From: Sphingobacterium tabacisoli
GTDB lineage: Bacteria; Bacteroidota; Bacteroidia; Sphingobacteriales; Sphingobacteriaceae
Length of the DNA stretch: 64,000 nt
Assembly (NCBI RefSeq): GCF_017908035.1
Contig: NZ_JAEQMU010000007.1
Location: 124,001-188,000 of the forward strand
Direction: 5' to 3'
Numbering within the stretch: position 1 is the stretch's first letter; every line of letters begins with the position of its first letter. Shown one piece after another: positions 1 to 64,000 of the stretch. The translations under genes and the position numbers were made by a program. The notes beneath the pieces were generated by a model that saw nothing but the letters and a program-made list of their open reading frames with translations, was not told where the DNA came from and did no database searches.

Positions 1-920
1 AAAAGATTCAACCCCAACAGCCTCATGTACAAAGTCACAACGTGAAATACCACAAAGGCAAAACACAGCAAGGTGAGTACCCCAGCTTTGGGCCGTTCTT
101 GATCTGAAAACACGCGATTAGTAATATCCTTGTTTGTGATTAGTAAATCCCCTAGAATAGAACCTGGCAGCACAATGCATAAATACTTTAAAAAAGAAAA
201 ATTATAAAACCACTTTAGATCAGGATGAAAATTCCATACGTACGAAGTCCAACTATCGGCAATATCTTTCGTGAACCAAATCCCCATAAATGCGATTAGA
301 ACAGCGATACGTAACAGAAAGCTCTTAGCCGTCAACAACCAAAACAAGGAACCAAATACGGCCATATTTGCCAATACAAGAATGATAATATTGCTTTTAG
401 ACTTATCAAATGTATTTCCCAGAATTGTACTGTGGTAATAGATTAAAGAAGCAAAAATTAAAAAGCCTAAAATCTGTATGCCATTCTTTTTAAGTTTGGT
501 TCCTTCAAAGCGTAAAAAAACTAGAAAGAAAGCACCGAAGGCCACCAAAGCACTTAAATAGTTCACCCATTTCTCCCCTTTTAAGTTATCAGGAGTTAGA
601 TAGGCCAACATTATAGCAAAGAAAACTAACAATAATCCACGTCGAAGCAAACCTACTCCGATTACAGCATACTGTTTTGCTTCCAATTTTCCCCGGAGTG
701 CCAGCGGAAAAGCTGCCCCCATAGCAAACAAGAAAAAAGGAAATACTAAATCCACCCACGTAATTCCTGGATTATTGGGATTAAATTTAAAATCCGGAGG
801 TCCGACCTGTGCATGATACATCCAAGCGGGGAAGTCATTGGTCCAGGGAATAACCGCTGCCAACACCATACCGATTATGGCGAGCCCACGCAATAAATCT
901 ATACTATAATTCCTTTTCAT
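1..920 (-). CDS. DUF5009/HGSNAT-like membrane acyltransferase (3' part outside window)
   Basis: The frame starts at an ATG at 920 and stays open to the window edge, so only about 306 residues are visible. The N-terminus (MKRNYSIDLLRGLAIIGMV) has the SIDxLRGxAIxxM signature of the DUF5009/heparan-alpha-glucosaminide N-acetyltransferase (HGSNAT, COG4299) family. It is followed by TWVDLVFPFFLFAMGAAFPL, also typical of that family. Several hydrophobic segments follow, so this is a polytopic inner-membrane protein. Family members in lysosomes acetylate terminal glucosamine across the membrane using acetyl-CoA; bacterial substrates are mostly unproven. It begins 9 bases after the preceding lipoprotein gene and is the last visible gene of the minus-strand module starting at 11698. 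Its presence is one reason to suspect an amino-sugar substrate. The family call is firm; the substrate is inference. Confidence 0.8.
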   Translation of the reverse strand, partial: MKRNYSIDLLRGLAIIGMVLAAVIPWTNDFPAWMYHAQVGPPDFKFNPNNPGITWVDLVFPFFLFAMGAAFPLALRGKLEAKQYAVIGVGLLRRGLLLVFFAIMLAYLTPDNLKGEKWVNYLSALVAFGAFFLVFLRFEGTKLKKNGIQILGFLIFASLIYYHSTILGNTFDKSKSNIIILVLANMAVFGSLFWLLTAKSFLLRIAVLIAFMGIWFTKDIADSWTSYVWNFHPDLKWFYNFSFLKYLCIVLPGSILGDLLITNKDITNRVFSDQERPKAGVLTLLCFAFVVFHVVTLYMRLLGLNL

Positions 921-929
921 CGTATTATA

Positions 930-1805
930 TTAAAAGCCAGAGCCACTGATATGTACAACCTCGGCCCCTTTTGATTTTTCATCTACAGAAGCGTCAACCT
1001 TGAAGAACTGTTGTTGTGGACAGTTCATTTCTGTATACCTACCATCGTGAAAAGGAGTTTTTACAACTTTACCTTTTTCATAACGCAAAAGATCGGTATG
1101 GAGCCATTTTCCCATACTTACTTTGGTTGTAGTAGGCTGGACAGGTTTACCTTCATTTCCCATTTGATCGATCGCATTTACCCTTTTAAACTCACCAAGG
1201 CCGTCTAACGTATAACCGGCACATTCAAAAGTCGTCTCATACTTCTTTCCTGCACCTTCAATGACAAATTTCACCAGTCCTTTCCCAACTGTTTCTATTG
1301 ACATAAAAACCTCTTCTCCTGGATACCAATAATAATCTTTTGTAGCTGGACCGTTTAAGAATACCGCTTGTTGACCTGATTTGTGAGAGGCTCTCCGTAA
1401 AAATGGACGAAATGCAACCCGTGCGTCAGATATATTGCCTTTTTCATCCTTTATGACCTCCCAACTCAAACCAATATCCGTCTCCTGCCCATCCACATGT
1501 CCACCCAGATAAATGGATGGATTATCAAGAAACTGTTGCTCTTTCTTTGGATTTTTTCGGGTCTGGTCAAAAGTAATCTGTGGCAATACTGCCGTCCCAC
1601 TAATCCCAACCCAATGATCTACACTAGAAACCAACTTGCGGTAATAGGCTCCCTGAAAACAAGGTTTGCTTGCCGCAGGCTTAACCTCATTTGGGAAATA
1701 CTTAGACGATTCTTGGGGCAACTCCGGCTTTACAACTTCCATCTTCTTTGCAGGTGCACAGGAGATGCAAAATCCAATCGTTACGGCAAATAAGAGACTC
1801 TTCAT
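930..1805 (-). CDS. putative YrpD-like secreted lipoprotein, function unknown
   Basis: This 291-residue product has a short hydrophobic signal and a cysteine near residue 16 that could be lipidated, although the lipobox (FCISC) is unusual. The body looks all-beta: HWVGISGTAVLPQ, IYLGGHVDGQETDIGLSWEV and WYPGEEVFMSI suggest a jelly-roll or lectin-like fold. From memory, the pattern of a glycine-rich strand, then GG, then a DIGL/DVGL segment resembles Bacillus YrpD-family exported proteins; a profile search is needed to confirm this. The gene lies 8 bases after 1814-3013 and 9 bases before the DUF5009 gene, so it is very probably cotranscribed with the phosphodiester glycosidase/FAD oxidoreductase/SusCD module. 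A surface glycan-binding role is plausible but unproven. Confidence 0.55.
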   Translation of the reverse strand: MKSLLFAVTIGFCISCAPAKKMEVVKPELPQESSKYFPNEVKPAASKPCFQGAYYRKLVSSVDHWVGISGTAVLPQITFDQTRKNPKKEQQFLDNPSIYLGGHVDGQETDIGLSWEVIKDEKGNISDARVAFRPFLRRASHKSGQQAVFLNGPATKDYYWYPGEEVFMSIETVGKGLVKFVIEGAGKKYETTFECAGYTLDGLGEFKRVNAIDQMGNEGKPVQPTTTKVSMGKWLHTDLLRYEKGKVVKTPFHDGRYTEMNCPQQQFFKVDASVDEKSKGAEVVHISGSGF

Positions 1806-1813
1806 ATTCCGAA

Positions 1814-3013
1814 CTATAGATCTATTGGGACTAAAATCAATGGCGTTGGCAAACAGGAAGCCCCTGGAGGTGAGTAGGTAAAATTAATCTCCTGAACCTC
1901 TTTTGATGGATCTGGCTTATATATTTCCACTAAGATGAGCTCGGGTGCCGCTTTTGTAATTAACGCATCGCTAGGTAGCTGTCTAATAACTTTTTTCCCA
2001 TTATTATCAAACAGTTCCATTGCCAATCCCATTCCTCCACACCATTTATTATCTGCAGAACGCGAATTCCAAGTGACCAATGCTAATGCTTTGCCGTCTG
2101 TACTTTTCCACTTTATCTTCGTGTTGTACAAAACACCATAATTCCCCGCATTCCGCGCATATGCTTTAGCTTCGCCTATTGTTCCTTCTATCCAAGGGTC
2201 ATCTTTTCCATCCGCTATAATAAGCTGAGTAATACCCGATTTCGTGTCTAAAGTATCCTTACTCGAGACAGCATAGTTAGACGTACCGAAAAGTCCCCGG
2301 CCAGCATTGCCATGACTATGAGGGATTACATTCTTTATTCGTTCAAAAGCTTTAGGACCACTTACCTCTGGTGATGTCTGCAGTACAGAAATCTGTGCCG
2401 GTTGATCTACGACAAACTCATAAAATCCATGTACCAGCTCATCATACGCTACAATATTTTTCTCTAATTGTTCATCTATAGCGATCACCTCACCAGGTTT
2501 AACCTGCCGCACGTTCTTAGTGACATTAGAGGCGAAATAGTCTTCTAAGCCCTGTTTACCCACCTGGAAGTAATTCGTGCTTGGTCTCTGAGAGGAATAT
2601 TTCAGCATACGCAAAGACATTACTTCTGTCCCCGTATTCTTGATAACAGCCGTAATTTTTCTTTTAATTTTTTGAGGTTCTTTTACTCCATTAACATTAT
2701 ACACATATAAACGTACTGCTCCAGGCACGACATTTTCCTGTAATGCAATAGCTTCTGGCACTCGGATATATTCAGGATCATCAGATATAATAAACTGAGG
2801 ACCTGGCATTACCGTTTTGTTAAACTCAATCTTAGGAAAATCAGTTCTCAGAAAACCATCTAGCTTTAAAATACTGCCAACTTTTCCTTCACGAACAACT
2901 TTCTGTTCGTTTTCTGTTGCATAAAAATTTTGCTGTGAGGATTGTGCGATCGCACTGATATTAACACTTAACATTCCTCCAAAAAGGATGAAACCAAATA
3001 TATTCTTCTTCAT
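1814..3013 (-). CDS. secreted protein of unknown function in PUL
   Basis: This 399-residue product has a clear cleavable signal peptide (MKKNIFGFILFGGMLSVNISAIAQ). The mature part is beta-rich with no recognisable catalytic motif. The GNYGVLYNTKIKW segment near residue 290 and the surrounding layout weakly resemble the C-terminal half of Firmicutes secreted proteins annotated with a copper-amine-oxidase-N/stalk domain, which sometimes occur with phosphodiester glycosidases. That resemblance is from memory only. The gene starts 4 bases after the DUF5017 gene and ends 8 bases before the YrpD-like gene, so it sits in the middle of a tight operon. A periplasmic or surface accessory role in handling the locus substrate is inferred from context. 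Confidence 0.5.
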   Translation of the reverse strand: MKKNIFGFILFGGMLSVNISAIAQSSQQNFYATENEQKVVREGKVGSILKLDGFLRTDFPKIEFNKTVMPGPQFIISDDPEYIRVPEAIALQENVVPGAVRLYVYNVNGVKEPQKIKRKITAVIKNTGTEVMSLRMLKYSSQRPSTNYFQVGKQGLEDYFASNVTKNVRQVKPGEVIAIDEQLEKNIVAYDELVHGFYEFVVDQPAQISVLQTSPEVSGPKAFERIKNVIPHSHGNAGRGLFGTSNYAVSSKDTLDTKSGITQLIIADGKDDPWIEGTIGEAKAYARNAGNYGVLYNTKIKWKSTDGKALALVTWNSRSADNKWCGGMGLAMELFDNNGKKVIRQLPSDALITKAAPELILVEIYKPDPSKEVQEINFTYSPPGASCLPTPLILVPIDL

Positions 3014-3017
3014 AAAA

Positions 3018-3938
3018 TTATTTTACGGTTACTTTGACTGTTTTGACTGTTTCTTGGATATCGTTGTAATTCCCATTTACAAACACAAAGGATACTTCAT
3101 ATTCTCCCGGAGCTGTAAACTTGTAGACGTACTCTTCCATATCACTATCGGGATATTTCTTGATAGCTGTTCCTTGATCTGGACTCACCTTATTGGGATC
3201 AAAACGCTTTGAAATCGACCATTTTTCTACGTCTAGCAAATTACTTTCTGGGTTGTAATAAATCATATCTGCATTCGAATATACCCAAACACCCTTATCT
3301 GAAGGCAATATGGTGACAGAATTCCATGCTGCTCCAGCACGATTGGTTACCGGGATGGTTTCCGTATCTGAAAATCTATTTTGAACATTAAATTGGTATA
3401 CACGCCAGGTTCGTTGCTGCGCACTACCGGTTGTGGAAGCTAATCCGACATATTTAAACGCAAAGAATACGGGTTTACCAGGTTCTATTAGATCTTTAAT
3501 ACTTACATATTCCGATACTGTACGCACACCCACAGCTCCGTTTGCAGCAGTACACCAAGTCAAGCGATCACTTATATCTGTCCATTTAGCGGTTTCAACA
3601 TCCTGTTTTGTATATTTCCCATTAAAATTGGTCGAAACCAATAGCTTTAAATTATTCGGCTGAATACCATACAACACCTGTGTTTCGATATTTAGTCGTA
3701 AATCTCCACCTTCTAATTCTACACGGTTACGGTGCTTGTATTCCTTCCCTTTTTCACCAGAATAAAACGTAATCATATCAGCCGATCCATTCAAACTAAA
3801 TCGAACCTCCTCATTAACTTTATATATCTCCCTGGCTGTAGTAACATTTACAGAAGGTACTGCCACTTCATCTCTGACACAGGAAACCATCATACTTGAA
3901 AAGATGGCAACAGCATATAATATTTTTGTTATTTTCAT
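3018..3938 (-). CDS. DUF5017 domain SusE-like lipoprotein
   Basis: This 306-residue product has a lipoprotein signal ending SSMMVSC (Cys20). The motif ADMITFYSGEKGKEY near residues 54-68 followed by an R is characteristic of DUF5017 proteins, which often lie just after SusD in Bacteroidota polysaccharide-utilisation loci. A C-terminal segment YKFTAPGEYEVSFVFVNGNY looks like a PKD/Ig-type beta domain. The probable role is an outer-membrane surface glycan-binding protein helping the SusCD pair encoded just upstream (4045-8779). It is separated from susD by about 100 bases, more than other junctions in the operon, but no terminator is visible there. Family assignment is fairly sure; ligand unknown. 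Confidence 0.72.
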   Translation of the reverse strand: MKITKILYAVAIFSSMMVSCVRDEVAVPSVNVTTAREIYKVNEEVRFSLNGSADMITFYSGEKGKEYKHRNRVELEGGDLRLNIETQVLYGIQPNNLKLLVSTNFNGKYTKQDVETAKWTDISDRLTWCTAANGAVGVRTVSEYVSIKDLIEPGKPVFFAFKYVGLASTTGSAQQRTWRVYQFNVQNRFSDTETIPVTNRAGAAWNSVTILPSDKGVWVYSNADMIYYNPESNLLDVEKWSISKRFDPNKVSPDQGTAIKKYPDSDMEEYVYKFTAPGEYEVSFVFVNGNYNDIQETVKTVKVTVK

Positions 3939-4044
3939 ATGTATATAATTTGTCTTTTAATAGCCATATGGAATATCCAAACTATATTCATTCTTGTTTG
4001 TAAAGCCTGAGCTACATGGATATTTCATTGTGATAGCTTTAAAA

Positions 4045-5622
4045 TTACCAACCTGCATTTTGTTTCATTAACTTATTAACCACCATTTCATCCCTTGGGA
4101 TAGCATATAAAGTATCTCTTTCTGTAATATTCTCCGCTGTTCGAAAACCATATTGATAACTTGCATTTGCAGACGACTTATACGCGATCAAACCTTTCAT
4201 CGTTGGCACAAATATTCCCCAACGAATCAGATCAAGACGTCGCTGTCCTTCAAAACCTAATTCCATGGATCGTTCCGATTGGAGGGCGATCTGAAAATCA
4301 ATCTCATCTAATCCAGCTGGTAGATCTGCTTCATTGACATTGACAGCGCCAGCTCTCAATTTACCATAAGCTCTTCTTCTTACCTGATTTACGTACTCAT
4401 CAGACTCCGAACTCCGATTCCCAGGAAGCATATTATCGGCTTCTGCATACATCAACAAGACATCAGCATACCGCAATAAAGGGAAATTGATAACTGTAGT
4501 ATTTGTACTTTTGACACCTGTTTTCTCGTACTCACGACGCCATTTCGCGGCACAACGATTATAATATATAGTGGCAGAACTTCCTGTATATAGGATTCTA
4601 TTGGTGCTAGGAGCAGCTTCATAGTAATAATCGTTGATATTCCAGTCACGTCGTTCGTCACCTGTTTTGAATAAGTCGTAATAAGACTTCATGATTTTTT
4701 GCGCTCCATAACTGTATCCAATGACTGTATTTGACGTACCAATACCATTGATAGATCCTACCGAACCTTCCTCATACTGTGCCCCCGAGATATACGCGAA
4801 CTCGACCTCCCATATTGATTCTCTAGTATCATAGGCTTTTTGGGCGTGATTTTTAAATACCTGAGTATAATCTGTATTTAAGCGATGGTAACCTAGATCA
4901 ATAACTTTTCCTGCCCATTTTTTTGCATGCGTATATCTTGACTTATCTCTTAATGGTGCTCCGGCCATCTTTAAGTTGACACGTGCCAAGACTCCCCACA
5001 CAGCTGACTTTGACACCCTCCCAGCATGCGGGTAAGAAGTCACATCCGCGACCTTATCCGCTGCAAGCTCCATATCACTGACGATTTGCGTGTAGATTTC
5101 TGTCAGTGTACCAGGTTTCATATCGACTTCACTAGGAGACTTCGTGGCCTGAAGACGTAAAGGCACTCTTCCCCAGTTCGAGGTTAATACAAAGTAATAA
5201 TAAGCACGTAAAAACAGCGCCTCACCTCTATACACTTCGCGAGTTGCATTAGGCATATCTGCTTTATCAATGTTTTCCAAAAGCATATTAGCACGATTAA
5301 TCCCCTCATACAATGCAGTCCATGTATTTAACAACTTGGTATCACCGATATCATAATTGTAAAGCGCAATATCTTGCGTATTACTAGACAAAGCGAAAAA
5401 TCCTTCATCACTCATATCCATTTCGAAAAACAAATAGCGACCATACATTGCAGACTTACCCAATACATCATATACCCCGCTCAGTGCAGATAGAACTTCC
5501 TTTTCATTTCTATAATAATTGGCCGGAGCTACAAAATCCGTCGGATTTTCATTCAAAAATTTATCGCAGGCCCCTAAAAGGGTAGAGATTCCTAAAAGAC
5601 TATATAAAATTATCTTCTTCAT
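4045..5622 (-). CDS. SusD/RagB family outer-membrane nutrient-binding lipoprotein
   Basis: This 525-residue product has a lipoprotein signal with LLGACDKF (Cys19). The N-terminal ENPTDFVAPANYYRNEKEVLSALSG segment and the C-terminal QSERSMELGFEGQRRLDLIRWG motif are hallmarks of the SusD/RagB fold. SusD proteins form the surface lid on the SusC beta-barrel and bind glycan or peptide substrates before import. The gene lies 19 bases downstream of its susC partner (5642-8779). The length is ordinary for the family. Family function is certain; ligand is unknown, although neighbouring enzymes point to an amino-sugar-containing glycan. Confidence 0.95.
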   Translation of the reverse strand: MKKIILYSLLGISTLLGACDKFLNENPTDFVAPANYYRNEKEVLSALSGVYDVLGKSAMYGRYLFFEMDMSDEGFFALSSNTQDIALYNYDIGDTKLLNTWTALYEGINRANMLLENIDKADMPNATREVYRGEALFLRAYYYFVLTSNWGRVPLRLQATKSPSEVDMKPGTLTEIYTQIVSDMELAADKVADVTSYPHAGRVSKSAVWGVLARVNLKMAGAPLRDKSRYTHAKKWAGKVIDLGYHRLNTDYTQVFKNHAQKAYDTRESIWEVEFAYISGAQYEEGSVGSINGIGTSNTVIGYSYGAQKIMKSYYDLFKTGDERRDWNINDYYYEAAPSTNRILYTGSSATIYYNRCAAKWRREYEKTGVKSTNTTVINFPLLRYADVLLMYAEADNMLPGNRSSESDEYVNQVRRRAYGKLRAGAVNVNEADLPAGLDEIDFQIALQSERSMELGFEGQRRLDLIRWGIFVPTMKGLIAYKSSANASYQYGFRTAENITERDTLYAIPRDEMVVNKLMKQNAGW

Positions 5623-5641
5623 TACTTACTTCAATTAAAAT

Positions 5642-8600
5642 TTAAAAAGTAACATTTAAACCAAATGTGTAGGTCTTAGCCCTTGGGTAAGCCGAATAAT
5701 CAAATCCAGACGTCAATGCCGAATTGCGCACAGATACTTCTGGATCGTATCCCGAATAGTTTGTCCAAGTATGTAAGTTCTGAGCCGAAAAATAAATACG
5801 GGCTTGCGCAATCTTGATCTTGTTGAGATATTCGGACGGTATATTATAGCCAAAGGCAACTGTCTTTAATCTCAAAAAAGAAGCATCTTCTACCACACGA
5901 CTCGAATAGGTTTTGTAGATCACACCTTTTGCTGCGGGCAAAGTTCCTTCTGGATTGGAAGGAGACCAACGATCTTTATAGCTCTCAAACTGGTTCGTGT
6001 TGTATTTATAGCCAGACTCCATAATAATACGATTAGCATTCATCACATCATTACCATAAGACCACTGCAAGAATACATTCAGATCAAACCCCTTGTAAGC
6101 AAAGTTATTTGACCAGCCACCAAAATGCTTTGGTAAAGGATTACCTATTACGACTTTATCATCGTCATTGATGATCCTGTCTCCATTCAGATCCTTGTAT
6201 TTAATATGTCCTGGTTGTACAGTAGTTGTACCATTGGTCGTAATAGTTGGTTTTAAAGTATAGTTTGCTCCATCAAAATCAAAATCATCATATCCATATA
6301 CTCCATCCCAAAGCAAACCATAGAACTGAGAAACAGGCTGCCCTATCTTAGCAATATATCCAGGAACGGTTCTCCAATCATCCCCCCAGCCCATTGCAGT
6401 AAGTCGTGCTGTCTGATTATCCACCAATGCCAAAACCTTATTTCTGTTGAAGGAAATATTAAAATCAGAAGACCAAGTAAAAGCTTTCTTTATAGGCACA
6501 AAACCCAATGTAATCTCCAATCCATCATTCTGAATCTTTCCAATATTCTTGATTGAAGTACTAAATCCTGTTGATGGGGACATTCCCGCATTCATTAACA
6601 AATCGATACTCTTTTTGCGATATACATCCAATACTAAAGAAATACGCTCATTAAAAAATCCTAAATCCAGACCAAGATCCGTTTGTTCCGAGGTCTCCCA
6701 TCTTAAATCAGCATTACCCAATGATGTTGGTATTACACCTCTAATAATATTCCCTCCAAAGCTGTAACCACTCGTATTTTGGCTTTGCAAAGCTGCATGA
6801 GCAGCAAAATTCCCTACGGCATTATTCCCAGTTCTACCCCAAGAAGCCCTTAACTTAGCGTTAGACATCCAGTTCAGATCTTTCATAAACTTTTCATTAT
6901 TGATACGCCAAGCACCTGCCAATGAAGGGAAAAAACCATATACATTATCACCTAACAATCGTGAAGAACCATCCATGCGACTTGTGATAGTCAGCATATA
7001 GCGCGAGTCATAAGAATACATTGCACGTCCCATAAAACTAGCCATTGTTGCTGCTGAGGTTGTAGAAGTAATACTTGAAGGCTCGCCTTCATCCAAGCCT
7101 GACAGGCCAAGGTTTTCATTTTGTAGACGGATAGCCGAAGCACCAAAAGTCAAACTCGAAGCTCGTTCTGCTGTAAATGCAGCCATCGCATTGATATAAT
7201 GTTTCTTTGCCAAGGTCTTGGTGAATGTCAATTGATTGGAAACATACCAGCGATCAGACTCTATAAAACTGCGTGAACCATTTAACTGCGAATTCGTAAA
7301 TTCATGTCCTGTCCGAGAATTAGCTCCATTATAAGTATCATACCTCCTATTACCCTTATAGTACGTTCCTGATAGTTTGTATTTAAGAGACTTCAAAATC
7401 TCATATTCTCCATATCCATTCACTGTGAACGTAGTACCATAGTTTTCCCGCAGTTCATTCTGCGTGGTCATAATCGGGTTAAAACGATGCTCTTGGGATT
7501 GCTCAATTTCAGGATCTAGCCCTTCTTCCAAAAGGTTTGTATTCGTAACCGACACTGGCCTGAATGCCCAAACGCTAAATAGCAAGTTGAGTTCGTGGTT
7601 ATAGTTTGACGTAGATGTAGGGGTTCCGTAATTCTTGTAGTTTGAGTAATTAGCATCTAAACCAACTTTCAACTTCTTGTTCACCTGTTGATCCAATGTC
7701 AGACGGCCTTGAGTACGACCAAAACCGGAATTCAGAATAATCCCCTCCTGATTAATCCGTGATAAAGATGCACTATACTTCGTTTGCGGAGTACCTCCAC
7801 TCAAAGAGAGATGATGATTAGACATAGGTGCAACCCGCATGACCTGATTCTCCCAATTGATACCATCCAACAACTTATAATCCTCTATATCCACTTCGCC
7901 CCCCTGCAGGTAAAGTCCCTTTGTTCTGACAGGATCAATATCCCATTGCAACTTCACAAAATCATAAGGCTTTAACACCTTTTGTCTACGAGAGCTATTC
8001 TGAAAACCATAATATGTATTGTAACCGACCTTTGGAGCGGATAGTTTACCACGCTTGGTCGTTACGATCACAACACCATTACCACCTCTTGCACCGTAAA
8101 TTGCCGTTGCAGACGCGTCTTTCAAAATATCTATAGACTCGATATCTGCTGGATCTAACGCATTTATAGGGTTTGCAGCAGCATTTCCATCGTTGGGGTT
8201 TTCGACAGGCATACCATCAATAACATAGAGAGGCCCCGTGTTTTGGGTAATAGAACCAATACCGCGAATCACAATATCAATATTAGAACCTGGCTGTCCT
8301 TCTGAGGAAGTTACCTGAACCCCTGCCACGCGTCCAGCTAATGCTTCATCAAATGATTTCACTGGAGCTTTTTGTAAATCCTTCATTTTCACAGACCCAA
8401 TGGATCCTGTTAAATCCGAACGCTTTTGCTCTCCATATCCAATTACAACAACGTCCTCCAACAAAGAACTACTTTCGACCAGTCTTATCTGAACAACTGT
8501 CTGTCCATCCAAATCATAGTTTTGAGGCTCGTACCCAAGCGAGTTAAACAACAACTTACCCTTAAGACGATCCGTATTAATAACAAACTCTCCCCGTTTA

Positions 8601-8779
8601 TTAGTTTGAACCGTAATATTACTTCCTTCTAATTTCACTGTTACAGCTTCGACTGGAGTACCAATATTATTGACTACCTTCCCGCTGATTTGACGCACCT
8701 GAGCATGTGCTAAAGATAGCGTTGCACCTATCCAGAAGATGGCTACACCTACTGCAGACCAATATTTATATTTTATCAT
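5642..8779 (-). CDS. SusC/RagA family TonB-linked outer-membrane transporter
   Basis: This 1045-residue product has a signal peptide and an N-terminal carboxypeptidase-D regulatory-like domain (about residues 29-110, ISGKVVNNIGTPVEAVTVKL). The SusC/RagA signature DVVVIGYGEQKRSDLTGSI follows, then a TonB plug (LAGRVAGVQVTSSEGQPGS, IYGARGGNGVVIVTTKRG) and a 22-strand-type barrel ending in the aromatic-terminated AKTYTFGLNVTF. It has no STN domain, so it is not expected to signal to an anti-sigma factor. It imports the substrate captured by the SusD encoded next. It starts 31 bases after the FAD oxidoreductase gene and so is an internal gene of its operon rather than the first, a slightly unusual position for susC. 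Confidence 0.96.
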   Translation of the reverse strand: MIKYKYWSAVGVAIFWIGATLSLAHAQVRQISGKVVNNIGTPVEAVTVKLEGSNITVQTNKRGEFVINTDRLKGKLLFNSLGYEPQNYDLDGQTVVQIRLVESSSLLEDVVVIGYGEQKRSDLTGSIGSVKMKDLQKAPVKSFDEALAGRVAGVQVTSSEGQPGSNIDIVIRGIGSITQNTGPLYVIDGMPVENPNDGNAAANPINALDPADIESIDILKDASATAIYGARGGNGVVIVTTKRGKLSAPKVGYNTYYGFQNSSRRQKVLKPYDFVKLQWDIDPVRTKGLYLQGGEVDIEDYKLLDGINWENQVMRVAPMSNHHLSLSGGTPQTKYSASLSRINQEGIILNSGFGRTQGRLTLDQQVNKKLKVGLDANYSNYKNYGTPTSTSNYNHELNLLFSVWAFRPVSVTNTNLLEEGLDPEIEQSQEHRFNPIMTTQNELRENYGTTFTVNGYGEYEILKSLKYKLSGTYYKGNRRYDTYNGANSRTGHEFTNSQLNGSRSFIESDRWYVSNQLTFTKTLAKKHYINAMAAFTAERASSLTFGASAIRLQNENLGLSGLDEGEPSSITSTTSAATMASFMGRAMYSYDSRYMLTITSRMDGSSRLLGDNVYGFFPSLAGAWRINNEKFMKDLNWMSNAKLRASWGRTGNNAVGNFAAHAALQSQNTSGYSFGGNIIRGVIPTSLGNADLRWETSEQTDLGLDLGFFNERISLVLDVYRKKSIDLLMNAGMSPSTGFSTSIKNIGKIQNDGLEITLGFVPIKKAFTWSSDFNISFNRNKVLALVDNQTARLTAMGWGDDWRTVPGYIAKIGQPVSQFYGLLWDGVYGYDDFDFDGANYTLKPTITTNGTTTVQPGHIKYKDLNGDRIINDDDKVVIGNPLPKHFGGWSNNFAYKGFDLNVFLQWSYGNDVMNANRIIMESGYKYNTNQFESYKDRWSPSNPEGTLPAAKGVIYKTYSSRVVEDASFLRLKTVAFGYNIPSEYLNKIKIAQARIYFSAQNLHTWTNYSGYDPEVSVRNSALTSGFDYSAYPRAKTYTFGLNVTF

Positions 8780-8810
8780 TTTAGATTATTTTTGGTTAGT
8801 CTTAAAAAGC

Positions 8811-10679
8811 TTAGTTATTTGCCAGAATCAGATTACCTTTGAAATCAACCTTTTTTTCAAAAACTTTCAAATGATGGTCTAATAGGACCGCAACTTTTCT
8901 CCTATCCAATCTCGTTTCTTCATTCACCAAACCAGAAATACCAGTTTGACCGAAAATATCTTGAACTTCATTAAGCGTAATCTGCTTTCCAATCGCAGAG
9001 AATATTTCCTGTAGATCCCTGACATTCAAAGGCTCGCCAGAAGCAGTCCAATTGTTCAACAATTCAGGATAGTAGGTTCTTAATCCTAGCATCAGTTCAT
9101 AGCCACTGATTTCACGTTCTGGATAAAACCAAGTTTGGTTCGCCCATTTGTATGGAATTCCAATACCTCGTAGTATACCCGTCGCCCCTATTTTATGTAG
9201 GATTTTAAACTGTGGATCTGTCGAAGGAACATCTATATAAGGCATGATATAGGCCTTATGATCAAGCAAAGTGGATTGAACATCCCGAATAGCAACCTTG
9301 GATGGATTTATTCCTTTTTGAACAGCTAGTGCGGCCACGACTCCTGAAGCTTGACCAATGCCCAAAACTACAGGCTGAAGGCGGGTAGCACCATTTACGA
9401 TATTACTTACGCCAATACTTTTTTCTGCTACAATCAAACCTTCATAGTCTTTTGGTATCAAGGCCCCCATCGGCACGTTGTATGAGGGTACACGGATTTT
9501 GACAAAATCAATCTCGGGAGCATTGCCATATTTATAATGGTGATGATCGATTGTATAATCTCCCACGACCACTCCGGTACGATAATACGATTCTGGAGTT
9601 TCAAAAGGAGTCATGATATGTTGCAAGGAAAATAGCGACTTCGCTTGAAGCCTACGGGACTCTCTATGATAAGGAATCATAGGAAAACCGTCTTTGGTCG
9701 GATATTCGCTAAAATCTATCCCCAAGTGTTTAAAACCTAATTCAGCCTGGATATAATACACAAAGCGCAATGTCATCTGCTTGGCTTCTTCCAATAGCTT
9801 GACGCGTTCGGCAGGAGTTTTCTCAACAATATTCAGATAAATATCGTTTCCTTTTTTAGGCCAGTTGATCATAAACTTATTATTAGGAAGCCTCCCATAC
9901 GTCAACATCTTAAAACAGTCGTTATTATCTTTAAGGAGCGTAGCCGGATCCGAAACATCACAACAACCTGCAAACTCTTCCTTCGAATAATTTTTCGGTT
10001 TTTTGATAGTCTTATCGACCCCCTTTCCAAAATCTTTTAGAGTGATGACGTAAGTCAGATCCTGAACGATATCGTTTCCTTCTACTAACGCAAAAGGCTC
10101 ATTATTCAATGACTTACTATCCATTCCCAGGTAGTAAGGTACATTCAGAGAAGCCATTACATCGCCTAGCTCTGTAGCATCAATCAACACTTTACCTTCA
10201 ACGCTTACTTCTTTACCCTTTTTATCTTTGGCTGTTACGATCCATCCTGTGGAAGTCTTGTCGGCTTTAGACCAAGTTGTCTCAAAGAGAACCTGTATAT
10301 TCTTTTCTCTTTTTACCATTTCTTGTAGAATATTATTACCCACAGACGGCTCAAATAAAGTATTACTCACCCAACCCGTCTCGACGGCTTTTGGCCCACC
10401 ATAATAATCATACAGCTTTTGGCGAAACTCGGCCCACAGTCCTGATGGCAGACGATGGTTTCCATCAATTGCGGAGACCCCAGCAGCAGTCAACATACCT
10501 CCCAACCATACCGTCTCTTCCAGAACAACTACATTTACACCAAGCCTAGATGCTTGAATCGCAGCCATTGTACCACTAGCGCCACCACCAATAATAACAA
10601 CATCCGTCTTCAACTGTGCATAGCCAAGCTGAATCGTCGTGGCAATGATTAAAATAAATTGTAAAAAAATCTTCTGCAT
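8811..10679 (-). CDS. secreted FAD-dependent oxidoreductase (FAD_oxidored, PF12831)
   Basis: This 622-residue product has a signal peptide ending near GYAQ. A dinucleotide-binding motif DVVIIGGGASGTMAA (residues 26-40) is followed by an acidic residue in VVLEE at the end of the second strand, as needed for the FAD ribose. The segment WLGGMLTAAGVSAIDGNH and the late motif NGATRLQPVVLGIGQASGV are typical of the PF12831 family, common in Bacteroidota glycan loci and of largely unknown reaction. The last ~120 residues form an extra domain (RGIGIPYKWANQTWFYPERE, then a basic VAVLLDHHLKV end). A shorter paralogue is at 23039-24319. It is 5 bases after the phosphodiester glycosidase gene, indicating coupled expression. 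Redox oxidation of a sugar is possible but not shown. Confidence 0.85.
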   Translation of the reverse strand: MQKIFLQFILIIATTIQLGYAQLKTDVVIIGGGASGTMAAIQASRLGVNVVVLEETVWLGGMLTAAGVSAIDGNHRLPSGLWAEFRQKLYDYYGGPKAVETGWVSNTLFEPSVGNNILQEMVKREKNIQVLFETTWSKADKTSTGWIVTAKDKKGKEVSVEGKVLIDATELGDVMASLNVPYYLGMDSKSLNNEPFALVEGNDIVQDLTYVITLKDFGKGVDKTIKKPKNYSKEEFAGCCDVSDPATLLKDNNDCFKMLTYGRLPNNKFMINWPKKGNDIYLNIVEKTPAERVKLLEEAKQMTLRFVYYIQAELGFKHLGIDFSEYPTKDGFPMIPYHRESRRLQAKSLFSLQHIMTPFETPESYYRTGVVVGDYTIDHHHYKYGNAPEIDFVKIRVPSYNVPMGALIPKDYEGLIVAEKSIGVSNIVNGATRLQPVVLGIGQASGVVAALAVQKGINPSKVAIRDVQSTLLDHKAYIMPYIDVPSTDPQFKILHKIGATGILRGIGIPYKWANQTWFYPEREISGYELMLGLRTYYPELLNNWTASGEPLNVRDLQEIFSAIGKQITLNEVQDIFGQTGISGLVNEETRLDRRKVAVLLDHHLKVFEKKVDFKGNLILANN

Positions 10680-10684
10680 ATCAT

Positions 10685-11698
10685 CTATCGTTTTTTAACT
10701 AATACTGCGCTCACTACTTTACGCTCACCTGCAACATCTGAAGGCTTTATCGTAGTAACCCCATCGACAACCATCGATGAAGATCCTCCTCCATCTAAAT
10801 TCACTGCTCCGACACACCCTACCTGAAGCATTACTTGCGCCACTTCTTTTAACGTTAAACCAGGTGCCCCATCCTTGTTACCACCTTCTGCAGCAAATAA
10901 TACCACATTACCGTTTTTCAAATAACCGATTGCCGATCTAGCACGGGAAGATGTATTATCTACAGCGATAAGCTCTTGTACATCAGTTACATTTACACTA
11001 GAATCTTTAACCAACATAGGTGACCCACCAATCGCACTGTTCTGTTCCCACAAACTACCTCCTACAGGAAAACTTGCAGTCGGAACAGCCTGAGGCGCTT
11101 TTCCCTCTTCATTAGGACTAGGTTGTGGATAAGCATAAACTCCATTGCTTAAAGTGTATATCCATGAAACGGATGGCTTATTCTCTTTATTTAATCCGAA
11201 TGCTGCACGTGTCGGGTAATATGGAGTACTTACCCCACCTAAAGTTCTATTCAAACTCTTAATATTATCTGCACTCTTAAGTCCATTAAATAAAACCAAA
11301 CTATAACTAGCTCCCGTCCCAAAAAAGCCTCCATTTATGCAGGCATACACCTCGCCGGCCTCTTCGCTAAAAAATGTTGAAGGTGTTTTTGCTGTAGTTG
11401 ACATAATAGGTTTAAACTCCAGATTCAGCTTGGGATTGAAAGCCAATATATACATGTTGGTTGCCTTACCATTCACGGCTTGATTACTTTTGTAAACCGC
11501 TATTCCTTTCGGAAATGTCGACATCAACCCCTGCTGCTTTTGCCAAACCGTTGTATCCAAATCAATTACAGGCTTGGGAGTTTTATATTTATCAAGCTGA
11601 TAAATTGAATATAAGCCTACTTCTTCCTTTTTATTACATGCAGACTGCAATAATATAACTGCAATAAGAATGCTATTCAACAAAAATTTATGTATCAT
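10685..11698 (-). CDS. phosphodiester glycosidase family lipoprotein (NAGPA/PF09992)
   Basis: This 337-residue lipoprotein (LQSAC, Cys21) has the full motif set of the NAGPA (formerly DUF2233) family: ACINGGFFG at about 119-127, IGGSPMLV at 223-230, a TSSRARSAIG motif at 249-258 and VNLDGGGSSSMVVDG at 299-313. The mammalian member removes GlcNAc linked by phosphodiester to mannose 6-phosphate; bacterial members are predicted to cleave sugar-phosphodiester bonds or related alpha-GlcNAc linkages. It is the first gene of the minus-strand module reaching the window edge and is preceded by an AT-rich 209-base intergenic region that holds the terminator of the upstream gene. The enzyme family is firm. 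Its real substrate here (cell-wall polymer, phosphodiester-linked exopolysaccharide) is unknown. Confidence 0.9.
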   Translation of the reverse strand: MIHKFLLNSILIAVILLQSACNKKEEVGLYSIYQLDKYKTPKPVIDLDTTVWQKQQGLMSTFPKGIAVYKSNQAVNGKATNMYILAFNPKLNLEFKPIMSTTAKTPSTFFSEEAGEVYACINGGFFGTGASYSLVLFNGLKSADNIKSLNRTLGGVSTPYYPTRAAFGLNKENKPSVSWIYTLSNGVYAYPQPSPNEEGKAPQAVPTASFPVGGSLWEQNSAIGGSPMLVKDSSVNVTDVQELIAVDNTSSRARSAIGYLKNGNVVLFAAEGGNKDGAPGLTLKEVAQVMLQVGCVGAVNLDGGGSSSMVVDGVTTIKPSDVAGERKVVSAVLVKKR

Positions 11699-11859
11699 AA
11701 AGTCAATAATTAGGTATCTAAAACGCTAAATAAGAAAAAAAATATTGAAACATCAATTTATTTTTAATTTATTTTAAAAACAAAGTCTTTATTACACTAT
11801 TTATTAATAATACAAATCAAGAGCAGAGTCGTATTTCAGGCAACGTAGCAACCAATTCA

Positions 11860-11886
11860 TAAAAAAGGCGGGATAAAACCCGCCTA
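11860..11886 (-). terminator. Rho-independent terminator after GHL10 gene
   Basis: A perfect 7-bp stem AGGCGGG/CCCGCCT (11866-11872 with 11879-11885) with a 6-base loop is followed, on the minus strand, by a run of six T. It lies about 20 bases after the stop of 11908-13221 and separates module A from module B. Confidence 0.85.
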
Positions 11887-11907
11887 TAAACTCAAACAAA
11901 CAACACA

Positions 11908-13221
11908 TTATTTTTTAAGACCTTCAGCGAGCTGTTCCCACCAACCATAATTGATGATATGCACAATATCAAACACCATCGCACCTTGCGATTTTGAACG
12001 GCACATCTTAAGAGCCTTTATAAATTGCTCTGGATGTTCCTTATATTGCTCCACGTAAAGCCCTGCATACACAGGTACTTTTCCCATAGTCACCTTATTC
12101 ACCAGTTCTGCAGATCCTTCTACCGTATACCAATCATCTTTCTTCACCACCAATCCAGATTCTAACGTTTTCTCTGTAGTATCTGCTTTCTGTAACAATT
12201 CAGACTTCTCTACTTCAAAATAATAGTTCCCGGTAGTAAACAAATCAAGATATTCTGCGTACCCGGTATTTTTATAAGCTTTGTTTGCCCAAGGAAAATC
12301 TAGACTAGGATCGTAATCCTTACTTGCAAAATTAACCCCGACATCGTAATAAAGCGGATACCAAGATCCTGTATAGTCTCCAAAAACGATGTTCGGATTA
12401 ATCCCCTTGATTTCATTACGGGCTTCTAAAATAAAATCATGAATAATTGTGGCCCTCCATTGCAACCAGTCATTAAACAATGGGCCATCAATCCGTTCTT
12501 TACCCTTGAAACTAAAGATGTCAACAGGAAAGTCTGTAATTTCTTTTCCCAGATGCTTCTCAAACAAAGCTTTGCTCTTTGGTGAAAAATCTGCGTTCAA
12601 GTTATCAAATCGAACACGATCCAAGATAATGCCGTCCAATTTAGGATACAATCCGACCAGCTCCTTCAATATAGACAGCTCATAGGCTTGTACTTCTGGT
12701 AAAGCCGGGTTAATCATGGCTGAATACTTGTTCTTTTGTTCCGTTATCAACTTAAATCCTTCTGGTAGATACGACATTGTCTGCCAAGCAGCTTTTGCTG
12801 TATCACTATACACCACCCCGCGATCAAAATAATTATGCCCTGCCACAAATACATTGGTAGAAGCATGCACCTTTAAGCCTAATTTCTGCCCCTCTTCAAT
12901 AAACACCGTTAACATATCCCATGACAGATCTTTCTGAACCTTACTCTCTCCCCAAGAAGTCATAACAGGAGCGATCTTACTCGGGTACAAGACCTCTCCG
13001 GTAATCGGCTTTACATCGACAACAATATCTGTCACCCCAGCATCCTTTGATTTTTTGAGGTAATAAACGATCGAATCTTTAACACAGAAACGATCGAAAT
13101 TGGCGGTAGCATCAAACCATAAAATGTTTCGATTGATAAAATAATTTGTAGTCTTCTCTTCTTTCGCAGCAGAAGAGCAGGAAAGAAATAAAACGGAAAT
13201 AAACAATAAAGTTAATCGCAT
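11908..13221 (-). CDS. GHL10-type glycoside hydrolase lipoprotein (DigH/YddW-like, PF02638)
   Basis: This 437-residue product has a lipobox LFLSCSS (Cys15). The chain begins with a beta-strand start NILWFDATANFDR and continues with DIVVDVKPITGEVLYPS (about 65-81), GLKVHASTNVF and LDGIILDRVRFDN (195-207). These are landmarks of the GHL10/glycosyl-hydrolase-like 10 TIM barrel. NPNIVFGDYTGSWYPLYYDVG follows the expected later strand. In E. coli the GHL10 lipoprotein DigH (YddW) cleaves peptidoglycan strands stripped of stem peptides; other members act on alpha-glucan-like or unknown glycans. It ends module A behind SusC, SusD and DUF5018, though a hairpin at 13250-13280 separates it from them. 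The fold is fairly certain; the substrate is an inference. Confidence 0.82.
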   Translation of the reverse strand: MRLTLLFISVLFLSCSSAAKEEKTTNYFINRNILWFDATANFDRFCVKDSIVYYLKKSKDAGVTDIVVDVKPITGEVLYPSKIAPVMTSWGESKVQKDLSWDMLTVFIEEGQKLGLKVHASTNVFVAGHNYFDRGVVYSDTAKAAWQTMSYLPEGFKLITEQKNKYSAMINPALPEVQAYELSILKELVGLYPKLDGIILDRVRFDNLNADFSPKSKALFEKHLGKEITDFPVDIFSFKGKERIDGPLFNDWLQWRATIIHDFILEARNEIKGINPNIVFGDYTGSWYPLYYDVGVNFASKDYDPSLDFPWANKAYKNTGYAEYLDLFTTGNYYFEVEKSELLQKADTTEKTLESGLVVKKDDWYTVEGSAELVNKVTMGKVPVYAGLYVEQYKEHPEQFIKALKMCRSKSQGAMVFDIVHIINYGWWEQLAEGLKK

Positions 13222-13242
13222 AATAAGGTATAGGATAATTCT

Positions 13243-13280
13243 AAAACAGCCTACCTTCTAAAGTAAATTTAGAAGGTAGG
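13243..13280 (-). terminator. hairpin terminator between DUF5018 and GHL10 genes
   Basis: A perfect 13-bp inverted repeat (13250-13262 with 13268-13280, loop of 5) is followed on the minus strand by CTGTTTTAG. The T-run is short, so it may act as a partial terminator or mRNA processing site that lowers expression of the GHL10 gene relative to susCD. Confidence 0.65.
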
Positions 13281-13291
13281 AATGAAATTAT

Positions 13292-14938
13292 TTAGTCAGC
13301 ATAGGTAGTAAACTCATGACACACCAAATATCCAAATGTACTTAGCATATAAACTTGAAGACGCTCACCATTCTCCGAAGCACCAACACAAATATCTCCA
13401 GTAGCGTTCAAATTAGCATTTCCCAAGAATAATTCAGATTGATACACGCGTAAGTCATTATAATTAGGAGCCGAAATAGATGTTCCAATCAATGATCTAT
13501 TAGTGATATCATAGACGAACATCTGTGAATTATCATTTTTTTCGATCAATTTTAACTGGGCGACAATATCAGCATTATTGAATCTGATATAGGCGATAGA
13601 ATTATTCATCACTGTATTTGGCACTGTTGGAAAACTAGCAATCCGTCCATAGTTCGACCCCGAGAGGTAAACCAATTCTGTATTTGCACTTGCGATATAG
13701 TTAGCCCCCTCATTAGCACTCATCGGAACATACTCTGCCAAGAACCCCAACGAAGTTTCACCATCCTTATATTCTTTTAAAACAGGCTGTGTACTTGTGA
13801 ATGAACCATTCTCCATCCGCCACTCATAAAAGAATCTACTATTGGCCAATGATGCCGTCATTACTCCCTTACCAGTCAAACTTCCTGCCCATGCCACCTT
13901 ACGTCCAATACTTCCATCACCAGGGGCAGTGGCTGGTTTCACATTTGTCCACTCCAACAGCTTAACTGGATTTTTATCATTTACATTATTATACCTGTAT
14001 ACAATAAAAGCATTATTTACAGGTGTGTAACTGGTAATCGCAAATGACTCAGTTCCATCACCAATTCCCTGAAATGACAAACGCCCTCCAGGCAAAGGAC
14101 TAGTTATACTGTGCGAAAATACACCAGTAAATCTATTGTACACTTTAAATACAGACGGGCTACTTCTGGTAACAATAACTACATAATCACCACTGACGAA
14201 CAGAGAAGTTTCATTATTTGCTGAAAAACCTAAATCCGCCGCAGTTTTCACAAATAACCGACGGCTAATTCCCAAACCACTATCCTTCTTCACGGGTTCT
14301 TTAACAACAAAAGTATAGTCAGATTTAGCATCACCTGGTGCTGAAACACTGAAAATTTTAGATCCAGTTCCTAAATCAACTGTACTACCGTTTGCAATAG
14401 ATCCTGTTGAATGCTTATTGATTACATATTCCAACTTTACCTTACTCACATCGATACCGGGGAGAACAAAAAAGGTCACGGTTTTCCCTGTTATAATTCC
14501 TTCCACGACATCGGTACCAACAGTTATTGTCGCTTTACTTAACGCCGTACTTCCCCTTTTCAAGGCTTTGATCACATAATTCTGCTCTTCGCCTGTCCCC
14601 GACCGTACGGTTAAGGTTCGGGGTTCACTCAGATCAATGAAACCATTAAGCCCGGGAACTATCTGAGCATCTGCAGGCAAAGAAGCTCTTAAAAGCATAC
14701 GTTTCAGATTCACTTCATTGTCCGAATCTATAGGGTAATAGTAATCTACATTTACAAAGAAAGTATCATTCGCAAAGGTACTATTAAACAAACGATCAGT
14801 AGCTTTTCCTTCTATCGTGGCATAAATATCCGCCAAGGTCTTTTTATCATTCCGCTGCCCATAGTCTGGCTTCTGGCAAGCATTAAAAGCCAACAAAACG
14901 AGGGCGCCGTAAACTATATTTTTTAATAACATTTTCAT
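13292..14938 (-). CDS. DUF5018 domain-containing lipoprotein (SusE/F-like position)
   Basis: This 548-residue product has a lipoprotein signal LAFNACQKPDYG (Cys20). Two or three Ig-like beta repeats occupy about residues 30-215; they contain repeated phrases such as SEPRTLTVRSGTGEEQNYVI and GSKIFSVSAPGDAKSDYTFVV. This is the DUF5018 arrangement found after SusD in many Bacteroidota loci. The remaining ~320 residues look like a beta-propeller-type repeat region (SGDYVVIVTRSSPSVFKVYNR, YNDLRVYQSELFLGNANL). It lies 21 bases after the susD gene 14960-16666. It is probably a surface-exposed substrate-binding protein. DUF5018 assignment is from pattern memory; the propeller fold is inference. Confidence 0.7.
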   Translation of the reverse strand: MKMLLKNIVYGALVLLAFNACQKPDYGQRNDKKTLADIYATIEGKATDRLFNSTFANDTFFVNVDYYYPIDSDNEVNLKRMLLRASLPADAQIVPGLNGFIDLSEPRTLTVRSGTGEEQNYVIKALKRGSTALSKATITVGTDVVEGIITGKTVTFFVLPGIDVSKVKLEYVINKHSTGSIANGSTVDLGTGSKIFSVSAPGDAKSDYTFVVKEPVKKDSGLGISRRLFVKTAADLGFSANNETSLFVSGDYVVIVTRSSPSVFKVYNRFTGVFSHSITSPLPGGRLSFQGIGDGTESFAITSYTPVNNAFIVYRYNNVNDKNPVKLLEWTNVKPATAPGDGSIGRKVAWAGSLTGKGVMTASLANSRFFYEWRMENGSFTSTQPVLKEYKDGETSLGFLAEYVPMSANEGANYIASANTELVYLSGSNYGRIASFPTVPNTVMNNSIAYIRFNNADIVAQLKLIEKNDNSQMFVYDITNRSLIGTSISAPNYNDLRVYQSELFLGNANLNATGDICVGASENGERLQVYMLSTFGYLVCHEFTTYAD

Positions 14939-14959
14939 AATTTTTAAGTGAACGTATGA

Positions 14960-16666
14960 TTACCAACCAAAGATTTGATTAAGCCCTAAATTCAGCTGCA
15001 CCTCATTTTCTGGGATTGGCAAGTAATAAAGTTTTCCAGTGAAACTTCTATTGACTGCGTCTGCCGAAACAACCTCGTATGTATACCCCGTACCCAATCC
15101 AGTGATTTTATGACCAGTCATTTTCTTACCATTCAATTCGATATGTGCCTTTCTCCACCTACGCAAATCCCAAAAACGGTGTCCTTCAAAAGCTAGTTCT
15201 ACTTTTCGCTCATGCTCTATAGCTTGCATCGCCTGAGTATTACCCGAAACACTAATAGCGTTAAGCCCTCTTTTATTCCGTAACATATTGATATAGGTCG
15301 TTGTTGAAGCATAATCATCCAATTGTGCTTTGGCCTCTGCCAATACTAAGACAATTTCTGCATACCGCATCTCAACCCAACTTTGCGTACTCTTATTCAC
15401 AACAAAAGTCGTATTGTTCGGATCCAACATTTTCTTTGCGTAATACCCTGTAACTGTCCGCTTTGGATCTCCGCTTTTACCAAACTCTACAAAACCTTCT
15501 ACAACATCGGCTTCCGTAGTATTGACTACACGTCCCTTCCAAATTGAGTTATTATGTAGAATTGTTGCTTCAAAACGAGGCTCCCTATTATTATAAGGAT
15601 TAGCGGCATGCACAGGATTAGACCAGGAAAACTTAGTACCATCTGCCATTTCAAATTCATCAACCAGTTCTGCAGTGGGCACCCCGTATACAAGTGTATT
15701 TCCTGCGGCATCACGCGGAGGGGCATAACCCAAGTCATAATCGTGTGTTATATTAGGAGCTAGATAATCCACCCTAAAAATAGCTTCTTTAGTATCTTTC
15801 TTTCTAAATATCCCTGCAAAATCAGCATCCAGCGCATACAAGCCTTCTTCTGCCAATTCAACAACTTTTGTCGCAGCATTGGCGGCTATACCAAAATATT
15901 CTTTTGCCTTTGCTTGTGGGATTCCTGTCAGAGCATCCGTATTAAACTGCTTGTTATCATACTTTGCTATTGAACCAGCATACAATGCTACACGCGACAG
16001 CATACCATAAGCTGCACCTTTAGTTGCGCGTCCGCTCAGATTTGTTTTTGGTAGATTATCAGCGGCAAAAGTTAAATCTTCAATCATAAAATCATAAACT
16101 TCCTGTTCACTAGAGCGCGGTTTATCTTTCGAATTATAATCGCCTAATGACCTAAAAACAGGAAGGCTGCCATGCAATTTTGCCAACCAGAAATAAGTAT
16201 AAGCTCGGACATAACGACCTTCTGCCTCATACACTATTTTTTGTTCCTCACTTAGTTTAGATTTTGTTCTTACTCCCTCCAGCATTTCATTAACACGTCT
16301 AATCCCAACAAAACCTGGATTCCAAAAGTTCAATCCTACTGTAGCAGGAGAGAAATAATTCGAATTAGAAATCAAAGTATTGACAGTACCATTTCCTAAA
16401 GTATTGGAAGTAAATTTCATACCATCTGCCAAAGCATCCATAGCATTATTATAACCCAGATTCGGGAAATTACCGAACTGAAACTTTTGAAATACCCCAT
16501 ACATACCTGAAACGTATAACTCGGCGGTATTGGGATCCGACCAGACACTCTCCTCGACAAGACGATCTTGTAGACTCAGATCCAGATTACACCCTTGAAA
16601 AGATATAGCCACCAGTGCTAAAATCGCTACACTCGTTCTTTTTATAGTTGTTTTAATATTTTTCAT
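14960..16666 (-). CDS. SusD/RagB family outer-membrane nutrient-binding lipoprotein
   Basis: This 568-residue product starts at the ATG at 16666 (MKNIKTTIKRTSVAILALVAIS), preferred to a GTG three codons upstream. The lipobox is SFQGCNLDLSLQD. SusD hallmarks include WSDPNTAELYVSGMYGVFQ near the N-terminus, GRYVRAYTYFWLAKLHGSLP with TPR-like helices, and EHERKVELAFEGHRFWDLRRWR near the C-terminus. It is partner to the SusC at 16704-19940, which ends 37 bases upstream. It is only distantly similar in sequence to the SusD at 4045, so the two pairs are not a recent duplication and may capture different parts of the substrate. Confidence 0.95.
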   Translation of the reverse strand: MKNIKTTIKRTSVAILALVAISFQGCNLDLSLQDRLVEESVWSDPNTAELYVSGMYGVFQKFQFGNFPNLGYNNAMDALADGMKFTSNTLGNGTVNTLISNSNYFSPATVGLNFWNPGFVGIRRVNEMLEGVRTKSKLSEEQKIVYEAEGRYVRAYTYFWLAKLHGSLPVFRSLGDYNSKDKPRSSEQEVYDFMIEDLTFAADNLPKTNLSGRATKGAAYGMLSRVALYAGSIAKYDNKQFNTDALTGIPQAKAKEYFGIAANAATKVVELAEEGLYALDADFAGIFRKKDTKEAIFRVDYLAPNITHDYDLGYAPPRDAAGNTLVYGVPTAELVDEFEMADGTKFSWSNPVHAANPYNNREPRFEATILHNNSIWKGRVVNTTEADVVEGFVEFGKSGDPKRTVTGYYAKKMLDPNNTTFVVNKSTQSWVEMRYAEIVLVLAEAKAQLDDYASTTTYINMLRNKRGLNAISVSGNTQAMQAIEHERKVELAFEGHRFWDLRRWRKAHIELNGKKMTGHKITGLGTGYTYEVVSADAVNRSFTGKLYYLPIPENEVQLNLGLNQIFGW

Positions 16667-16703
16667 GAGAATCACTTAATGTTAGATAATGAATCAGACC
16701 TCC

Positions 16704-19700
16704 TTAGAAAGTTACATTTAAGCCAAATTCAAAGATGCGCTGTTGCGGATAAAATCCGTTATTTACGTTAGGCATCTCGGGGTCGATATACTTTAATTTA
16801 TCCCAGGTAAACAAGTTTGAGCCAGAAACAAACAGTCTGATATTTTCAACTTTTATCTCTTGCAACATTGCTTTAGAAAAAGTATAGCCTAACTGAGCAG
16901 ACTTCAATCTTAAATAGCTTCCATCGCGCACCCATCCTGAGTTAGAAAAACCATTTTGATTAGAGATGCCAGTTGCTTTATAAGCACTCAGTCGTGGAAA
17001 TTCAGCATTTGGATTATCTGGTCTCCAAGAATTTTCAACTAAGAAATAAGGTGAGTTTCCGTAATTATAAAATGCTCTTGTAAATGGTGTATTGTCATCA
17101 ACACCGCTAGTATTTGAAGACCCCTCATAAGTACCTGCCAAACTAATATTTACCTTAGTTGCTCCTTGTAACAGTGCTGAAAAATCAAACCCTTTATAAG
17201 CCAAATCTATATTCAAACCAAAAGTTAACTCGGGCACATTAGAGCGACCAATGTAAGTTTGATCCTCTGCCGCGGTGATTTTGCCATCTCCATTAAGATC
17301 TCTGAATTTAAAGAACCCAGGAGCCAAAGTACCTCCACTAGGTGTCGGGGTATTTCTAGCCTCTTCCCAATCTTGAATTATGCCATCAGAGATAAATCCG
17401 ATTTTGGTACCGACAGGCTTACCGATCAAACTCTTCCATGCTGGTGTACCATCAGGTTCATCTCTTTTTAAAATGCGGTTACGAGCCCAATTCACATTAC
17501 CTGTTATACCATATTTAAACTCCCCAACGCGATCATTATAACGCAACTGTGCATCAAAACCTCTATTATCTACAGAACCCACATTAACTAACGCCGGATA
17601 ATAACCACCTATAGAGCCTGGGTACAAATTATTAACACGCTCAAGTATATCCTCTGTAAGACGGTAGAACCATTCAAAATCAAAACCCACTTTTCCATTT
17701 AAGAATCTAGATTCAAACCCCACATTCATAATCGTAGACTCTTCCCATCTCAACTTTGGATTCTGCAAAGGATTGGTATAGATAGGCATTACAGGTTTTC
17801 CTCCGATTACAACAGGAGGAGTATGCCCATGCGGTACAGTATTATTAATCGTGGTCTGAGAAAAAGTAGATAAGTAAGGGAAGGTACCTACTTGGGCACG
17901 ATCATTTCCGGCTCTACCATAGGAGGCTTTCACCTTCAGAAAATCAACCGTCTCCAAAGCTTTTGCAAAGAAATCTTCTCGAGAGACAATCCAGCCTAAT
18001 CCCACTGCAGGAAACGACTTCCAACGGTTTTCCTTAATGAAGTTTGCCGAAGCATCCCACCTCGATACCAACTCCACAAGATACTTATCTTGATAAGCAT
18101 AGTTTAAACGCGCTACGAACCCCGCTCTTGCCGTTTCCGCATCACTAGAGCCCGTAGCCGCAATTAGATCATTGGGATCTGTTGATCCGTAGTTAATTTC
18201 TTGAATAATAGAAATTGGAAAGTTACTAGCCCCAGTTGCAAAAATATTGCCCTTGGTCCCGGAATATTCATATAGGGCCAACCCCGTAAAGGTGTGATCT
18301 CCCACAGTCTTGCTGTAGTTCAAACTCGACTGCATCGTCTTTCTATAAGATGCTTGGTAATCCTGTCTAAGCGTTGTTTTTCCTATACCCGGCACCACAT
18401 CCAGTGCTATATAATCACCTGTCACCTGATCACGGGCACGTCCCATAGTACGGTAAGGCGTGGTCCACCTTTTGCCCTCTCTTCCAGTAAAATCATAAGC
18501 CCCTTGTACCTTCAACACGAGTCCCTCTACCCCTGGCACACGAAAATCAAGATTCGCCTGCCCTTGAAATATATTGGATTTATACTTCTGATATCCCGAA
18601 TTTTCTACAGAAGCGACAGGATTCACCCAACCAGCACCAGCTTGGTAAGCCGTCGGAAGACCATTGGGTGCATACATCGGTAAGTTAGGCAACATACGAA
18701 CCGCTTGATAAAAAGGATTCATATATTCTGAATTATCCGGCGAAATCCCAGGCGTATTACTAACTTGATTACGTAACCCAACATTTAAGGTGAGTGTAAG
18801 ATAATCATTGATATCATTTTTCAAATTTGTCCTGACATTGTATCGCTTAAATCCAGTATTATCAATTACCCCATCTTGATCCATGTGACTTATAGAAGCA
18901 AAATATTGCGACTTACTTCCTCCTCCGGAAATAGTCGCCGCATGATGCTGTGAATAAGAATTATTATCAGTCAGCAAACTTACCCAGTCCGTATTTCCCA
19001 ATAACGGGTTTGTGTTGGTACCGGAACGAACAGCGTCAATCATTTCTTGGCTGTAAACTAATCCCACCTGAGCCTGATTGGTGCTCAGTAAAAAATCATT
19101 ATCTAGTTCTGTCCCTTTGTTGTACCAAGCCATATAATCTGGTCCATTCAAAAATTTGGGAAACCTCGTATTCTGACCAATACTATAGCCAAAATTATAG
19201 GAAACCCTCGTTTCCTCTTTACGTCCAGATTTTGTTTTGACGAGAATAATACCATTTGCGGCCTGCAGTCCATATGCCGCGGTGGCTACTGCATCTTTAA
19301 GAAATGAAATAGTTTCAATCTCACTAGGGTCTAAATACGCCAAAGTGGACAAGCTTCGTTCAATATCATCGATGATGACCAATGGTGATTGATTTTCCCC
19401 GTACGTGCCTACACCACGTAAATACAATGATGTATTATCAGCACCCGGTCTTCCCGACTGTTGCAATCCTGTTAATCCAGGGACTCGCCCGACGAGCGAG
19501 TTTGTAATATTCATGGATGGCGCTTTTTTAATATCATCAGCAGATATTTGCGTAACAGATCCCACAACATTGCTTCTTTTTTGCGTACCATAAGCTACAA
19601 CCACAACCTCATCAATCTCTTTATCGCTTGAAGTCAATACAACAGTCACATTATCTGCAGTCCTAACAACCTGTTCTTTTGCTTGAAAACCGACATAGCT

Positions 19701-19940
19701 AATCTCTAAAGTCACAGGAAAGCTATCAGAATTAATTTGAAAAAAACCTTTACCATCCGAAAATACAGAGGCTGCCTTTCCCTTTAACTTAATGTTCGCC
19801 CCTGCGACAGGTTTGCTCCTTTCATCAAGAACGTGGCCTTTCAGCACAGATTGGGCAAACGTTACAACAGTTTGCATCAGCAAAAAAAGCAAACTAATGG
19901 TCTTTAGGCAAAAAGACCGCTTAAAGTTTAAAAATTGCAT
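16704..19940 (-). CDS. SusC/RagA family TonB-linked outer-membrane transporter
   Basis: This 1078-residue product has a signal region (LKTISLLFLLMQTVVTFAQ) and a carboxypeptidase-D regulatory domain (LKGHVLDERSKPVAGANIKL). The signature DEVVVVAYGTQKRSNVVGSV comes next, then the plug motifs (LVGRVPGLTGLQQSGRPGAD, AYGLQAANGIILVKTKSG) and a long barrel closing with QRIFEFGLNVTF. No STN domain is present. It is the first gene of module A, preceded by a 362-base AT-rich leader region, and is probably controlled by the ROK protein or another unlinked regulator. Imports the locus substrate together with SusD 14960-16666. Confidence 0.96.
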   Translation of the reverse strand: MQFLNFKRSFCLKTISLLFLLMQTVVTFAQSVLKGHVLDERSKPVAGANIKLKGKAASVFSDGKGFFQINSDSFPVTLEISYVGFQAKEQVVRTADNVTVVLTSSDKEIDEVVVVAYGTQKRSNVVGSVTQISADDIKKAPSMNITNSLVGRVPGLTGLQQSGRPGADNTSLYLRGVGTYGENQSPLVIIDDIERSLSTLAYLDPSEIETISFLKDAVATAAYGLQAANGIILVKTKSGRKEETRVSYNFGYSIGQNTRFPKFLNGPDYMAWYNKGTELDNDFLLSTNQAQVGLVYSQEMIDAVRSGTNTNPLLGNTDWVSLLTDNNSYSQHHAATISGGGSKSQYFASISHMDQDGVIDNTGFKRYNVRTNLKNDINDYLTLTLNVGLRNQVSNTPGISPDNSEYMNPFYQAVRMLPNLPMYAPNGLPTAYQAGAGWVNPVASVENSGYQKYKSNIFQGQANLDFRVPGVEGLVLKVQGAYDFTGREGKRWTTPYRTMGRARDQVTGDYIALDVVPGIGKTTLRQDYQASYRKTMQSSLNYSKTVGDHTFTGLALYEYSGTKGNIFATGASNFPISIIQEINYGSTDPNDLIAATGSSDAETARAGFVARLNYAYQDKYLVELVSRWDASANFIKENRWKSFPAVGLGWIVSREDFFAKALETVDFLKVKASYGRAGNDRAQVGTFPYLSTFSQTTINNTVPHGHTPPVVIGGKPVMPIYTNPLQNPKLRWEESTIMNVGFESRFLNGKVGFDFEWFYRLTEDILERVNNLYPGSIGGYYPALVNVGSVDNRGFDAQLRYNDRVGEFKYGITGNVNWARNRILKRDEPDGTPAWKSLIGKPVGTKIGFISDGIIQDWEEARNTPTPSGGTLAPGFFKFRDLNGDGKITAAEDQTYIGRSNVPELTFGLNIDLAYKGFDFSALLQGATKVNISLAGTYEGSSNTSGVDDNTPFTRAFYNYGNSPYFLVENSWRPDNPNAEFPRLSAYKATGISNQNGFSNSGWVRDGSYLRLKSAQLGYTFSKAMLQEIKVENIRLFVSGSNLFTWDKLKYIDPEMPNVNNGFYPQQRIFEFGLNVTF

Positions 19941-20254
19941 AATTTAGTTTTTAATGTTTATTTTAAATATTCATCTACTCAAAACATAGCTACTCGTTGA
20001 AATTATAATCAGTTAGTCAACAAGAATAGGAACCATAGCTATCCGGCATCCCCTTTTATCAAAAACAAGAATATTTTCCCACGAACAATACGATATCATA
20101 TTTAAGCTTTGCTCGGTACTCCGACACTAAATACGAAATAAAATATCAAACAATCAATTTATTTATAATTTTTTTTAATATATATCACATAAAAAGACAC
20201 ATATAAAACAAAAAGAATATCAATTAAATAAATAAAATACTATTTAAACAAAAA
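19941..20254. other. AT-rich intergenic region upstream of module A susC
   Basis: No coding signal is visible. The stretch is very AT-rich and must hold the promoter of the minus-strand susC gene. The sequence around 20150-20175 (ATCAATTTATTTATAATTT) resembles the one at 11752-11770 upstream of module B (ATCAATTTATTTTTAATTT). That could be a shared regulatory site or just shared AT bias. I found no clean TAnnTTTG box. Confidence 0.5.
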
Positions 20255-20282
20255 AATCTCATCGCTTTTAGCAATGAGATTT
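20255..20282 (-). terminator. Rho-independent terminator after AmpG-like MFS gene
   Basis: A 12-bp stem with one G-U wobble (20254/5-20265 with 20271-20282) and a 5-6 base loop is followed on the minus strand by a run of T. It lies about 20 bases after the stop codon at 20303. Confidence 0.8.
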
Positions 20283-20302
20283 CCGAAAAACATATATATA
20301 TA

Positions 20303-21577
20303 TTACGCTTCTTCCAATTCTTCAGGCTTTTTTAAAGGCACCAACCAAGTCACTATAAAAGCGGGTATTGTCGCAATCATGACCCATATAAAGAACTCCC
20401 TATACCCCATCATATCACTCAACCAGCCACTGATCATCGACGGTATCATAAATCCAAGATTCACTAGACCACTCCCGAAAGCATAATGTGCCATTTTATA
20501 TTTTCCCGGGGCGATATTCTGCATAATGAACAGGATCAGTCCGACAAAACCAAATCCATAGCCAAAATATTCAATAACAACCGCACTCCCAATTATATAT
20601 AGATTTTCAGGTTGTGTTACTGCTAGAAACGCATACGCAGCAAAAGGTATATTAAAAGCGGTACATAGGATCAAAAGCGATTTTCTATTTAATCCGCTCT
20701 TAGCAATAAAATTACCCGCTACAATAGATCCTAAAACAAAGGCGATAGCTCCAAAAACACCATACAACAGGCCAATCTGCGATGTACTTAATTCCAAGCC
20801 CCCTTCAGCACGCGATGACTTGAAGAAAAGGGGAATTATCTTGATAGCCTGCCCTTCGGCGAAACGATAAAAAACAATGAACGCTAGACTGAACCAGATA
20901 TGCTTCTTCTGAAAAAAAGTAATAATGACATCTTTCAAAGTCGCCATCCCTTCTTTAAAAGTAGACGATTTCACAGTCGATTCTGTGGATGGTAGCACCC
21001 GCATATTATAGAATCCCAACAATAGCATTATAGCTCCATACACAAACATAACAATCATCCATGCGTTGTGGATACCAACTTCCCGTTCCAACTGCCCCGC
21101 AAAGTAAACCAATGCCCCCCCAGAGAAAACTTTAGCTACGTTATAAAATGCACCTTGCCAACCCACATATTTAGCTTGCTGTTTAGCAGACAACTCATTG
21201 AGATAAACACCGTCTGCGGCCGTATCATGAGTAGCTCCGCTCAATGCTATAATTGTCAATATTGCAATGGAAAAACTAAAAAAATGACCCAACTGCAACG
21301 TCAATCCCACCAATCCAAACAATATCCCTGTGAATATCTGCGTAATATAAACGAAGAATTTCCTTGTCTTATACAATTCCAAAAAAGGTCCCCAAAGTGG
21401 CTTCAGCGTCCAAGGAATCATAATCAGCGAGGTCCAAAATGCAATCTGCGTATCAGAGACCCCCATATTTTTATACATAATAGAACTCGCGCCTGATACT
21501 GCCACAAAGGGCAGTCCCATAGCAAACCAAGTTGTAGGTATCCAATACATTGGATGTAAAGTCTTCTTATTCTCCAC
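20303..21577 (-). CDS. AmpG-like/PAT family MFS permease
   Basis: This 424-residue product has about twelve hydrophobic segments. The N-terminal MYWIPTTWFAMGLPFVAVSG and DTQIAFWTSLIMIPWTLKPLWGP, together with SGATHDTAADGVYLNEL, fit the AmpG/acetyl-CoA-transporter branch of the major facilitator superfamily. AmpG imports GlcNAc-anhydroMurNAc muropeptides in Proteobacteria; Bacteroidota relatives are less well defined. The annotated start is a GTG; an ATG at 21550 nine codons later would leave almost no N-terminal tail, so the GTG is kept with caution. It is divergent from the ROK regulator, with a 191-base intergenic region, implying regulation by it. It is likely the inner-membrane importer of the locus product. 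Confidence 0.8.
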   Translation of the reverse strand: MENKKTLHPMYWIPTTWFAMGLPFVAVSGASSIMYKNMGVSDTQIAFWTSLIMIPWTLKPLWGPFLELYKTRKFFVYITQIFTGILFGLVGLTLQLGHFFSFSIAILTIIALSGATHDTAADGVYLNELSAKQQAKYVGWQGAFYNVAKVFSGGALVYFAGQLEREVGIHNAWMIVMFVYGAIMLLLGFYNMRVLPSTESTVKSSTFKEGMATLKDVIITFFQKKHIWFSLAFIVFYRFAEGQAIKIIPLFFKSSRAEGGLELSTSQIGLLYGVFGAIAFVLGSIVAGNFIAKSGLNRKSLLILCTAFNIPFAAYAFLAVTQPENLYIIGSAVVIEYFGYGFGFVGLILFIMQNIAPGKYKMAHYAFGSGLVNLGFMIPSMISGWLSDMMGYREFFIWVMIATIPAFIVTWLVPLKKPEELEEA

Positions 21578-21655
21578 TCGAAACGGTATTTGGTCTTTAA
21601 ATGATTACTTGAAAGTTCAATTTTATCAAAAAAAAACTTAACACGCAACTTATTA

Positions 21656-21669
21656 TTAAAATATTTTAA
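21656..21669. promoter_or_regulatory. candidate operator between MFS and ROK genes
   Basis: A perfect 14-base palindrome TTAAAATATTTTAA lies in the divergent intergenic region. ROK repressors such as NagC and Mlc bind AT-rich palindromes with T-rich and A-rich arms, so this is a plausible autoregulatory site. Its pure A/T content makes chance occurrence likely enough to keep confidence low. Confidence 0.3.
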
Positions 21670-21768
21670 AAACATGCTATCATTAAAAGCTATCTATATC
21701 AGAATAAGTTCTTGTTGAGTAACTTTTTTACTATATTTAACCCTATTCATAGGGTAATCATTTTCGAA

Positions 21769-22998
21769 ATGGGATCAAATTTTTTGACAGACTTACATAA
21801 TGCCAACATCTCTGGTGTTGCATTTAAAAACATAAAGCTTAAAAAGAAAATCTTAGCATACTTTGCCGCTGAAGAGCTCGCGACTATAGCCGAACTTAGC
21901 AAAGAATTCAATATCAGCATTCCTAAAATCAATGAATCAATCAACGAACTCATTGAAGAGAAACTGGTTAAAGATTATGGAAAGCAAACCTCTAATGTAG
22001 GGCGAAAGCCAAATAATTACGGATTAGAAGCTAATTCGGCCTTTTTTATCGGTGTCCAGGTAAGCCATGACTTTTTAAGCATTGCGATGATCAATATGAA
22101 AAAGGAGCTTATCGCCAGTAAGCACGACATCCCCTATACACTAGAAAACAACGAGCAGTCTTTATTAGATATCTGTAAGGAAATAAAAGAATTTATTATC
22201 AAACTAAACATAAAGAAAGAAAAAATCTTGGGAATAGGTGTCAACCTATCTGGACGCATCAACTATAGGACCGGATATTCTTACAGTTACTTTAACTTTT
22301 ATGAAGATCCGCTCTCCAATTTCTTTGAACAAGAGCTCGGTATACGGACATTTCTAGAAAACGACACAAAGGCGCTTGCTTACGGCGAGTTTTCGAGTGG
22401 CTTACTGACCAACGAAAAAGATGCTTTATTTATTAATGTTGACAACGGTATTGGTCTCGGTATACTGATCAATAACCAATTGTACTATGGCAAATCTGGA
22501 TTCTCTGGCGAATTTGGCCATATTCCAATCTTCGATAATGACATTATCTGCAAATGTGGTAAAAAAGGATGTCTTGAAACCGAAGCATCCGGACATGCTT
22601 TACGCCGCATGGTGATTTCTCAATTAAAAGAAGGAGCTACCAGTACGCTAACGAAGAAATTTCAAGAAATTGAAGACATCCGCTTACATGATATTATTCA
22701 AGCGGCAAAAAAAGATGATACATTATGTATTGAGGCCATCAATGAAATCGGTGAAAAACTAGGCCGGGGATTGGCGGCTCTGATTAACATCTTTAATCCT
22801 GAACTCATCATCATCGGCGGAATACTAGCGTCATCCGACGAATATTTGAGTCTACCCCTGAAGAATGCGATCAATAAATATTCCCTTTCCATTGTCAACA
22901 AAGACACCAAAATTGTAATGTCAAACAATGGCCAAAAATTTGCGGCAATAGGAGCTTGTTTACTATTAAGAGACAGACTCCTTGAAATAACAGAATAA
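21769..22998 (+). CDS. ROK family transcriptional regulator/sugar kinase-like protein
   Basis: This 409-residue product starts at the ATG at 21769 (MGSNFLTDLHNANISG); the frame extends upstream only to a TTG. Residues ~22-75 form a winged helix-turn-helix (LATIAELSKEFNISIPKINESINELIEEKLV). They are followed by the ROK ASKHA domain with LENDTKALAYGEF (retaining the Asn-Asp pair), GEFGHIPI and the zinc-binding CKCGKKGCLETEASGHAL motif. HTH-bearing ROK proteins respond to sugars or sugar phosphates, for example GlcNAc-6-P for NagC. It is divergent from the AmpG-like permease and adjacent to the two susCD modules, so it is the best candidate for their regulator. Effector unknown. Confidence 0.9.
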   Translation: MGSNFLTDLHNANISGVAFKNIKLKKKILAYFAAEELATIAELSKEFNISIPKINESINELIEEKLVKDYGKQTSNVGRKPNNYGLEANSAFFIGVQVSHDFLSIAMINMKKELIASKHDIPYTLENNEQSLLDICKEIKEFIIKLNIKKEKILGIGVNLSGRINYRTGYSYSYFNFYEDPLSNFFEQELGIRTFLENDTKALAYGEFSSGLLTNEKDALFINVDNGIGLGILINNQLYYGKSGFSGEFGHIPIFDNDIICKCGKKGCLETEASGHALRRMVISQLKEGATSTLTKKFQEIEDIRLHDIIQAAKKDDTLCIEAINEIGEKLGRGLAALINIFNPELIIIGGILASSDEYLSLPLKNAINKYSLSIVNKDTKIVMSNNGQKFAAIGACLLLRDRLLEITE

Positions 22999-23020
22999 TT
23001 CTATTGCACAACTATATCAC

Positions 23021-23053
23021 ATTGCGATAGCCTACGGGCTATCGCAATATTTT
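23021..23053 (+). terminator. bidirectional hairpin terminator between ROK and FAD-oxidoreductase paralogue
   Basis: A perfect 12-bp stem (23021-23032 with 23037-23048, loop of 4) is followed by ATTTT. It overlaps the last three codons/stop of the convergent gene 23039-24319, so the two genes share their 3' hairpin. Confidence 0.75.
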
Positions 23054-24319
23054 CCCTTCCCCATCGATAGCTTTGACATAAGGATCTGCATACCGATCCA
23101 CCAAAACAGCAAACTCATATCGAGAGACAATATGCTCAGGATCATAAACTCCTTTAAACTTCAATTTTCTAGACCACTCTTTTTCTACCTCTCGGTTTAC
23201 CTCATCCCCTCTCAGAGAAACATGTTTAATCAAATCCAGCAACTCTTTCAACTCAAAGTCCCTGTCCTCTTTATCGACAAACCACAGTTGGCTACGCGAA
23301 TACAGACTATTGAAAACAGCTTTGACGGAACCAATCGAAACTGGTCTATCTCCATCAAATAAAATTCCTTTTTCAGTGTCTTCTACAGGAAAAAAAGATA
23401 CTAAGAAAATCTTCTGTAACGATTTAAAGTTACTATCCGAAGAGGATATATCAGAAAAAGGCAAGATACGGGCATCAAAAGTCAACAACTCGGTCTGCAA
23501 CTTCCGCATATCAATCTTATCCGCTGTAGTCTTGAAAAAAGAACAATATGCTGCCGCGGCACCTACCGCCTGTCCCAGATTAGCACGCAGTGACAGGCTA
23601 TTGTCGTCTAGCCCTACCTGCACAAGACCTGCGGTAAAAAAAACATTGGAATTGCTTCGCGAGAACACATCAAACCACCTATAGCCATACAGAGCAGTCT
23701 CATACTCCCCCAGAGCCAGGAGTGTACGGCGCTCGTCGGCATTAATTTCTGGCAATGACAAAATACGGGACGGTTTGGCAAACAAATCCGTTGAAACGAC
23801 ATACGGCCTAGTATCTCCCTGTGGCGTAGCATCGACCATAGCACGAACGCCATATTTCCGCTTATTAGACAATGTTACTGTCAGTCCCTTTTTGCCTTTG
23901 GCTATCCCAACCACCTGCGTCCCGCTCACAAGCGTAAGGTTCTGTTGTTTGGCCAACATCCGCTCTAGCGCATTTCGCATTAGACGAGGATTTATATCTT
24001 TCTGAAGAGCCAAAATCAACGAATCTTCTTTGCTCTTTAACTGTCCAGTTTCAATAAGCAGATCTTTCCATATCCCACCCAGCAAATGCGCATTACAAGC
24101 GACAGGTAACGTCGAGTTCTCGACATCTGCCATATAGGTAGCCCCTTCAAATACCCATATCGTAGGCACATTAGAACGGGCTGCCTGCAATGCTGCGGCA
24201 AAAGCCTCCACACCATCACCATAAACCAGCAACGTTGGCTTAACCTCCTTTGCTATCGCCCCCGTGATTCCACAAAATAACATCAAGAGACCGATTATGC
24301 TAACTTTTAATCTTATCAT
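23039..24319 (-). CDS. short divergent paralogue of FAD-dependent oxidoreductase (PF12831-like)
   Basis: This 426-residue product has a signal peptide (LLMLFCGITGAIA). It parallels the 622-residue oxidoreductase at 8811. The N-terminal nucleotide-binding strand is TLLVYGDGVEAFAAALQA with an acid at the end of strand two (WVFEGA), the middle region has LGQAVGAAAAYCSF (compare LGIGQASGVVAALAV), and the end YEFAVLVDRYADPYVKAIDG resembles KVAVLLDHHLKVFEKKVDF. The glycine motif is GDGVEA rather than GGGASG, so the third glycine is lost, and the product is about 200 residues shorter. FAD binding may therefore be weak or lost. It is convergent with the ROK gene and outside the main operons. Family membership is likely; activity is doubtful. 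Confidence 0.68.
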   Translation of the reverse strand: MIRLKVSIIGLLMLFCGITGAIAKEVKPTLLVYGDGVEAFAAALQAARSNVPTIWVFEGATYMADVENSTLPVACNAHLLGGIWKDLLIETGQLKSKEDSLILALQKDINPRLMRNALERMLAKQQNLTLVSGTQVVGIAKGKKGLTVTLSNKRKYGVRAMVDATPQGDTRPYVVSTDLFAKPSRILSLPEINADERRTLLALGEYETALYGYRWFDVFSRSNSNVFFTAGLVQVGLDDNSLSLRANLGQAVGAAAAYCSFFKTTADKIDMRKLQTELLTFDARILPFSDISSSDSNFKSLQKIFLVSFFPVEDTEKGILFDGDRPVSIGSVKAVFNSLYSRSQLWFVDKEDRDFELKELLDLIKHVSLRGDEVNREVEKEWSRKLKFKGVYDPEHIVSRYEFAVLVDRYADPYVKAIDGEGKILR

Positions 24320-24409
24320 ACTCTAAAGTACATAAAAGTTCTGATTCCTTTCTGCTAACTTTCTTTACTTTTTCCCTTTTACTTTTTTCTAATATATTGC
24401 TTTAATGAG

Positions 24410-24417
24410 TAACTTTG
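24410..24417 (+). promoter_or_regulatory. -7 box (TAnnTTTG) of glnS
   Basis: TAACTTTG matches the Bacteroidota -7 consensus exactly and ends only four bases before the glnS ATG. If it is used, the transcript would be leaderless or nearly so. No clear -33 TTG is seen at normal spacing. Confidence 0.45.
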
Positions 24418-24421
24418 CTAC

Positions 24422-26092
24422 ATGATAGAGGAAGATAAATCACTTAATTTTATTGAAGAAATTGTCGAAGAGGATCTTCGCAATGGAACACATGACGGAC
24501 GTGTATTAACACGCTTCCCTCCCGAACCCAATGGCTACCTCCACATCGGACATGCCAAATCCATCTGTTTGAACTTTGGATTAGCGCAGAAATACAACGG
24601 AAAGACAAACCTTAGGTTTGATGACACCAATCCTGTTACCGAAGATGTAGAGTATGTAGAAAGTATAAAGAAAGATATACAATGGTTGGGATTCCAATGG
24701 GCAGAAGAACTTTATACATCCGACTATTTTGAGACTCTTTATCAATATGCGGTCCAACTGATTCAACATGACTTGGCTTATGTAGATGACAGTACAGCCG
24801 AAGAGATTGCAGCAGCAAAAGGAACTCCGACCGAACCGGGGGTACCCACTCCATACCGTAGCCGCTCTATTGAAGAGAATTTAACGCTCTTCCAAGAAAT
24901 GCGTGATGGCAAGTATAAAGATGGAGAAAAGGTATTACGTGCAAAAATTGACCTCGCAAATCCAAACATGCATTTGCGCGACCCACTTTTGTACCGTATC
25001 AAACACGCACACCACCACCGTACAGGTGACCAATGGTGCATCTACCCGATGTATGATTTTGCCCATGGGCAATCCGACTCTATCGAAAAAATCACACACT
25101 CGGTATGTACTTTGGAGTTTATTCCACACCGTCCGCTTTACGACTGGTTGATTGAGCGATTAGAAATATTCCCATCCAAACAGTACGAGTTTGCACGCCT
25201 CAACATGACGTATACCGTGATGAGTAAACGTAAACTATTGCAATTGGTAAATGAAGGCCATGTCGAAAGCTGGGACGACCCGCGCATGCCTACCATCTCC
25301 GCATTCCGTAGAAGAGGTTATACGCCAGCAAGTATCCGTAATTTTTGCGAGCGTATAGGTATCCAAAAACGAGAGAATATGATCGACTTCAGTCTTTTAG
25401 AATTCTGTATCCGTGAAGATTTAAATAAAACTGCATGGCGCCGTATGGCCGTATTGGATCCTATAAAATTGATCATCACCAACTACCCTGAGGGAAAAAT
25501 TGAAGAGCTTGTAGGTGAAAACAATCCGGAAGTTGAAGGCGGAGAAGGCAGTAGAGCCATCCCATTCTCTAATGAACTTTGGATTGAACGAGAAGATTTC
25601 ATGGAAGAACCTCCAAAGAAATTCTTCCGCCTAGGGCCTGGTCTATCTGTACGTCTTAAACACGGCTATATCGTAGAGTGTCATGATTTCAAAAAAGATG
25701 AAACCGGAAAAGTCACAGAGATATACTGTACCTATGTAGCAAATTCCAAATCAGGCGAAGACACTTCGGGACTGAAAGTTAAAGGAACAATACATTGGGT
25801 TTCCGTAGCTCATGCCAAAAAAGCACAGGTGAGACTTTATGATCGCCTCTTCCAAGTAGAGAATCCTGCAGCAGAAGAAGACTTCAAGGCAAGCATCAAC
25901 CCCGATAGCCTACATATTATCGAGAATGCCTACATTGAACCTGATTTAGCAAATGCAGTACCAGGAAAGGGATATCAGTTTATTCGTATGGGATACTTTA
26001 CCCTCGATACCAAATCCAGCCCGGAGCATCTCGTATTCAACCGCACGGTGGCACTAAAAGATTCTTGGGCCAAAGAGGTCAAAAAAGGATAA
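24422..26092 (+). CDS. glnS: glutaminyl-tRNA synthetase
   Basis: This 556-residue cytoplasmic class I synthetase charges tRNA(Gln) with glutamine. PPEPNGYLHIGHAKS carries the HIGH motif at residues 41-44, and MSKRK at about 267-271 is the GlnRS form of the KMSKS loop. FDDTNPVTEDVEYVESIKKDIQWLGF and the anticodon-binding beta-barrels in the C-terminal half (from about residue 340) are also typical. Length equals that of E. coli GlnS. It is a single-gene unit: a TAnnTTTG box sits just upstream and a strong terminator follows the stop codon. It is divergent from 23039-24319. Presence of GlnRS implies that glutamine is charged directly rather than through the amidotransferase route. Confidence 0.98.
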   Translation: MIEEDKSLNFIEEIVEEDLRNGTHDGRVLTRFPPEPNGYLHIGHAKSICLNFGLAQKYNGKTNLRFDDTNPVTEDVEYVESIKKDIQWLGFQWAEELYTSDYFETLYQYAVQLIQHDLAYVDDSTAEEIAAAKGTPTEPGVPTPYRSRSIEENLTLFQEMRDGKYKDGEKVLRAKIDLANPNMHLRDPLLYRIKHAHHHRTGDQWCIYPMYDFAHGQSDSIEKITHSVCTLEFIPHRPLYDWLIERLEIFPSKQYEFARLNMTYTVMSKRKLLQLVNEGHVESWDDPRMPTISAFRRRGYTPASIRNFCERIGIQKRENMIDFSLLEFCIREDLNKTAWRRMAVLDPIKLIITNYPEGKIEELVGENNPEVEGGEGSRAIPFSNELWIEREDFMEEPPKKFFRLGPGLSVRLKHGYIVECHDFKKDETGKVTEIYCTYVANSKSGEDTSGLKVKGTIHWVSVAHAKKAQVRLYDRLFQVENPAAEEDFKASINPDSLHIIENAYIEPDLANAVPGKGYQFIRMGYFTLDTKSSPEHLVFNRTVALKDSWAKEVKKG

Positions 26093-26093
26093 T

Positions 26094-26128
26094 AACAAAA
26101 AAGGAAGCTTAAAGCTTCCTTTTTTGTT
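26094..26128 (+). terminator. Rho-independent terminator of glnS
   Basis: A long inverted repeat (GGAAGC/GCTTCC core extended by A-run/T-run to about 17 bp) immediately follows the glnS stop, with a TTTTTT tract. It reads as a terminator in both directions. Confidence 0.92.
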
Positions 26129-26196
26129 ATATAATCCCGGAGAGCTTGCCTCTCTAAGACAATCTCGATTAGGAACTCCACCTAAAAGCTGTTATA

Positions 26197-26240
26197 TTAG
26201 AAGATAAAACCACAATTATAGCCTTAAAATCATCTTCTAA
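26197..26240 (+). promoter_or_regulatory. 9-bp inverted repeat upstream of HU-like gene
   Basis: TTAGAAGAT (26197-26205) is exactly mirrored by ATCTTCTAA (26232-26240), 26 bases apart and ending 13 bases before the ATG. It could be an operator or a 5' leader stem-loop; the sequence does not decide between them. Confidence 0.3.
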
Positions 26241-26253
26241 AGCTTTTTGTACT

Positions 26254-26637
26254 ATGGCAATGAAGTTCAATATCCATGAAATCGTTAACGGGATGAACCC
26301 TGAAGCACCAAATAAATTCTATCTACGCCCCATAAGCTCCGGCGAAAAAAACCTGGATGAGCTCGCTGCTGACATCGCCCATTCCTCTTCCCTTACAGAA
26401 GCGGATGTATATGCTGTTCTTCAAAGTTTGGTGCGAGAAATCCCGCGGGCAATAGCCGACGGCTACATTGTAAGATTGGGCAACTTAGGGTCTTTCAGAA
26501 TGAGCGTTAATAGCGCAGGTAGCCAAAGTGCAGATCAAGTATCTGAACAGAATATAACGAAAAGACGATTAATATTTAATGCCGGGAAGTCCGTTAAAAA
26601 AGAACTCGATAAAATAGTCTTCGTAAAGAATAAATAA
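26254..26637 (+). CDS. HU family (HU-HIG type) DNA-binding protein
   Basis: This 127-residue protein has the layout of Bacteroidota HU-HIG proteins: an N-terminal extension (MKFNIHEIVNGMNPEAPNKFYLRP), then the HU helices (DELAADIAHSSSLTEADVYAVLQSLVREIP) and the beta arm beginning DGYIVRLGNLGSFRMSVNS. The C-terminal basic segment TKRRLIFNAGKSVKKELDKI completes the fold. It binds and bends DNA as a dimer in the nucleoid. Two ATGs are possible (26254 and 26260). It is monocistronic, with a leader inverted repeat upstream and a three-palindrome cluster downstream. The call is confident for the family; the specific role is unknown. Confidence 0.85.
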   Translation: MAMKFNIHEIVNGMNPEAPNKFYLRPISSGEKNLDELAADIAHSSSLTEADVYAVLQSLVREIPRAIADGYIVRLGNLGSFRMSVNSAGSQSADQVSEQNITKRRLIFNAGKSVKKELDKIVFVKNK

Positions 26638-26679
26638 CAAACAGAACCAAATAAAAAAAGACTTAGGCAACTTGTAGAA

Positions 26680-26737
26680 ATTGAACGCTCAATTCCCATA
26701 AAACGAGCGCTCAGATTATACATATTGAGCGCTCAAT
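26680..26737. repeat. three near-palindromes at 22-base spacing between convergent genes
   Basis: TTGAACGCTCAA (26681-26692), GAGCGCTC (26705-26712) and the perfect 14-base palindrome ATTGAGCGCTCAAT (26724-26737) share the core GARCGCTC. Their centres lie at about 26686.5, 26708.5 and 26730.5, exactly 22 bases apart. They sit between the 3' ends of the HU-like gene and the CI-like regulator gene. They could pair with each other as a bidirectional terminator or be bound in phase by a protein. Confidence 0.7.
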
Positions 26738-26750
26738 TTTATAGGACAGC

Positions 26751-27140
26751 CTACAGCCTTTTGCGCTCTTCCTTTAGAATTAGGACCTGCTCCTCTAATG
26801 CTAAAATAGTCTTTTCCTGCGAAGCGATAACCTGCTTAAGCGCATCAATCAGCGTCGGTTCAATTTCATTCACCACTACAGGCTCCTGATAAAAGGCCAT
26901 ATCATCGCGAACTACTGTACCGCCCTGTCGAAGCATCGGTCCATTACCAGTGACCAACCATTCTGGCTCAATATCCGGATATCTAGATAAAATACTTGCT
27001 ACTGCATCCGAATTCAACGCTGTCATCTTCTGAATACCTTTAAAATTAGCATAAGAAAGTTCCAAATCTTTAAAAAAATCGGTCTTACTCACTCCCTTGT
27101 GTTCCGCTATCAACAATACACGCTCTTTAATGTTAGACAT
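26751..27140 (-). CDS. CI-like helix-turn-helix regulator
   Basis: This 129-residue protein begins MSNIKERVLLIAEHKGVSKTDFFKDLELSYANFKG and then SDAVASILSRYPDIEPEWLVTGNGPML. This is the N-terminal layout of Bacteroidota phage-CI-like/XRE regulators, where the helix-turn-helix is followed by the PEWLxTGxGxM motif. The C-terminal ~35 residues (LIDALKQVIASQEKTILALEEQVLILKEERKRL) form a clear coiled coil for oligomerisation. There is no S24 peptidase domain, so it is not a self-cleaving LexA/CI repressor. It is divergent from the orphan gene 27331-28524, with 190 bases between, and may regulate it or itself. Family call good; target unknown. Confidence 0.78.
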   Translation of the reverse strand: MSNIKERVLLIAEHKGVSKTDFFKDLELSYANFKGIQKMTALNSDAVASILSRYPDIEPEWLVTGNGPMLRQGGTVVRDDMAFYQEPVVVNEIEPTLIDALKQVIASQEKTILALEEQVLILKEERKRL

Positions 27141-27330
27141 TTTTTTATCTAAAAATTATGATAAGATATTTAATTATCCTACTTTTGTTTTAAGCAGAGA
27201 TAATATTATCCAAAAACCCTATTATAAACACTTTATGATCATGAAAGCTACAAAAAAGAAACTAAAGACCTAGCATGCATAGGCATTGATAACCTTTGTA
27301 AAATTCTAACCTCACTAAAAACAAACAATT

Positions 27331-28524
27331 ATGACAACAACTAAAGAGTACACCTTTCAAGAAGAAGAAAAATTAGAAAGTCTAATACACAACTATTCGA
27401 TATATAATGAAAAAGCTAGTTTCGAAAAATATTCTCGCTTACTAGATCAATGTTTCACAAACTTATTAGATTACACATCTTTATCTTCCGACCAGCAAAA
27501 AGATGCCAAGCATATACTGAATATTTTAGAATGCTGTATCAAAGATTTATATCGCTTACACCGAGCCGCGCAAGAAGAAAACTTCTATGTCCTTACTATT
27601 TCCCAGAAAATAACACCTAATCCCTACTGCAAAGAAGAGAAATTGGAAGAAGAAATTGCCGAAATGAAAAGAAAACTTTTTAAGCACAAAATCAGACATC
27701 TCGGATACGAAGAGATCTTCAACATATACCTGTTTTTAGATCGTCTGTTTGAAACTAATGGAATCTTGGATTGGCTAGACCTAATCAGCGAATGGAAAAA
27801 GGAGATCGAGAAAGAATATCGGTCTATATATAACAGCGAAATACACAGACCTGCTTGGATCTTTTTCCATTTTCATCAGATATTAGAAGCTTATTATATC
27901 ATCATAAAATCCGGCATTGACTCTCATCCCAATACGCCTACTGAATATTACCACAGTGACAACTCAATAGTACATAGCGATGTCGCCACAGTAATCAACC
28001 CATTTGAATATCTGGAATGTCTAACTTACGACGTTCCAATAGTAAAAATGAAAGCAGACGTCCAACTCCTATATGACTATGCAACAAAAGATATCCCCAA
28101 TAGAGAAAAATCAGCCCTCGATATCATTAACATTGCAGGTTATATCAAAGCCCTAATGGAGACAGCCTATCTAGTCACGCAAACGCCCTACATTCCTGAT
28201 GACTGGTTAAAACCTGAAAAATGGCAACGATATTTAAATTATATCAGACCCATAATTGAACCGATAGCTTTTGAGTATCTATCTAAAAAAGAACAAAAAA
28301 AACCCTACAAAGCAATAAAAAAATATTTATGGAGTATTTGGAAATCACGTTACACACTAGATACCTGGGAGGAATATGCACTCGATCCCGAGAGAAAGCT
28401 TGAGGACAGGCGCAGTGAATTTATCGAAATCAATAAGATTATCGAAGCCATATACATCATCTATTACGACCTATTGAGCAAAGAGCAAATCACGGTCGAA
28501 GAGGGTAGTTCTAAAGTTGAATAG
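27331..28524 (+). CDS. hypothetical protein, largely alpha-helical, unrecognised
   Basis: This 397-residue product has no signal peptide and no membrane segment. It is rich in Lys, Glu, Tyr and Ile, with predicted long helices (for example KEEKLEEEIAEMKRKLFKHK and EWKKEIEKEYRSIYNSEIH), and no catalytic motif I can identify. Local base composition is more AT-rich than the surrounding housekeeping genes, which could indicate recent acquisition. It is divergent from the CI-like regulator gene and monocistronic, with its own terminator. The start ATG follows an AT-rich leader. It could be a poorly characterised Bacteroidota family or a genome-specific orphan; I assign no function. Confidence 0.75.
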   Translation: MTTTKEYTFQEEEKLESLIHNYSIYNEKASFEKYSRLLDQCFTNLLDYTSLSSDQQKDAKHILNILECCIKDLYRLHRAAQEENFYVLTISQKITPNPYCKEEKLEEEIAEMKRKLFKHKIRHLGYEEIFNIYLFLDRLFETNGILDWLDLISEWKKEIEKEYRSIYNSEIHRPAWIFFHFHQILEAYYIIIKSGIDSHPNTPTEYYHSDNSIVHSDVATVINPFEYLECLTYDVPIVKMKADVQLLYDYATKDIPNREKSALDIINIAGYIKALMETAYLVTQTPYIPDDWLKPEKWQRYLNYIRPIIEPIAFEYLSKKEQKKPYKAIKKYLWSIWKSRYTLDTWEEYALDPERKLEDRRSEFIEINKIIEAIYIIYYDLLSKEQITVEEGSSKVE

Positions 28525-28552
28525 TACACCTCTTCAAACGATACAATACAAC

Positions 28553-28592
28553 AAAGCGAAGTAACCCTTAAAACAGATTACTTCGCTCTTTA
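28553..28592 (+). terminator. hairpin terminator after orphan gene
   Basis: GCGAAGTAA (28556-28564) pairs with TTACTTCGC (28578-28586) over a 13-base loop, followed by TCTTT. The loop is large and the T-run short, so it is a moderate terminator. Confidence 0.6.
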
Positions 28593-28644
28593 AACACAAA
28601 CCTATGAATTAACAATCAACCATTGATCATTAACCATTATAATT

Positions 28645-29601
28645 TTACGCCAGCTGCTCCACGATCTTCTGCGTAGGACCAGGATTACTCATGGTATAAA
28701 AATGTAAAACCGGTGCTCCAAAATCAATCAACTCTTTACACATATTCACCATCCACTCCTGGCTTACAAGTTGCACATCTGCATTTGTTTTACAAACATC
28801 TACAGCATCACTCAACTCTTCTGGAATATCTAAGTGAAATATTTTAGGCAGTGCAATCAACTGCTTTTTAGAGGTCAGCGGCTTTAATCCTGGAATAATA
28901 GGTACATGAATACCATTGTCCCGACACTTTACCACAAACTCCTTATACTTATCAATATTATAGAACATTTGCGTCACGATAAAATCGGCTCCCATTTCTA
29001 CCTTCTTTTTTAACCACTTAAAGTCTGTGTTAAAATTCGGAGACTCAAAATGCTTCTCTGGATAACCGGCGACCCCTACACAAAAGTCAGTCTGCTCCGA
29101 GCTCTCCATATCTTCATGTAGATAATGTCCAGAATTCATATCCAAGACCTGTTTTAATAAATCTGTCGCATAAGCATGCCCTCCGGGAGTTGGAATAAAA
29201 TCCGCATCCCCTTTACGTGCATCTCCGCGTAGCACCAACACATTATCAATACCCAAAAAGTTAAGATCAATCAGTGCATTCTCCGTCTCTTCCTTTGTAA
29301 AGCCTCCACAAATAAGATGTGGCACAGCATCCACCTTATACTTATTCATTATCGCCGCACAGATCGCAACTGTACCGGGACGCTTGCGATAGGCGACACG
29401 CTCCAACAAGCCACTCGCATGTTCTTTGTAAAGATAATCCTCGCGGTGGTAAGTAACATCAATGAAAGGAGGGTTAAACTCCATCAATTTGTCCATCGTA
29501 TTGAAAATACTCTGGATTCCCTTGCCTTTAGCAGGTGGAAGCAGTTCAAAGGAGAACAGGGTCTTTCCATCAGCCTGTTTAATATGGTCGATAATCTTCA
29601 T
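28645..29601 (-). CDS. metF: methylenetetrahydrofolate reductase
   Basis: This 318-residue cytoplasmic flavoprotein reduces 5,10-methylene-THF to 5-methyl-THF, the methyl donor for methionine synthesis. The start is the ATG at 29601 (MKIIDHIKQADGKTLFSFELLPP), not the upstream GTG at 29631. Family motifs include FSFELLPPAKG, PFIDVTYHRE, the GGFTKEETENALIDLNFLGIDNVLVLRGD segment and ADFIVTQMFYN. Length is close to the usual ~300. A SAM-I riboswitch lies 53-154 bases upstream, so the gene is expected to be off when S-adenosylmethionine is abundant. It stands alone, with rimM upstream in the same orientation but separated by the riboswitch region. Confidence 0.97.
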   Translation of the reverse strand: MKIIDHIKQADGKTLFSFELLPPAKGKGIQSIFNTMDKLMEFNPPFIDVTYHREDYLYKEHASGLLERVAYRKRPGTVAICAAIMNKYKVDAVPHLICGGFTKEETENALIDLNFLGIDNVLVLRGDARKGDADFIPTPGGHAYATDLLKQVLDMNSGHYLHEDMESSEQTDFCVGVAGYPEKHFESPNFNTDFKWLKKKVEMGADFIVTQMFYNIDKYKEFVVKCRDNGIHVPIIPGLKPLTSKKQLIALPKIFHLDIPEELSDAVDVCKTNADVQLVSQEWMVNMCKELIDFGAPVLHFYTMSNPGPTQKIVEQLA

Positions 29602-29653
29602 ACAAATATTTTTAAGGCCAAGAGAAAGCACACAAAGGCATTGTGAGTCTTCA

Positions 29654-29755
29654 GCTTATCTTTCCCACCGATTGGCGGGTAGAATGTAGCACCTTGACAA
29701 GTGTCAGGTTGCTAAGGCTTCAGCGGGTCTAGTCCCTCGGCCTTTCTCTATAAGC
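29654..29755 (-). promoter_or_regulatory. SAM-I (S-box) riboswitch controlling metF
   Basis: Read on the minus strand, the region shows the S-box landmarks in order: GCTTAT at the 5' P1 arm (29755-29750), AGAGAAAGGCCGAGGGAC, then CGCTGAAGCCTTAGCAACC, then AAGGTGCTACATTC, a P4 hairpin (CCCGCCAATCGGTGGG) and the closing GAAAGATAAGC (P1 3' arm at 29659-29654). P1 is six perfect pairs. The aptamer ends 53 bases before the metF ATG. No classic terminator follows. Instead AGAGAAAG in the aptamer (29749-29742) can pair with CTTTCTCT (29628-29621) in the leader, a possible alternative switch helix. Binding of S-adenosylmethionine is expected to reduce metF expression. Confidence 0.93.
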
Positions 29756-29851
29756 ACTACTAATATCGGTTTAAAAAATGAAAAGTAAAAATGAAAACTC
29801 AAAAAGCGAATAAAAAAGTATCATTTTATTTTTCACAACTAATTGAAAATC

Positions 29852-30376
29852 TTACTCTTTATAAAGATCGACTAGGCCTTCAGGCAACTCTACTTCTATA
29901 ATTTCTTCTTCTTGGTCGATACCCAGAATCAAATCATCAGAGAGCGGAAACATCATTTCCTTGCCATCCATATCCACTGTCGCAATAAACTGCTGTGGCA
30001 TCTCCTGCACATCGATAATCTCGCCCAGCTCTCCGTGCTCCTCATCGATAACGAGATAACCAACAAGGTCTGTGTAACGAAAATCATCAGGATCTCTTTC
30101 CGGCATCTTATCATTTGGCAGGTACATCTTCTTACGCACTAATACCTGTGCTTTATCAATATGGTCTACATCTTCAAATGTAGCATAGGCTGTACTATTG
30201 TTATGAAGCTTAATCTGATCCACAAAATAAGGAACCAATTTCTTATTGACCTCCAAAAAGATAATCTCCAATTCCAGATCATCATAATCTTCGAACTCAA
30301 AAAACAACTGCACTTCCCCTTTAAGACCCCGAGTCTTACTTACGTATCCGATATAAAAACTTTCTTCTATTGTCAT
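29852..30376 (-). CDS. rimM: ribosome maturation factor RimM
   Basis: This 174-residue cytoplasmic protein helps process 16S rRNA and assemble the 30S head domain. The start is the ATG at 30376 (MTIEESFYIGYVSKTRGLKGEVQ); the frame extends 19 codons upstream without an ATG of comparable fit. The N-terminal YIGYVSKTRGLKGEVQLFFEF is the RimM barrel motif. The C-terminal PRC-barrel carries TDLVGYLVIDEEHGELGEIID and MMFPLSDDLILGID. It lies 90 bases after rpsP in the conserved rpsP-rimM order, with a terminator-like hairpin between them. No trmD follows in this window. Confidence 0.95.
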   Translation of the reverse strand: MTIEESFYIGYVSKTRGLKGEVQLFFEFEDYDDLELEIIFLEVNKKLVPYFVDQIKLHNNSTAYATFEDVDHIDKAQVLVRKKMYLPNDKMPERDPDDFRYTDLVGYLVIDEEHGELGEIIDVQEMPQQFIATVDMDGKEMMFPLSDDLILGIDQEEEIIEVELPEGLVDLYKE

Positions 30377-30413
30377 ATTATCCGAGTAAAATCCAAAAAT
30401 ATAAATTAAAAAC

Positions 30414-30449
30414 AAAAAGTCGGTCCATATCATGAACCGACCTTTTTTT
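30414..30449 (-). terminator. terminator between rpsP and rimM
   Basis: GTCGGT (30419-30424) pairs with ACCGAC (30436-30441) with an A-run/T-run extension on both sides; on the minus strand the hairpin is followed by TTTTTG. It begins about 18 bases after the rpsP stop and ends before the rimM ATG, so it should attenuate readthrough into rimM. Confidence 0.75.
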
Positions 30450-30466
30450 GAATACTTTATGAAAGA

Positions 30467-31012
30467 TTAACCTTCAGTTTCTTCTGTGTTTTCAGCACCT
30501 TCAGTTGCTTCTGGAACCTCTACTTCTGCTTCTTCAGCAGGAGCTTCTTCAACTGGAGCATTCTTAGCAGCTACTGCAGCAGCGATTTCTTCTTTTTTCT
30601 TAGCTTCAGCTACTAAAGCCGCCTTTTTAGCTTCTTCTTTAGCATTTGCTAGACCAGATTTTTTCACTTCGATTTTAGCTGCGTTACCTTCATTCCAGCT
30701 CGCAAAAAGCTCTTCAGCTTTAGCATCATCAAAAGCACCTTTTTTAACACCACCTTGCAAGTGTTTTTTGTACAACACACCTTTGTAAGAAAGGATAGCA
30801 CGTGCTGTATCTGTAGGCTGAGCACCTTTGTTCATCCAATCTAACGCTTTATCGAAATCTAAAACGATAGTCGCTGGATTAGTGTTTGGGTTGTAAGAAC
30901 CTAAACGCTCGATGAATTTACCATCACGTGGTGCACGCGAGTCTGCTACTACTACGTGGTAAAAAGGTTTTCCTTTTTTACCGTGTCTTTGCAATCTGAT
31001 TTTAGTTGCCAT
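30467..31012 (-). CDS. rpsP: 30S ribosomal protein bS16 with long acidic tail
   Basis: The first ~85 residues are canonical bS16 ([61 protein letters not shown]). The full product is 181 residues, about twice the E. coli length. The extra part is a lysine/alanine segment ([20 protein letters not shown]) ending in a strongly acidic Glu/Ala/Pro tail, which is usual for Bacteroidota bS16. The protein binds 16S rRNA and is needed for 30S assembly. A TATCTTTG box at 31070-31077 is the likely promoter. It heads the rpsP-rimM pair. Confidence 0.98.
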
Positions 31013-31069
31013 GTTTGATTATTATTTATGTATTCAACATATCCCCCGTACTGCATGTAAGAGGGGATG

Positions 31070-31077
31070 CAAAGATA
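31070..31077 (-). promoter_or_regulatory. -7 box (TAnnTTTG) of rpsP
   Basis: The minus strand reads TATCTTTG, an exact match to the Bacteroidota -7 consensus, 57 bases before the rpsP ATG. It would give a leader of about 50 nucleotides. Confidence 0.5.
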
Positions 31078-31129
31078 AAAATTAAAAAGGGAAAATTAAA
31101 GAACAACTGAATATTTCGTAATCAGTGAG

Positions 31130-32053
31130 TTATTGATAAATATAAGTTGTCGCAAACTGACCAAAAACAACATCTTTAGCCGTCTCAACATCTCCTTTTA
31201 AGATACAACTTGTTGTTATAGGTCTACCTCCTGCTCCTACAACAACTTCAAACTTTGTTTTCTTCGTCCAATCCGGTTGCACCTCTTCATCAACTTTTCC
31301 CTCAATTATCCTTGAGAAAAAAGCACTTGTCATGTTCCTGGAAATGACGAGATTCATATCAACAGGATTAAATCCCATTTGCGTATAAACAGTATATAGC
31401 GGATCTATAGTATTTGAATATTGAAAGAAAGAATACGTAATAAAATCCATATAATATCCTCCAGGAATACCAGTTATTGGGGCATTAAACATATACTGCT
31501 TTAAACGTTCTATATTGCCACTACCATAACTGTAAAGTCTTTCCTCTTCGCTCCCAATCAATCCGAACGGTTTATCCCATTTTTTATAGACAATTCTATC
31601 GGGCACGACACTCCCTCCAGCATAAGAATAGCTACTTAACAACACATCTCTGAATAGATACCCATTTCCACCTTCACCTATCCCTCCTTGAGCCGTAGTG
31701 CTACTACTATACAAACTATCGGCAACTACCTTCTTAAGACGATTTTGCTCATCCCATTCGTATCTCAGCCGCGTAACCCTTGCTGTACTCACACCATTAT
31801 GTTGTTCTTTTACAGCGACACGGGAATAATCGACCCTCCCATTCGCTCCATAATGGAACACTTCATCATTTAATTTTACGACACGTCCCTGAGAATCATA
31901 CTCGAACGCGTACCTATTGATAGAGCTTCTACCAAATTGAGTTGATTTTGTCTCTAACAGTACAAGTTTACGATTATCTGTTTCCTGTTGATCCTTTTTA
32001 CAGGAATAATTCAACCCGGCGTATAAAAAAAGAAATAAAACGAAATACTTCAT
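31130..32053 (-). CDS. hypothetical lipoprotein with YD-repeat-like segments
   Basis: This 307-residue product starts at the ATG at 32053 (MKYFVLFLFLYAGLNYSCKKD), giving a lipoprotein signal with the lipidated Cys at NYSC. The body contains tyrosine- and asparagine-rich strands such as YAFEYDSQGRVVKLNDEVFHY and LRYEWDEQNRLKKVVADS. These recall YD/RHS-type beta repeats or DUF4595-type proteins of Bacteroidota, but I cannot assign a family. It is transcribed alone, between rpsP and the divergent addA gene. Surface or periplasmic location is expected; function unknown. Confidence 0.65.
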   Translation of the reverse strand: MKYFVLFLFLYAGLNYSCKKDQQETDNRKLVLLETKSTQFGRSSINRYAFEYDSQGRVVKLNDEVFHYGANGRVDYSRVAVKEQHNGVSTARVTRLRYEWDEQNRLKKVVADSLYSSSTTAQGGIGEGGNGYLFRDVLLSSYSYAGGSVVPDRIVYKKWDKPFGLIGSEEERLYSYGSGNIERLKQYMFNAPITGIPGGYYMDFITYSFFQYSNTIDPLYTVYTQMGFNPVDMNLVISRNMTSAFFSRIIEGKVDEEVQPDWTKKTKFEVVVGAGGRPITTSCILKGDVETAKDVVFGQFATTYIYQ

Positions 32054-32126
32054 AAGACCTTTTTCAAGTTTAATAATTGTCGGCACCAAAGTAACAAATA
32101 ACTTTTTAAGTTGTCCTTTTTAATTT

Positions 32127-32134
32127 TTACTTTG
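32127..32134 (+). promoter_or_regulatory. possible -7 box of addA
   Basis: TTACTTTG differs from TAnnTTTG at one position and ends four bases before the addA ATG, the same layout as in front of glnS. A leaderless addA transcript is possible. Confidence 0.3.
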
Positions 32135-32138
32135 TAGG

Positions 32139-35100
32139 ATGAACAACGTAGCTCCACTCAAAATCCTCAAAGCTTCCGCAGGTTCGGGTAAAACCTTTAG
32201 CCTTACCCTTCATTACCTCTCTTTATTGTTGGACAACGAGAATAACTATCGGGAGATTTTGGCTGTTACATTTACCAACAAAGCTACTGCTGAAATGAAA
32301 GAACGTATTCTTTCTGTTCTCCAAGGGCTTGCTGTAGGTGACGAAAGCCCTAAGATAGAGAGTTTCAGAACGTTGTTGATTGAGCAGAATCCCGGTTGGG
32401 ATAGGATATCCATCCAACAAAAAGCACATCTCGCCTACCGCAGAATCTTACATGATTACAGTCACTTCACCATAAGTACAATCGATGGCTTTTCGCAGAA
32501 GGTAATACGGGCATTCACCTATGAATTAAATCTCGATGCCGCATACCGAATCGAGATGAATACCAATAAGGTCAAAACGGATCTTACGGTCATGCTCAAT
32601 CAACTTCTTGATGAGCGCCCCGACCTACTGAACTGGATCATTGGCTATGCGGAGAAGAAAATAAACAACAATGAAAACTGGAACTACAGAAATCAGCTTG
32701 CGCAGTTAGCAGGTCTTATCTTTTCCGAAAACTTCCAAGAGTTTGATGGCGCCCTAACGACCGCCAATACCGATGAAGTCTTCAATCTGTTAAACACGGA
32801 GGTGATGGAAAAAACACAGGCTTACCTTGAAACATTGAGCCTTACGATTACCTCCTTTCAAGACACCTTTCGTACATTGGGTGTTCAGGCAGATGAACTT
32901 AAAGGAAAATCACGGAACAAACTAGTTACCGCAAATAAAGTTTCCCCCAGAGTCCACAAGCTAACGCTCTCTGAACTGGAGAAAACGATGGAAAAATTCA
33001 TCGTACTCCTGGACAGCGAGGAGCCATTCACCGACGTGGACAAAAACATACGGTACGATTATATACAAGGATTTCAACCCATTCTACAGCAATTTGTGGA
33101 ACTACAGAGACTGACACCAATATATATAGCCTACCAGGCTGTACAAGGGAACCTCTATTACCTTCGTCTGCTCAAAGAAATGAGCGATCTCTTGGGGACA
33201 TGGCGTAAAGAAAATTCAGCGCAGCTCATTTCAGACTCACAGATGCTACTGAACAAACTGGGTCTAGACAATAACAATGATCCTACTTTCATTTGGGAAA
33301 AAATAGGCAATCGTTATAACTACTTCCTATTTGATGAGTTTCAAGATACCTCTAGAATTCAATGGAAAAACTACAGCCCACTTCTATTAAATGCCTTGGG
33401 TAATACCACGGGAAAACGCAACGAACATCTCATTGTAGGAGATGTCAAACAAAGTATCTACCGCTGGCGGAACGGAGACTGGCGCATCTTACTACAACAG
33501 GTAGAAAATCAGGTATCTGACGCTTTTCATCTCTCAAAAAGCCAAAGAAATGACTTTATAGAGAATGGGATCTTAGAAACAAACTTCAGGAGTCTCCCCA
33601 ATATCATTCGTTTCAACAATTACCTTTTCCAAAAGATCCCAGTGCATCTCCAACATGTACTGAACGACAAAGTTGCTGAAGAGCTTTCGGAAGAAGGACT
33701 ACGCTGGTGGAAGTCTGAGGAGAATGACAGCATGTTAATACGAGCTTATGAAAACAGTAGTCAATCAATACCACCACAAAAGGAAAACAATCCAGACCAG
33801 CAAGGCTCCATAGAAATCGACTATTTCCCGGTGAGTGACGGTCGGTTCAGAGCCAATCAAGTTGTGGATATGGCTGCTGACAATCTCTGTCAGAAAATAG
33901 GAAATTGGATTTCTACCGGAAGATATAATGCCAAGCAAATCGGGATATTGGTTCGTAGCAACGCACAAGCAATGCTCATTATCCAGAAACTAATGGCCTA
34001 TAAAAATGCGAACAACCTCGCTTTTGATGTTATTTCTGGCGACGCTTTGTCTTTGTCTTCTAATGATGCAATCATCCTACTTATCGAGACGCTAAAGGCG
34101 ATCGTCTATACTTCAGACCAACATATCATACACCATGCGCGTATCGCATACCTCTATCAGCTCATCCAGCGGCAAGAAACCTTCGACCCTGCGCTATGGC
34201 TACAGTTTAAAGCCAATGAAATACAGGCTTACAAAGGTATACTGCCCGACGAGTTAATTTCGAATTGGGAGCTTTGGCAAAAACTCCCATTGATCCACCT
34301 CATAGAAAAGCTTATCGAGATTTATGGTTTCACCTCCCTTGAAAACATACACCTACCCTATATCCTGACGTTCAAGGATATCGTTGGAAATTTCACCGCA
34401 AACGGAGAACGTGGAATCACACAATTTCTCGAGTTCTGGGAACAAGATGGCAGTAAGGCAGTCCTTCCCTCCAATGGAAAGGTCAATGCCATTGAGGTCA
34501 CCACGATTCACAAATCTAAAGGACTCGCCTATGACGTCGTGATGATTCCTTTTTGCTCCTGGGGTATAGATGGTATGCTGAACGGGGATTTTTGGATCAA
34601 TACAGACAATTCACCATTTGCACAACTGGGAAAAATCCCAATCAAATACAACAGCAATGTAGCGCGTTCTATTTTTTATCAACAGTACTATGAAGAGATG
34701 CTATTCAACTATATGGATTCGCTCAACACCCTGTATGTCGCAACCACTCGCGCTATAGAACATCTTTATATCAGTGCTCCGGCATTTAAAGACGTTGTAG
34801 ACAAGAAAACAGGTGAAATCACAGGCTTAGACATCAAAAACGAACTGATTTCGGATGCACTTTATCAGGTGCTTGCCCACGACAACTCCCCTTTCTTACT
34901 GGAAGACAACCATGTATCTGTAGATCAGACTATTTCGCGTTCTACGGACTCCCTATCAGCCAGCGATGACGAAACAAGCATTGCCCTAGCATACTATCCT
35001 ACTTCTAAAGCTATGGAGAGTGCACTCAATAAGGCAAGCCATCGGGGAATAAACACCATTTTGATGATGGAGAAGGCATCCCAATATGGGATTTTGGCAC

Positions 35101-35501
35101 ACGAAATCATGTCAGAAACGGCAAAAGAAGCTGACATCGCCCGGATTATAGCCCGCTATATAGATGAAGGTATACTTGCCCTAGAGAACAAAGAAATTCT
35201 AGAAAAGGAAATCCATCAGATCTGGCATCATCCACAGATACACCCTTGGTTGATCGGCAACCATAAAATCTGGAACGAGTCTGCAATAATCACTTCCGAT
35301 GGCAGAACGCTACGGCCAGACAAGGTATTCACCAATGAACAAGAAACAATCGTATTGGACTTTAAATTTACCAGTGACAATTATATCGAGCACAAGACGC
35401 AAGTAGATCAGTACATGAAAGCCCTGCAAAACCTAGGCTATGAGCATGTAAAAGGATATTTATATTATGCCAAAGCAAATGAATTAGTCGAAGTGAGATA
35501 A
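32139..35501 (+). CDS. addA: AddA/RecB-like UvrD-family helicase-nuclease
   Basis: This 1120-residue cytoplasmic protein is the helicase-nuclease subunit of an AddAB-type enzyme that resects double-strand breaks for RecA. The Walker A motif is ASAGSGKT (12-19), followed by ILAVTFTNKATAEMKERIL (motif Ia). FDEFQDTSRIQW (about 398-409) is motif II, VGDVKQSIYRWRNGD motif III, TIHKSKGLAYDVVMIPF motif V and YVATTRAIEHLYIS motif VI. The C-terminus has the PD-(D/E)XK pattern YGILAHEIMSE, then RPDKVF and IVLDFKFT, so the nuclease is probably intact. It is followed by the addB-like gene after 78 bases. Divergent from the lipoprotein at 31130. Confidence 0.93.
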   Translation: MNNVAPLKILKASAGSGKTFSLTLHYLSLLLDNENNYREILAVTFTNKATAEMKERILSVLQGLAVGDESPKIESFRTLLIEQNPGWDRISIQQKAHLAYRRILHDYSHFTISTIDGFSQKVIRAFTYELNLDAAYRIEMNTNKVKTDLTVMLNQLLDERPDLLNWIIGYAEKKINNNENWNYRNQLAQLAGLIFSENFQEFDGALTTANTDEVFNLLNTEVMEKTQAYLETLSLTITSFQDTFRTLGVQADELKGKSRNKLVTANKVSPRVHKLTLSELEKTMEKFIVLLDSEEPFTDVDKNIRYDYIQGFQPILQQFVELQRLTPIYIAYQAVQGNLYYLRLLKEMSDLLGTWRKENSAQLISDSQMLLNKLGLDNNNDPTFIWEKIGNRYNYFLFDEFQDTSRIQWKNYSPLLLNALGNTTGKRNEHLIVGDVKQSIYRWRNGDWRILLQQVENQVSDAFHLSKSQRNDFIENGILETNFRSLPNIIRFNNYLFQKIPVHLQHVLNDKVAEELSEEGLRWWKSEENDSMLIRAYENSSQSIPPQKENNPDQQGSIEIDYFPVSDGRFRANQVVDMAADNLCQKIGNWISTGRYNAKQIGILVRSNAQAMLIIQKLMAYKNANNLAFDVISGDALSLSSNDAIILLIETLKAIVYTSDQHIIHHARIAYLYQLIQRQETFDPALWLQFKANEIQAYKGILPDELISNWELWQKLPLIHLIEKLIEIYGFTSLENIHLPYILTFKDIVGNFTANGERGITQFLEFWEQDGSKAVLPSNGKVNAIEVTTIHKSKGLAYDVVMIPFCSWGIDGMLNGDFWINTDNSPFAQLGKIPIKYNSNVARSIFYQQYYEEMLFNYMDSLNTLYVATTRAIEHLYISAPAFKDVVDKKTGEITGLDIKNELISDALYQVLAHDNSPFLLEDNHVSVDQTISRSTDSLSASDDETSIALAYYPTSKAMESALNKASHRGINTILMMEKASQYGILAHEIMSETAKEADIARIIARYIDEGILALENKEILEKEIHQIWHHPQIHPWLIGNHKIWNESAIITSDGRTLRPDKVFTNEQETIVLDFKFTSDNYIEHKTQVDQYMKALQNLGYEHVKGYLYYAKANELVEVR

Positions 35502-35545
35502 TGAATAAAAAATGTATTGACGATTCGACCATTGAGAAAGATTCT

Positions 35546-35573
35546 CAATACCCAATACTCAATACTCAATACT
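35546..35573 (+). repeat. four-copy heptamer tandem repeat upstream of addB
   Basis: CAATACC followed by three perfect CAATACT units occupies 35546-35573, ending six bases before the addB ATG. The unit length is not a multiple of three, but translation is believed to start downstream, so copy-number change would alter leader length rather than reading frame. Confidence 0.75.
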
Positions 35574-35579
35574 ATAAAA

Positions 35580-38456
35580 ATGGTTCCTTTTTTAAAGCAA
35601 GTCGCAGAAGATATACAGCATCGGTTTGGCAATGACCTCTCCGATATAGCTATCGTTTTTAACAATAAGCGCCCTATTACCTATCTTAAAAAGCATTTGG
35701 CAGACACCTATGCCCAGGCAATATGGTCACCTCAGTTTTTCACCATACAAGAGTTCTTCGGACTATCGTCCAACGGCGAGCAGATAAGCCAACTTACGCA
35801 GTTTTTTTATCTATTCGACCTACATAATGAATTGCTCGCAAAAGAAGGACTTTCTCCCGAATCGCTGGAAGAGTTTTATCCCATTGCCGAAATCATCCTA
35901 AGTGACTTTGGTCAGCTGGATTATGACCTTGTTCCTATTGACCATATTTATATGGAACTGTACGACACCAGCCAGATAGACATCGAATTTCAGCACCTGA
36001 CGGCCGAGCAACAAGAGTTCATACGTCAATTTTGGCAGTCATTCCATATGGCTGGACATACCGGTGTACAGCAACGGTTCCTCAAACTATGGAAACGTCT
36101 TCCAACACTTTACAAGAATTTCAAAGCGAAGTTGGAGACCCTCCGTCAGACCAACTTCCCAACGATATACCGTAATCTGGTAGACGGAAAAATAGACAAT
36201 CCGGACTTCCTCCTTCCCTATAAAAAGATATTATTTGTAGGATTCAATGCGCTAAACAGAACGGAAGCTCAATTATTCCAACGCTGGCAAGAGGAAGATC
36301 GTGCCTTATTTTATTTCGATACTGACACCTACTATCTAGATGACATACAACAAGAAGCCGGGTTATTCATCCGTCGCAATATTTCTCAGACAGGGTTGAT
36401 AAATGCATTGGGAGACAGCCCTGATATCATTGGCAAACGTAAGGACACGGTACACCTCTATGCATCCACAGGAAAAGTAAGCCAGACAAAGCTACTCCAT
36501 AAGGTCCTGACTGATCATGAAAAGGAGGGAAAAAGTGCGGCCATTCTGCTAGCTGATGAAACACTTCTCGTCCCCTTATTGCAAAGCCTTCCCGAACTAA
36601 AAGTAAATATTACAACCGGCTTTCCGTTGACACAGTCGCCTATATTTGGAGTGTTAAACCTCTGGATGGATGTACACGAAACAATCTCACACTTAAAGAA
36701 AACAAAACTGCCCTACCAATACCTAGAGACCTTTTTGAATAACCCTATGACAAGGGTAGCTGTAGCGGAGAAAAAAGTAAACCAAGATTTTATAAATGAA
36801 AAGCAGCTATTCGAAATCGATGTACAGGATATACAGGTAAAGAGTAGTGCCTTACCCCATTTTTTTAAACCACTGACGGACAACAAAGAAGTCGTCCCTA
36901 CTCTGATTTATATTCTGGACAACCTGTTGATCGCTCTCGCACAGGACACACAAATTAAGCAGATTGACGCCAACTTGCTTATCGAAACAAAAAAAGTTCT
37001 TAACCAACTCCATCTTGGCTTCTCGAAGATAGCTCAATTGAGTGTACTGTTTCAAATTGGCCTGATACGCAAAGCCATTGTCTCTATCAATTCGGCTATT
37101 GAGGGGGATCCGCTAGATGGCGTACAGATTATGGGGCTATTAGAAAGCCGCTGTCTCAACTTCGATCACGTGTATATCCTAGGTGCCAACGAAGGCATAT
37201 TACCTAAAACCTCGGCAGGTATTACCTTCTTGCCTAACAATCTCCGTCGTGCCTACGGACTTCCTATTTTAGAAAATCAAGATGCACTTACGGCCTATCT
37301 TTTCTATAGGCACTTTCAATACAGTAGCCAAATACACATTTTCTACAACGGCATTGTAGACGAAAACAGTACGGGAGAAGAAAGTCGTTTTATACGTCAG
37401 TTGGAATTTGAAAGTCAGATTCAATTTCAAAAACAGCAACAACAGCAACCAATTAAGTTTCCTCCCGTAGCGGCAGAGCTGGTTATTCCAAAAACCGATG
37501 CCATATGGGAGAAAATGTACCGAACATTCATACAGGGAGGCCGTAGGATATCAGCGACCGCGCTGACAACCTACCTCGCCTCACCGTTACAGTTTTTTCT
37601 GAAACATATTGCCGAGATAAAAGAACCGCCGTCAATATCTCAGGAGTTCGAGATGAACCGGCTGGGAACAGTAATCCATGAGGTCATGGAAAAAATACTT
37701 CAGCCCTATAAAGGCATAGAATCGTTCACGTCTACCTCCGAACTCAAGGACAAAATCGAAACCGTAGATGCCTTGGTACAACAAGAGATTGCGGCGCAAT
37801 ATCATATTAACGTACAATCGCTAGGCGACTTTAATAGTCTGCAACGTATCATGCACAAAATCGCCACCGAATATGTCAAAATGTACATACAATATGATGT
37901 AGACAACTACCAATCCTTCCGCATTGTCGAATTAGAAAATGATGAAGATTACACGATGGACTTTCCCATTCAGATCAACAATAAAACAGAAACCGTTACG
38001 CTCTACGGTATAATAGACCGGGTAGATCAGGTGGTGACAGACTTGGGGGAAGTAAAAACCCGGATTGTAGACTATAAAACTGGAGCTGATATGGTAAAGT
38101 TCTCCACTATGGAGAAAGTATTCGCTCCCAATACGGAAAACAAAGCTTTGGTACAGACTCTCTTTTATACATACGTATTCGAACAGGTCACCGGACACCG
38201 CAATCTAGAGCCGCACCTCTATGTAGCTCGAAAAATGCGCGAAGAGGGCACTTTATTTTACGGAAGCTATGGTGCACTGATGGAAGGTGAATTCTTAGCC
38301 CAACAGAAAGAAGAATTTGTAAACTTCCTTACCAGCACATTGGAGGAAATCTTCAATCCGGAAATACCATTCCAGCATAATCCAGACGCTCATATTTTCC
38401 CATCCGATCCCTATACACTTTTCTATCGCAATGTAAGCGAATCCATCGAACCATAG
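35580..38456 (+). CDS. addB: AddB-like PD-(D/E)XK nuclease
   Basis: This 958-residue product starts at the ATG at 35580 (MVPFLKQVAEDIQ); the open frame continues upstream only to a TTG at 35517 that overlaps the repeat. The N-terminus resembles an inactivated UvrD-like helicase (IAIVFNNKRPITYLKKHLAD). The middle segment ILGANEGILPKTSAGITFLP is the AddB motif seen in this partner subunit. The C-terminal nuclease has RISATALTTYLASPLQFFLKHIAE, NRLGTVIHEVMEKIL and DYKTGADMVKF (the D-x-K of PD-(D/E)XK). It partners AddA encoded just upstream. In this family an Fe-S cluster may be bound by cysteines; I do not see the usual cysteine set, so none is claimed. Confidence 0.9.
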   Translation: MVPFLKQVAEDIQHRFGNDLSDIAIVFNNKRPITYLKKHLADTYAQAIWSPQFFTIQEFFGLSSNGEQISQLTQFFYLFDLHNELLAKEGLSPESLEEFYPIAEIILSDFGQLDYDLVPIDHIYMELYDTSQIDIEFQHLTAEQQEFIRQFWQSFHMAGHTGVQQRFLKLWKRLPTLYKNFKAKLETLRQTNFPTIYRNLVDGKIDNPDFLLPYKKILFVGFNALNRTEAQLFQRWQEEDRALFYFDTDTYYLDDIQQEAGLFIRRNISQTGLINALGDSPDIIGKRKDTVHLYASTGKVSQTKLLHKVLTDHEKEGKSAAILLADETLLVPLLQSLPELKVNITTGFPLTQSPIFGVLNLWMDVHETISHLKKTKLPYQYLETFLNNPMTRVAVAEKKVNQDFINEKQLFEIDVQDIQVKSSALPHFFKPLTDNKEVVPTLIYILDNLLIALAQDTQIKQIDANLLIETKKVLNQLHLGFSKIAQLSVLFQIGLIRKAIVSINSAIEGDPLDGVQIMGLLESRCLNFDHVYILGANEGILPKTSAGITFLPNNLRRAYGLPILENQDALTAYLFYRHFQYSSQIHIFYNGIVDENSTGEESRFIRQLEFESQIQFQKQQQQQPIKFPPVAAELVIPKTDAIWEKMYRTFIQGGRRISATALTTYLASPLQFFLKHIAEIKEPPSISQEFEMNRLGTVIHEVMEKILQPYKGIESFTSTSELKDKIETVDALVQQEIAAQYHINVQSLGDFNSLQRIMHKIATEYVKMYIQYDVDNYQSFRIVELENDEDYTMDFPIQINNKTETVTLYGIIDRVDQVVTDLGEVKTRIVDYKTGADMVKFSTMEKVFAPNTENKALVQTLFYTYVFEQVTGHRNLEPHLYVARKMREEGTLFYGSYGALMEGEFLAQQKEEFVNFLTSTLEEIFNPEIPFQHNPDAHIFPSDPYTLFYRNVSESIEP

Positions 38457-38500
38457 CGATACTAGATGTGATCAGAGCAAGCTCCCCATAGGAGGTCATA

Positions 38501-38530
38501 AAAAAAGCGAGCTAAATTAGCTCGCTTTCG
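38501..38530 (-). terminator. terminator of cupin gene
   Basis: AAAGCGAGCTAA (38504-38515) pairs with TTAGCTCGCTTT (38517-38528), with a T-run on the minus strand just after the stem. It also stands at the end of the convergent addB gene and may serve both. Confidence 0.88.
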
Positions 38531-39400
38531 TTATTTATTATGTCGTTTTATTGCTTTATCAGCACGTCGTGTCGCAACCTCTATTTTATAATCCAGCCAT
38601 TTATCTTTGAGCATCTTCCGCATCGTGTCATCAAAGAACCGCGTTATAAAAAGATTACGCGCACCCTTTAATTTTTCGCCCAGCGAGTTAGCAAGTGCCC
38701 GTACAGATATAGAGTATCCTTCAGTTTCATATTGAATATAATGCCACCATCCTGCTGGCATATAACACGTCTCTCCAGGGCCAATAACTGCCTCATAACC
38801 ATCTAAAAGCTTAAGAGCGGGATATTCATCCGTACTACTGGTCTTAAGATTCGCAATACTGTGAAAATTGTATGGAAGCTTATACATCAAATCAGACTGA
38901 TCATTGGGAAACAACCAAATACGCTTATACCCCTGAAACTGCGAAATGAATACATGAGACATATCGATATCAAAGTGATTACGCGTTGATGACCCCTCTC
39001 CTCCAAAAAACATATACGGAAGACCTTGAATCACTTTCCCACCGGTCACGTCATTATAGATTACATCTTTCTTAAGTTCTGGTCTAATTTTCAATAAATT
39101 GAACAGAAAAAGTCTCAACTCGGTAGGTTCTGCGGTGATTTTATCCAGATACTCTCCAAATGTCATCTTGCCAACGGGAGGGCTAGCAGCATAATTCTGA
39201 CTCTCTTCCTCTTTTCCGTAAACATTTATTACCTCATTTCCTGCTATCTCTTTGAAATAGTCGTAACTCCACTTCGTCCAACAGGCACTGTCTGGGCTTA
39301 TAAAGTCCTTAATGATTACAGGTTGTCCCTTAGTTAGGTAATCCTTCACAAAATCTTTTGAAGTGATTCCCGATATTTTATTGACAGGTTGTAGTTTCAC
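38531..39400 (-). CDS. cupin-like/JmjC-type Fe(II) oxygenase domain protein
   Basis: This 289-residue product belongs to the cupin_8/JmjC-like group of 2-oxoglutarate-dependent Fe(II) oxygenases, which hydroxylate proteins or small molecules. A metal triad is visible: RNHFDIDMSHVF supplies His142 and Asp144 (HxD), and PAGWWHYIQYE supplies the distal His220. GQPVIIKDFISP near the N-terminus and KRIWLFPNDQ are also typical. The only start in frame is a GTG at 39400 (a stop lies a few codons upstream), so this is a real GTG start. It follows gldN in orientation but is 160 bases away with no visible link. The substrate is unknown. Confidence 0.85.
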   Translation of the reverse strand: MKLQPVNKISGITSKDFVKDYLTKGQPVIIKDFISPDSACWTKWSYDYFKEIAGNEVINVYGKEEESQNYAASPPVGKMTFGEYLDKITAEPTELRLFLFNLLKIRPELKKDVIYNDVTGGKVIQGLPYMFFGGEGSSTRNHFDIDMSHVFISQFQGYKRIWLFPNDQSDLMYKLPYNFHSIANLKTSSTDEYPALKLLDGYEAVIGPGETCYMPAGWWHYIQYETEGYSISVRALANSLGEKLKGARNLFITRFFDDTMRKMLKDKWLDYKIEVATRRADKAIKRHNK

Positions 39401-39562
39401 AAGCTTTTTATTTTATTCCCCTAATATGCAATAATACAAACCAAACCATCATTAGATTGATATTGGTAGTGGAAAATCTATCGCTATCTATTTAGAAAGA
39501 TTCTAAATGCTAATTTGGGAAATTATTCTGAAAAACAAGCGATTTTCATCACTTATTTTAAA

Positions 39563-40603
39563 TTAATAAGACCACAAATCTTGTTCCCAATCCATAATGA
39601 CCTTCTTGATACGCTCAGACTCCATGAGTCTTTCAATATCATCCTGTATATAATCTTTTATACGAAGGTCTTCTGGATTATCCTGTTTGATGATATAACT
39701 TGCAAACAGACGCTTGATAAATATATCATCATAACTCAGACCTGTAGCGGCGTTATGTCTATTCACAGCTTCTTTATTGACAAATACATGTCTCGCTTCT
39801 GGAAAATAAATCCAAAATGCTGGAGTAGCATCTACCGTCGGTCCAAAAGCATCTGCAGTTGGAATAGCTGGAGCTCTTTCCGGTGTTGTCGAATTTTCAT
39901 TAGTTGCACCTTCCGGTTTGACCGCGAAAGGATCAAAAGGATCATAGCTATCTCCGGCATTTGTAGCCGCACTATGCTGAACTGCATTTTCCATTCCTGG
40001 AATCTGCGGTGTAATCAGAGGTGCAATACCTACAATACGTGGTTCAAAAACGGAACGTTGTTTATCAAAAATCCAATCTTCTTTAATCCTGAACTTGATC
40101 ACATTCTCTCCACTGAAGGAGCGACTTTCGTATTTAGAACTAATAACCTCATTATTTTCGTTGAATTGCTCTACTAAAACACTATCACCTCCAAGGCGTG
40201 CCATCACCTGATCAACAGGTAGTATTTGCATCTTCTCAAAGTTGTCTCCCGTAGGATTATCCGCAGTCGGTGTTGGATCATAGGCAGTCAGCTCTCCAGC
40301 TTGGATCGCTTTGACAATGATATCCATCAATCGAGCATTAGGCGAAGCAAAAATCTGGTTCATCTTCTCTCTCAAATCGAGTTCTCTCCACACCCGTTTT
40401 CTATAAAAAACGTCTGTCTGTCTGATCGGCGAATAAGGAATCACCTTACGGTTTTCAATATCTGTATTTTTATAGTACCCATCCATAGGGGGCTCATCCG
40501 CTTGTGTGCGAACAGGCTTCGTGCTATTCGACAAGTTAGCATCCTGTGCTACCCCTGCAAATACCATCCCTATACAGGCTATAGATAAAACTATCTTTTT
40601 CAT
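39563..40603 (-). CDS. gldN: gliding motility/type 9 secretion protein GldN
   Basis: This 346-residue protein starts at the ATG at 40603 (MKKIVLSIACIGMVFAGVAQ), a cleavable signal peptide; an in-frame GTG at 40672 overlaps gldM and is rejected. The mature part contains DVFYRKRVWRELDLREKMNQIF and YESRSFSGENVIKFRIKEDWIFDK and ends near IMDWEQDLWSY, all typical of GldN/PorN. GldN forms the periplasmic ring with GldK on the outer-membrane side of the type 9 secretion system. It is the last gene of the gldKLMN operon, 19 bases after gldM. A proline/threonine-rich linker occupies about residues 195-260. Confidence 0.95.
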   Translation of the reverse strand: MKKIVLSIACIGMVFAGVAQDANLSNSTKPVRTQADEPPMDGYYKNTDIENRKVIPYSPIRQTDVFYRKRVWRELDLREKMNQIFASPNARLMDIIVKAIQAGELTAYDPTPTADNPTGDNFEKMQILPVDQVMARLGGDSVLVEQFNENNEVISSKYESRSFSGENVIKFRIKEDWIFDKQRSVFEPRIVGIAPLITPQIPGMENAVQHSAATNAGDSYDPFDPFAVKPEGATNENSTTPERAPAIPTADAFGPTVDATPAFWIYFPEARHVFVNKEAVNRHNAATGLSYDDIFIKRLFASYIIKQDNPEDLRIKDYIQDDIERLMESERIKKVIMDWEQDLWSY

Positions 40604-40622
40604 AATAATACTTATTATGCGC

Positions 40623-42146
40623 TTAATTTGTAACCTGGAAAGTAATTGGCTCCAAGTTTTGTGCCACACCATCAGGTCCGACTCCTACAATATCATAAAT
40701 CATTACAACCGAACCTGCTTTAATCCCACTCAACCCTGTTTTCATCTGTGCACTGAAATCATTGCCAGACGCAGAATAAGGTCCTATTGGATCTACTCGA
40801 GGTATAGCTATATACATACTAAATTTAGTAACCTTAAATTTAGCATCGAAATCAAAATTATCCAACGAAGCTGACACCACCGTCTGTCCACGCAATTGCG
40901 AAGCAGAGATACGTCCTCCTGTTTTACCTCCGACACGAGCCGTTGGTTTTGGTATACGTTTCACACGAAACTTAGAAGTTCCCAGGTTTTGCGTCTTTCC
41001 ATCTACAGTAGCTGTTACCGCTAAAGAGACATCTCCTGGAGAAGAAACCCGTGCAATATACTTAGCGTCTCCCTTTGACGTCAAATTCACTCCAGATCCC
41101 GACACCTTCAAGCTCTCGACAGGTACGCCTGGCGCAGAAATTGAAATAGGGTTATCAACACCGATATACAATACATTCATTGCATCAGGAGACACAACTG
41201 CTGAAGGTTTAGAAACCTGAAACGTCATTGGTTCTGTTTCATACGTCTTCACCGTTCCATCTGTTTGTTGGACACGGATAGATCCACGCCAGGTATGTGT
41301 ACCCACACCGGGAGTTAGCGAATATGTTCCTTGCCCATCGACAACCGGTATAGAAGATCCATTTACCGAAATCTGAGGACTTGATTTAGAATCATAAGCG
41401 GTAAGGAATACCTTAGCAGTGTAAGGCTGTCCTGCGATTAAATACGATGTTGGTGCTACAGCTACAGCCGCAAATTTATCAAGATTAACCACCGCCTGAT
41501 CCATCTTACCAAATATGTGTTTGACCACAGCAGATTCCGCATTTTTCGCATCTGCATTTATTTTATCCAGAGCTGTAATTGCTGCTGTCAAAGGAATACC
41601 GTCACCAAAATTAACATCTTCCCAACTTTTCTTAACACCCCCTCTAGGAACTGGGTCTTCTGCCGACAACGCAAAACTTACTTCATTATTCGTCAGTTTT
41701 TTTAGCTCGTCAGATGTCTTATTGATCAAATCGCGTAGCTGTTTACCTCTTCCCTCATTGATCATCAATCGAGCAGATATATCTGTACTGCTACGGAACT
41801 TAACATCACCAGTCTCTTCGTCCATACCACCACCTTCTCCAGATAATGTTTGATTATACTCGGTAAGCTTAGCAGTCAATTGAGCGACCAACTTCTGAGC
41901 TTCCTCGGCTTTGATCAACAGTGGCTGCGCACGTTCGGGATTCTCCTTCATCTTGGTCTCCCGAAAAGCTAAGAACATATTATCAATACCAGCCTGTGTA
42001 TTTTGAGTCGATGTATTTAAACTATTTCCTAGGTTTCTAAAAGCATCCAGAATAGAATCCGATACATTTAGCGCTACTAAGCCTAGTAGCACTAGATATA
42101 GGATTCCGATCATCCGCTGTCTAGGTGTTTCCTTATTTCCTGCCAT
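40623..42146 (-). CDS. gldM: type 9 secretion motor protein GldM
   Basis: This 507-residue protein has one N-terminal membrane helix (RMIGILYLVLLGLVALNVSD). It is followed by a periplasmic rod of four domains: helical D1 (about 50-210), and Ig-like D2-D4 (about 220-507) with strands such as PYTAKVFLTAYDSKSSP. GldM dimers form the shaft that couples the GldL proton channel to the GldKN ring. The start MAGNKETPRQRMIGILYLVLL is the family signature. It lies 45 bases after gldL. Length is normal. Confidence 0.97.
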   Translation of the reverse strand: MAGNKETPRQRMIGILYLVLLGLVALNVSDSILDAFRNLGNSLNTSTQNTQAGIDNMFLAFRETKMKENPERAQPLLIKAEEAQKLVAQLTAKLTEYNQTLSGEGGGMDEETGDVKFRSSTDISARLMINEGRGKQLRDLINKTSDELKKLTNNEVSFALSAEDPVPRGGVKKSWEDVNFGDGIPLTAAITALDKINADAKNAESAVVKHIFGKMDQAVVNLDKFAAVAVAPTSYLIAGQPYTAKVFLTAYDSKSSPQISVNGSSIPVVDGQGTYSLTPGVGTHTWRGSIRVQQTDGTVKTYETEPMTFQVSKPSAVVSPDAMNVLYIGVDNPISISAPGVPVESLKVSGSGVNLTSKGDAKYIARVSSPGDVSLAVTATVDGKTQNLGTSKFRVKRIPKPTARVGGKTGGRISASQLRGQTVVSASLDNFDFDAKFKVTKFSMYIAIPRVDPIGPYSASGNDFSAQMKTGLSGIKAGSVVMIYDIVGVGPDGVAQNLEPITFQVTN

Positions 42147-42191
42147 AGTCTCTAATTTTCCTTAAAATCTATTGTTCAATTAAAGTTCTAC

Positions 42192-42833
42192 TTAGGAACG
42201 ATTAGCATTCATTGCGGACAACATATTACCATAGATTGCATTCAATGATGTCAAGTTTTTATTAAAAGTACTTACCTGTTCTTTAAATTGCTGCATATCG
42301 CCGGAAGCTTCATTAAAAGTCTGTAGATCTGCTGCAGCACGCTCAAACGCATGGCTAAGCTGTGAAGCACCTGTTGAAGCCGCGTTCAACTTGTCCGCAA
42401 ACTGATTTGTAGCAGTCGCTGTATCAGCAACTTTAGAAATCGCTGCTACCTTGTCTCCAAATGTACGCAGCCCATCTCCTAAGTTTCCAATCAGGTTTTC
42501 ATCAATCTTAGCATCCTGCAACAATTTGTCTAAGGCCGCCGTATTACCTACTGCCACAGGCTGCGCAACAGCTGCTACCGCACTACGCTTAGGAAGCTCT
42601 CCATTAAAATCTTCGTCCAGCTCTGGATACACACGAGTCCAATCCACATCTTTCTCTCCTGCCATGAATCCCATGATGAAGAATAACAAAGCCTCAACTG
42701 CCAGACCGATACCGATCATCCACTCACCTCCTTTGAAGTGAAGAATTTTAAACATCAAACCGATAATAACTACAGTCGCTCCCCAGTTGATAAGCGTGTT
42801 GATACCGAAACCAAATTTCTTTTTGCGTGCCAT
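42192..42833 (-). CDS. gldL: type 9 secretion motor protein GldL
   Basis: This 213-residue protein has two N-terminal membrane helices (INWGATVVIIGLMFKILHFKG and WMIGIGLAVEALLFFIMGFMAG); the second retains the glutamate (VEALLFF) believed to carry protons in the T9SS/gliding motor. A cytoplasmic tail of ~140 residues, partly coiled coil (AFERAAADLQTFNEASGDMQ), follows. GldL forms a pentamer around the GldM dimer. It lies 55 bases after gldK and 45 before gldM, in the conserved K-L-M-N order. Confidence 0.97.
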   Translation of the reverse strand: MARKKKFGFGINTLINWGATVVIIGLMFKILHFKGGEWMIGIGLAVEALLFFIMGFMAGEKDVDWTRVYPELDEDFNGELPKRSAVAAVAQPVAVGNTAALDKLLQDAKIDENLIGNLGDGLRTFGDKVAAISKVADTATATNQFADKLNAASTGASQLSHAFERAAADLQTFNEASGDMQQFKEQVSTFNKNLTSLNAIYGNMLSAMNANRS

Positions 42834-42888
42834 GTGACTAATGCTAATTTACAATGCGTTATTAATATTCTTGACTCTTTTTATTTTC

Positions 42889-44187
42889 TTAATAGGCTAC
42901 TCCTGGATACCTCGTCACCGATCTAAAACCGATATATGATTTTGCTGTATCCTGGTATTCATATTGTCTAGTTCCATTCTGCAGGAAAAAACCAACATCC
43001 TTCCACGATCCTCCACGGATTACCTTGCGCTTCATCGTCTCATGATCCGATGCTTTTGCGTTGTAACTATAAGTAGGGTTCATATCATGTACGAATGAAT
43101 ATGCTGATTCGTTATAGCTGGACTGCGTCCATTCGGCCACGTTGCCTGCCATGTTATAAAGACCGAAATCGTTGGGCCAGTAGGAATATACTGGAGCAGT
43201 ATACGCTACACCATCGTCGATATAGTTACCACGACCTGGCTTAAAATTGGCCATTAGACAACCTCTCGCATTTCGCGCCGTAGGTCCTCCCCAAGGATAC
43301 TGCGTACCAACTTTACCGCCTCTCGCTGCATATTCCCATTCTGCCTCTGAAGGCAGCTGATAATCAAACCTCGGTTGCATGCGGTTCTTTGCAGCCTGGT
43401 TATTAAAGAGTTGTGTCCGCCACGAATTAAACGCCTGCGCCTGGCGCCAAGTCACTCCCACAACTGGATAATCATCAAATGAAGGATGTGAAAAATATCC
43501 ATTGACCATAGGTTCATTGGCGGCATAACTAAAATCAGCAAGCCATACTGTGGTATCTGGGTAAATCAACATTGTATCGCGCATAATAAAATCGGAGCGT
43601 CTTTTGGATGGATCATTCTTTCCACGTACGGCTGCCTGCTGGTCGTACCATTCGAAATGATATTTCAACAGACGTACATCCAACTCATTACGACCAAAAA
43701 CACGGTCCTCACCTTGATAATACATGCTTCCCAAACGCTCCCGCTTATCCTTATCTCCAGTCTTCCAAGGAGACTGTTTGTTAACCTTATCCCAGTCAAT
43801 GAAACGCTCGCCACTACCATCTTCGGTCGCAATAAAATAAGAATCATCCCCCAAAAAGTTGTGAATAAGAATAGAATCTCTCACCCAATATACAAACTGA
43901 CGATATTCGCTATTGGATATTTCAGTATCGTCCATATAAAAAGGTGCGATAGTTACCTGGCGGTTTTGGGCTGTTTGCGAAAAGCCGATATCTTCGTCCG
44001 ACTGTCCCATAATAAAAGTACCACCCGGAATAAGAACCATCCCGTGCGGTGTTTTATTCGCTTTCAACTTATCCAATCGTACGCCTACTAGCTCACCTGT
44101 ATTACTTGGTCCTTTACATCCCAATGCAGCTACCGCTATCAGTGCGCATAGAAAACCATAAGACAATCTGTAACGATTAAATTTCAT
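42889..44187 (-). CDS. gldK: type 9 secretion lipoprotein GldK
   Basis: This 432-residue lipoprotein (VAALGCKG, Cys24) has a formylglycine-generating-enzyme-like (FGE-sulfatase) fold: HGMVLIPGGTFIMGQSDED, APFYMDDTEISNSEYRQFVYW, YPVVGVTWRQAQAFNSWR, YQLPSEAEWEYAARGG, YNMAGNVAEWTQS and KVIRGGSWKD. In GldK the fold is structural: it forms outer-membrane-associated rings with GldN rather than being an enzyme. It is the first gene of the operon; the 261-base upstream region is AT-rich and must contain the promoter, although I see no exact TAnnTTTG box. Confidence 0.97.
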   Translation of the reverse strand: MKFNRYRLSYGFLCALIAVAALGCKGPSNTGELVGVRLDKLKANKTPHGMVLIPGGTFIMGQSDEDIGFSQTAQNRQVTIAPFYMDDTEISNSEYRQFVYWVRDSILIHNFLGDDSYFIATEDGSGERFIDWDKVNKQSPWKTGDKDKRERLGSMYYQGEDRVFGRNELDVRLLKYHFEWYDQQAAVRGKNDPSKRRSDFIMRDTMLIYPDTTVWLADFSYAANEPMVNGYFSHPSFDDYPVVGVTWRQAQAFNSWRTQLFNNQAAKNRMQPRFDYQLPSEAEWEYAARGGKVGTQYPWGGPTARNARGCLMANFKPGRGNYIDDGVAYTAPVYSYWPNDFGLYNMAGNVAEWTQSSYNESAYSFVHDMNPTYSYNAKASDHETMKRKVIRGGSWKDVGFFLQNGTRQYEYQDTAKSYIGFRSVTRYPGVAY

Positions 44188-44448
44188 AAACTAATAATCT
44201 AAGCTAAACCTTCTCTAAGAGCTTCCACATCAACCATCAAAAAGCTAACCAAAAAAAGCTAATTCCTGATGTCTTAAGTCAAAAAACTCCAAGAAAAAAA
44301 ACTTCTCTAAACTCAATCAGCAAAAGAAGCACCTAAAAATAGGTGTTAATTATGTTATTCAATCAAGAATCTTCAAAAAAAAGTAAAAAAAATAGCAGAA
44401 GCCCTTTTTTAACACTTTTTAACGCTAGTCCTGAATTTGATAAATGTA
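44188..44448. other. AT-rich region between hemD-like gene and gldK
   Basis: No open frame with coding character is visible. It must carry the gldK promoter (minus strand). A small hairpin CACCTA/TAGGTG lies at 44330-44345. A T-tract near 44405-44420 may help to end other transcripts. Nothing else is recognisable. Confidence 0.4.
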
Positions 44449-45216
44449 CTATTTATTGACCTGTTTGATATACTGCTCTACTGCCATCGTCATACTCGGC
44501 GCACTAGGTGTAGGTGCTGGAATATCCAACAATAACCCTTTCTCCAATAAAGCCTGCTGTGTGCTCGTACCAAATGCCGCTATACGCGTATTATTCTGTA
44601 CAAAGTCTGGAAAATTCTCATAAAGAGACTGCACGCTAGAAGGGCTAAAGAAGACAATAACATCGTAGAATACATCTTTCAGATCAGCAATATCACTGAT
44701 CACAGTTTTGAACAACACCGCTGGCGTAAAATCATAGCCGTTGTCCTGAAGCCACTTCTGTGTCTCCTCATTAGCTACATCCGAGCAAGGGAACAAAAAC
44801 TTCTCTTTACTATGCTTTTTCAGAACTTCTTCCAAATCTTTGGCGGTTTGCTTTCCAAAGAATATCTTACGCTTTCTGTATTGAATATATTTCTGCAAGT
44901 AAAGTGCAATTGCCTCAGAGATACAAAAATATTTCAACTCTGCCGAAACCTCAAAACGCATCTCTTCACATACTCTGAAGAAATGATCTACCGCGTTTTT
45001 ACTTGTAAATATTACCGCAGAAAAGTCAGAAAAATTTATACGATCTTTTCTAATATCTCTAGCAGGAACTCCCTCTACATGAATAAAACCACGAAAATCC
45101 AATTTTAGATTATACTTTTCCGCTAACGTAAAATAAGGTGACTTATCATTCTCAGGTTTTGGTAAAGTAACCAACACACTTTTTACTTTTTTTGCTCTCG
45201 CAACGTCGATCTGCAT
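44449..45216 (-). CDS. hemD: uroporphyrinogen-III synthase family protein (HemD-like)
   Basis: This 255-residue protein has the two-lobed HemD layout: VKSVLVTLPKPENDKSPYFTLAEKY at the start, DFSAVIFTSKNAVDHFF (the substrate-contacting FTSKNAV motif) at about 84-100, and VIVFFSPSSVQSLYENF with IAAFGTSTQQALLEKG in the second lobe. The enzyme closes and inverts ring D of hydroxymethylbilane in haem/sirohaem synthesis. Bacteroidota HemD proteins are diverged, so activity is likely but not certain. It lies 12 bases after the DUF4271 gene, an operon pair common in the phylum. Confidence 0.88.
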   Translation of the reverse strand: MQIDVARAKKVKSVLVTLPKPENDKSPYFTLAEKYNLKLDFRGFIHVEGVPARDIRKDRINFSDFSAVIFTSKNAVDHFFRVCEEMRFEVSAELKYFCISEAIALYLQKYIQYRKRKIFFGKQTAKDLEEVLKKHSKEKFLFPCSDVANEETQKWLQDNGYDFTPAVLFKTVISDIADLKDVFYDVIVFFSPSSVQSLYENFPDFVQNNTRIAAFGTSTQQALLEKGLLLDIPAPTPSAPSMTMAVEQYIKQVNK

Positions 45217-45228
45217 AAAATTCTATCT

Positions 45229-46206
45229 TTAATTGTTTAGTGTTTTCACTAATATTAAAATCGGTGCAATTTCTAAGCTGCAAAGATACAGAATTAAATA
45301 AAAGATTGAAAACCTAAGATTTCCCACAACACTATAAGCTGTTCGTAAAAAGCGGTATAAGAACAAGATAGACACCACAATAAGAAAGAAAATTAATATT
45401 ATCTTAAAGTAGGAAGTAGGAAAAAAGGTAACGAAAAGTAATAACGGCATTAATATTAACATACTATTAAAGTACACTAAATATAAGACGGCTATATATT
45501 CCCGAACGAGTCTTTCGACCTCAAACACTATAGCAATAATACGAACCATCAATATCTTGGCTACGAACAGGATACCCACAAGCACCGATATCTGGATAAA
45601 ATTAGCGACAGTAACTTCGCTCATAGGATTATACGCGGAGCGATAGAGAAGAATAAATAAACCTAAAGAAAAACTAAATATGATATATAGAAAAATATAA
45701 GGCCAAGAGGTCATCACATTATCTTCCTTACTGATCTGAGCCAGTACCCTATCATTGAAGAACCCGTATATAATATTCTGAAAGTTGGAATAAAAAAATA
45801 GCCGAACTAAACCTATCCCCAAAAACAACAAGATCAATACACCGATTATCCATAGAGGACGATCGACCTTTTGTAACGCTTGCATCGTAGGCGCCTGCTT
45901 ATCCTTATTGAGACTCGCTGTAAACTCCATCCAAGAAACAAAGTCATTATCTGTCACGGTAATTTTCCGACGTAGACTATCTAGGTATGGATTCGGTCTA
46001 TTATTGTCCACAAAAACATATAACCTCGCTAAAGAATCTTTTTTTACCTGCACAGCAGATAACGAATCCTGCGTAACACGCAGCAATGAATCTGACAAAG
46101 GCGCGACCTGTGCCCTCAAGCCGGCAAACGAGAATACTACTGCAAATAGCATCAAAAGATATTCCAATTTTTTCCTAATTTGCAGTGGCCTATTCTTTGT
46201 TTCCAT
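45229..46206 (-). CDS. DUF4271 domain-containing membrane protein
   Basis: This 325-residue product has a signal-like hydrophobic N-terminus (LEYLLMLFAVVFSFAGLRAQ), a ~100-residue hydrophilic segment and then about six membrane helices from residue ~115 (for example PLWIIGVLILLFLGIGLVRLFF and IILIFFLIVVSILFLYRFLR). This matches DUF4271 proteins, a Bacteroidota family usually encoded immediately beside hemD. It is 12 bases before the hemD-like gene, so the two are cotranscribed. Function unknown. Confidence 0.85.
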   Translation of the reverse strand: METKNRPLQIRKKLEYLLMLFAVVFSFAGLRAQVAPLSDSLLRVTQDSLSAVQVKKDSLARLYVFVDNNRPNPYLDSLRRKITVTDNDFVSWMEFTASLNKDKQAPTMQALQKVDRPLWIIGVLILLFLGIGLVRLFFYSNFQNIIYGFFNDRVLAQISKEDNVMTSWPYIFLYIIFSFSLGLFILLYRSAYNPMSEVTVANFIQISVLVGILFVAKILMVRIIAIVFEVERLVREYIAVLYLVYFNSMLILMPLLLFVTFFPTSYFKIILIFFLIVVSILFLYRFLRTAYSVVGNLRFSIFYLILYLCSLEIAPILILVKTLNN

Positions 46207-46252
46207 GTATGCTCAAAGGTAGGATTTTTGTCAATAAAAACTAAACGATTCT

Positions 46253-46819
46253 ATGCGAGATACAATCAATAGGTGCCCATGGTGTGGAGACGACCCGCTG
46301 TATGTAGAGTACCATGACAAAGAATGGGGAAAAAAGGTGACCGATGACCGTATCCTATTCGAATTTTTATTACTGGAATCTGCTCAGGCGGGATTGAGCT
46401 GGATCACTATACTACGAAAACGCGAGGGATACCGCGAACTTTTTGCTGACTTCGACCCTATCAGGGTAGCAAAATACACACAAGAGCAAATCGACACCAT
46501 AGTTCAAAATCCAGCTATCATACGCCACCGTGGCAAGGTCGCTGCAGCAGTTACTAACGCACAGATTTTTCTGGATATACAGAAGGAATTCGGTTCATTC
46601 TACAAATACCTGTACACTTTCATGCCAAATGGGGAGTCTATAAAAAATAACCTTACCTCCATGAAGGATGCGCAGGCCAGCACCCCCGAATCGGATGCAC
46701 TTTCAAAAGATCTTAAGAAACGAGGTGTCAAATTCTTTGGCACCACCATATGCTATGCATTCATGCAAGCCACTGGCATGGTTAATGACCATTTAGACTC
46801 CTGCCAATTTAAAGGCTAG
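46253..46819 (+). CDS. tag: DNA-3-methyladenine glycosylase I
   Basis: This 188-residue protein removes 3-methyladenine from alkylated DNA in the cytoplasm. The start CPWCGDDPLYVEYHDKEWG, the ESAQAGLSWITILRKREGYRELFADFDP motif and FFGTTICYAFMQATGMVNDH are all Tag signatures. The zinc ligands seem present: Cys near residue 8-11, His in YHDKEWG, and His/Cys in NDHLDSC. Length is normal. Its stop codon shares the bases CTAG with the stop of the convergent hpt gene, so the two genes overlap by three to four bases. Confidence 0.96.
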   Translation: MRDTINRCPWCGDDPLYVEYHDKEWGKKVTDDRILFEFLLLESAQAGLSWITILRKREGYRELFADFDPIRVAKYTQEQIDTIVQNPAIIRHRGKVAAAVTNAQIFLDIQKEFGSFYKYLYTFMPNGESIKNNLTSMKDAQASTPESDALSKDLKKRGVKFFGTTICYAFMQATGMVNDHLDSCQFKG

Positions 46820-47361
46820 GCTCCGCCGGAGACCTCCTTGTAGATATCAGGGAGGTTTCGGCACTGCCCGTTATAATCCAACCCATACCCTACGACAAAC
46901 TCCGGTACAATTTCGAAACCTACATACATGATATTATCAAATTCATGTTGCAGACATGCAGGTTTAAGCAGTAAAGTACACACTACCACACTTGCAACCC
47001 CTAGTTTCTCCAGGGCCTCCATCGTATACTTCAATGATCGGCCAGAATCAACCACATCCTCCACGATAACGATATTGCGCCCCGTCAAATCCATCCCAAC
47101 ACCTATTAACTCATGTATGTTACCTTGCGCTGTACCTGCATAAGAAGCCAATTTAACAAAGGACATCTCACAAGGAATATGTACCTGTTTCATCAGATCG
47201 GCCATAAACATAAAAGAACCATTCAGCACACCGATAAAGACCGGATGCTTGTCCGCGTACTGTACATTGATATCTATACCGATCAACCGAATCCTCTTTT
47301 TTATTTCATCATACTCGATAAAAGGCTCAAATTTCAAATTATCAATCTCAATTGTACGCAT
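46816..47361 (-). CDS. hpt: hypoxanthine phosphoribosyltransferase
   Basis: This 181-residue enzyme converts hypoxanthine/guanine plus PRPP into IMP/GMP for purine salvage. The PRPP loop is VIVEDVVDSGRSLKYT (about 98-113), and the N-terminal GVLNGSFMFMADLMKQV and VGYGLDYNGQCRNLPDIY are standard. Cytoplasmic. It begins 5 bases after the transglycosylase gene, so the two may be cotranscribed, and converges with tag, sharing the palindromic CTAG for both stop codons. Confidence 0.95.
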   Translation of the reverse strand: MRTIEIDNLKFEPFIEYDEIKKRIRLIGIDINVQYADKHPVFIGVLNGSFMFMADLMKQVHIPCEMSFVKLASYAGTAQGNIHELIGVGMDLTGRNIVIVEDVVDSGRSLKYTMEALEKLGVASVVVCTLLLKPACLQHEFDNIMYVGFEIVPEFVVGYGLDYNGQCRNLPDIYKEVSGGA

Positions 47362-47366
47362 CTTCT

Positions 47367-49412
47367 TTAGTTCTTTTTTTCTTTGTTAAATAATTTTTCG
47401 AGGATGGATTTCTTTTCCGTTTCCTCTCGTTCCATTTCTTCTATCAGACGTTCGTGTTCATCAACCACATCTAGAGACACTGTATCCCTTATCAAGGGAG
47501 CAGGCGGGCGTAAGCCGGGCTGTAACACGACGTCATAAAAGCCGTAATTGGCGGGTACATTCACCTCCTTCAGATCCCCCACTTTGGTCATAATATATCC
47601 ATAGGTATTGAAATGACGCTGCACCCACGGCTTAAGATGTCCTGTATAGTCAAATGAAGCCAAACCCGTCTTAGGTCTAGGCACGATACTCGACAAGAAA
47701 AGACTCTCCCCCAGATTGAGCTCCTGTGGCCGCTTTTTAAAATAATATTGAGAAGCTTCTGCAATGCCATATACATCTTTACCCCATTCGATTACGTTCA
47801 GGTAAATTTCGAACAACCGATCTTTACTGACCTGTCCCGATGCTTCCATCAACCAAACCAACAGAATTTCTTCAAACTTACGCGTCATTGTTTTTTTACG
47901 GCTCAAAAACACGTTTTTCACCAATTGCATAGAGAGCGTACTGGCTCCACGCTTAAACTTCCGCTCCTTAATATTCGTACGGATAGACAGTTTGAAAGCT
48001 TCTTCTTCAAAACCATTATGTGTATAGAAAAAGGGATCTTCGGTATTACGTACCGTTGTTTTCAACACATAAGGAATCTGTGCCAAAGGGGTAAAATTAG
48101 GGTTGCTCGGTCCCACCACAATATGCCTTACAAACGTAGTATCGTCATAAGCATCATATTCAAAAGGAAAATTGAGCGAATCGACTTTTGCTTTTCCCCA
48201 GCTCAATACCTTCAGGTCAGTATCATCGATCGATGACTTAAACATAATATTGTCCGGATTGTCCAGTTCAACCGCAAAATCTAGGTTATAATCCACCTGC
48301 CCTGCAACTTGTATGCCTTCTAGACTTTCAAACAAACCGCCTGGGATAGCATCGAAAAAATTCTGTGCCGTAAATGGTCCCGTCCTTAGAGATAATTCAA
48401 TCTTCTTATTGGGCTTGATTGTAAACTTAGCTTTAGGAGAAACGGAGAACTCTTTGACTGTAATTTTAGATTTATCAGTCAGGGCGATGTAATCATTCGC
48501 TATGGCTATTCCTCCCGTCGCCAAGCCATGTGGCAATATTACGGCTTCGTCAGAGAGCCGTCTATGCTTGACAACCAGGTTATCGTATTCGACTGCCCCA
48601 GTCACATGCAATAAATCCTTTTCTACTTTACGGACCCCCGTAAGATCAAAAACCAATCGGTCAAAACTGATTCCTAATCCATACTTTCCTCTCAAAAAAG
48701 GCAACTCGGTATTCTTCTCTTTAGAGGAAACTTCAACTTTTAATTTTTGTCTATCTCCATCCACATGTCCTTTCAAGCGCCATTCCGCATCGTGATCATT
48801 GAGAAAAAGACTTGTTTCAAAATCTCCATCATCAATAATCGCCTGAGGCACCCGTATACGCTGATGTAACAAGCTGTCGCGGTACGAGATCTCAAAGTCA
48901 TTCATCCGCATATTACTAGGTACCTTAGAAAATATCTGCTTAGCAAGCCGTTGCGCCCATTCTGCGAAGTTACGCTCATTGGGTTCTTCTATTGCCGTCG
49001 AATCTTTCTCCTTTTTACGGAAGAGAAAATCATAGTTGCTCACGGTATCCCTCTTCACAAAAGAAACCTTTCCGTGATCAAGGTCAAAACGCCCGATCTT
49101 GACATCTCCAAACAACAAAGGCCATATCCGGATACTGACCCCGAGATGATCCATCGCCGCAAGCGTATCCCGTCCCGCAGGCACTACCGTAACACCATCA
49201 AAAACAACAGTAGTCAAACCATCAAACCGATAACTATCCACCTTAAAATCGATCTGATAGTCTTTTTTCAGCTTCACCTGTGCTCTACCAACAGCAGCAT
49301 CAAGGTAACCTTCACGTTTGGACATTGCAAAAGCAAACGCTCCACCGATTAAAATAATAAGGGCACCCAAGGCTATTAAAAGCCACTTTTTCCGTGATAC
49401 TGACAATCGCAT
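47367..49412 (-). CDS. GT51 transglycosylase with long AsmA-like N-terminal region
   Basis: This 681-residue protein has one N-terminal membrane helix (KWLLIALGALIILIGGAFAF). Residues ~40-420 resemble AsmA-type periplasmic beta repeats (DGVTVVPAGRDTLAAMDHLGV, IGRFDLDHGKVSFVKRDT). Residues ~440-640 form a peptidoglycan glycosyltransferase (GT51) domain with EDPFFYTHNGFEEEAF (catalytic Glu), GASTLSMQLVKNVFL, RKFEEILLVWLME and EIYLNVIEWGKDVYGIAEASQYYF. There is no transpeptidase domain, so it is monofunctional. The fusion occurs in Bacteroidota but is far longer than E. coli MtgA. It probably polymerises glycan strands at the inner membrane. Cotranscription with hpt is likely. Confidence 0.88.
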   Translation of the reverse strand: MRLSVSRKKWLLIALGALIILIGGAFAFAMSKREGYLDAAVGRAQVKLKKDYQIDFKVDSYRFDGLTTVVFDGVTVVPAGRDTLAAMDHLGVSIRIWPLLFGDVKIGRFDLDHGKVSFVKRDTVSNYDFLFRKKEKDSTAIEEPNERNFAEWAQRLAKQIFSKVPSNMRMNDFEISYRDSLLHQRIRVPQAIIDDGDFETSLFLNDHDAEWRLKGHVDGDRQKLKVEVSSKEKNTELPFLRGKYGLGISFDRLVFDLTGVRKVEKDLLHVTGAVEYDNLVVKHRRLSDEAVILPHGLATGGIAIANDYIALTDKSKITVKEFSVSPKAKFTIKPNKKIELSLRTGPFTAQNFFDAIPGGLFESLEGIQVAGQVDYNLDFAVELDNPDNIMFKSSIDDTDLKVLSWGKAKVDSLNFPFEYDAYDDTTFVRHIVVGPSNPNFTPLAQIPYVLKTTVRNTEDPFFYTHNGFEEEAFKLSIRTNIKERKFKRGASTLSMQLVKNVFLSRKKTMTRKFEEILLVWLMEASGQVSKDRLFEIYLNVIEWGKDVYGIAEASQYYFKKRPQELNLGESLFLSSIVPRPKTGLASFDYTGHLKPWVQRHFNTYGYIMTKVGDLKEVNVPANYGFYDVVLQPGLRPPAPLIRDTVSLDVVDEHERLIEEMEREETEKKSILEKLFNKEKKN

Positions 49413-49610
49413 ATCTAACTCGATCTATTTGGATGTTAAACTTAGATAAAAAGCTTGGAAATATCGAAAAATGCAGAAAAAATAGCACTTTAATTGACAA
49501 TAATCTATCTGCGCTCATTAGCGTATGCCTTATATTCCGTTAGCCGCACCCTGCTAAATACCAATGAAAGATTACCTACGTGAACTCGCAAGCTCGGTCT
49601 GTAAACTATA
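49413..49610. other. intergenic region upstream of GT51 gene
   Basis: No coding signal. It must contain the minus-strand promoter of the transglycosylase gene, but no clear TAnnTTTG box was found. The rest of the gap to 49794 is taken by the REP-like element below and by the leader of the Gfo/Idh/MocA gene. Confidence 0.4.
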
Positions 49611-49712
49611 CCGCCCTTGCGAGGCACGAAGGAACCCCGAAGGGCTCATCGTAGATAGTTTTTTTTAATAATGAGACTGCTTCATTTCATTCGCAGTGAC
49701 GGGTATCGCTAC
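49611..49712. repeat. REP-like imperfect inverted repeat
   Basis: The left arm (CCGCCCTTGCGAGGCACGAA, 49611-49630) and the right arm (49672-49712, containing GACTGCTTCATTTCATTCGC and GTGACGGG) are imperfect inverse copies around a T-rich middle. They resemble the widespread TTGCGAGGNACGAAGCAATC ... GCAATGACG dispersed intergenic repeat seen in many bacterial genomes, here degraded. The resemblance is from memory; only one copy is in this window. Confidence 0.55.
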
Positions 49713-49794
49713 CCATGAACTGCACTTATCTACTTGGAATAAACGAAGAATAGTATTATTTTAGACCATACTTAAACATAAACGCTACTATATT

Positions 49795-51216
49795 ATGAAC
49801 AAACGGGAATTTTTAAAAAGCAGTGCAATAGGTGCGTTGGGGCTTCTTCTTTCGCCTTCTATTCTAAAAGCTTTCCCTACAGATCGCCGCTTGCGGACTG
49901 CACACATCGGTGTTGGCGGCATGGGCAGGGCAGACTTGGATGCCATTTCCTCCCATCCGAATGTGGATATTTTCGCGTTATGCGATGTGGATGCCATAAA
50001 CCTAGGTGAAGCGCACAAACTACACCCTAAAGCTCGTATCTTTTCCGATTATCGGAAGATGTTGGCGGAACTTGGTGACCAGATTGACGCCGTCATCGTA
50101 TCCACCCCCGATCATACCCATGCTCCGGCTTCCCTATTGGCCATGCAGATGAATAAACCTGTTTATTGCCAAAAGCCCCTAACGCATTACGTATCCGAAT
50201 CACGTGAAATGAAAAGAGTGGCAGCTGAAAAAAAATTAGTCACTCAGATGGGTATTCAGGTACATTCTTTTTACGACTATAAGCTGGCTACACTTTTGAT
50301 CCAGTCTGGTATAATCGGAAAGGTGCACACCGTACACGCCTGGTCTCCAAAAAACCACGGCTACGATGGCCCACCTCCCCAAGGAGAGGACCCAATCCCA
50401 GAAACCCTAGACTGGAACTTATGGGCAGGCACATCGCCTAAAAGACCCTATAAAAAAGATGTATATCACCCAGGACGCTGGAGACAAATAATGGACTACG
50501 GTTGCGGAACGTTGGGCGATATGGGTGTACATATCTTTGATACCCCATATAATGCACTCCAGCTTGACGTACCACGTACGATCATCAACGAGTGCCGACC
50601 TACGAACGGATTTGGTTTTCCGGAGCACAATAAAGTTACCTATGAATTCCCAGGTACCGCATATACTACCTCATCGTTAAAATGGATCTGGTATGATGGC
50701 CCCGGTGCGCCAGCAATCAATGAAGACCTAACGCTACCCAATATGCAAGCTGCTAAAAAAGAGGTAAAGAAACAGGACGATCCAGGGGTGTTATCTTTAG
50801 ACCCAGGAATAGCAGGCGATGGCCAACTCCCTGAGCAGGGCGCTATGTTTGTCGGTACCAAAGGACGTTTGTTATTGCCACACTTCATGCAGCTACCACG
50901 AAAAATAGTTGATGGTCAATATGTTGATATCTCTACAGAAATAGAAAAGGTATCAGCCAAGCACAATCTAGGTAAGCCCGTCCGTGATTATGATAAGGAA
51001 GGTGCTAAGCACTATCACCAGTTTGTAGACGCCTGTTTGGGTAAAGCAGAATGTTCTGCTCCTTTTGATTATGCTTCCCGACTGACAGAAACCATTCTTT
51101 TAGGCACTATTGCCGGACGCTTCCCTGGGGAAACCTTGCATTGGGATGCTAAAAAGGCTAAATTTAAAGAAGAAAAAGCAAACCAATATTTACAAGGTAA
51201 CTATAGGTCTTTTTAA
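49795..51216 (+). CDS. exported Gfo/Idh/MocA family oxidoreductase
   Basis: This 473-residue product has a Tat-like signal (MNKREFLKSSAIGALGLLLS, with KR rather than RR). A Rossmann domain follows with HIGVGGMGRADLDAI (GxGxxG, 38-44), CDVDAINL and VIVSTPDHTHAPASLLAM, then PVYCQKPLTHYVSESREM. The last is the EKP-type catalytic loop with Gln in place of Glu, common in this exported subgroup. The C-terminal domain is long (~300 residues), with DYGCGTLGDMGVHIFDTPY and HYHQFVDACLGKAECSAPFDYA. It probably acts on a sugar or cyclitol with NAD(P) in the periplasm. It is monocistronic, with a strong terminator. Substrate unknown. Confidence 0.88.
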   Translation: MNKREFLKSSAIGALGLLLSPSILKAFPTDRRLRTAHIGVGGMGRADLDAISSHPNVDIFALCDVDAINLGEAHKLHPKARIFSDYRKMLAELGDQIDAVIVSTPDHTHAPASLLAMQMNKPVYCQKPLTHYVSESREMKRVAAEKKLVTQMGIQVHSFYDYKLATLLIQSGIIGKVHTVHAWSPKNHGYDGPPPQGEDPIPETLDWNLWAGTSPKRPYKKDVYHPGRWRQIMDYGCGTLGDMGVHIFDTPYNALQLDVPRTIINECRPTNGFGFPEHNKVTYEFPGTAYTTSSLKWIWYDGPGAPAINEDLTLPNMQAAKKEVKKQDDPGVLSLDPGIAGDGQLPEQGAMFVGTKGRLLLPHFMQLPRKIVDGQYVDISTEIEKVSAKHNLGKPVRDYDKEGAKHYHQFVDACLGKAECSAPFDYASRLTETILLGTIAGRFPGETLHWDAKKAKFKEEKANQYLQGNYRSF

Positions 51217-51236
51217 ACAACTACTGTTTATTTTAT

Positions 51237-51277
51237 ACAGAAAAGGTTTCTATCCTAAGGATAGAAACCTTTTCTGT
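51237..51277 (+). terminator. terminator of Gfo/Idh/MocA gene
   Basis: An almost perfect ~20-bp stem (51237-51256 with 51258-51277, palindromic centre CCTAAGG) carries an A-run on one side and TTTT on the other. It starts about 20 bases after the stop. Confidence 0.92.
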
Positions 51278-51469
51278 TACATGATCAAGCTAGAAGTCTT
51301 CTGAGAGGCAAAATTTGCTTATGTGACTTATTTTCATTATATTACAAAATTCAGACTAAATCATACAAACCGTCTGAACAGATTTCTTTCGATTTTCGAA
51401 CGATATCTTAGGGATAAACAAACACATCACACGCTCCCTTGTATTCAAAATAAAAAAATCACTAAGCAT

Positions 51470-51754
51470 ATGAACAATAACATTTTAATACATTACCCCA
51501 AGGCAAACTCGAGGCCCGTTAGTGTCAACTACAAAGTATCGAATGAAGGTGACCTGAAAACAATTACCTGTATTGTCCCCGATAAAGACAACACCCCATC
51601 CTGGCTTGAATTACAGAAATTCGAACTCGTTGCCATGAAATTTGACAATGCCTATGACCTGGTATTCGAACAGCGCAAATTTGACCGCAATCTAGATACT
51701 GTATTATTCTTAGACAAAGTCTTCGAAAAGATTATGGATTTGAGGCAAGCATGA
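51470..51754 (+). CDS. small hypothetical protein
   Basis: This 94-residue product starts at the ATG at 51470 (MNNNILIHYPKANSRPVSVN); the open frame reaches further upstream to 51323 but that part looks non-coding. It shows alternating polar/hydrophobic pattern (NYKVSNEGDLKTITCIVPDK and MKFDNAYDLVFEQRKFDRN) with no signal peptide and no motif I recognise. It ends 48 bases before the Mrp gene, with a TAnnTTTG box between them. It may be a small conserved Bacteroidota protein; function unknown. Confidence 0.6.
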   Translation: MNNNILIHYPKANSRPVSVNYKVSNEGDLKTITCIVPDKDNTPSWLELQKFELVAMKFDNAYDLVFEQRKFDRNLDTVLFLDKVFEKIMDLRQA

Positions 51755-51776
51755 CATGTTTGTCTACAGCAATGTG

Positions 51777-51784
51777 TAGCTTTG
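51777..51784 (+). promoter_or_regulatory. -7 box (TAnnTTTG) of mrp
   Basis: TAGCTTTG matches the Bacteroidota -7 consensus and lies 18 bases before the mrp ATG; a TTTG is found 14 bases further upstream, closer than the usual ~19. Confidence 0.45.
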
Positions 51785-51802
51785 TAATAGAATTACGAAG
51801 TT

Positions 51803-52861
51803 ATGATTACAAAAGAGCAGATATTACACGCATTGAGCCATGTAGAGGATCCGGATTTGAAAAAAGATCTGGTGACACTCCATATGATTCAAAATATTGA
51901 GATATATCCGAACAAATTAAAATTTGATGTGGTACTCACCACACCGGCATGCCCGATGAAAGGGCATATCGAGCACGCCTGTCGTAACGCGATTGCCCTA
52001 TTTGTGGACAAGGATATCGAAGTCGAGATCAACATGACTTCCAATGTGACAAGTGTAGACACCTCACAGCTTAAAGGCATCAAAAATATTATTCTTGTTT
52101 CCTCAGGAAAAGGTGGTGTGGGTAAGTCTACCGTAGCCAGCAACCTTGCATTAGCCCTAGCCGAATCAGGGGCTAAGACAGGGCTACTCGATGCAGATAT
52201 CTATGGCCCATCGCTACCGATTATGTTCGGTCTAGAAGGTGCTAAACCAATGGCTACGCAGATGCCGGATGGTAAAACGAAAATCGAACCCATCGAGAAG
52301 TTTGGATTGAAACTTCTTTCTATTGGTTTTTTCACCGATCCCAACCAACCTATCCCTTGGCGTGGTCCTATGGCGACAGCAGCGATCAAGCAACTCTTTA
52401 ACGATGCTGATTGGGGCGAACTGGATTATCTGATCGTGGATATGCCACCGGGTACGGGCGACATTCATATCACCGTATCGCAGACCTACCCTATTTCGGG
52501 GGCTGTCATCGTGACCACACCGCAACAGGTAGCACTTGCTGATGCAATCAAAGGAATAGCGATGTACCAGATGGAAGGTATCAATGTACCTATCGTCGGT
52601 ATTGTAGAAAACATGGCTTACTTTACGCCTGCTGAACTGCCCGAAAACAAATACTATATCTTTGGTAAGGATGGTGGCAAGCGATTGGCAGAAGACAATA
52701 AAGTTCCATTCCTAGGCGAAATTCCATTGATCAAAGCCATCAGTGATGCCGGAGACAACGGCTTCCCTGTAGTACTGGACGGAGACGAGGATATATCCGA
52801 ATCATACAAAAGTATAGCCGGTCGTGTAGCTCAGGAAGTCAGCATATTGGCGAATAGATAA
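51803..52861 (+). CDS. mrp: Mrp/ApbC iron-sulfur cluster carrier ATPase
   Basis: This 352-residue cytoplasmic P-loop ATPase has an N-terminal MIP18/DUF59 domain (about 1-80, HALSHVEDPDLKKDLVTL and TTPACPMKGHIEHAC). It continues with a Mrp/NBP35 domain with the deviant Walker A GKGGVGKSTVASNLA (102-116), DADIYGPSLP and DYLIVDMPPGTGDIH. ApbC/Mrp proteins bind and transfer [4Fe-4S] clusters. The C-terminal CxxC of the family is not seen: ENMAYFTPAELPENKYYIFG replaces the usual ENMSYF-C-x2-C segment. This loss is known in some Bacteroidota homologues and makes cluster transfer less certain. Monocistronic with a terminator. Confidence 0.93.
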   Translation: MITKEQILHALSHVEDPDLKKDLVTLHMIQNIEIYPNKLKFDVVLTTPACPMKGHIEHACRNAIALFVDKDIEVEINMTSNVTSVDTSQLKGIKNIILVSSGKGGVGKSTVASNLALALAESGAKTGLLDADIYGPSLPIMFGLEGAKPMATQMPDGKTKIEPIEKFGLKLLSIGFFTDPNQPIPWRGPMATAAIKQLFNDADWGELDYLIVDMPPGTGDIHITVSQTYPISGAVIVTTPQQVALADAIKGIAMYQMEGINVPIVGIVENMAYFTPAELPENKYYIFGKDGGKRLAEDNKVPFLGEIPLIKAISDAGDNGFPVVLDGDEDISESYKSIAGRVAQEVSILANR

Positions 52862-52898
52862 TATTTAAAGAGCAGGCCTAGCCTGCTCTTTAAATATT
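52860..52898 (+). terminator. terminator of mrp
   Basis: An 18-bp perfect inverted repeat starting at the last base of the mrp stop codon (stem ...AAAGAGCAGGC / GCCTGCTCTTT..., loop CTA). Very stable. Confidence 0.9.
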
Positions 52899-53708
52899 AC
52901 TGTTAAAGTCTTAAAACAAACCAGAACTGTTAACATATTCATTTAGACAAAACACCTCTGATAATACCTTCCGCTTCTAATAAAAAATCAGCCAGTACTT
53001 TATTTTCCCAGTAATTTTACTTGAGCTCAAATCAGCCTGTAGAACATTCTATATACCGATATAAAACTGTTGAAATCATCACTTCTTCGCTAAAAATCAA
53101 TATAAAAGAACGCCCTCTCGCTACGTAACATGGATACATTCTTGTACAAGTAGATGAGAAACTGAACCAAAAAGATTAGAAACCAGCAACAGTAATTGAG
53201 AGTCTGGTCTACGTTTGTGACAGACTCATACCAGTATCTGCTATTTTTAGATCACTTTCTACAGTTGCTACGCAGCAATTGGGGACAAAATCATGATTCT
53301 ATCCGTAACTGCTCTTACTTTACGGCTTACCTGTACCAGACTACGAGAAACTGAACAAAGACTATCACGCTCTTAATTAACTATAGAGAATATTCATTAC
53401 CAATTAAAGCAAACTATCTTTTCCTTAAACGCATGTTACGTAGCGAGAGAATAGACAATGAAGACTTTCTTTTATAGTTGCACAGCATTATTTGTTACTT
53501 GTACCAGATCAAGAACTATTCGTATACCATTGCCAAATACTTAATACCCTAAATGTGAAAGTAGTATCACTTCACAGATATGCCTCGGAGCATTCGCAAA
53601 GACTCGTATCATAACTTCTTAATTGTGTGTCCATTTAAGTTTTAGTATATTGAGTCTGCTTATTAATGACGTGCATTTATAAACTACTTGACCTTTTTTG
53701 TTTTAATT
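52899..53708. other. 810-base non-coding stretch with inverted and diverged repeats
   Basis: No frame here has coding character and no tRNA or known RNA motif is seen. The stretch contains an exact 18-base inverted repeat (53115-53132 and 53432-53449), three diverged copies of a ~25-base motif (53143-53167, 53332-53356 and 53500-53517), and two small hairpins (53200-53227 and 53265-53278). CTACG recurs at several of these sites. It could be a miniature inverted-repeat element, a structured RNA, or the remnant of a lost gene. Confidence 0.6.
53115..53449. repeat. 335-base segment bounded by 18-base inverted repeats (MITE-like candidate)
   Basis: CTCTCGCTACGTAACATG at 53115-53132 is exactly reverse-complemented at 53432-53449. 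The 299 bases between have no open frame of note. Size and terminal inverted repeats fit a miniature inverted-repeat transposable element, but flanking bases show no obvious target-site duplication. Confidence 0.5.
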
Positions 53709-54338
53709 ATGAAGTATATCCGTGCAAAAGCGAACTTTTTCCGATTGGCCGATGAGAAGTTAATTGTCTTGGGAGCCCGCATTATAGAGTGCATGAAGAC
53801 ATCAGAGGTCTTTACCGATCCCACTCCTACCATAGTACAATTGGAAGAAGCTTATGAGGCCTACTATGAAGCGGTAGTACCAGCGGCTAGTCGAAGTAGA
53901 GAGACACAAGCCCTGAAACGTGAACGGAAGCGCGTACTGGCAGATTTATTTCAGCAACTCGTCTATTACGTCAATACAGTAGCGGACGGACAGTTATCCC
54001 TGCTATACAGCTCCGGTTTTCCAGTGTTGACCGGCAAGCGAACAGGCGTAATCCCAGACACCCCAACAGGGATAGTACTGGAGGACGGTAGACGGACCGG
54101 TGAGGTCGCGTTCCGCTTTACCCCAGTAGGTAGGGACATGCAGTATGAATATAGCTTTGCCGTAGAAGACTTAAACAAAAAAGAGTTGGTATGGGGAGAA
54201 TCCTTATTTACTACTAGATCCTTCAAAACCTATCAGGATGGGTTTACTGCAGGAATCTACATTTACTTTAAAGTCAGAGCTCGCAACAAAAACGGAGTAA
54301 GCGATTGGTCTACAGCAGTTCGTTTTTTGGTGCGGTAA
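53709..54338 (+). CDS. hypothetical protein with C-terminal fibronectin-III-like domain
   Basis: This 209-residue product starts at the ATG at 53709 (MKYIRAKANFFRLADEKLIVLG). The N-terminal ~110 residues are helical (IVQLEEAYEAYYEAVVPAAS and RKRVLADLFQQLVYYVNTVA). The C-terminal ~95 residues form an Ig/fibronectin-III-like sandwich (AFRFTPVGRDMQYEYSFAVE, then YFKVRARNKNGVSDWSTAVRF). There is no signal peptide. Proteins of this layout recur in Bacteroidota genomes, sometimes in multiple copies, but no function is known to me. It stands alone, downstream of the long non-coding stretch and convergent with a susD gene. Confidence 0.72.
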   Translation: MKYIRAKANFFRLADEKLIVLGARIIECMKTSEVFTDPTPTIVQLEEAYEAYYEAVVPAASRSRETQALKRERKRVLADLFQQLVYYVNTVADGQLSLLYSSGFPVLTGKRTGVIPDTPTGIVLEDGRRTGEVAFRFTPVGRDMQYEYSFAVEDLNKKELVWGESLFTTRSFKTYQDGFTAGIYIYFKVRARNKNGVSDWSTAVRFLVR

Positions 54339-54417
54339 GCTAAACATTTAGAGTTCAACTCTCCAAAGTTTCTCCGAACAACATGTTTTACTGACTAACA
54401 TTGGCGATTTAAGTGGT

Positions 54418-54455
54418 CAAAAAGGGAGACGATCAACTGTCTCCCTTTTTTATTT
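54418..54455. terminator. bidirectional terminator between 53709-54338 and susD
   Basis: AAAAAGGGAGAC (54419-54430) pairs with GTCTCCCTTTTT (54439-54450) over an 8-base loop, with A/T runs on both sides. It serves the plus-strand gene before it and the minus-strand susD after it. Confidence 0.9.
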
Positions 54456-54459
54456 TATA

Positions 54460-55959
54460 TTACATAGCATTTTGTTTCACAACACCTAAAGTTCGATCTA
54501 TCTCACCTTGAGGTATCAAGAACTCCCATTGCTTATCACCAACAGGGACATCAAATGTAACTGTCAGAGTAGCATTATGGTTTGCTCCATTTCTATCCAA
54601 CGCCATATTTAAACGTTTTAGATCATAAAATCTAAAACCTTCCCCCCACAACTCGACTCTACGGTGTGTAAGAATTTCCTCAACCAAAGCTCCCCCACTA
54701 TTCGTTGATAAAACGTATGCAGGATCTCTGGTGATTACCAGATCGTACAATGCTTTTCGTGCATCAATCTCACGTCCAGATAAGTTAGCAAGAGCCTCAG
54801 CCTCTATAAGATACATTTCAGCAGCTCTCATAAACATTAGATCACCATTACTATTTGCAGGATTAGGCAACGTAAACTTTCTAGTCATATACGGTTGGCG
54901 AACTCCACTTGCTGCCACAGGAAACCCCACTTCTTTGGCTGTGGGATCCCATAGCTTCTTTCTAATATCGGTTGCTGATATTTTATTATACAACAATGAA
55001 CTAATTGCCTTCGGGTTCCCTCTCGTATTGGTCGAACTGAAGTTACCTATATACGCGTAAAACGAGAAGAAATAAGTTGGTTGATCTTCCCGATGTTGGA
55101 TACCCCACATCCATTCCGAATTTGAAAAATTAACAAAAGAATTCAAGTATTGATTTCCGGTCATTAATGAAAAACCGGTTCTTGCCTCTTTCGCCATTTG
55201 GGCTGCAACATCATAATTCTGCTGCGTCAATGATACTCTTGCCTTAATTCCTTTTGCTACGTTTACGTTTAGATGAGAGATATCTGGTCTAGCAACAGCG
55301 TTGCCAAAGAGACCAATAGCTTCATCTAAGTCTTTATTGATTTGTGTATATACCTCCTCAACAGAGTTTCTCGGTATGGCTCCTACAGTCTTTTCAAGAA
55401 TCAAAGACATCCCCATAGATGAGTTATCTCCCCCCTTAACGTAGCGCTTACCAAAAAGCTGTACCATTTGATAATAACTCCAAGCTCGATAAGTAAATGC
55501 TTGTGCTTTTAGAAAATTCCTCTCTTCTTGAGGCCCAACCGCAGCATCGATGTTTGCAATGATTTCATTGGCATTTCCTATCAATGCATAATAAAACCCA
55601 TAATTAAAGGTCAAAATACTAGCATTAATATTTCTATGAGAAAGCCATTTATACTCTGAATTAAAGAATCCATTAGCTGCTCCAGTCATTACAAAATCCT
55701 CACCTAACACCTCCATATAGAGCATATTACCAGACTGACCTCCGGCAGCCTGATTACTATGCCATTGTGCATACATCAATCTATGCATTCCATTGATCGC
55801 CGCATATGCGTTCTTTGTCGTTGCAAATGTAGTCGACGGAGCGATTCTTGTCGTAGGATCCTTTTGCAAGAATTCTTTCTTACAAGAAGAGAACAGACAT
55901 ACTAATACTACAAGAGAAAGAAAACTGCTATTTATGTTTATTTTTCCAATTAGTCTCAT
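54460..55959 (-). CDS. SusD/RagB family lipoprotein of the ECF/FecR-linked unit
   Basis: This 499-residue product starts at the ATG at 55959 (MRLIGKININSSFLSLVVLVC); the frame extends upstream into susC only through a TTG and is rejected. Lipobox LFSSCKKEF. SusD markers include DPTTRIAPSTTFATTKNAYAA, FLKAQAFTYRAWSYYQMVQLFG and LTHRRVELWGEGFRFYDLKR. It begins 4 bases after the susC gene 55964-59572, giving tight coupling. It is the substrate-binding lid of this transporter and ends the operon. The ligand is unknown; no degradative enzyme accompanies it here. Confidence 0.94.
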   Translation of the reverse strand: MRLIGKININSSFLSLVVLVCLFSSCKKEFLQKDPTTRIAPSTTFATTKNAYAAINGMHRLMYAQWHSNQAAGGQSGNMLYMEVLGEDFVMTGAANGFFNSEYKWLSHRNINASILTFNYGFYYALIGNANEIIANIDAAVGPQEERNFLKAQAFTYRAWSYYQMVQLFGKRYVKGGDNSSMGMSLILEKTVGAIPRNSVEEVYTQINKDLDEAIGLFGNAVARPDISHLNVNVAKGIKARVSLTQQNYDVAAQMAKEARTGFSLMTGNQYLNSFVNFSNSEWMWGIQHREDQPTYFFSFYAYIGNFSSTNTRGNPKAISSLLYNKISATDIRKKLWDPTAKEVGFPVAASGVRQPYMTRKFTLPNPANSNGDLMFMRAAEMYLIEAEALANLSGREIDARKALYDLVITRDPAYVLSTNSGGALVEEILTHRRVELWGEGFRFYDLKRLNMALDRNGANHNATLTVTFDVPVGDKQWEFLIPQGEIDRTLGVVKQNAM

Positions 55960-55963
55960 AACA

Positions 55964-58900
55964 TTAAAATCCGAAGTTAAAACCAAAATTAACTGTCCTT
56001 GCGTGGGTATATGCCGAATTATCCGTTGGTGAAGTAATCCCTCCAACAGGATTAAAACCTTTCCTACCTGACCAATAAAACAGATTCTCTGCACTAGCAA
56101 ACACCCTTGCTCGTTTAATTCCCACTTTCGATATGACTTGGCTCGGCAATCGATAGGCAAAATTAACTGAGCTAATATTCAAGTAGGATGCTTTCTGTAA
56201 CCATCTTGACGAGGCAGCTCCATTTTGTGCAGTACGATTTAAATCCATTAATGGAATATCCGATACATCTCCAGGGTTCTTCCATGCTCCAAATAAATCG
56301 CGATGAAGATTCGCTCCATTCGACGGCCCCGAAGACATTAATCCAGCATACTGTCCTTCATAAAAATATCCACCAAGACTGTATGTCAACACAAAGCCGA
56401 AGTCAAAATCTTTATAAGAAAAGCTATTGACAATGCTTCCATAGACCGGAGGTAAGGCAGATTTATTCAACCAATCTTGACGTGCGGAATTATGATCAAA
56501 TGTAATTGTATCGACAACACCGTTTCCCTTATCAATAAGTTTATGATCTACATTTTTCGGATCATATGCAACATCTTCTGACAATCCCAAATACATCGCC
56601 CTTCCTGTTTCAGGATCCACACCATAGTATGTCCGTGTATAATAATCATACATTGACCTACCTACAGCTCTTTTATATGGGGAAGAAACAATCTCTGGGG
56701 TTTCCTCAGGCATTTTAGTCATTTTGTTCTTAATAGTCGTCAGGTTCAATGTTAGATTCCAATTAAAATCTGGCTTCCGAATTAAATTTCCAGTCAAAGA
56801 GACCTCGAATCCTTTATTCGTCACAGAACCGACATTTTTTTGTATAGAATAAGATCCACTGGTTGTACCTCCATTATGGTAAGGCTGATTCACATTGAAA
56901 AGTAACCCGTTCGAGTTTCTATGATAATACTCCATTGTACCATGAATACGTCCCTTCAAGAAGGAGAAATCTACACCAACATCAAGTGGCTGTTGTGACT
57001 CCCATGTCAAATCCGGACTTCCCAATGAGGTCAAAACAGCGCCAGGAGCTGAAGCGTTATTATAACCGATAGAATATCCTGGTTGATATGGATAATAGTT
57101 CTGATCTCCAGATGATGTTAGTAACTGTGCATTCCCAAGTTTCCCATATGAAGCTCTAACTTTTAATAGATCAGTAAAATCATTCTTAAAAAACTCCTCT
57201 TTATCCAAACGCCAAGCTCCTCCAATTGACCAAAAATTTGCCCATCGCAGGTTAGATATGAAGCGGGAATTACCATCCCTACGTATCATCGCGCTTAGAT
57301 AATACTTATTGTCAAAATTGTAATTTGCTCGTGCAAAGTAGCTCTCGATAGTACCTTCTAACAATCCTGAAGTTAGAGAACTGATATCTGAAAAATTTGA
57401 AAAAGTATATAAGCCGTCAAAGCCTTGCCCAGTACGCCTACCAGATATTTCGTCTAACCGATAAGAGTAATTTTCATGTCCAAGAACGGTTTCGAGATTA
57501 TGGTCACCCAAATTATTATTACTACGTAACAATTGATTGAATGTATAGTTGAATGTTCTATACCAGTACTGATTATACCGACCAGCAGGAGCACCATCTC
57601 CAACCTCTGTATTCTCATACCCTTCTTCTCGGTAACTGGTAATATCTGGACTAAAAGTAGTACTAAACGTCAACCACGGTAAAATATTCACATCAATATA
57701 CGCTCTTGCAGAAACAAAATCTCTATTCGCTTTACTTTGATTCTTGAGTGTTTCAGCTAATGCGTGCCGCCCGCTGTTAAAAGGTCTTGACAAGCCAAAC
57801 TCAGAAACCAGATTTCCATAATCGTACCGTCTATTTCCTAAATTATCGTACAACATCTCACCTGTTGTAGGATCGTGCACATACACAGGATATATTGGTG
57901 CAATAGCTCTTGAAAAATAGAAAGGATTATTTATACTCCCAGAAGCCGATGAAGCATAATCGTAAACATTACTTGCTCCAGATAAGTTGATTCCTGTTTT
58001 TAACCAAGAAGCTATTTCAGTATTCGCATTAACTCTACCCTGAAAACGATCCATCGAAGACCGCAATCCCCATCCATTATCTTCTAAGTAACTCATTGAA
58101 GCGTAAATATCTGTTTTCCTTATTCCTGTCGAATAGTTAATACCATATTCATTACGTCTCCCTTTTCTTGTCGACTCATCTTCCCAAGATGGAGCTCCTT
58201 TATATTTTATTTGAGCATTAGAATTAAGCTTGCCATTGACATCTACCAACTCATTATTCGCAACATTAAACGCATTATACCCCCCTAAATATTGAACGAT
58301 ATCATTATATGTCTTTCCATTGTAAATCTGTTGACCTGCTGAATTTCGAGGTAGTAGTCCTGATCCGATCTGACGAGCAATATCTAAAGGTATACGATTT
58401 GCAGCCGAGGAAGCATAGGCTAAACTATTGGTATAGGCTTGCCACATTAATTCATAGTATTCTCCCGCAGAAACTGTATTATAATTAGGTACCCCGTTCT
58501 CGTTATACCCGATTTGTACCTGAGCATTAAAATCTGCTTTCCCTTCTTTACCTCGCTTAGTTGTCACCATGATTACTCCATTAGCACCTCTTGAGCCATA
58601 CATAGCAATTGTTGCCGCATCTTTCAATACGGTAACACTCTCCACATCCGCAGGGTTTATATTGGCCATACCCCCATCAAACGGAGCCCCATCTACAACG
58701 ATTAAGGCATTATTTGATGCAGAATAAGATCCAATACCGCGAATACGAATATTAGGTGAAGAACCTGGAGCTCCAGATGGTGCCGATGTTTGTAAACCAG
58801 GTCCAGCTCCCTGCAAGGCAGTCAACACATTGGAAATCGGTCTTTTGTCAATCTCTTTTGTACCAATCTGTGTTGCTGACCCCGTGAAGTCAGATCTCTT

Positions 58901-59572
58901 AACCGTTCCGTAGGCCACAACAACCACCTCATCTAATTCATCGTCTAGCGCTAGTGTTACAATAAGATTTTCTTGATTTCTGATGACAACTTCCTTCTCT
59001 AGGTACCCAATATATCTAACAATCAAAGTGGCCCCTGTGTTAGCCTGAATCGAGAAAGCTCCCTTCCCATCTGTCATAGTTCCAGACGAAGTGCCCTTTA
59101 CTGCAATAGAAGCTCCTGCAAGTGGAGCCCCATCAGCGTTTTTCACAACTCCATTTATTCTATTTTGAACATCTATTATCCCGTTAGATATGATAATATC
59201 TCTTTTTGCACTTCTATTAATGGTTATGGTTCCATCAATAATTTTAAAAGCCATTTTATTGCTTTCCAAAAGTTGGGTCAAAGCTTCAATTAAGTTTCTC
59301 TCTTCCAAACTTATACTAACACGACTTGCTCCTTTCATCACCGCATCATTATATAAAAACTTATAATTAGTCTGTTTACTTATTTCTTTAAAAGCTTCTT
59401 CTAAGGTGGCGTTACGCAAGGAGAGTGAAACTTTTTGTGCTTTTCCACTCCCATAGACACAAGTCATAAAGACCAGCATCAAAGCCGTTGTTATCTTCAT
59501 AATCCTGAAAATTATTGGAAAGGGGATTTCCGAGAAGGCATAGCGTCCTTTGCCAAATGATAAGTTATTCAT
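55964..59572 (-). CDS. SusC/RagA TonB-linked transporter with STN signalling domain
   Basis: This 1202-residue product has an N-terminal signal (IMKITTALMLVFMTCVYGSG) and then an STN (secretin/TonB short N-terminal) domain at about 47-118 (VSLSLRNATLEEAFKEISKQ, LLESNKMAFKIIDGTITINR). A carboxypeptidase-D regulatory-like domain (INGVVKNADGAPLAGASIAV), DEVVVVAYGTVKRSDFTGSA, the plug and the barrel (ending ARTVNFGFNFGF) follow. The STN domain is what touches a FecR anti-sigma factor, and fecR and ECF sigma genes lie just upstream. So transport should feed back to activate this operon. The other two complete SusC proteins here lack STN. Confidence 0.96.
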   Translation of the reverse strand: MNNLSFGKGRYAFSEIPFPIIFRIMKITTALMLVFMTCVYGSGKAQKVSLSLRNATLEEAFKEISKQTNYKFLYNDAVMKGASRVSISLEERNLIEALTQLLESNKMAFKIIDGTITINRSAKRDIIISNGIIDVQNRINGVVKNADGAPLAGASIAVKGTSSGTMTDGKGAFSIQANTGATLIVRYIGYLEKEVVIRNQENLIVTLALDDELDEVVVVAYGTVKRSDFTGSATQIGTKEIDKRPISNVLTALQGAGPGLQTSAPSGAPGSSPNIRIRGIGSYSASNNALIVVDGAPFDGGMANINPADVESVTVLKDAATIAMYGSRGANGVIMVTTKRGKEGKADFNAQVQIGYNENGVPNYNTVSAGEYYELMWQAYTNSLAYASSAANRIPLDIARQIGSGLLPRNSAGQQIYNGKTYNDIVQYLGGYNAFNVANNELVDVNGKLNSNAQIKYKGAPSWEDESTRKGRRNEYGINYSTGIRKTDIYASMSYLEDNGWGLRSSMDRFQGRVNANTEIASWLKTGINLSGASNVYDYASSASGSINNPFYFSRAIAPIYPVYVHDPTTGEMLYDNLGNRRYDYGNLVSEFGLSRPFNSGRHALAETLKNQSKANRDFVSARAYIDVNILPWLTFSTTFSPDITSYREEGYENTEVGDGAPAGRYNQYWYRTFNYTFNQLLRSNNNLGDHNLETVLGHENYSYRLDEISGRRTGQGFDGLYTFSNFSDISSLTSGLLEGTIESYFARANYNFDNKYYLSAMIRRDGNSRFISNLRWANFWSIGGAWRLDKEEFFKNDFTDLLKVRASYGKLGNAQLLTSSGDQNYYPYQPGYSIGYNNASAPGAVLTSLGSPDLTWESQQPLDVGVDFSFLKGRIHGTMEYYHRNSNGLLFNVNQPYHNGGTTSGSYSIQKNVGSVTNKGFEVSLTGNLIRKPDFNWNLTLNLTTIKNKMTKMPEETPEIVSSPYKRAVGRSMYDYYTRTYYGVDPETGRAMYLGLSEDVAYDPKNVDHKLIDKGNGVVDTITFDHNSARQDWLNKSALPPVYGSIVNSFSYKDFDFGFVLTYSLGGYFYEGQYAGLMSSGPSNGANLHRDLFGAWKNPGDVSDIPLMDLNRTAQNGAASSRWLQKASYLNISSVNFAYRLPSQVISKVGIKRARVFASAENLFYWSGRKGFNPVGGITSPTDNSAYTHARTVNFGFNFGF

Positions 59573-59629
59573 ACATTTGATTAATTAAGTTAATGTTAAT
59601 AGTTTAATTCTGATTAGCTTAACGATTTT

Positions 59630-59666
59630 GAACAGGGGTGCTGCAACACCTCTGTTCTCGTTTTTT
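59630..59666. terminator. hairpin in fecR-susC intergenic gap
   Basis: GAACAGGGGTG (59630-59640) can pair with CACCTCTGTTC (59647-59657) with one G-U wobble, followed on the plus strand by TCGTTTTTT. On the minus (sense) strand the same stem has an A-C mismatch and no T-run after it. It looks more like a plus-strand terminator or an mRNA-stabilising stem than a terminator of fecR. Confidence 0.4.
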
Positions 59667-59679
59667 AGTACATGTTGTT

Positions 59680-60828
59680 TTATGTCATATGTTCCTGTTT
59701 TTTTGAAATTAATAATTTATTGTTCTCTATTTTAAAAACTAAATCACTTACAAATTCCAACATTTTTAAGACTTCACTTAGGTTTGAATCGCGTTTGATC
59801 TCTCCAGTGTATGTCTGTGATAAAGAAACCTCTCTAGAAAAAGAAATGTCTACACCGTACCAATTTTGCAGCTGCTTAGCGATAGATACTATATTATCGC
59901 CCTTGAAATAAAATAAATTGTTTTTCCAGGCTAATTCTTTTAGAAGATCAGCCTGACGCACATCGATTCTATTTTCCATAACCTTGGCTCTTGTCCCTGG
60001 CAACAGCGTCTGCTCTAATTCATCCCGATACACGAGAACCTTGCCTTCCTCCAATGTAGTAGTCGGAGCATCATCATAAGCTGAAACATTAAAACTCGTA
60101 CCAAGTACCTTCACATTTCCGCCTAATGTCTCTACCGTAAAAGGCCGCTTCACATCCTTAATCACCTGAAAATAAGCCTCTCCTTTCAACTTAACTTTTC
60201 GCTGATCCTTAGCGAAACGACTTGGAAAATCCAACTCACTATTTGCATTTATCCACACTTTTGTGCCGTCAGAGAGCGTTAAATTCAGAAAGTTTGCCGT
60301 CGGTACAATTAGTTTATTGAGAGCCATTGTTCCACCTTCTAACACGGTCTTTTTCTTCTCTGTGAGTACAGTCCCATCCTCAAGTAGCACGATGTTGTCA
60401 TCCACTTTGACCTCTACACCATCCGCTAAGATAATTTTCGCTCCCTTAATTGCTGGAAGCACATCTTCCTTGTATGGCTGATCCTTAGTTTTCATAAGAG
60501 ATAGCGTTCCTAGCTCTTCTTTGCTTCTTAAAAAGAAGAAAGAAATAGCACAAACTACTGCTAGAACCGCCGCAACACGCCCCCAACGCAATAGAGACCG
60601 CTTACGCCTTTTCTTTTGTATTCTAGACCATGCTTGATCCTCGTCAAAGGATTTGATAATATGCGTATCTACCCCTCTTTTCATATCTTCTTCTAGAATC
60701 TGCAACAACTGAAAATTACGCGGATCCTGCGCAGACCACTCCTGAAGGACACGCGCCTCCTCTTCGGTCAATTCGTTATTGAATTTTCTACGTATTATTT
60801 GGGCAATATAGAAAGGGTCAGTTCTCAT
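59680..60828 (-). CDS. FecR-family anti-sigma factor
   Basis: This 382-residue protein has an N-terminal cytoplasmic sigma-binding segment (residues ~1-80, RRKFNNELTEEEARVLQEW), one membrane helix (RWGRVAAVLAVVCAISFFFL, about 82-101), the periplasmic FecR domain (NFLNLTLSDGTKVWINANSE and GEAYFQVIKDVKRPFTVETL) and a C-terminal DUF4974 region (FYFKGDNIVSIAKQLQNWYG). It transmits the loaded state of the STN-SusC to the sigma factor. It lies 107 bases before susC and 230 bases after the sigma gene. The pair is the standard Bacteroidota trans-envelope switch. Confidence 0.95.
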   Translation of the reverse strand: MRTDPFYIAQIIRRKFNNELTEEEARVLQEWSAQDPRNFQLLQILEEDMKRGVDTHIIKSFDEDQAWSRIQKKRRKRSLLRWGRVAAVLAVVCAISFFFLRSKEELGTLSLMKTKDQPYKEDVLPAIKGAKIILADGVEVKVDDNIVLLEDGTVLTEKKKTVLEGGTMALNKLIVPTANFLNLTLSDGTKVWINANSELDFPSRFAKDQRKVKLKGEAYFQVIKDVKRPFTVETLGGNVKVLGTSFNVSAYDDAPTTTLEEGKVLVYRDELEQTLLPGTRAKVMENRIDVRQADLLKELAWKNNLFYFKGDNIVSIAKQLQNWYGVDISFSREVSLSQTYTGEIKRDSNLSEVLKMLEFVSDLVFKIENNKLLISKKQEHMT

Positions 60829-61058
60829 AGCTTATAAGATTAAGAAACGGAAAGAGAATAAATGGGTGACAAAGAATTAACTTATTTTTAACAAAACTTT
60901 CATTATTCCATTGGAACACAAACGGGAATGAACGAAGTACGATAGTATCATGGTGAGTTCTTGAAGACCAATGGTTACAAGGCCATAAAAAAGCTCTTGA
61001 TGGACTAACTAACATATACCTTCAGAACAAAAACGCCGAAAATTGACGGCAACTTGGT

Positions 61059-61631
61059 TTAATTATTGGTGAGCACCAACAACAAGATAACAAAAAAGAA
61101 CTCGGGATGGATCTTTTTACGTAATACCTGAAGCGCGCGTTGCTTCTGTGTTTTAATTGTATTTATAGATAGCGCTAGTTTATCGGCAATTTCCTGATTA
61201 GAAAGTCCATCTAGGTAACTTAGCTTAAATATACGCTGACATGAATCTGGCAATCCATCGACAACTCTTGATATTTCAGCCATAAATTCAGCACGAATTA
61301 TCTTATGCTCATAATCAATCTCATCAGCTTCATTTGCATATTGACGATCTAAGTATTTTTGTATCGTTTTGCTCTTACGACTTTGATTATATACCGCATT
61401 ACGTATTGCACTATACAGGAAAGAACGAATCGCTAAGGGATCAGATGAAATCTTATGTTTATTATTTAAATAAGCCATAAATGCGTCCTGCACCAAGTCT
61501 TCAGCAACCTCGGTATCCCTTACCATTTCCCAGGCAAAGTAACACAAGACCTTATAATGTCTTTTGAATTCAATTTGATCTTCGAAATACATATTTGCTC
61601 TCCGATAGGGATATAATTTGATAGCATACAT
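61059..61631 (-). CDS. ECF sigma factor (FecI/RpoE-like, Bacteroidota type)
   Basis: This 190-residue protein has region 2 (HYKVLCYFAWEMVRDTEVAE, then DLVQDAFMAYLNNK) and region 4 (LPDSCQRIFKLSYLDGLSNQ, then EIADKLALSINTIKTQKQRA). The ATG at 61631 is used here; the ATG at 61592 (MYFEDQIEFKRHYK) is a good alternative that removes a basic leader. The hydrophobic tail PEFFFVILLLVLTNN is common in this phylum. It is controlled by the FecR protein encoded 230 bases downstream and should activate the susCD operon after it. Confidence 0.95.
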   Translation of the reverse strand: MYAIKLYPYRRANMYFEDQIEFKRHYKVLCYFAWEMVRDTEVAEDLVQDAFMAYLNNKHKISSDPLAIRSFLYSAIRNAVYNQSRKSKTIQKYLDRQYANEADEIDYEHKIIRAEFMAEISRVVDGLPDSCQRIFKLSYLDGLSNQEIADKLALSINTIKTQKQRALQVLRKKIHPEFFFVILLLVLTNN

Positions 61632-61784
61632 TATTTAGCATGCACTAGTAAATATAGTATATATGGAGATAAATGGCAAGTGGAATGAGCTTACTATATT
61701 ATTAATTACATTCCCGTTCAGAAATTTAATTCGTGTAAAAATAAAAATCAATTAAAAACATCCCTTTAAAGAAATGCTACCAAG

Positions 61785-61822
61785 TAAAAAATTAAGGGAC
61801 ATATTTTCATACATCCCTTAAC
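61785..61822 (-). terminator. terminator after susD 61843-63462
   Basis: TTAAGGGA (61792-61799) pairs with TCCCTTAA (61814-61821); on the minus strand the stem is followed by TTTTTT. It isolates this susCD pair from the ECF sigma gene downstream. Confidence 0.8.
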
Positions 61823-61842
61823 TTCATTTCCTAGTATCTTTA

Positions 61843-63462
61843 TTAATAATTAGGGTTCTGTTGTGCTCTCAGAGTAGGGTTCGCATCCATTTCGCTTGTT
61901 GGCAAAGGCCAAACAAATCTATGATCACTATAAGCTATAGCGCCATATGAAGGAGTCAGTATAGTAGAACCGTCATAAATACTCAATCCTCCTGTTAATT
62001 GTGCAGGTCTCACCTTAGCAGGAATTCCACCAGTACCGTACTGAGAATTTAATGCCAATCGGTGAACGTCTGACCACCTTTTACCTTCACCGGTAAACTC
62101 AATTCTTCGCTCTTGATATATGGCAAGTTTCAGATCACTAGGAGCTTGGGTGAATTCAGCGCCTGCAGGTACCGATCTATTCCTCACAGCATTAAGCAAT
62201 GCTAAAGCTTGAGCTGTATTTCCCTGATAAGCATACGCTTCTGCAACATTCAAAAGAACTTCAGCATATCTCAAAATTGGATTCCAGTCATCATTAATAC
62301 CATAACGAGTATACTTTTTATTGTATACAAATTGTCTTGTACCAACAGACTGTCTGTATTGTAAATCTGTTTTTCGACGGTCACCTGACAACCAAAACGA
62401 AGCATTATAAAGATTGGGACTTGTAGCAATCAAATCACGCCCGTCTAAACCTGATGGACTAAACATACTTGTAATGGCACCGTTTACTCCTCCGTTAGAA
62501 TTCAAACTCTGCGCTACAGAAAATATTGATTCCGTATTTGCTTTAAAATTAACGAAGGGAGTAACAGGATTTGCTTCTAGCTTATACCCACCAATTGCAG
62601 AAGTAAAAGATCCATTTGTTGCATCTGTACCAAGCTTTTTACCTTCGTCAATTACTCCTGGGTAATCTCCCATATGAAGTTTTATTCTAGTTTTCAATGC
62701 TATTGCAGCACCTTTTGTGGCCCTAGAAATAGACAAAGCTGCATTCGACTGAGAATTTGGCAACAATGTCTCAGCCTTATCTAAATCCGATAATAACAGT
62801 GCATAACAAGAAGCAACTGTGCCACGATCTACGGATAATCCTTCATTTGCTAAAGTTCCATTAGTAACTCCTTTAGTTCTATAAGGTATTCCCATGTTAC
62901 TTCCGTTATTATCCGCATAGGGTCTTGAATAGTGTATCAATAATTCATGATGCGCCAAAGCCCTGACAAACAATGCTTCTCCCTCATAAGGATCAGCAAT
63001 AGCTTTTGTAATCACTCCTTTCTGAACTGCGCCGTTTAATCCGTCAACAATAACATTCGCTTGATTAATCAATTGATACAATTGCTCCCAATGATTAACA
63101 TTATTAGCAGTAGTCACTGTATAATTCCCTAAATATGTTATTTCATAAAATGCTTGCAGATTCACCATATCTTCGCCTCTCATTTCCCCTTGCTCGATTG
63201 ATGCACCACCGAAAGGATATCCCCGTCCTGCAACAAGCCCCGTCCCAGGATTGTAATAACCGACGCCAGCATGCCAATACATACCATTGAGCGTTAAATC
63301 AATGTTTTTAGCGGTTGAAAAAGCATTTTCTTCTTTAAGATTATTGAGGGGGTTAATCTCAGTAAACTTTTTATCACAAGACGATACTAGTAAAACCCCC
63401 GTCCCAAGCACGGCGATAGCCATTGCTCTAATTCCATTATTAAATTTATACCTTGTTTTCAT
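61843..63462 (-). CDS. SusD/RagB family outer-membrane lipoprotein
   Basis: This 539-residue product starts at the ATG at 63462 (MKTRYKFNNGIRAMAIAVLG), with a lipobox LVSSCDKKF. SusD motifs: NPLNNLKEENAFSTAKNIDL, YEGEALFVRALAHHELLIHY and IYQERRIEFTGEGKRWSDVHR near the C-terminus. Partner SusC lies 16 bases upstream (63479 onward). A terminator follows, so it is independent of the ECF/FecR unit downstream. Confidence 0.94.
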   Translation of the reverse strand: MKTRYKFNNGIRAMAIAVLGTGVLLVSSCDKKFTEINPLNNLKEENAFSTAKNIDLTLNGMYWHAGVGYYNPGTGLVAGRGYPFGGASIEQGEMRGEDMVNLQAFYEITYLGNYTVTTANNVNHWEQLYQLINQANVIVDGLNGAVQKGVITKAIADPYEGEALFVRALAHHELLIHYSRPYADNNGSNMGIPYRTKGVTNGTLANEGLSVDRGTVASCYALLLSDLDKAETLLPNSQSNAALSISRATKGAAIALKTRIKLHMGDYPGVIDEGKKLGTDATNGSFTSAIGGYKLEANPVTPFVNFKANTESIFSVAQSLNSNGGVNGAITSMFSPSGLDGRDLIATSPNLYNASFWLSGDRRKTDLQYRQSVGTRQFVYNKKYTRYGINDDWNPILRYAEVLLNVAEAYAYQGNTAQALALLNAVRNRSVPAGAEFTQAPSDLKLAIYQERRIEFTGEGKRWSDVHRLALNSQYGTGGIPAKVRPAQLTGGLSIYDGSTILTPSYGAIAYSDHRFVWPLPTSEMDANPTLRAQQNPNY

Positions 63463-63478
63463 TATTATGCCATTAAGA

Positions 63479-64000
63479 TTAAAAGCCCACATTAATACCT
63501 ACAGTAAATGTTCTCGGAACAGGATTAGAACGAATGTCGATTCCTACCTGACTATTGGCTTGACTATTCGTTTCAAAACTGTTAGCCGCTTCTGGATCTA
63601 GACCTGTATATTTCGTGATAACAAATGCGTTTTGCACCTGTGCAAAGATTTTAAGTTTGTTTATATAAAGATTTCTCAAAAAGACTTCATCACCAAATGT
63701 ATATGCTAATCCAATATTCTGGGCTCTCAAGAAATTTCCATTTTCCAAAAACCGACTATTCAAACTTCCGTCTAGATTCATTGCATTACCAGCACCATAA
63801 ACTAGTTTAGGTACATTTGTGTTTTGTCCAACAGTAGTCCATCTATCTAATTGTTCTTTCCCTCCATTAGCAAAATTTTGATTATTAAGAGACTCTTGGC
63901 GAGTTTTATTATAGATTTTATTACCTCCTGAAAAACTCACAAAAATATTTAGATCTAAATTCTTATAGGAGAAAGTATTATTAAATCCACCATACCAGGT
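63479..64000 (-). CDS. SusC/RagA TonB-linked transporter, C-terminal part only
   Basis: The frame is open from the window edge to the stop at 63479, so about 173 residues of barrel C-terminus are visible. SFSGGNKIYNKTRQESLNNQ, then GNFLRAQNIGLAYTFGD, FAQVQNAFVITKYTGLDPEA and the aromatic terminus RTFTVGINVGF are typical SusC end motifs. The first ~800-900 residues lie outside. It is the partner of SusD 61843-63462. Whether it has an STN domain cannot be seen. Confidence 0.92.
   Translation of the reverse strand, partial: TWYGGFNNTFSYKNLDLNIFVSFSGGNKIYNKTRQESLNNQNFANGGKEQLDRWTTVGQNTNVPKLVYGAGNAMNLDGSLNSRFLENGNFLRAQNIGLAYTFGDEVFLRNLYINKLKIFAQVQNAFVITKYTGLDPEAANSFETNSQANSQVGIDIRSNPVPRTFTVGINVGF

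What the first reader, a model, noticed from the sequence alone, without database searches (positions are those of the whole stretch)
29600..29760. SAM-I riboswitch on metF with an unusual possible switch helix
The aptamer is clear but no classic terminator follows. AGAGAAAG in the aptamer (29749-29742) is perfectly complementary to CTTTCTCT (29628-29621) about 20 bases before the ATG, so an alternative pairing could block aptamer folding and change ribosome access, i.e. control of translation rather than termination.
Basis: partly seen in the sequence, partly recalled or inferred. Interest (0 to 1): 0.5.

Follow-up and report, generated by a model that had tools for sequence, protein, structure and literature searches.

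The report
Sphingobacterial SAM switch with anti-P1 lock
A SAM-sensing RNA in front of the methionine gene metF is followed by a short sequence that can undo the sensor once it is transcribed; the same matching pair of sequences recurs across the bacterial family, so it looks like a real switch, although how it finally turns the gene off is not yet shown.

Summary
A SAM-I aptamer (29756-29653, minus strand, 76.2 bits) precedes metF, and AGAGAAAG (29749-29742) is exactly complementary to CTTTCTCT (29628-29621), 19 nt before the ATG. No terminator-like hairpin was found. In the window alone the match is only moderately unlikely (exact 8-mer in 55 of 5000 shuffles; energy test p=0.26), but relatives settle it. 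Across Sphingobacteriaceae, SAM-I leaders carry, between aptamer and start codon, an element made of a J1/2 complement plus a mimic of the P1 3' strand. It matches the leader's own P1 5' strand and J1/2 even where those differ (17 distinct cores; 0 of 20000 permutations), does not match the P1 3' strand, and is absent from 10 of 10 aptamer-less metF leaders. Folding predicts that P1 is stable until the element is transcribed and is then displaced (window P(P1) 0.94 to 0.00). So this is an anti-P1 lock that forms only when RNA polymerase is near the start codon, too late for classical attenuation. Output at translation initiation is likeliest but inferred: predicted start-site accessibility does not differ beyond shuffled controls. 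New variant of a known kind.

The parts
29653..29756 (-). SAM-I (S-box) riboswitch aptamer
   Evidence: RF00162, 76.2 bits, model 1-108 of 108
29750..29755 (-). P1 5' strand GCUUAU
   Evidence: pairs with 29659-29654 in the aptamer; invariant in 26 of 26 aligned metF leaders
29742..29749 (-).
   Evidence: exact complement of 29628-29621
29654..29659 (-). P1 3' strand AUAAGC, displaced in the locked state
29624..29652 (-). local hairpin after P1 (inner stem CACAA 29645-29641 / UUGUG 29635-29631) whose lower stem overlaps the element
   Evidence: P1-forced fold; corresponding segments fold better than shuffles on average, mean z -0.78 (n=36) and -0.90 (n=23)
29621..29628 (-). CUUUCUCU: 3' arm of helix A, the lock element
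   Evidence: positionally equivalent elements in relatives
29733..29744 (-). AAGGCCGAGGGA: 5' arm of helix B (P2/P2b)
   Evidence: 12 bp with 29625-29614, P=0.926 in the free ensemble
29614..29625 (-). UCUCUUGGCCUU: 3' arm of helix B
   Evidence: read by eye, the full register is present only in the window and its closest relatives L035-L038
28645..29601 (-). metF, methylenetetrahydrofolate reductase (318 aa), the regulated gene
29760..29767 (-). GATATTAG, conserved just upstream of the aptamer; resembles the Bacteroidetes -7 box, so transcription may start near the P1 5' strand
   Evidence: conserved upstream of metF leaders; -7 box TAnnTTTG at -12 to -5 in PMC9723704, passages. Start site not mapped

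Best explanation
It is a SAM-I riboswitch with an anti-P1 lock as its expression platform. The aptamer is transcribed first and P1 forms. If SAM is bound, P1 stays shut and the downstream element is left free or in a small local hairpin. This destroys the SAM site and locks the RNA in the ligand-free state. Since met genes are normally off when SAM is plentiful, the locked state should be ON. Because the lock can form only when polymerase is at about the start codon, the output is most likely translation initiation, in a phylum that does not rely on Shine-Dalgarno pairing. Shown by sequence comparison and folding: the helix, its covariation, and its exclusion of P1. Inferred: ligand, sign, and output step. 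My confidence is about 0.9 for the mutually exclusive helix and about 0.5 for translation as the main output.
For: Aptamer. In all 51 metF leaders examined the free ensemble disfavours P1 (P(P1) at most 0.12; P1-forced ensembles 1.5-9.4 kcal/mol worse, window 2.8). Complementarity to P1 5' strand plus J1/2 beats dinucleotide shuffles: mean z -1.97 (39 Sphingobacterium leaders) and -2.20 (58 other Sphingobacteriaceae leaders), against +0.33 for 25 metY-type leaders as a negative control. It is strand-specific: 5' strand z -1.98 and -2.11, 3' strand +0.67 and -0.22. Own-segment pairing beats swapped segments: 0 of 10000 permutations over 97 leaders and 0 of 20000 over 17 distinct cores. The element is absent in 10 of 10 aptamer-less metF leaders, present at -9 kcal/mol or better in 27 of 30 with the aptamer. 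Growing-RNA folds: window P(P1) 0.94 at 29625, 0.25 at 29620 with helix A 0.67, then helix B 0.92 from 29610. Of leaders with P1 formed before the element, 27 of 28 (Sphingobacterium) and 11 of 11 (other genera) lose it after; control 3 of 11. Element-to-ATG spacing: median 28 nt. Of 9 leaders with an aptamer of another type, 8 have a canonical terminator, and six of the nine also carry a strong complement to their own 5' strand, which in the strong cases printed lies beyond the terminator and before a leader-peptide ATG.
Against: In the window alone the energy test is not significant (p=0.26), and helix A on its own is worse than P1 (-54.9 against -56.3 kcal/mol); helix B carries the preference (-59.45). 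Within Sphingobacterium the 5' segments hardly vary, so the swap test is uninformative there (p=0.75). The permutation tests do not model shared ancestry. In 21 of 57 class C leaders no helix of -8 kcal/mol or better was found. Accessibility of the start region in the SAM-bound state is not different from shuffled leaders (0.517 against 0.535, p=0.38), so no structure that blocks the ribosome has been identified. Complementing the element in silico only partly restored P1 (P=0.16). Folding ignores the SAM-I pseudoknot, ligand and Mg2+.
Confidence: 0.6

Rival explanations
1. Anti-P1 lock with Rho-dependent termination, or transcript decay, as the output: SAM keeps the pyrimidine-rich element single-stranded, exposing it to Rho or an RNase; without SAM the lock hides it.
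For: The sign fits an OFF switch directly. E. coli thiC combines an anti-P1 lock, a pause at the start codon and Rho termination (PMC5234074, passages). The elements are pyrimidine-rich in the listed leaders.
Against: The exposed stretch is short, and spacing to the start codon is fairly constant, which these routes do not require. In the P1-forced folds part of the element sits in a local hairpin. No Rho or RNase site was tested.
Confidence: 0.25
2. A weak intrinsic terminator: the local hairpin followed by UUUCUCU ends transcription when SAM is bound.
For: In a few leaders (L037, L057, L078, L129, L177) the hairpin and element meet a terminator pattern with the element as or next to the U-tract; shuffled baseline 0.6-1.4%.
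Against: The window itself has none; only 6 of 40 Sphingobacterium leaders score, three of them inside the coding region. While the U-tract is in the RNA-DNA hybrid it cannot pair with the aptamer, so the conserved complementarity could not act as an antiterminator (reasoning).
Confidence: 0.1
3. The complementarity is a by-product: A/G-rich J1/2 meets U/C-rich leaders by chance or through shared ancestry, and the aptamer acts by another route.
For: Single-leader tests are often weak (17 of 39 and 28 of 58 at p<=0.05); the window alone has p=0.26.
Against: Covariation over 17 cores, strand specificity, loss together with the aptamer, and the negative-control class.
Confidence: 0.05

Closest known systems
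SAM-I (S-box) riboswitch, Rfam RF00162
   Same: Aptamer core, P1-P4, gene context (met genes)
   Different: The recalled textbook platform is a terminator/antiterminator using the P1 3' strand; here the downstream element mimics that strand and takes the 5' strand and J1/2
E. coli thiC TPP riboswitch anti-P1 lock (PMC5234074, passages)
   Same: Ligand-free RNA forms an anti-P1 stem around the start codon that blocks ligand binding and is the ON state
   Different: Different ligand and aptamer; thiC hides an RBS and uses Rho and pausing, none of which is shown here. Which P1 strand thiC uses was not checked
Translation-attenuating SAM-I riboswitches with the RBS in the P1 3' side (PMC2258182, section 9)
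   Same: Possible control of initiation without a terminator
   Different: No Shine-Dalgarno-like sequence before metF, and the P1 3' strand lies about 53 nt upstream of the ATG

Membership tests
SAM-I riboswitch (RF00162) | Covariance-model score above the gathering score over the whole model | tested here: met
   76.2 bits against 44.4, positions 1-108
SAM-I riboswitch (RF00162) | Selective SAM binding | not testable with these tools
   needs in-line probing
SAM-I riboswitch (RF00162) | Methionine/SAM gene downstream | tested here: met
   metF
Terminator-type S-box attenuator | Intrinsic terminator after the aptamer | tested here: not met
   0 terminator-like sites in 29300-29900
Terminator-type S-box attenuator | Downstream complement of the P1 3' strand | tested here: not met
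   3'-strand mean z +0.67 over 40 Sphingobacterium leaders, the window among them
RBS-sequestering translational riboswitch | Shine-Dalgarno sequence hidden in the bound state | tested here: not met
   29621-29602 reads UUGGCCUUAAAAAUAUUUGU, with no GGAG- or AGGA-like run (by eye)
Anti-P1 lock (thiC-like mode) | Downstream sequence pairs with P1 and its neighbourhood and excludes the aptamer | tested here: met
   (prediction and covariation)
Anti-P1 lock (thiC-like mode) | Ligand-free state is ON; bound state hides the start region | tested here: inconclusive
   52 of 68 leaders less accessible when bound, but not beyond shuffles
Anti-P1 lock (thiC-like mode) | Pause and Rho involvement at the start codon | not tested
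   no assay here

The most novel reading that the evidence does not exclude
Sphingobacteriaceae have a dedicated, Shine-Dalgarno-free riboswitch platform: a duplicated P1 3' strand fused to a J1/2 toehold invades the unliganded aptamer by toehold strand displacement just as polymerase reaches the start codon. The OFF signal is the release of this element rather than the hiding of a ribosome site.
Probability: 0.3. Interest if true: 0.7.

Novelty: new variant of a known kind. Interest (0 to 1): 0.5.

Why it matters
Riboswitches that control translation are usually explained by hiding a Shine-Dalgarno sequence, which Bacteroidetes ribosomes hardly use (PMC6847099, abstract and passages; PMC9976891, abstract start). 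A covarying switch helix placed just before start codons across a Bacteroidetes family gives a concrete, mutable system for asking how a riboswitch controls expression there. It also shows how a platform can be found by testing each leader against its own aptamer instead of searching for terminators or ribosome sites.

Tried and rejected
Classical terminator: rejected for the window. Ribosome-site occlusion as a demonstrated mechanism: a small difference between states vanished against shuffled leaders, so it is kept as inference only. Helix B as the conserved form: read by eye it is complete only in the window and L035-L038, so helix A plus the P1 extension is taken as ancestral. Consensus folding of the 26-leader alignment gave only the aptamer, not the lock, probably because the element's spacing and bulges vary. 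Phylum-wide generality: not supported (21 leaders, mean z -0.63, p=0.048, 7 of 21 below -1.5). Those 21 come from the top-scoring 30 loci and are a biased sample. A first automatic parse misplaced the aptamer in some leaders; it was replaced by the stricter parse and is used only for examples, not for counts. Rows dropped: one search kept 131 of 194 parsed leaders after removing near-identical ones (ratio above 0.93); one search added phylum loci to reach 152. The class boundary changed slightly between (39 and 58; 40 and 57). One search used 68 of 93 leaders with an assigned start (helix at -8 kcal/mol or better, start not far downstream); one search used 62. One search left out 22 leaders without such a helix (1 class A, 21 class C) and would have left out any leader with fewer than five P1 pairs. 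Literature: searches returned no paper whose title or abstract start described such a platform in Bacteroidetes (one search returned almost only unrelated papers). The library is open-licence PMC only, so this is weak evidence of absence.

Full report
WHAT IS THERE. The window comes from a Sphingobacterium genome (G000, 5.47 Mb); its MetF is 100% identical to that of a Sphingobacterium MAG and 99% to that of S. yanglingense. On the minus strand the order is rpsP, rimM, SAM-I aptamer, metF. The aptamer scores 76.2 bits over the full RF00162 model and is one of four SAM-I aptamers in the genome. The leader between P1 and the ATG is about 53 nt and has no terminator-like site. A second register, helix B (29744-29733 with 29625-29614, 12 bp), overlaps it and wins in the unconstrained fold (P=0.926; ensembles: free -59.94, helix B -59.45, P1 -56.31, helix A -54.90 kcal/mol). 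The whole 186-nt stretch folds better than all 200 shuffles (z -3.43).

CHANCE. An exact 8-mer complement between the first 24 nt of the aptamer and the leader occurs in 55 of 5000 shuffled leaders. An energy-based test on the window alone is not significant (p=0.26). One sequence cannot settle the matter.

RELATIVES. Of 80 metF loci, 50 gave a recognisable aptamer close upstream, and one more (L085) was found further upstream with a wider parse. In these leaders the stretch before the ATG contains UUUUCUCUAAGCC and variants, complementary to GCUUA-(UA)-GAGAAA, that is the P1 5' strand plus J1/2. L078 is complementary over 14 positions with two G-U pairs, and the S. multivorum group has UUUCGAUGUAAGC (read). 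In the 26-leader alignment the first 15 nt from the P1 5' strand (GCUUAUAGAGAAAGG) are invariant. The metE leader of the same genome (L002) has its own version, CUCUCUCUACAGC.

COVARIATION. In other Sphingobacteriaceae the P1/J1-2 segment differs (ACUUAUCCAGAA, AAUUAUCAAGAA, AGUUAUCAAGAA, GCUUAUUGAGAA and others) and the downstream element differs to match, for example L165 (12 pairs), L126, L123, L183 and L218. Each leader pairs better with its own segment than with swapped ones: 0 of 10000 permutations over 97 leaders, and 0 of 20000 when each of 17 distinct cores counts once. Within Sphingobacterium the swap test has no power (p=0.75), and shared ancestry is not modelled. Complementarity is to the 5' strand and not the 3' strand. 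Leaders of the metY type, same aptamer family but a different platform, show none (25 leaders, mean z +0.33). Ten metF leaders without an aptamer lack the element (best -6.3 kcal/mol), while 27 of 30 with the aptamer reach -9 or better in the last 80 nt; the other three reach only -5.8 to -7.6 in that stretch.

ORDER OF EVENTS. When the window leader is folded at increasing length, P1 holds (0.83-0.95) up to 29625. At 29620 helix A is at 0.67 and P1 at 0.25; from 29610 helix B is at 0.92 and P1 at 0.00. Over the family, 27 of 28 Sphingobacterium leaders and 11 of 11 from other genera that had P1 before the element lose it after (below 0.1), against 3 of 11 in the control class. These are equilibrium folds without ligand or pseudoknot.

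HOW IT MOST LIKELY WORKS. Because the element must leave the polymerase before it can pair, and the ATG lies 11-27 nt further on in the typical metF leaders (median 28 nt over the leaders with a helix of -8 kcal/mol or better), the choice is made with polymerase at about the start codon. That argues against an ordinary leader terminator for the window and leaves translation initiation, Rho-dependent termination or decay. Translation is favoured for three reasons: the element keeps near start codons; initiation in this phylum is tuned by structure around -20 to +20 (PMC6847099, passages); and in nine leaders of another aptamer type, eight of which have a canonical terminator, the complement is found again in six, in the strong cases beyond the terminator and before a leader-peptide ATG. 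Against it: predicted accessibility at the start codon changes little (0.607 with the lock, 0.519 with P1, lower in 52 of 68 leaders), and the SAM-bound value does not differ from shuffled leaders. The output step is therefore open.

COMPARISON. The aptamer is an ordinary SAM-I member. The platform is not the terminator type and not a Shine-Dalgarno hider. It works like the anti-P1 lock of E. coli thiC, where the ligand-free RNA locks near the start codon, with Rho and pausing taking part (PMC5234074, passages). A published riboswitch survey assigns translation control by default where no terminator is found (PMC2258182, section 9). A 2026 covariation study of whole riboswitches includes SAM but does not contain the word stem 'Bacteroid' in its main text (PMC13273304, passages). 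I found no description of this platform in the searches listed under Tried and rejected.

VERDICT. The claim about translation is plausible and untested.

Noticed in passing
L001 (G000:C1:2326709-2326823), L005, L008, L014, L184, L186, L214, L221 and others: SAM-I aptamers of the metY (FETLQVHAGQ) type are followed within 27 nt by the start of a short ORF in 24 of 25 leaders, typically ending in Met/Arg or Cys/Met runs (e.g. SMRMRMHMHFPTC, SCCMCMCC). It looks like a SAM riboswitch placed directly on a Met/Cys leader peptide.
   Followed up: partly
L118, L120, L128, L131, L136, L137: Aptamers of a further type combine a canonical terminator, a downstream complement of the aptamer 5' strand in several, and a leader peptide ending in FRM(R/C) near a second hairpin with a T-run: possibly three controls in one leader.
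   Followed up: partly
L048, L050, L051, L052, L054, L055, L056, L098: These eight Sphingobacterium metF genes had no aptamer within 330 nt upstream, so the riboswitch seems to have been lost, or was never there, in part of the genus.
   Followed up: partly
L061 and L087: About 90-100 extra bases with a short ORF lie between the lock element and the metF start; the stretch before the start resembles the aptamer-less leaders.
   Followed up: no
window about 30447-30411 (-): A hairpin with a T-run (AAAGGTCGGTTCATGATATGGACCGACTTTTTG) lies between rpsP and rimM, so rimM and metF may not be read from the rpsP promoter.
   Followed up: no
L116, L117, L129, L165 and others: In other genera the same lock precedes genes starting M(K/R)IYLDNAATTP, which look like cysteine desulfurase (my reading, no family search).
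   Followed up: no
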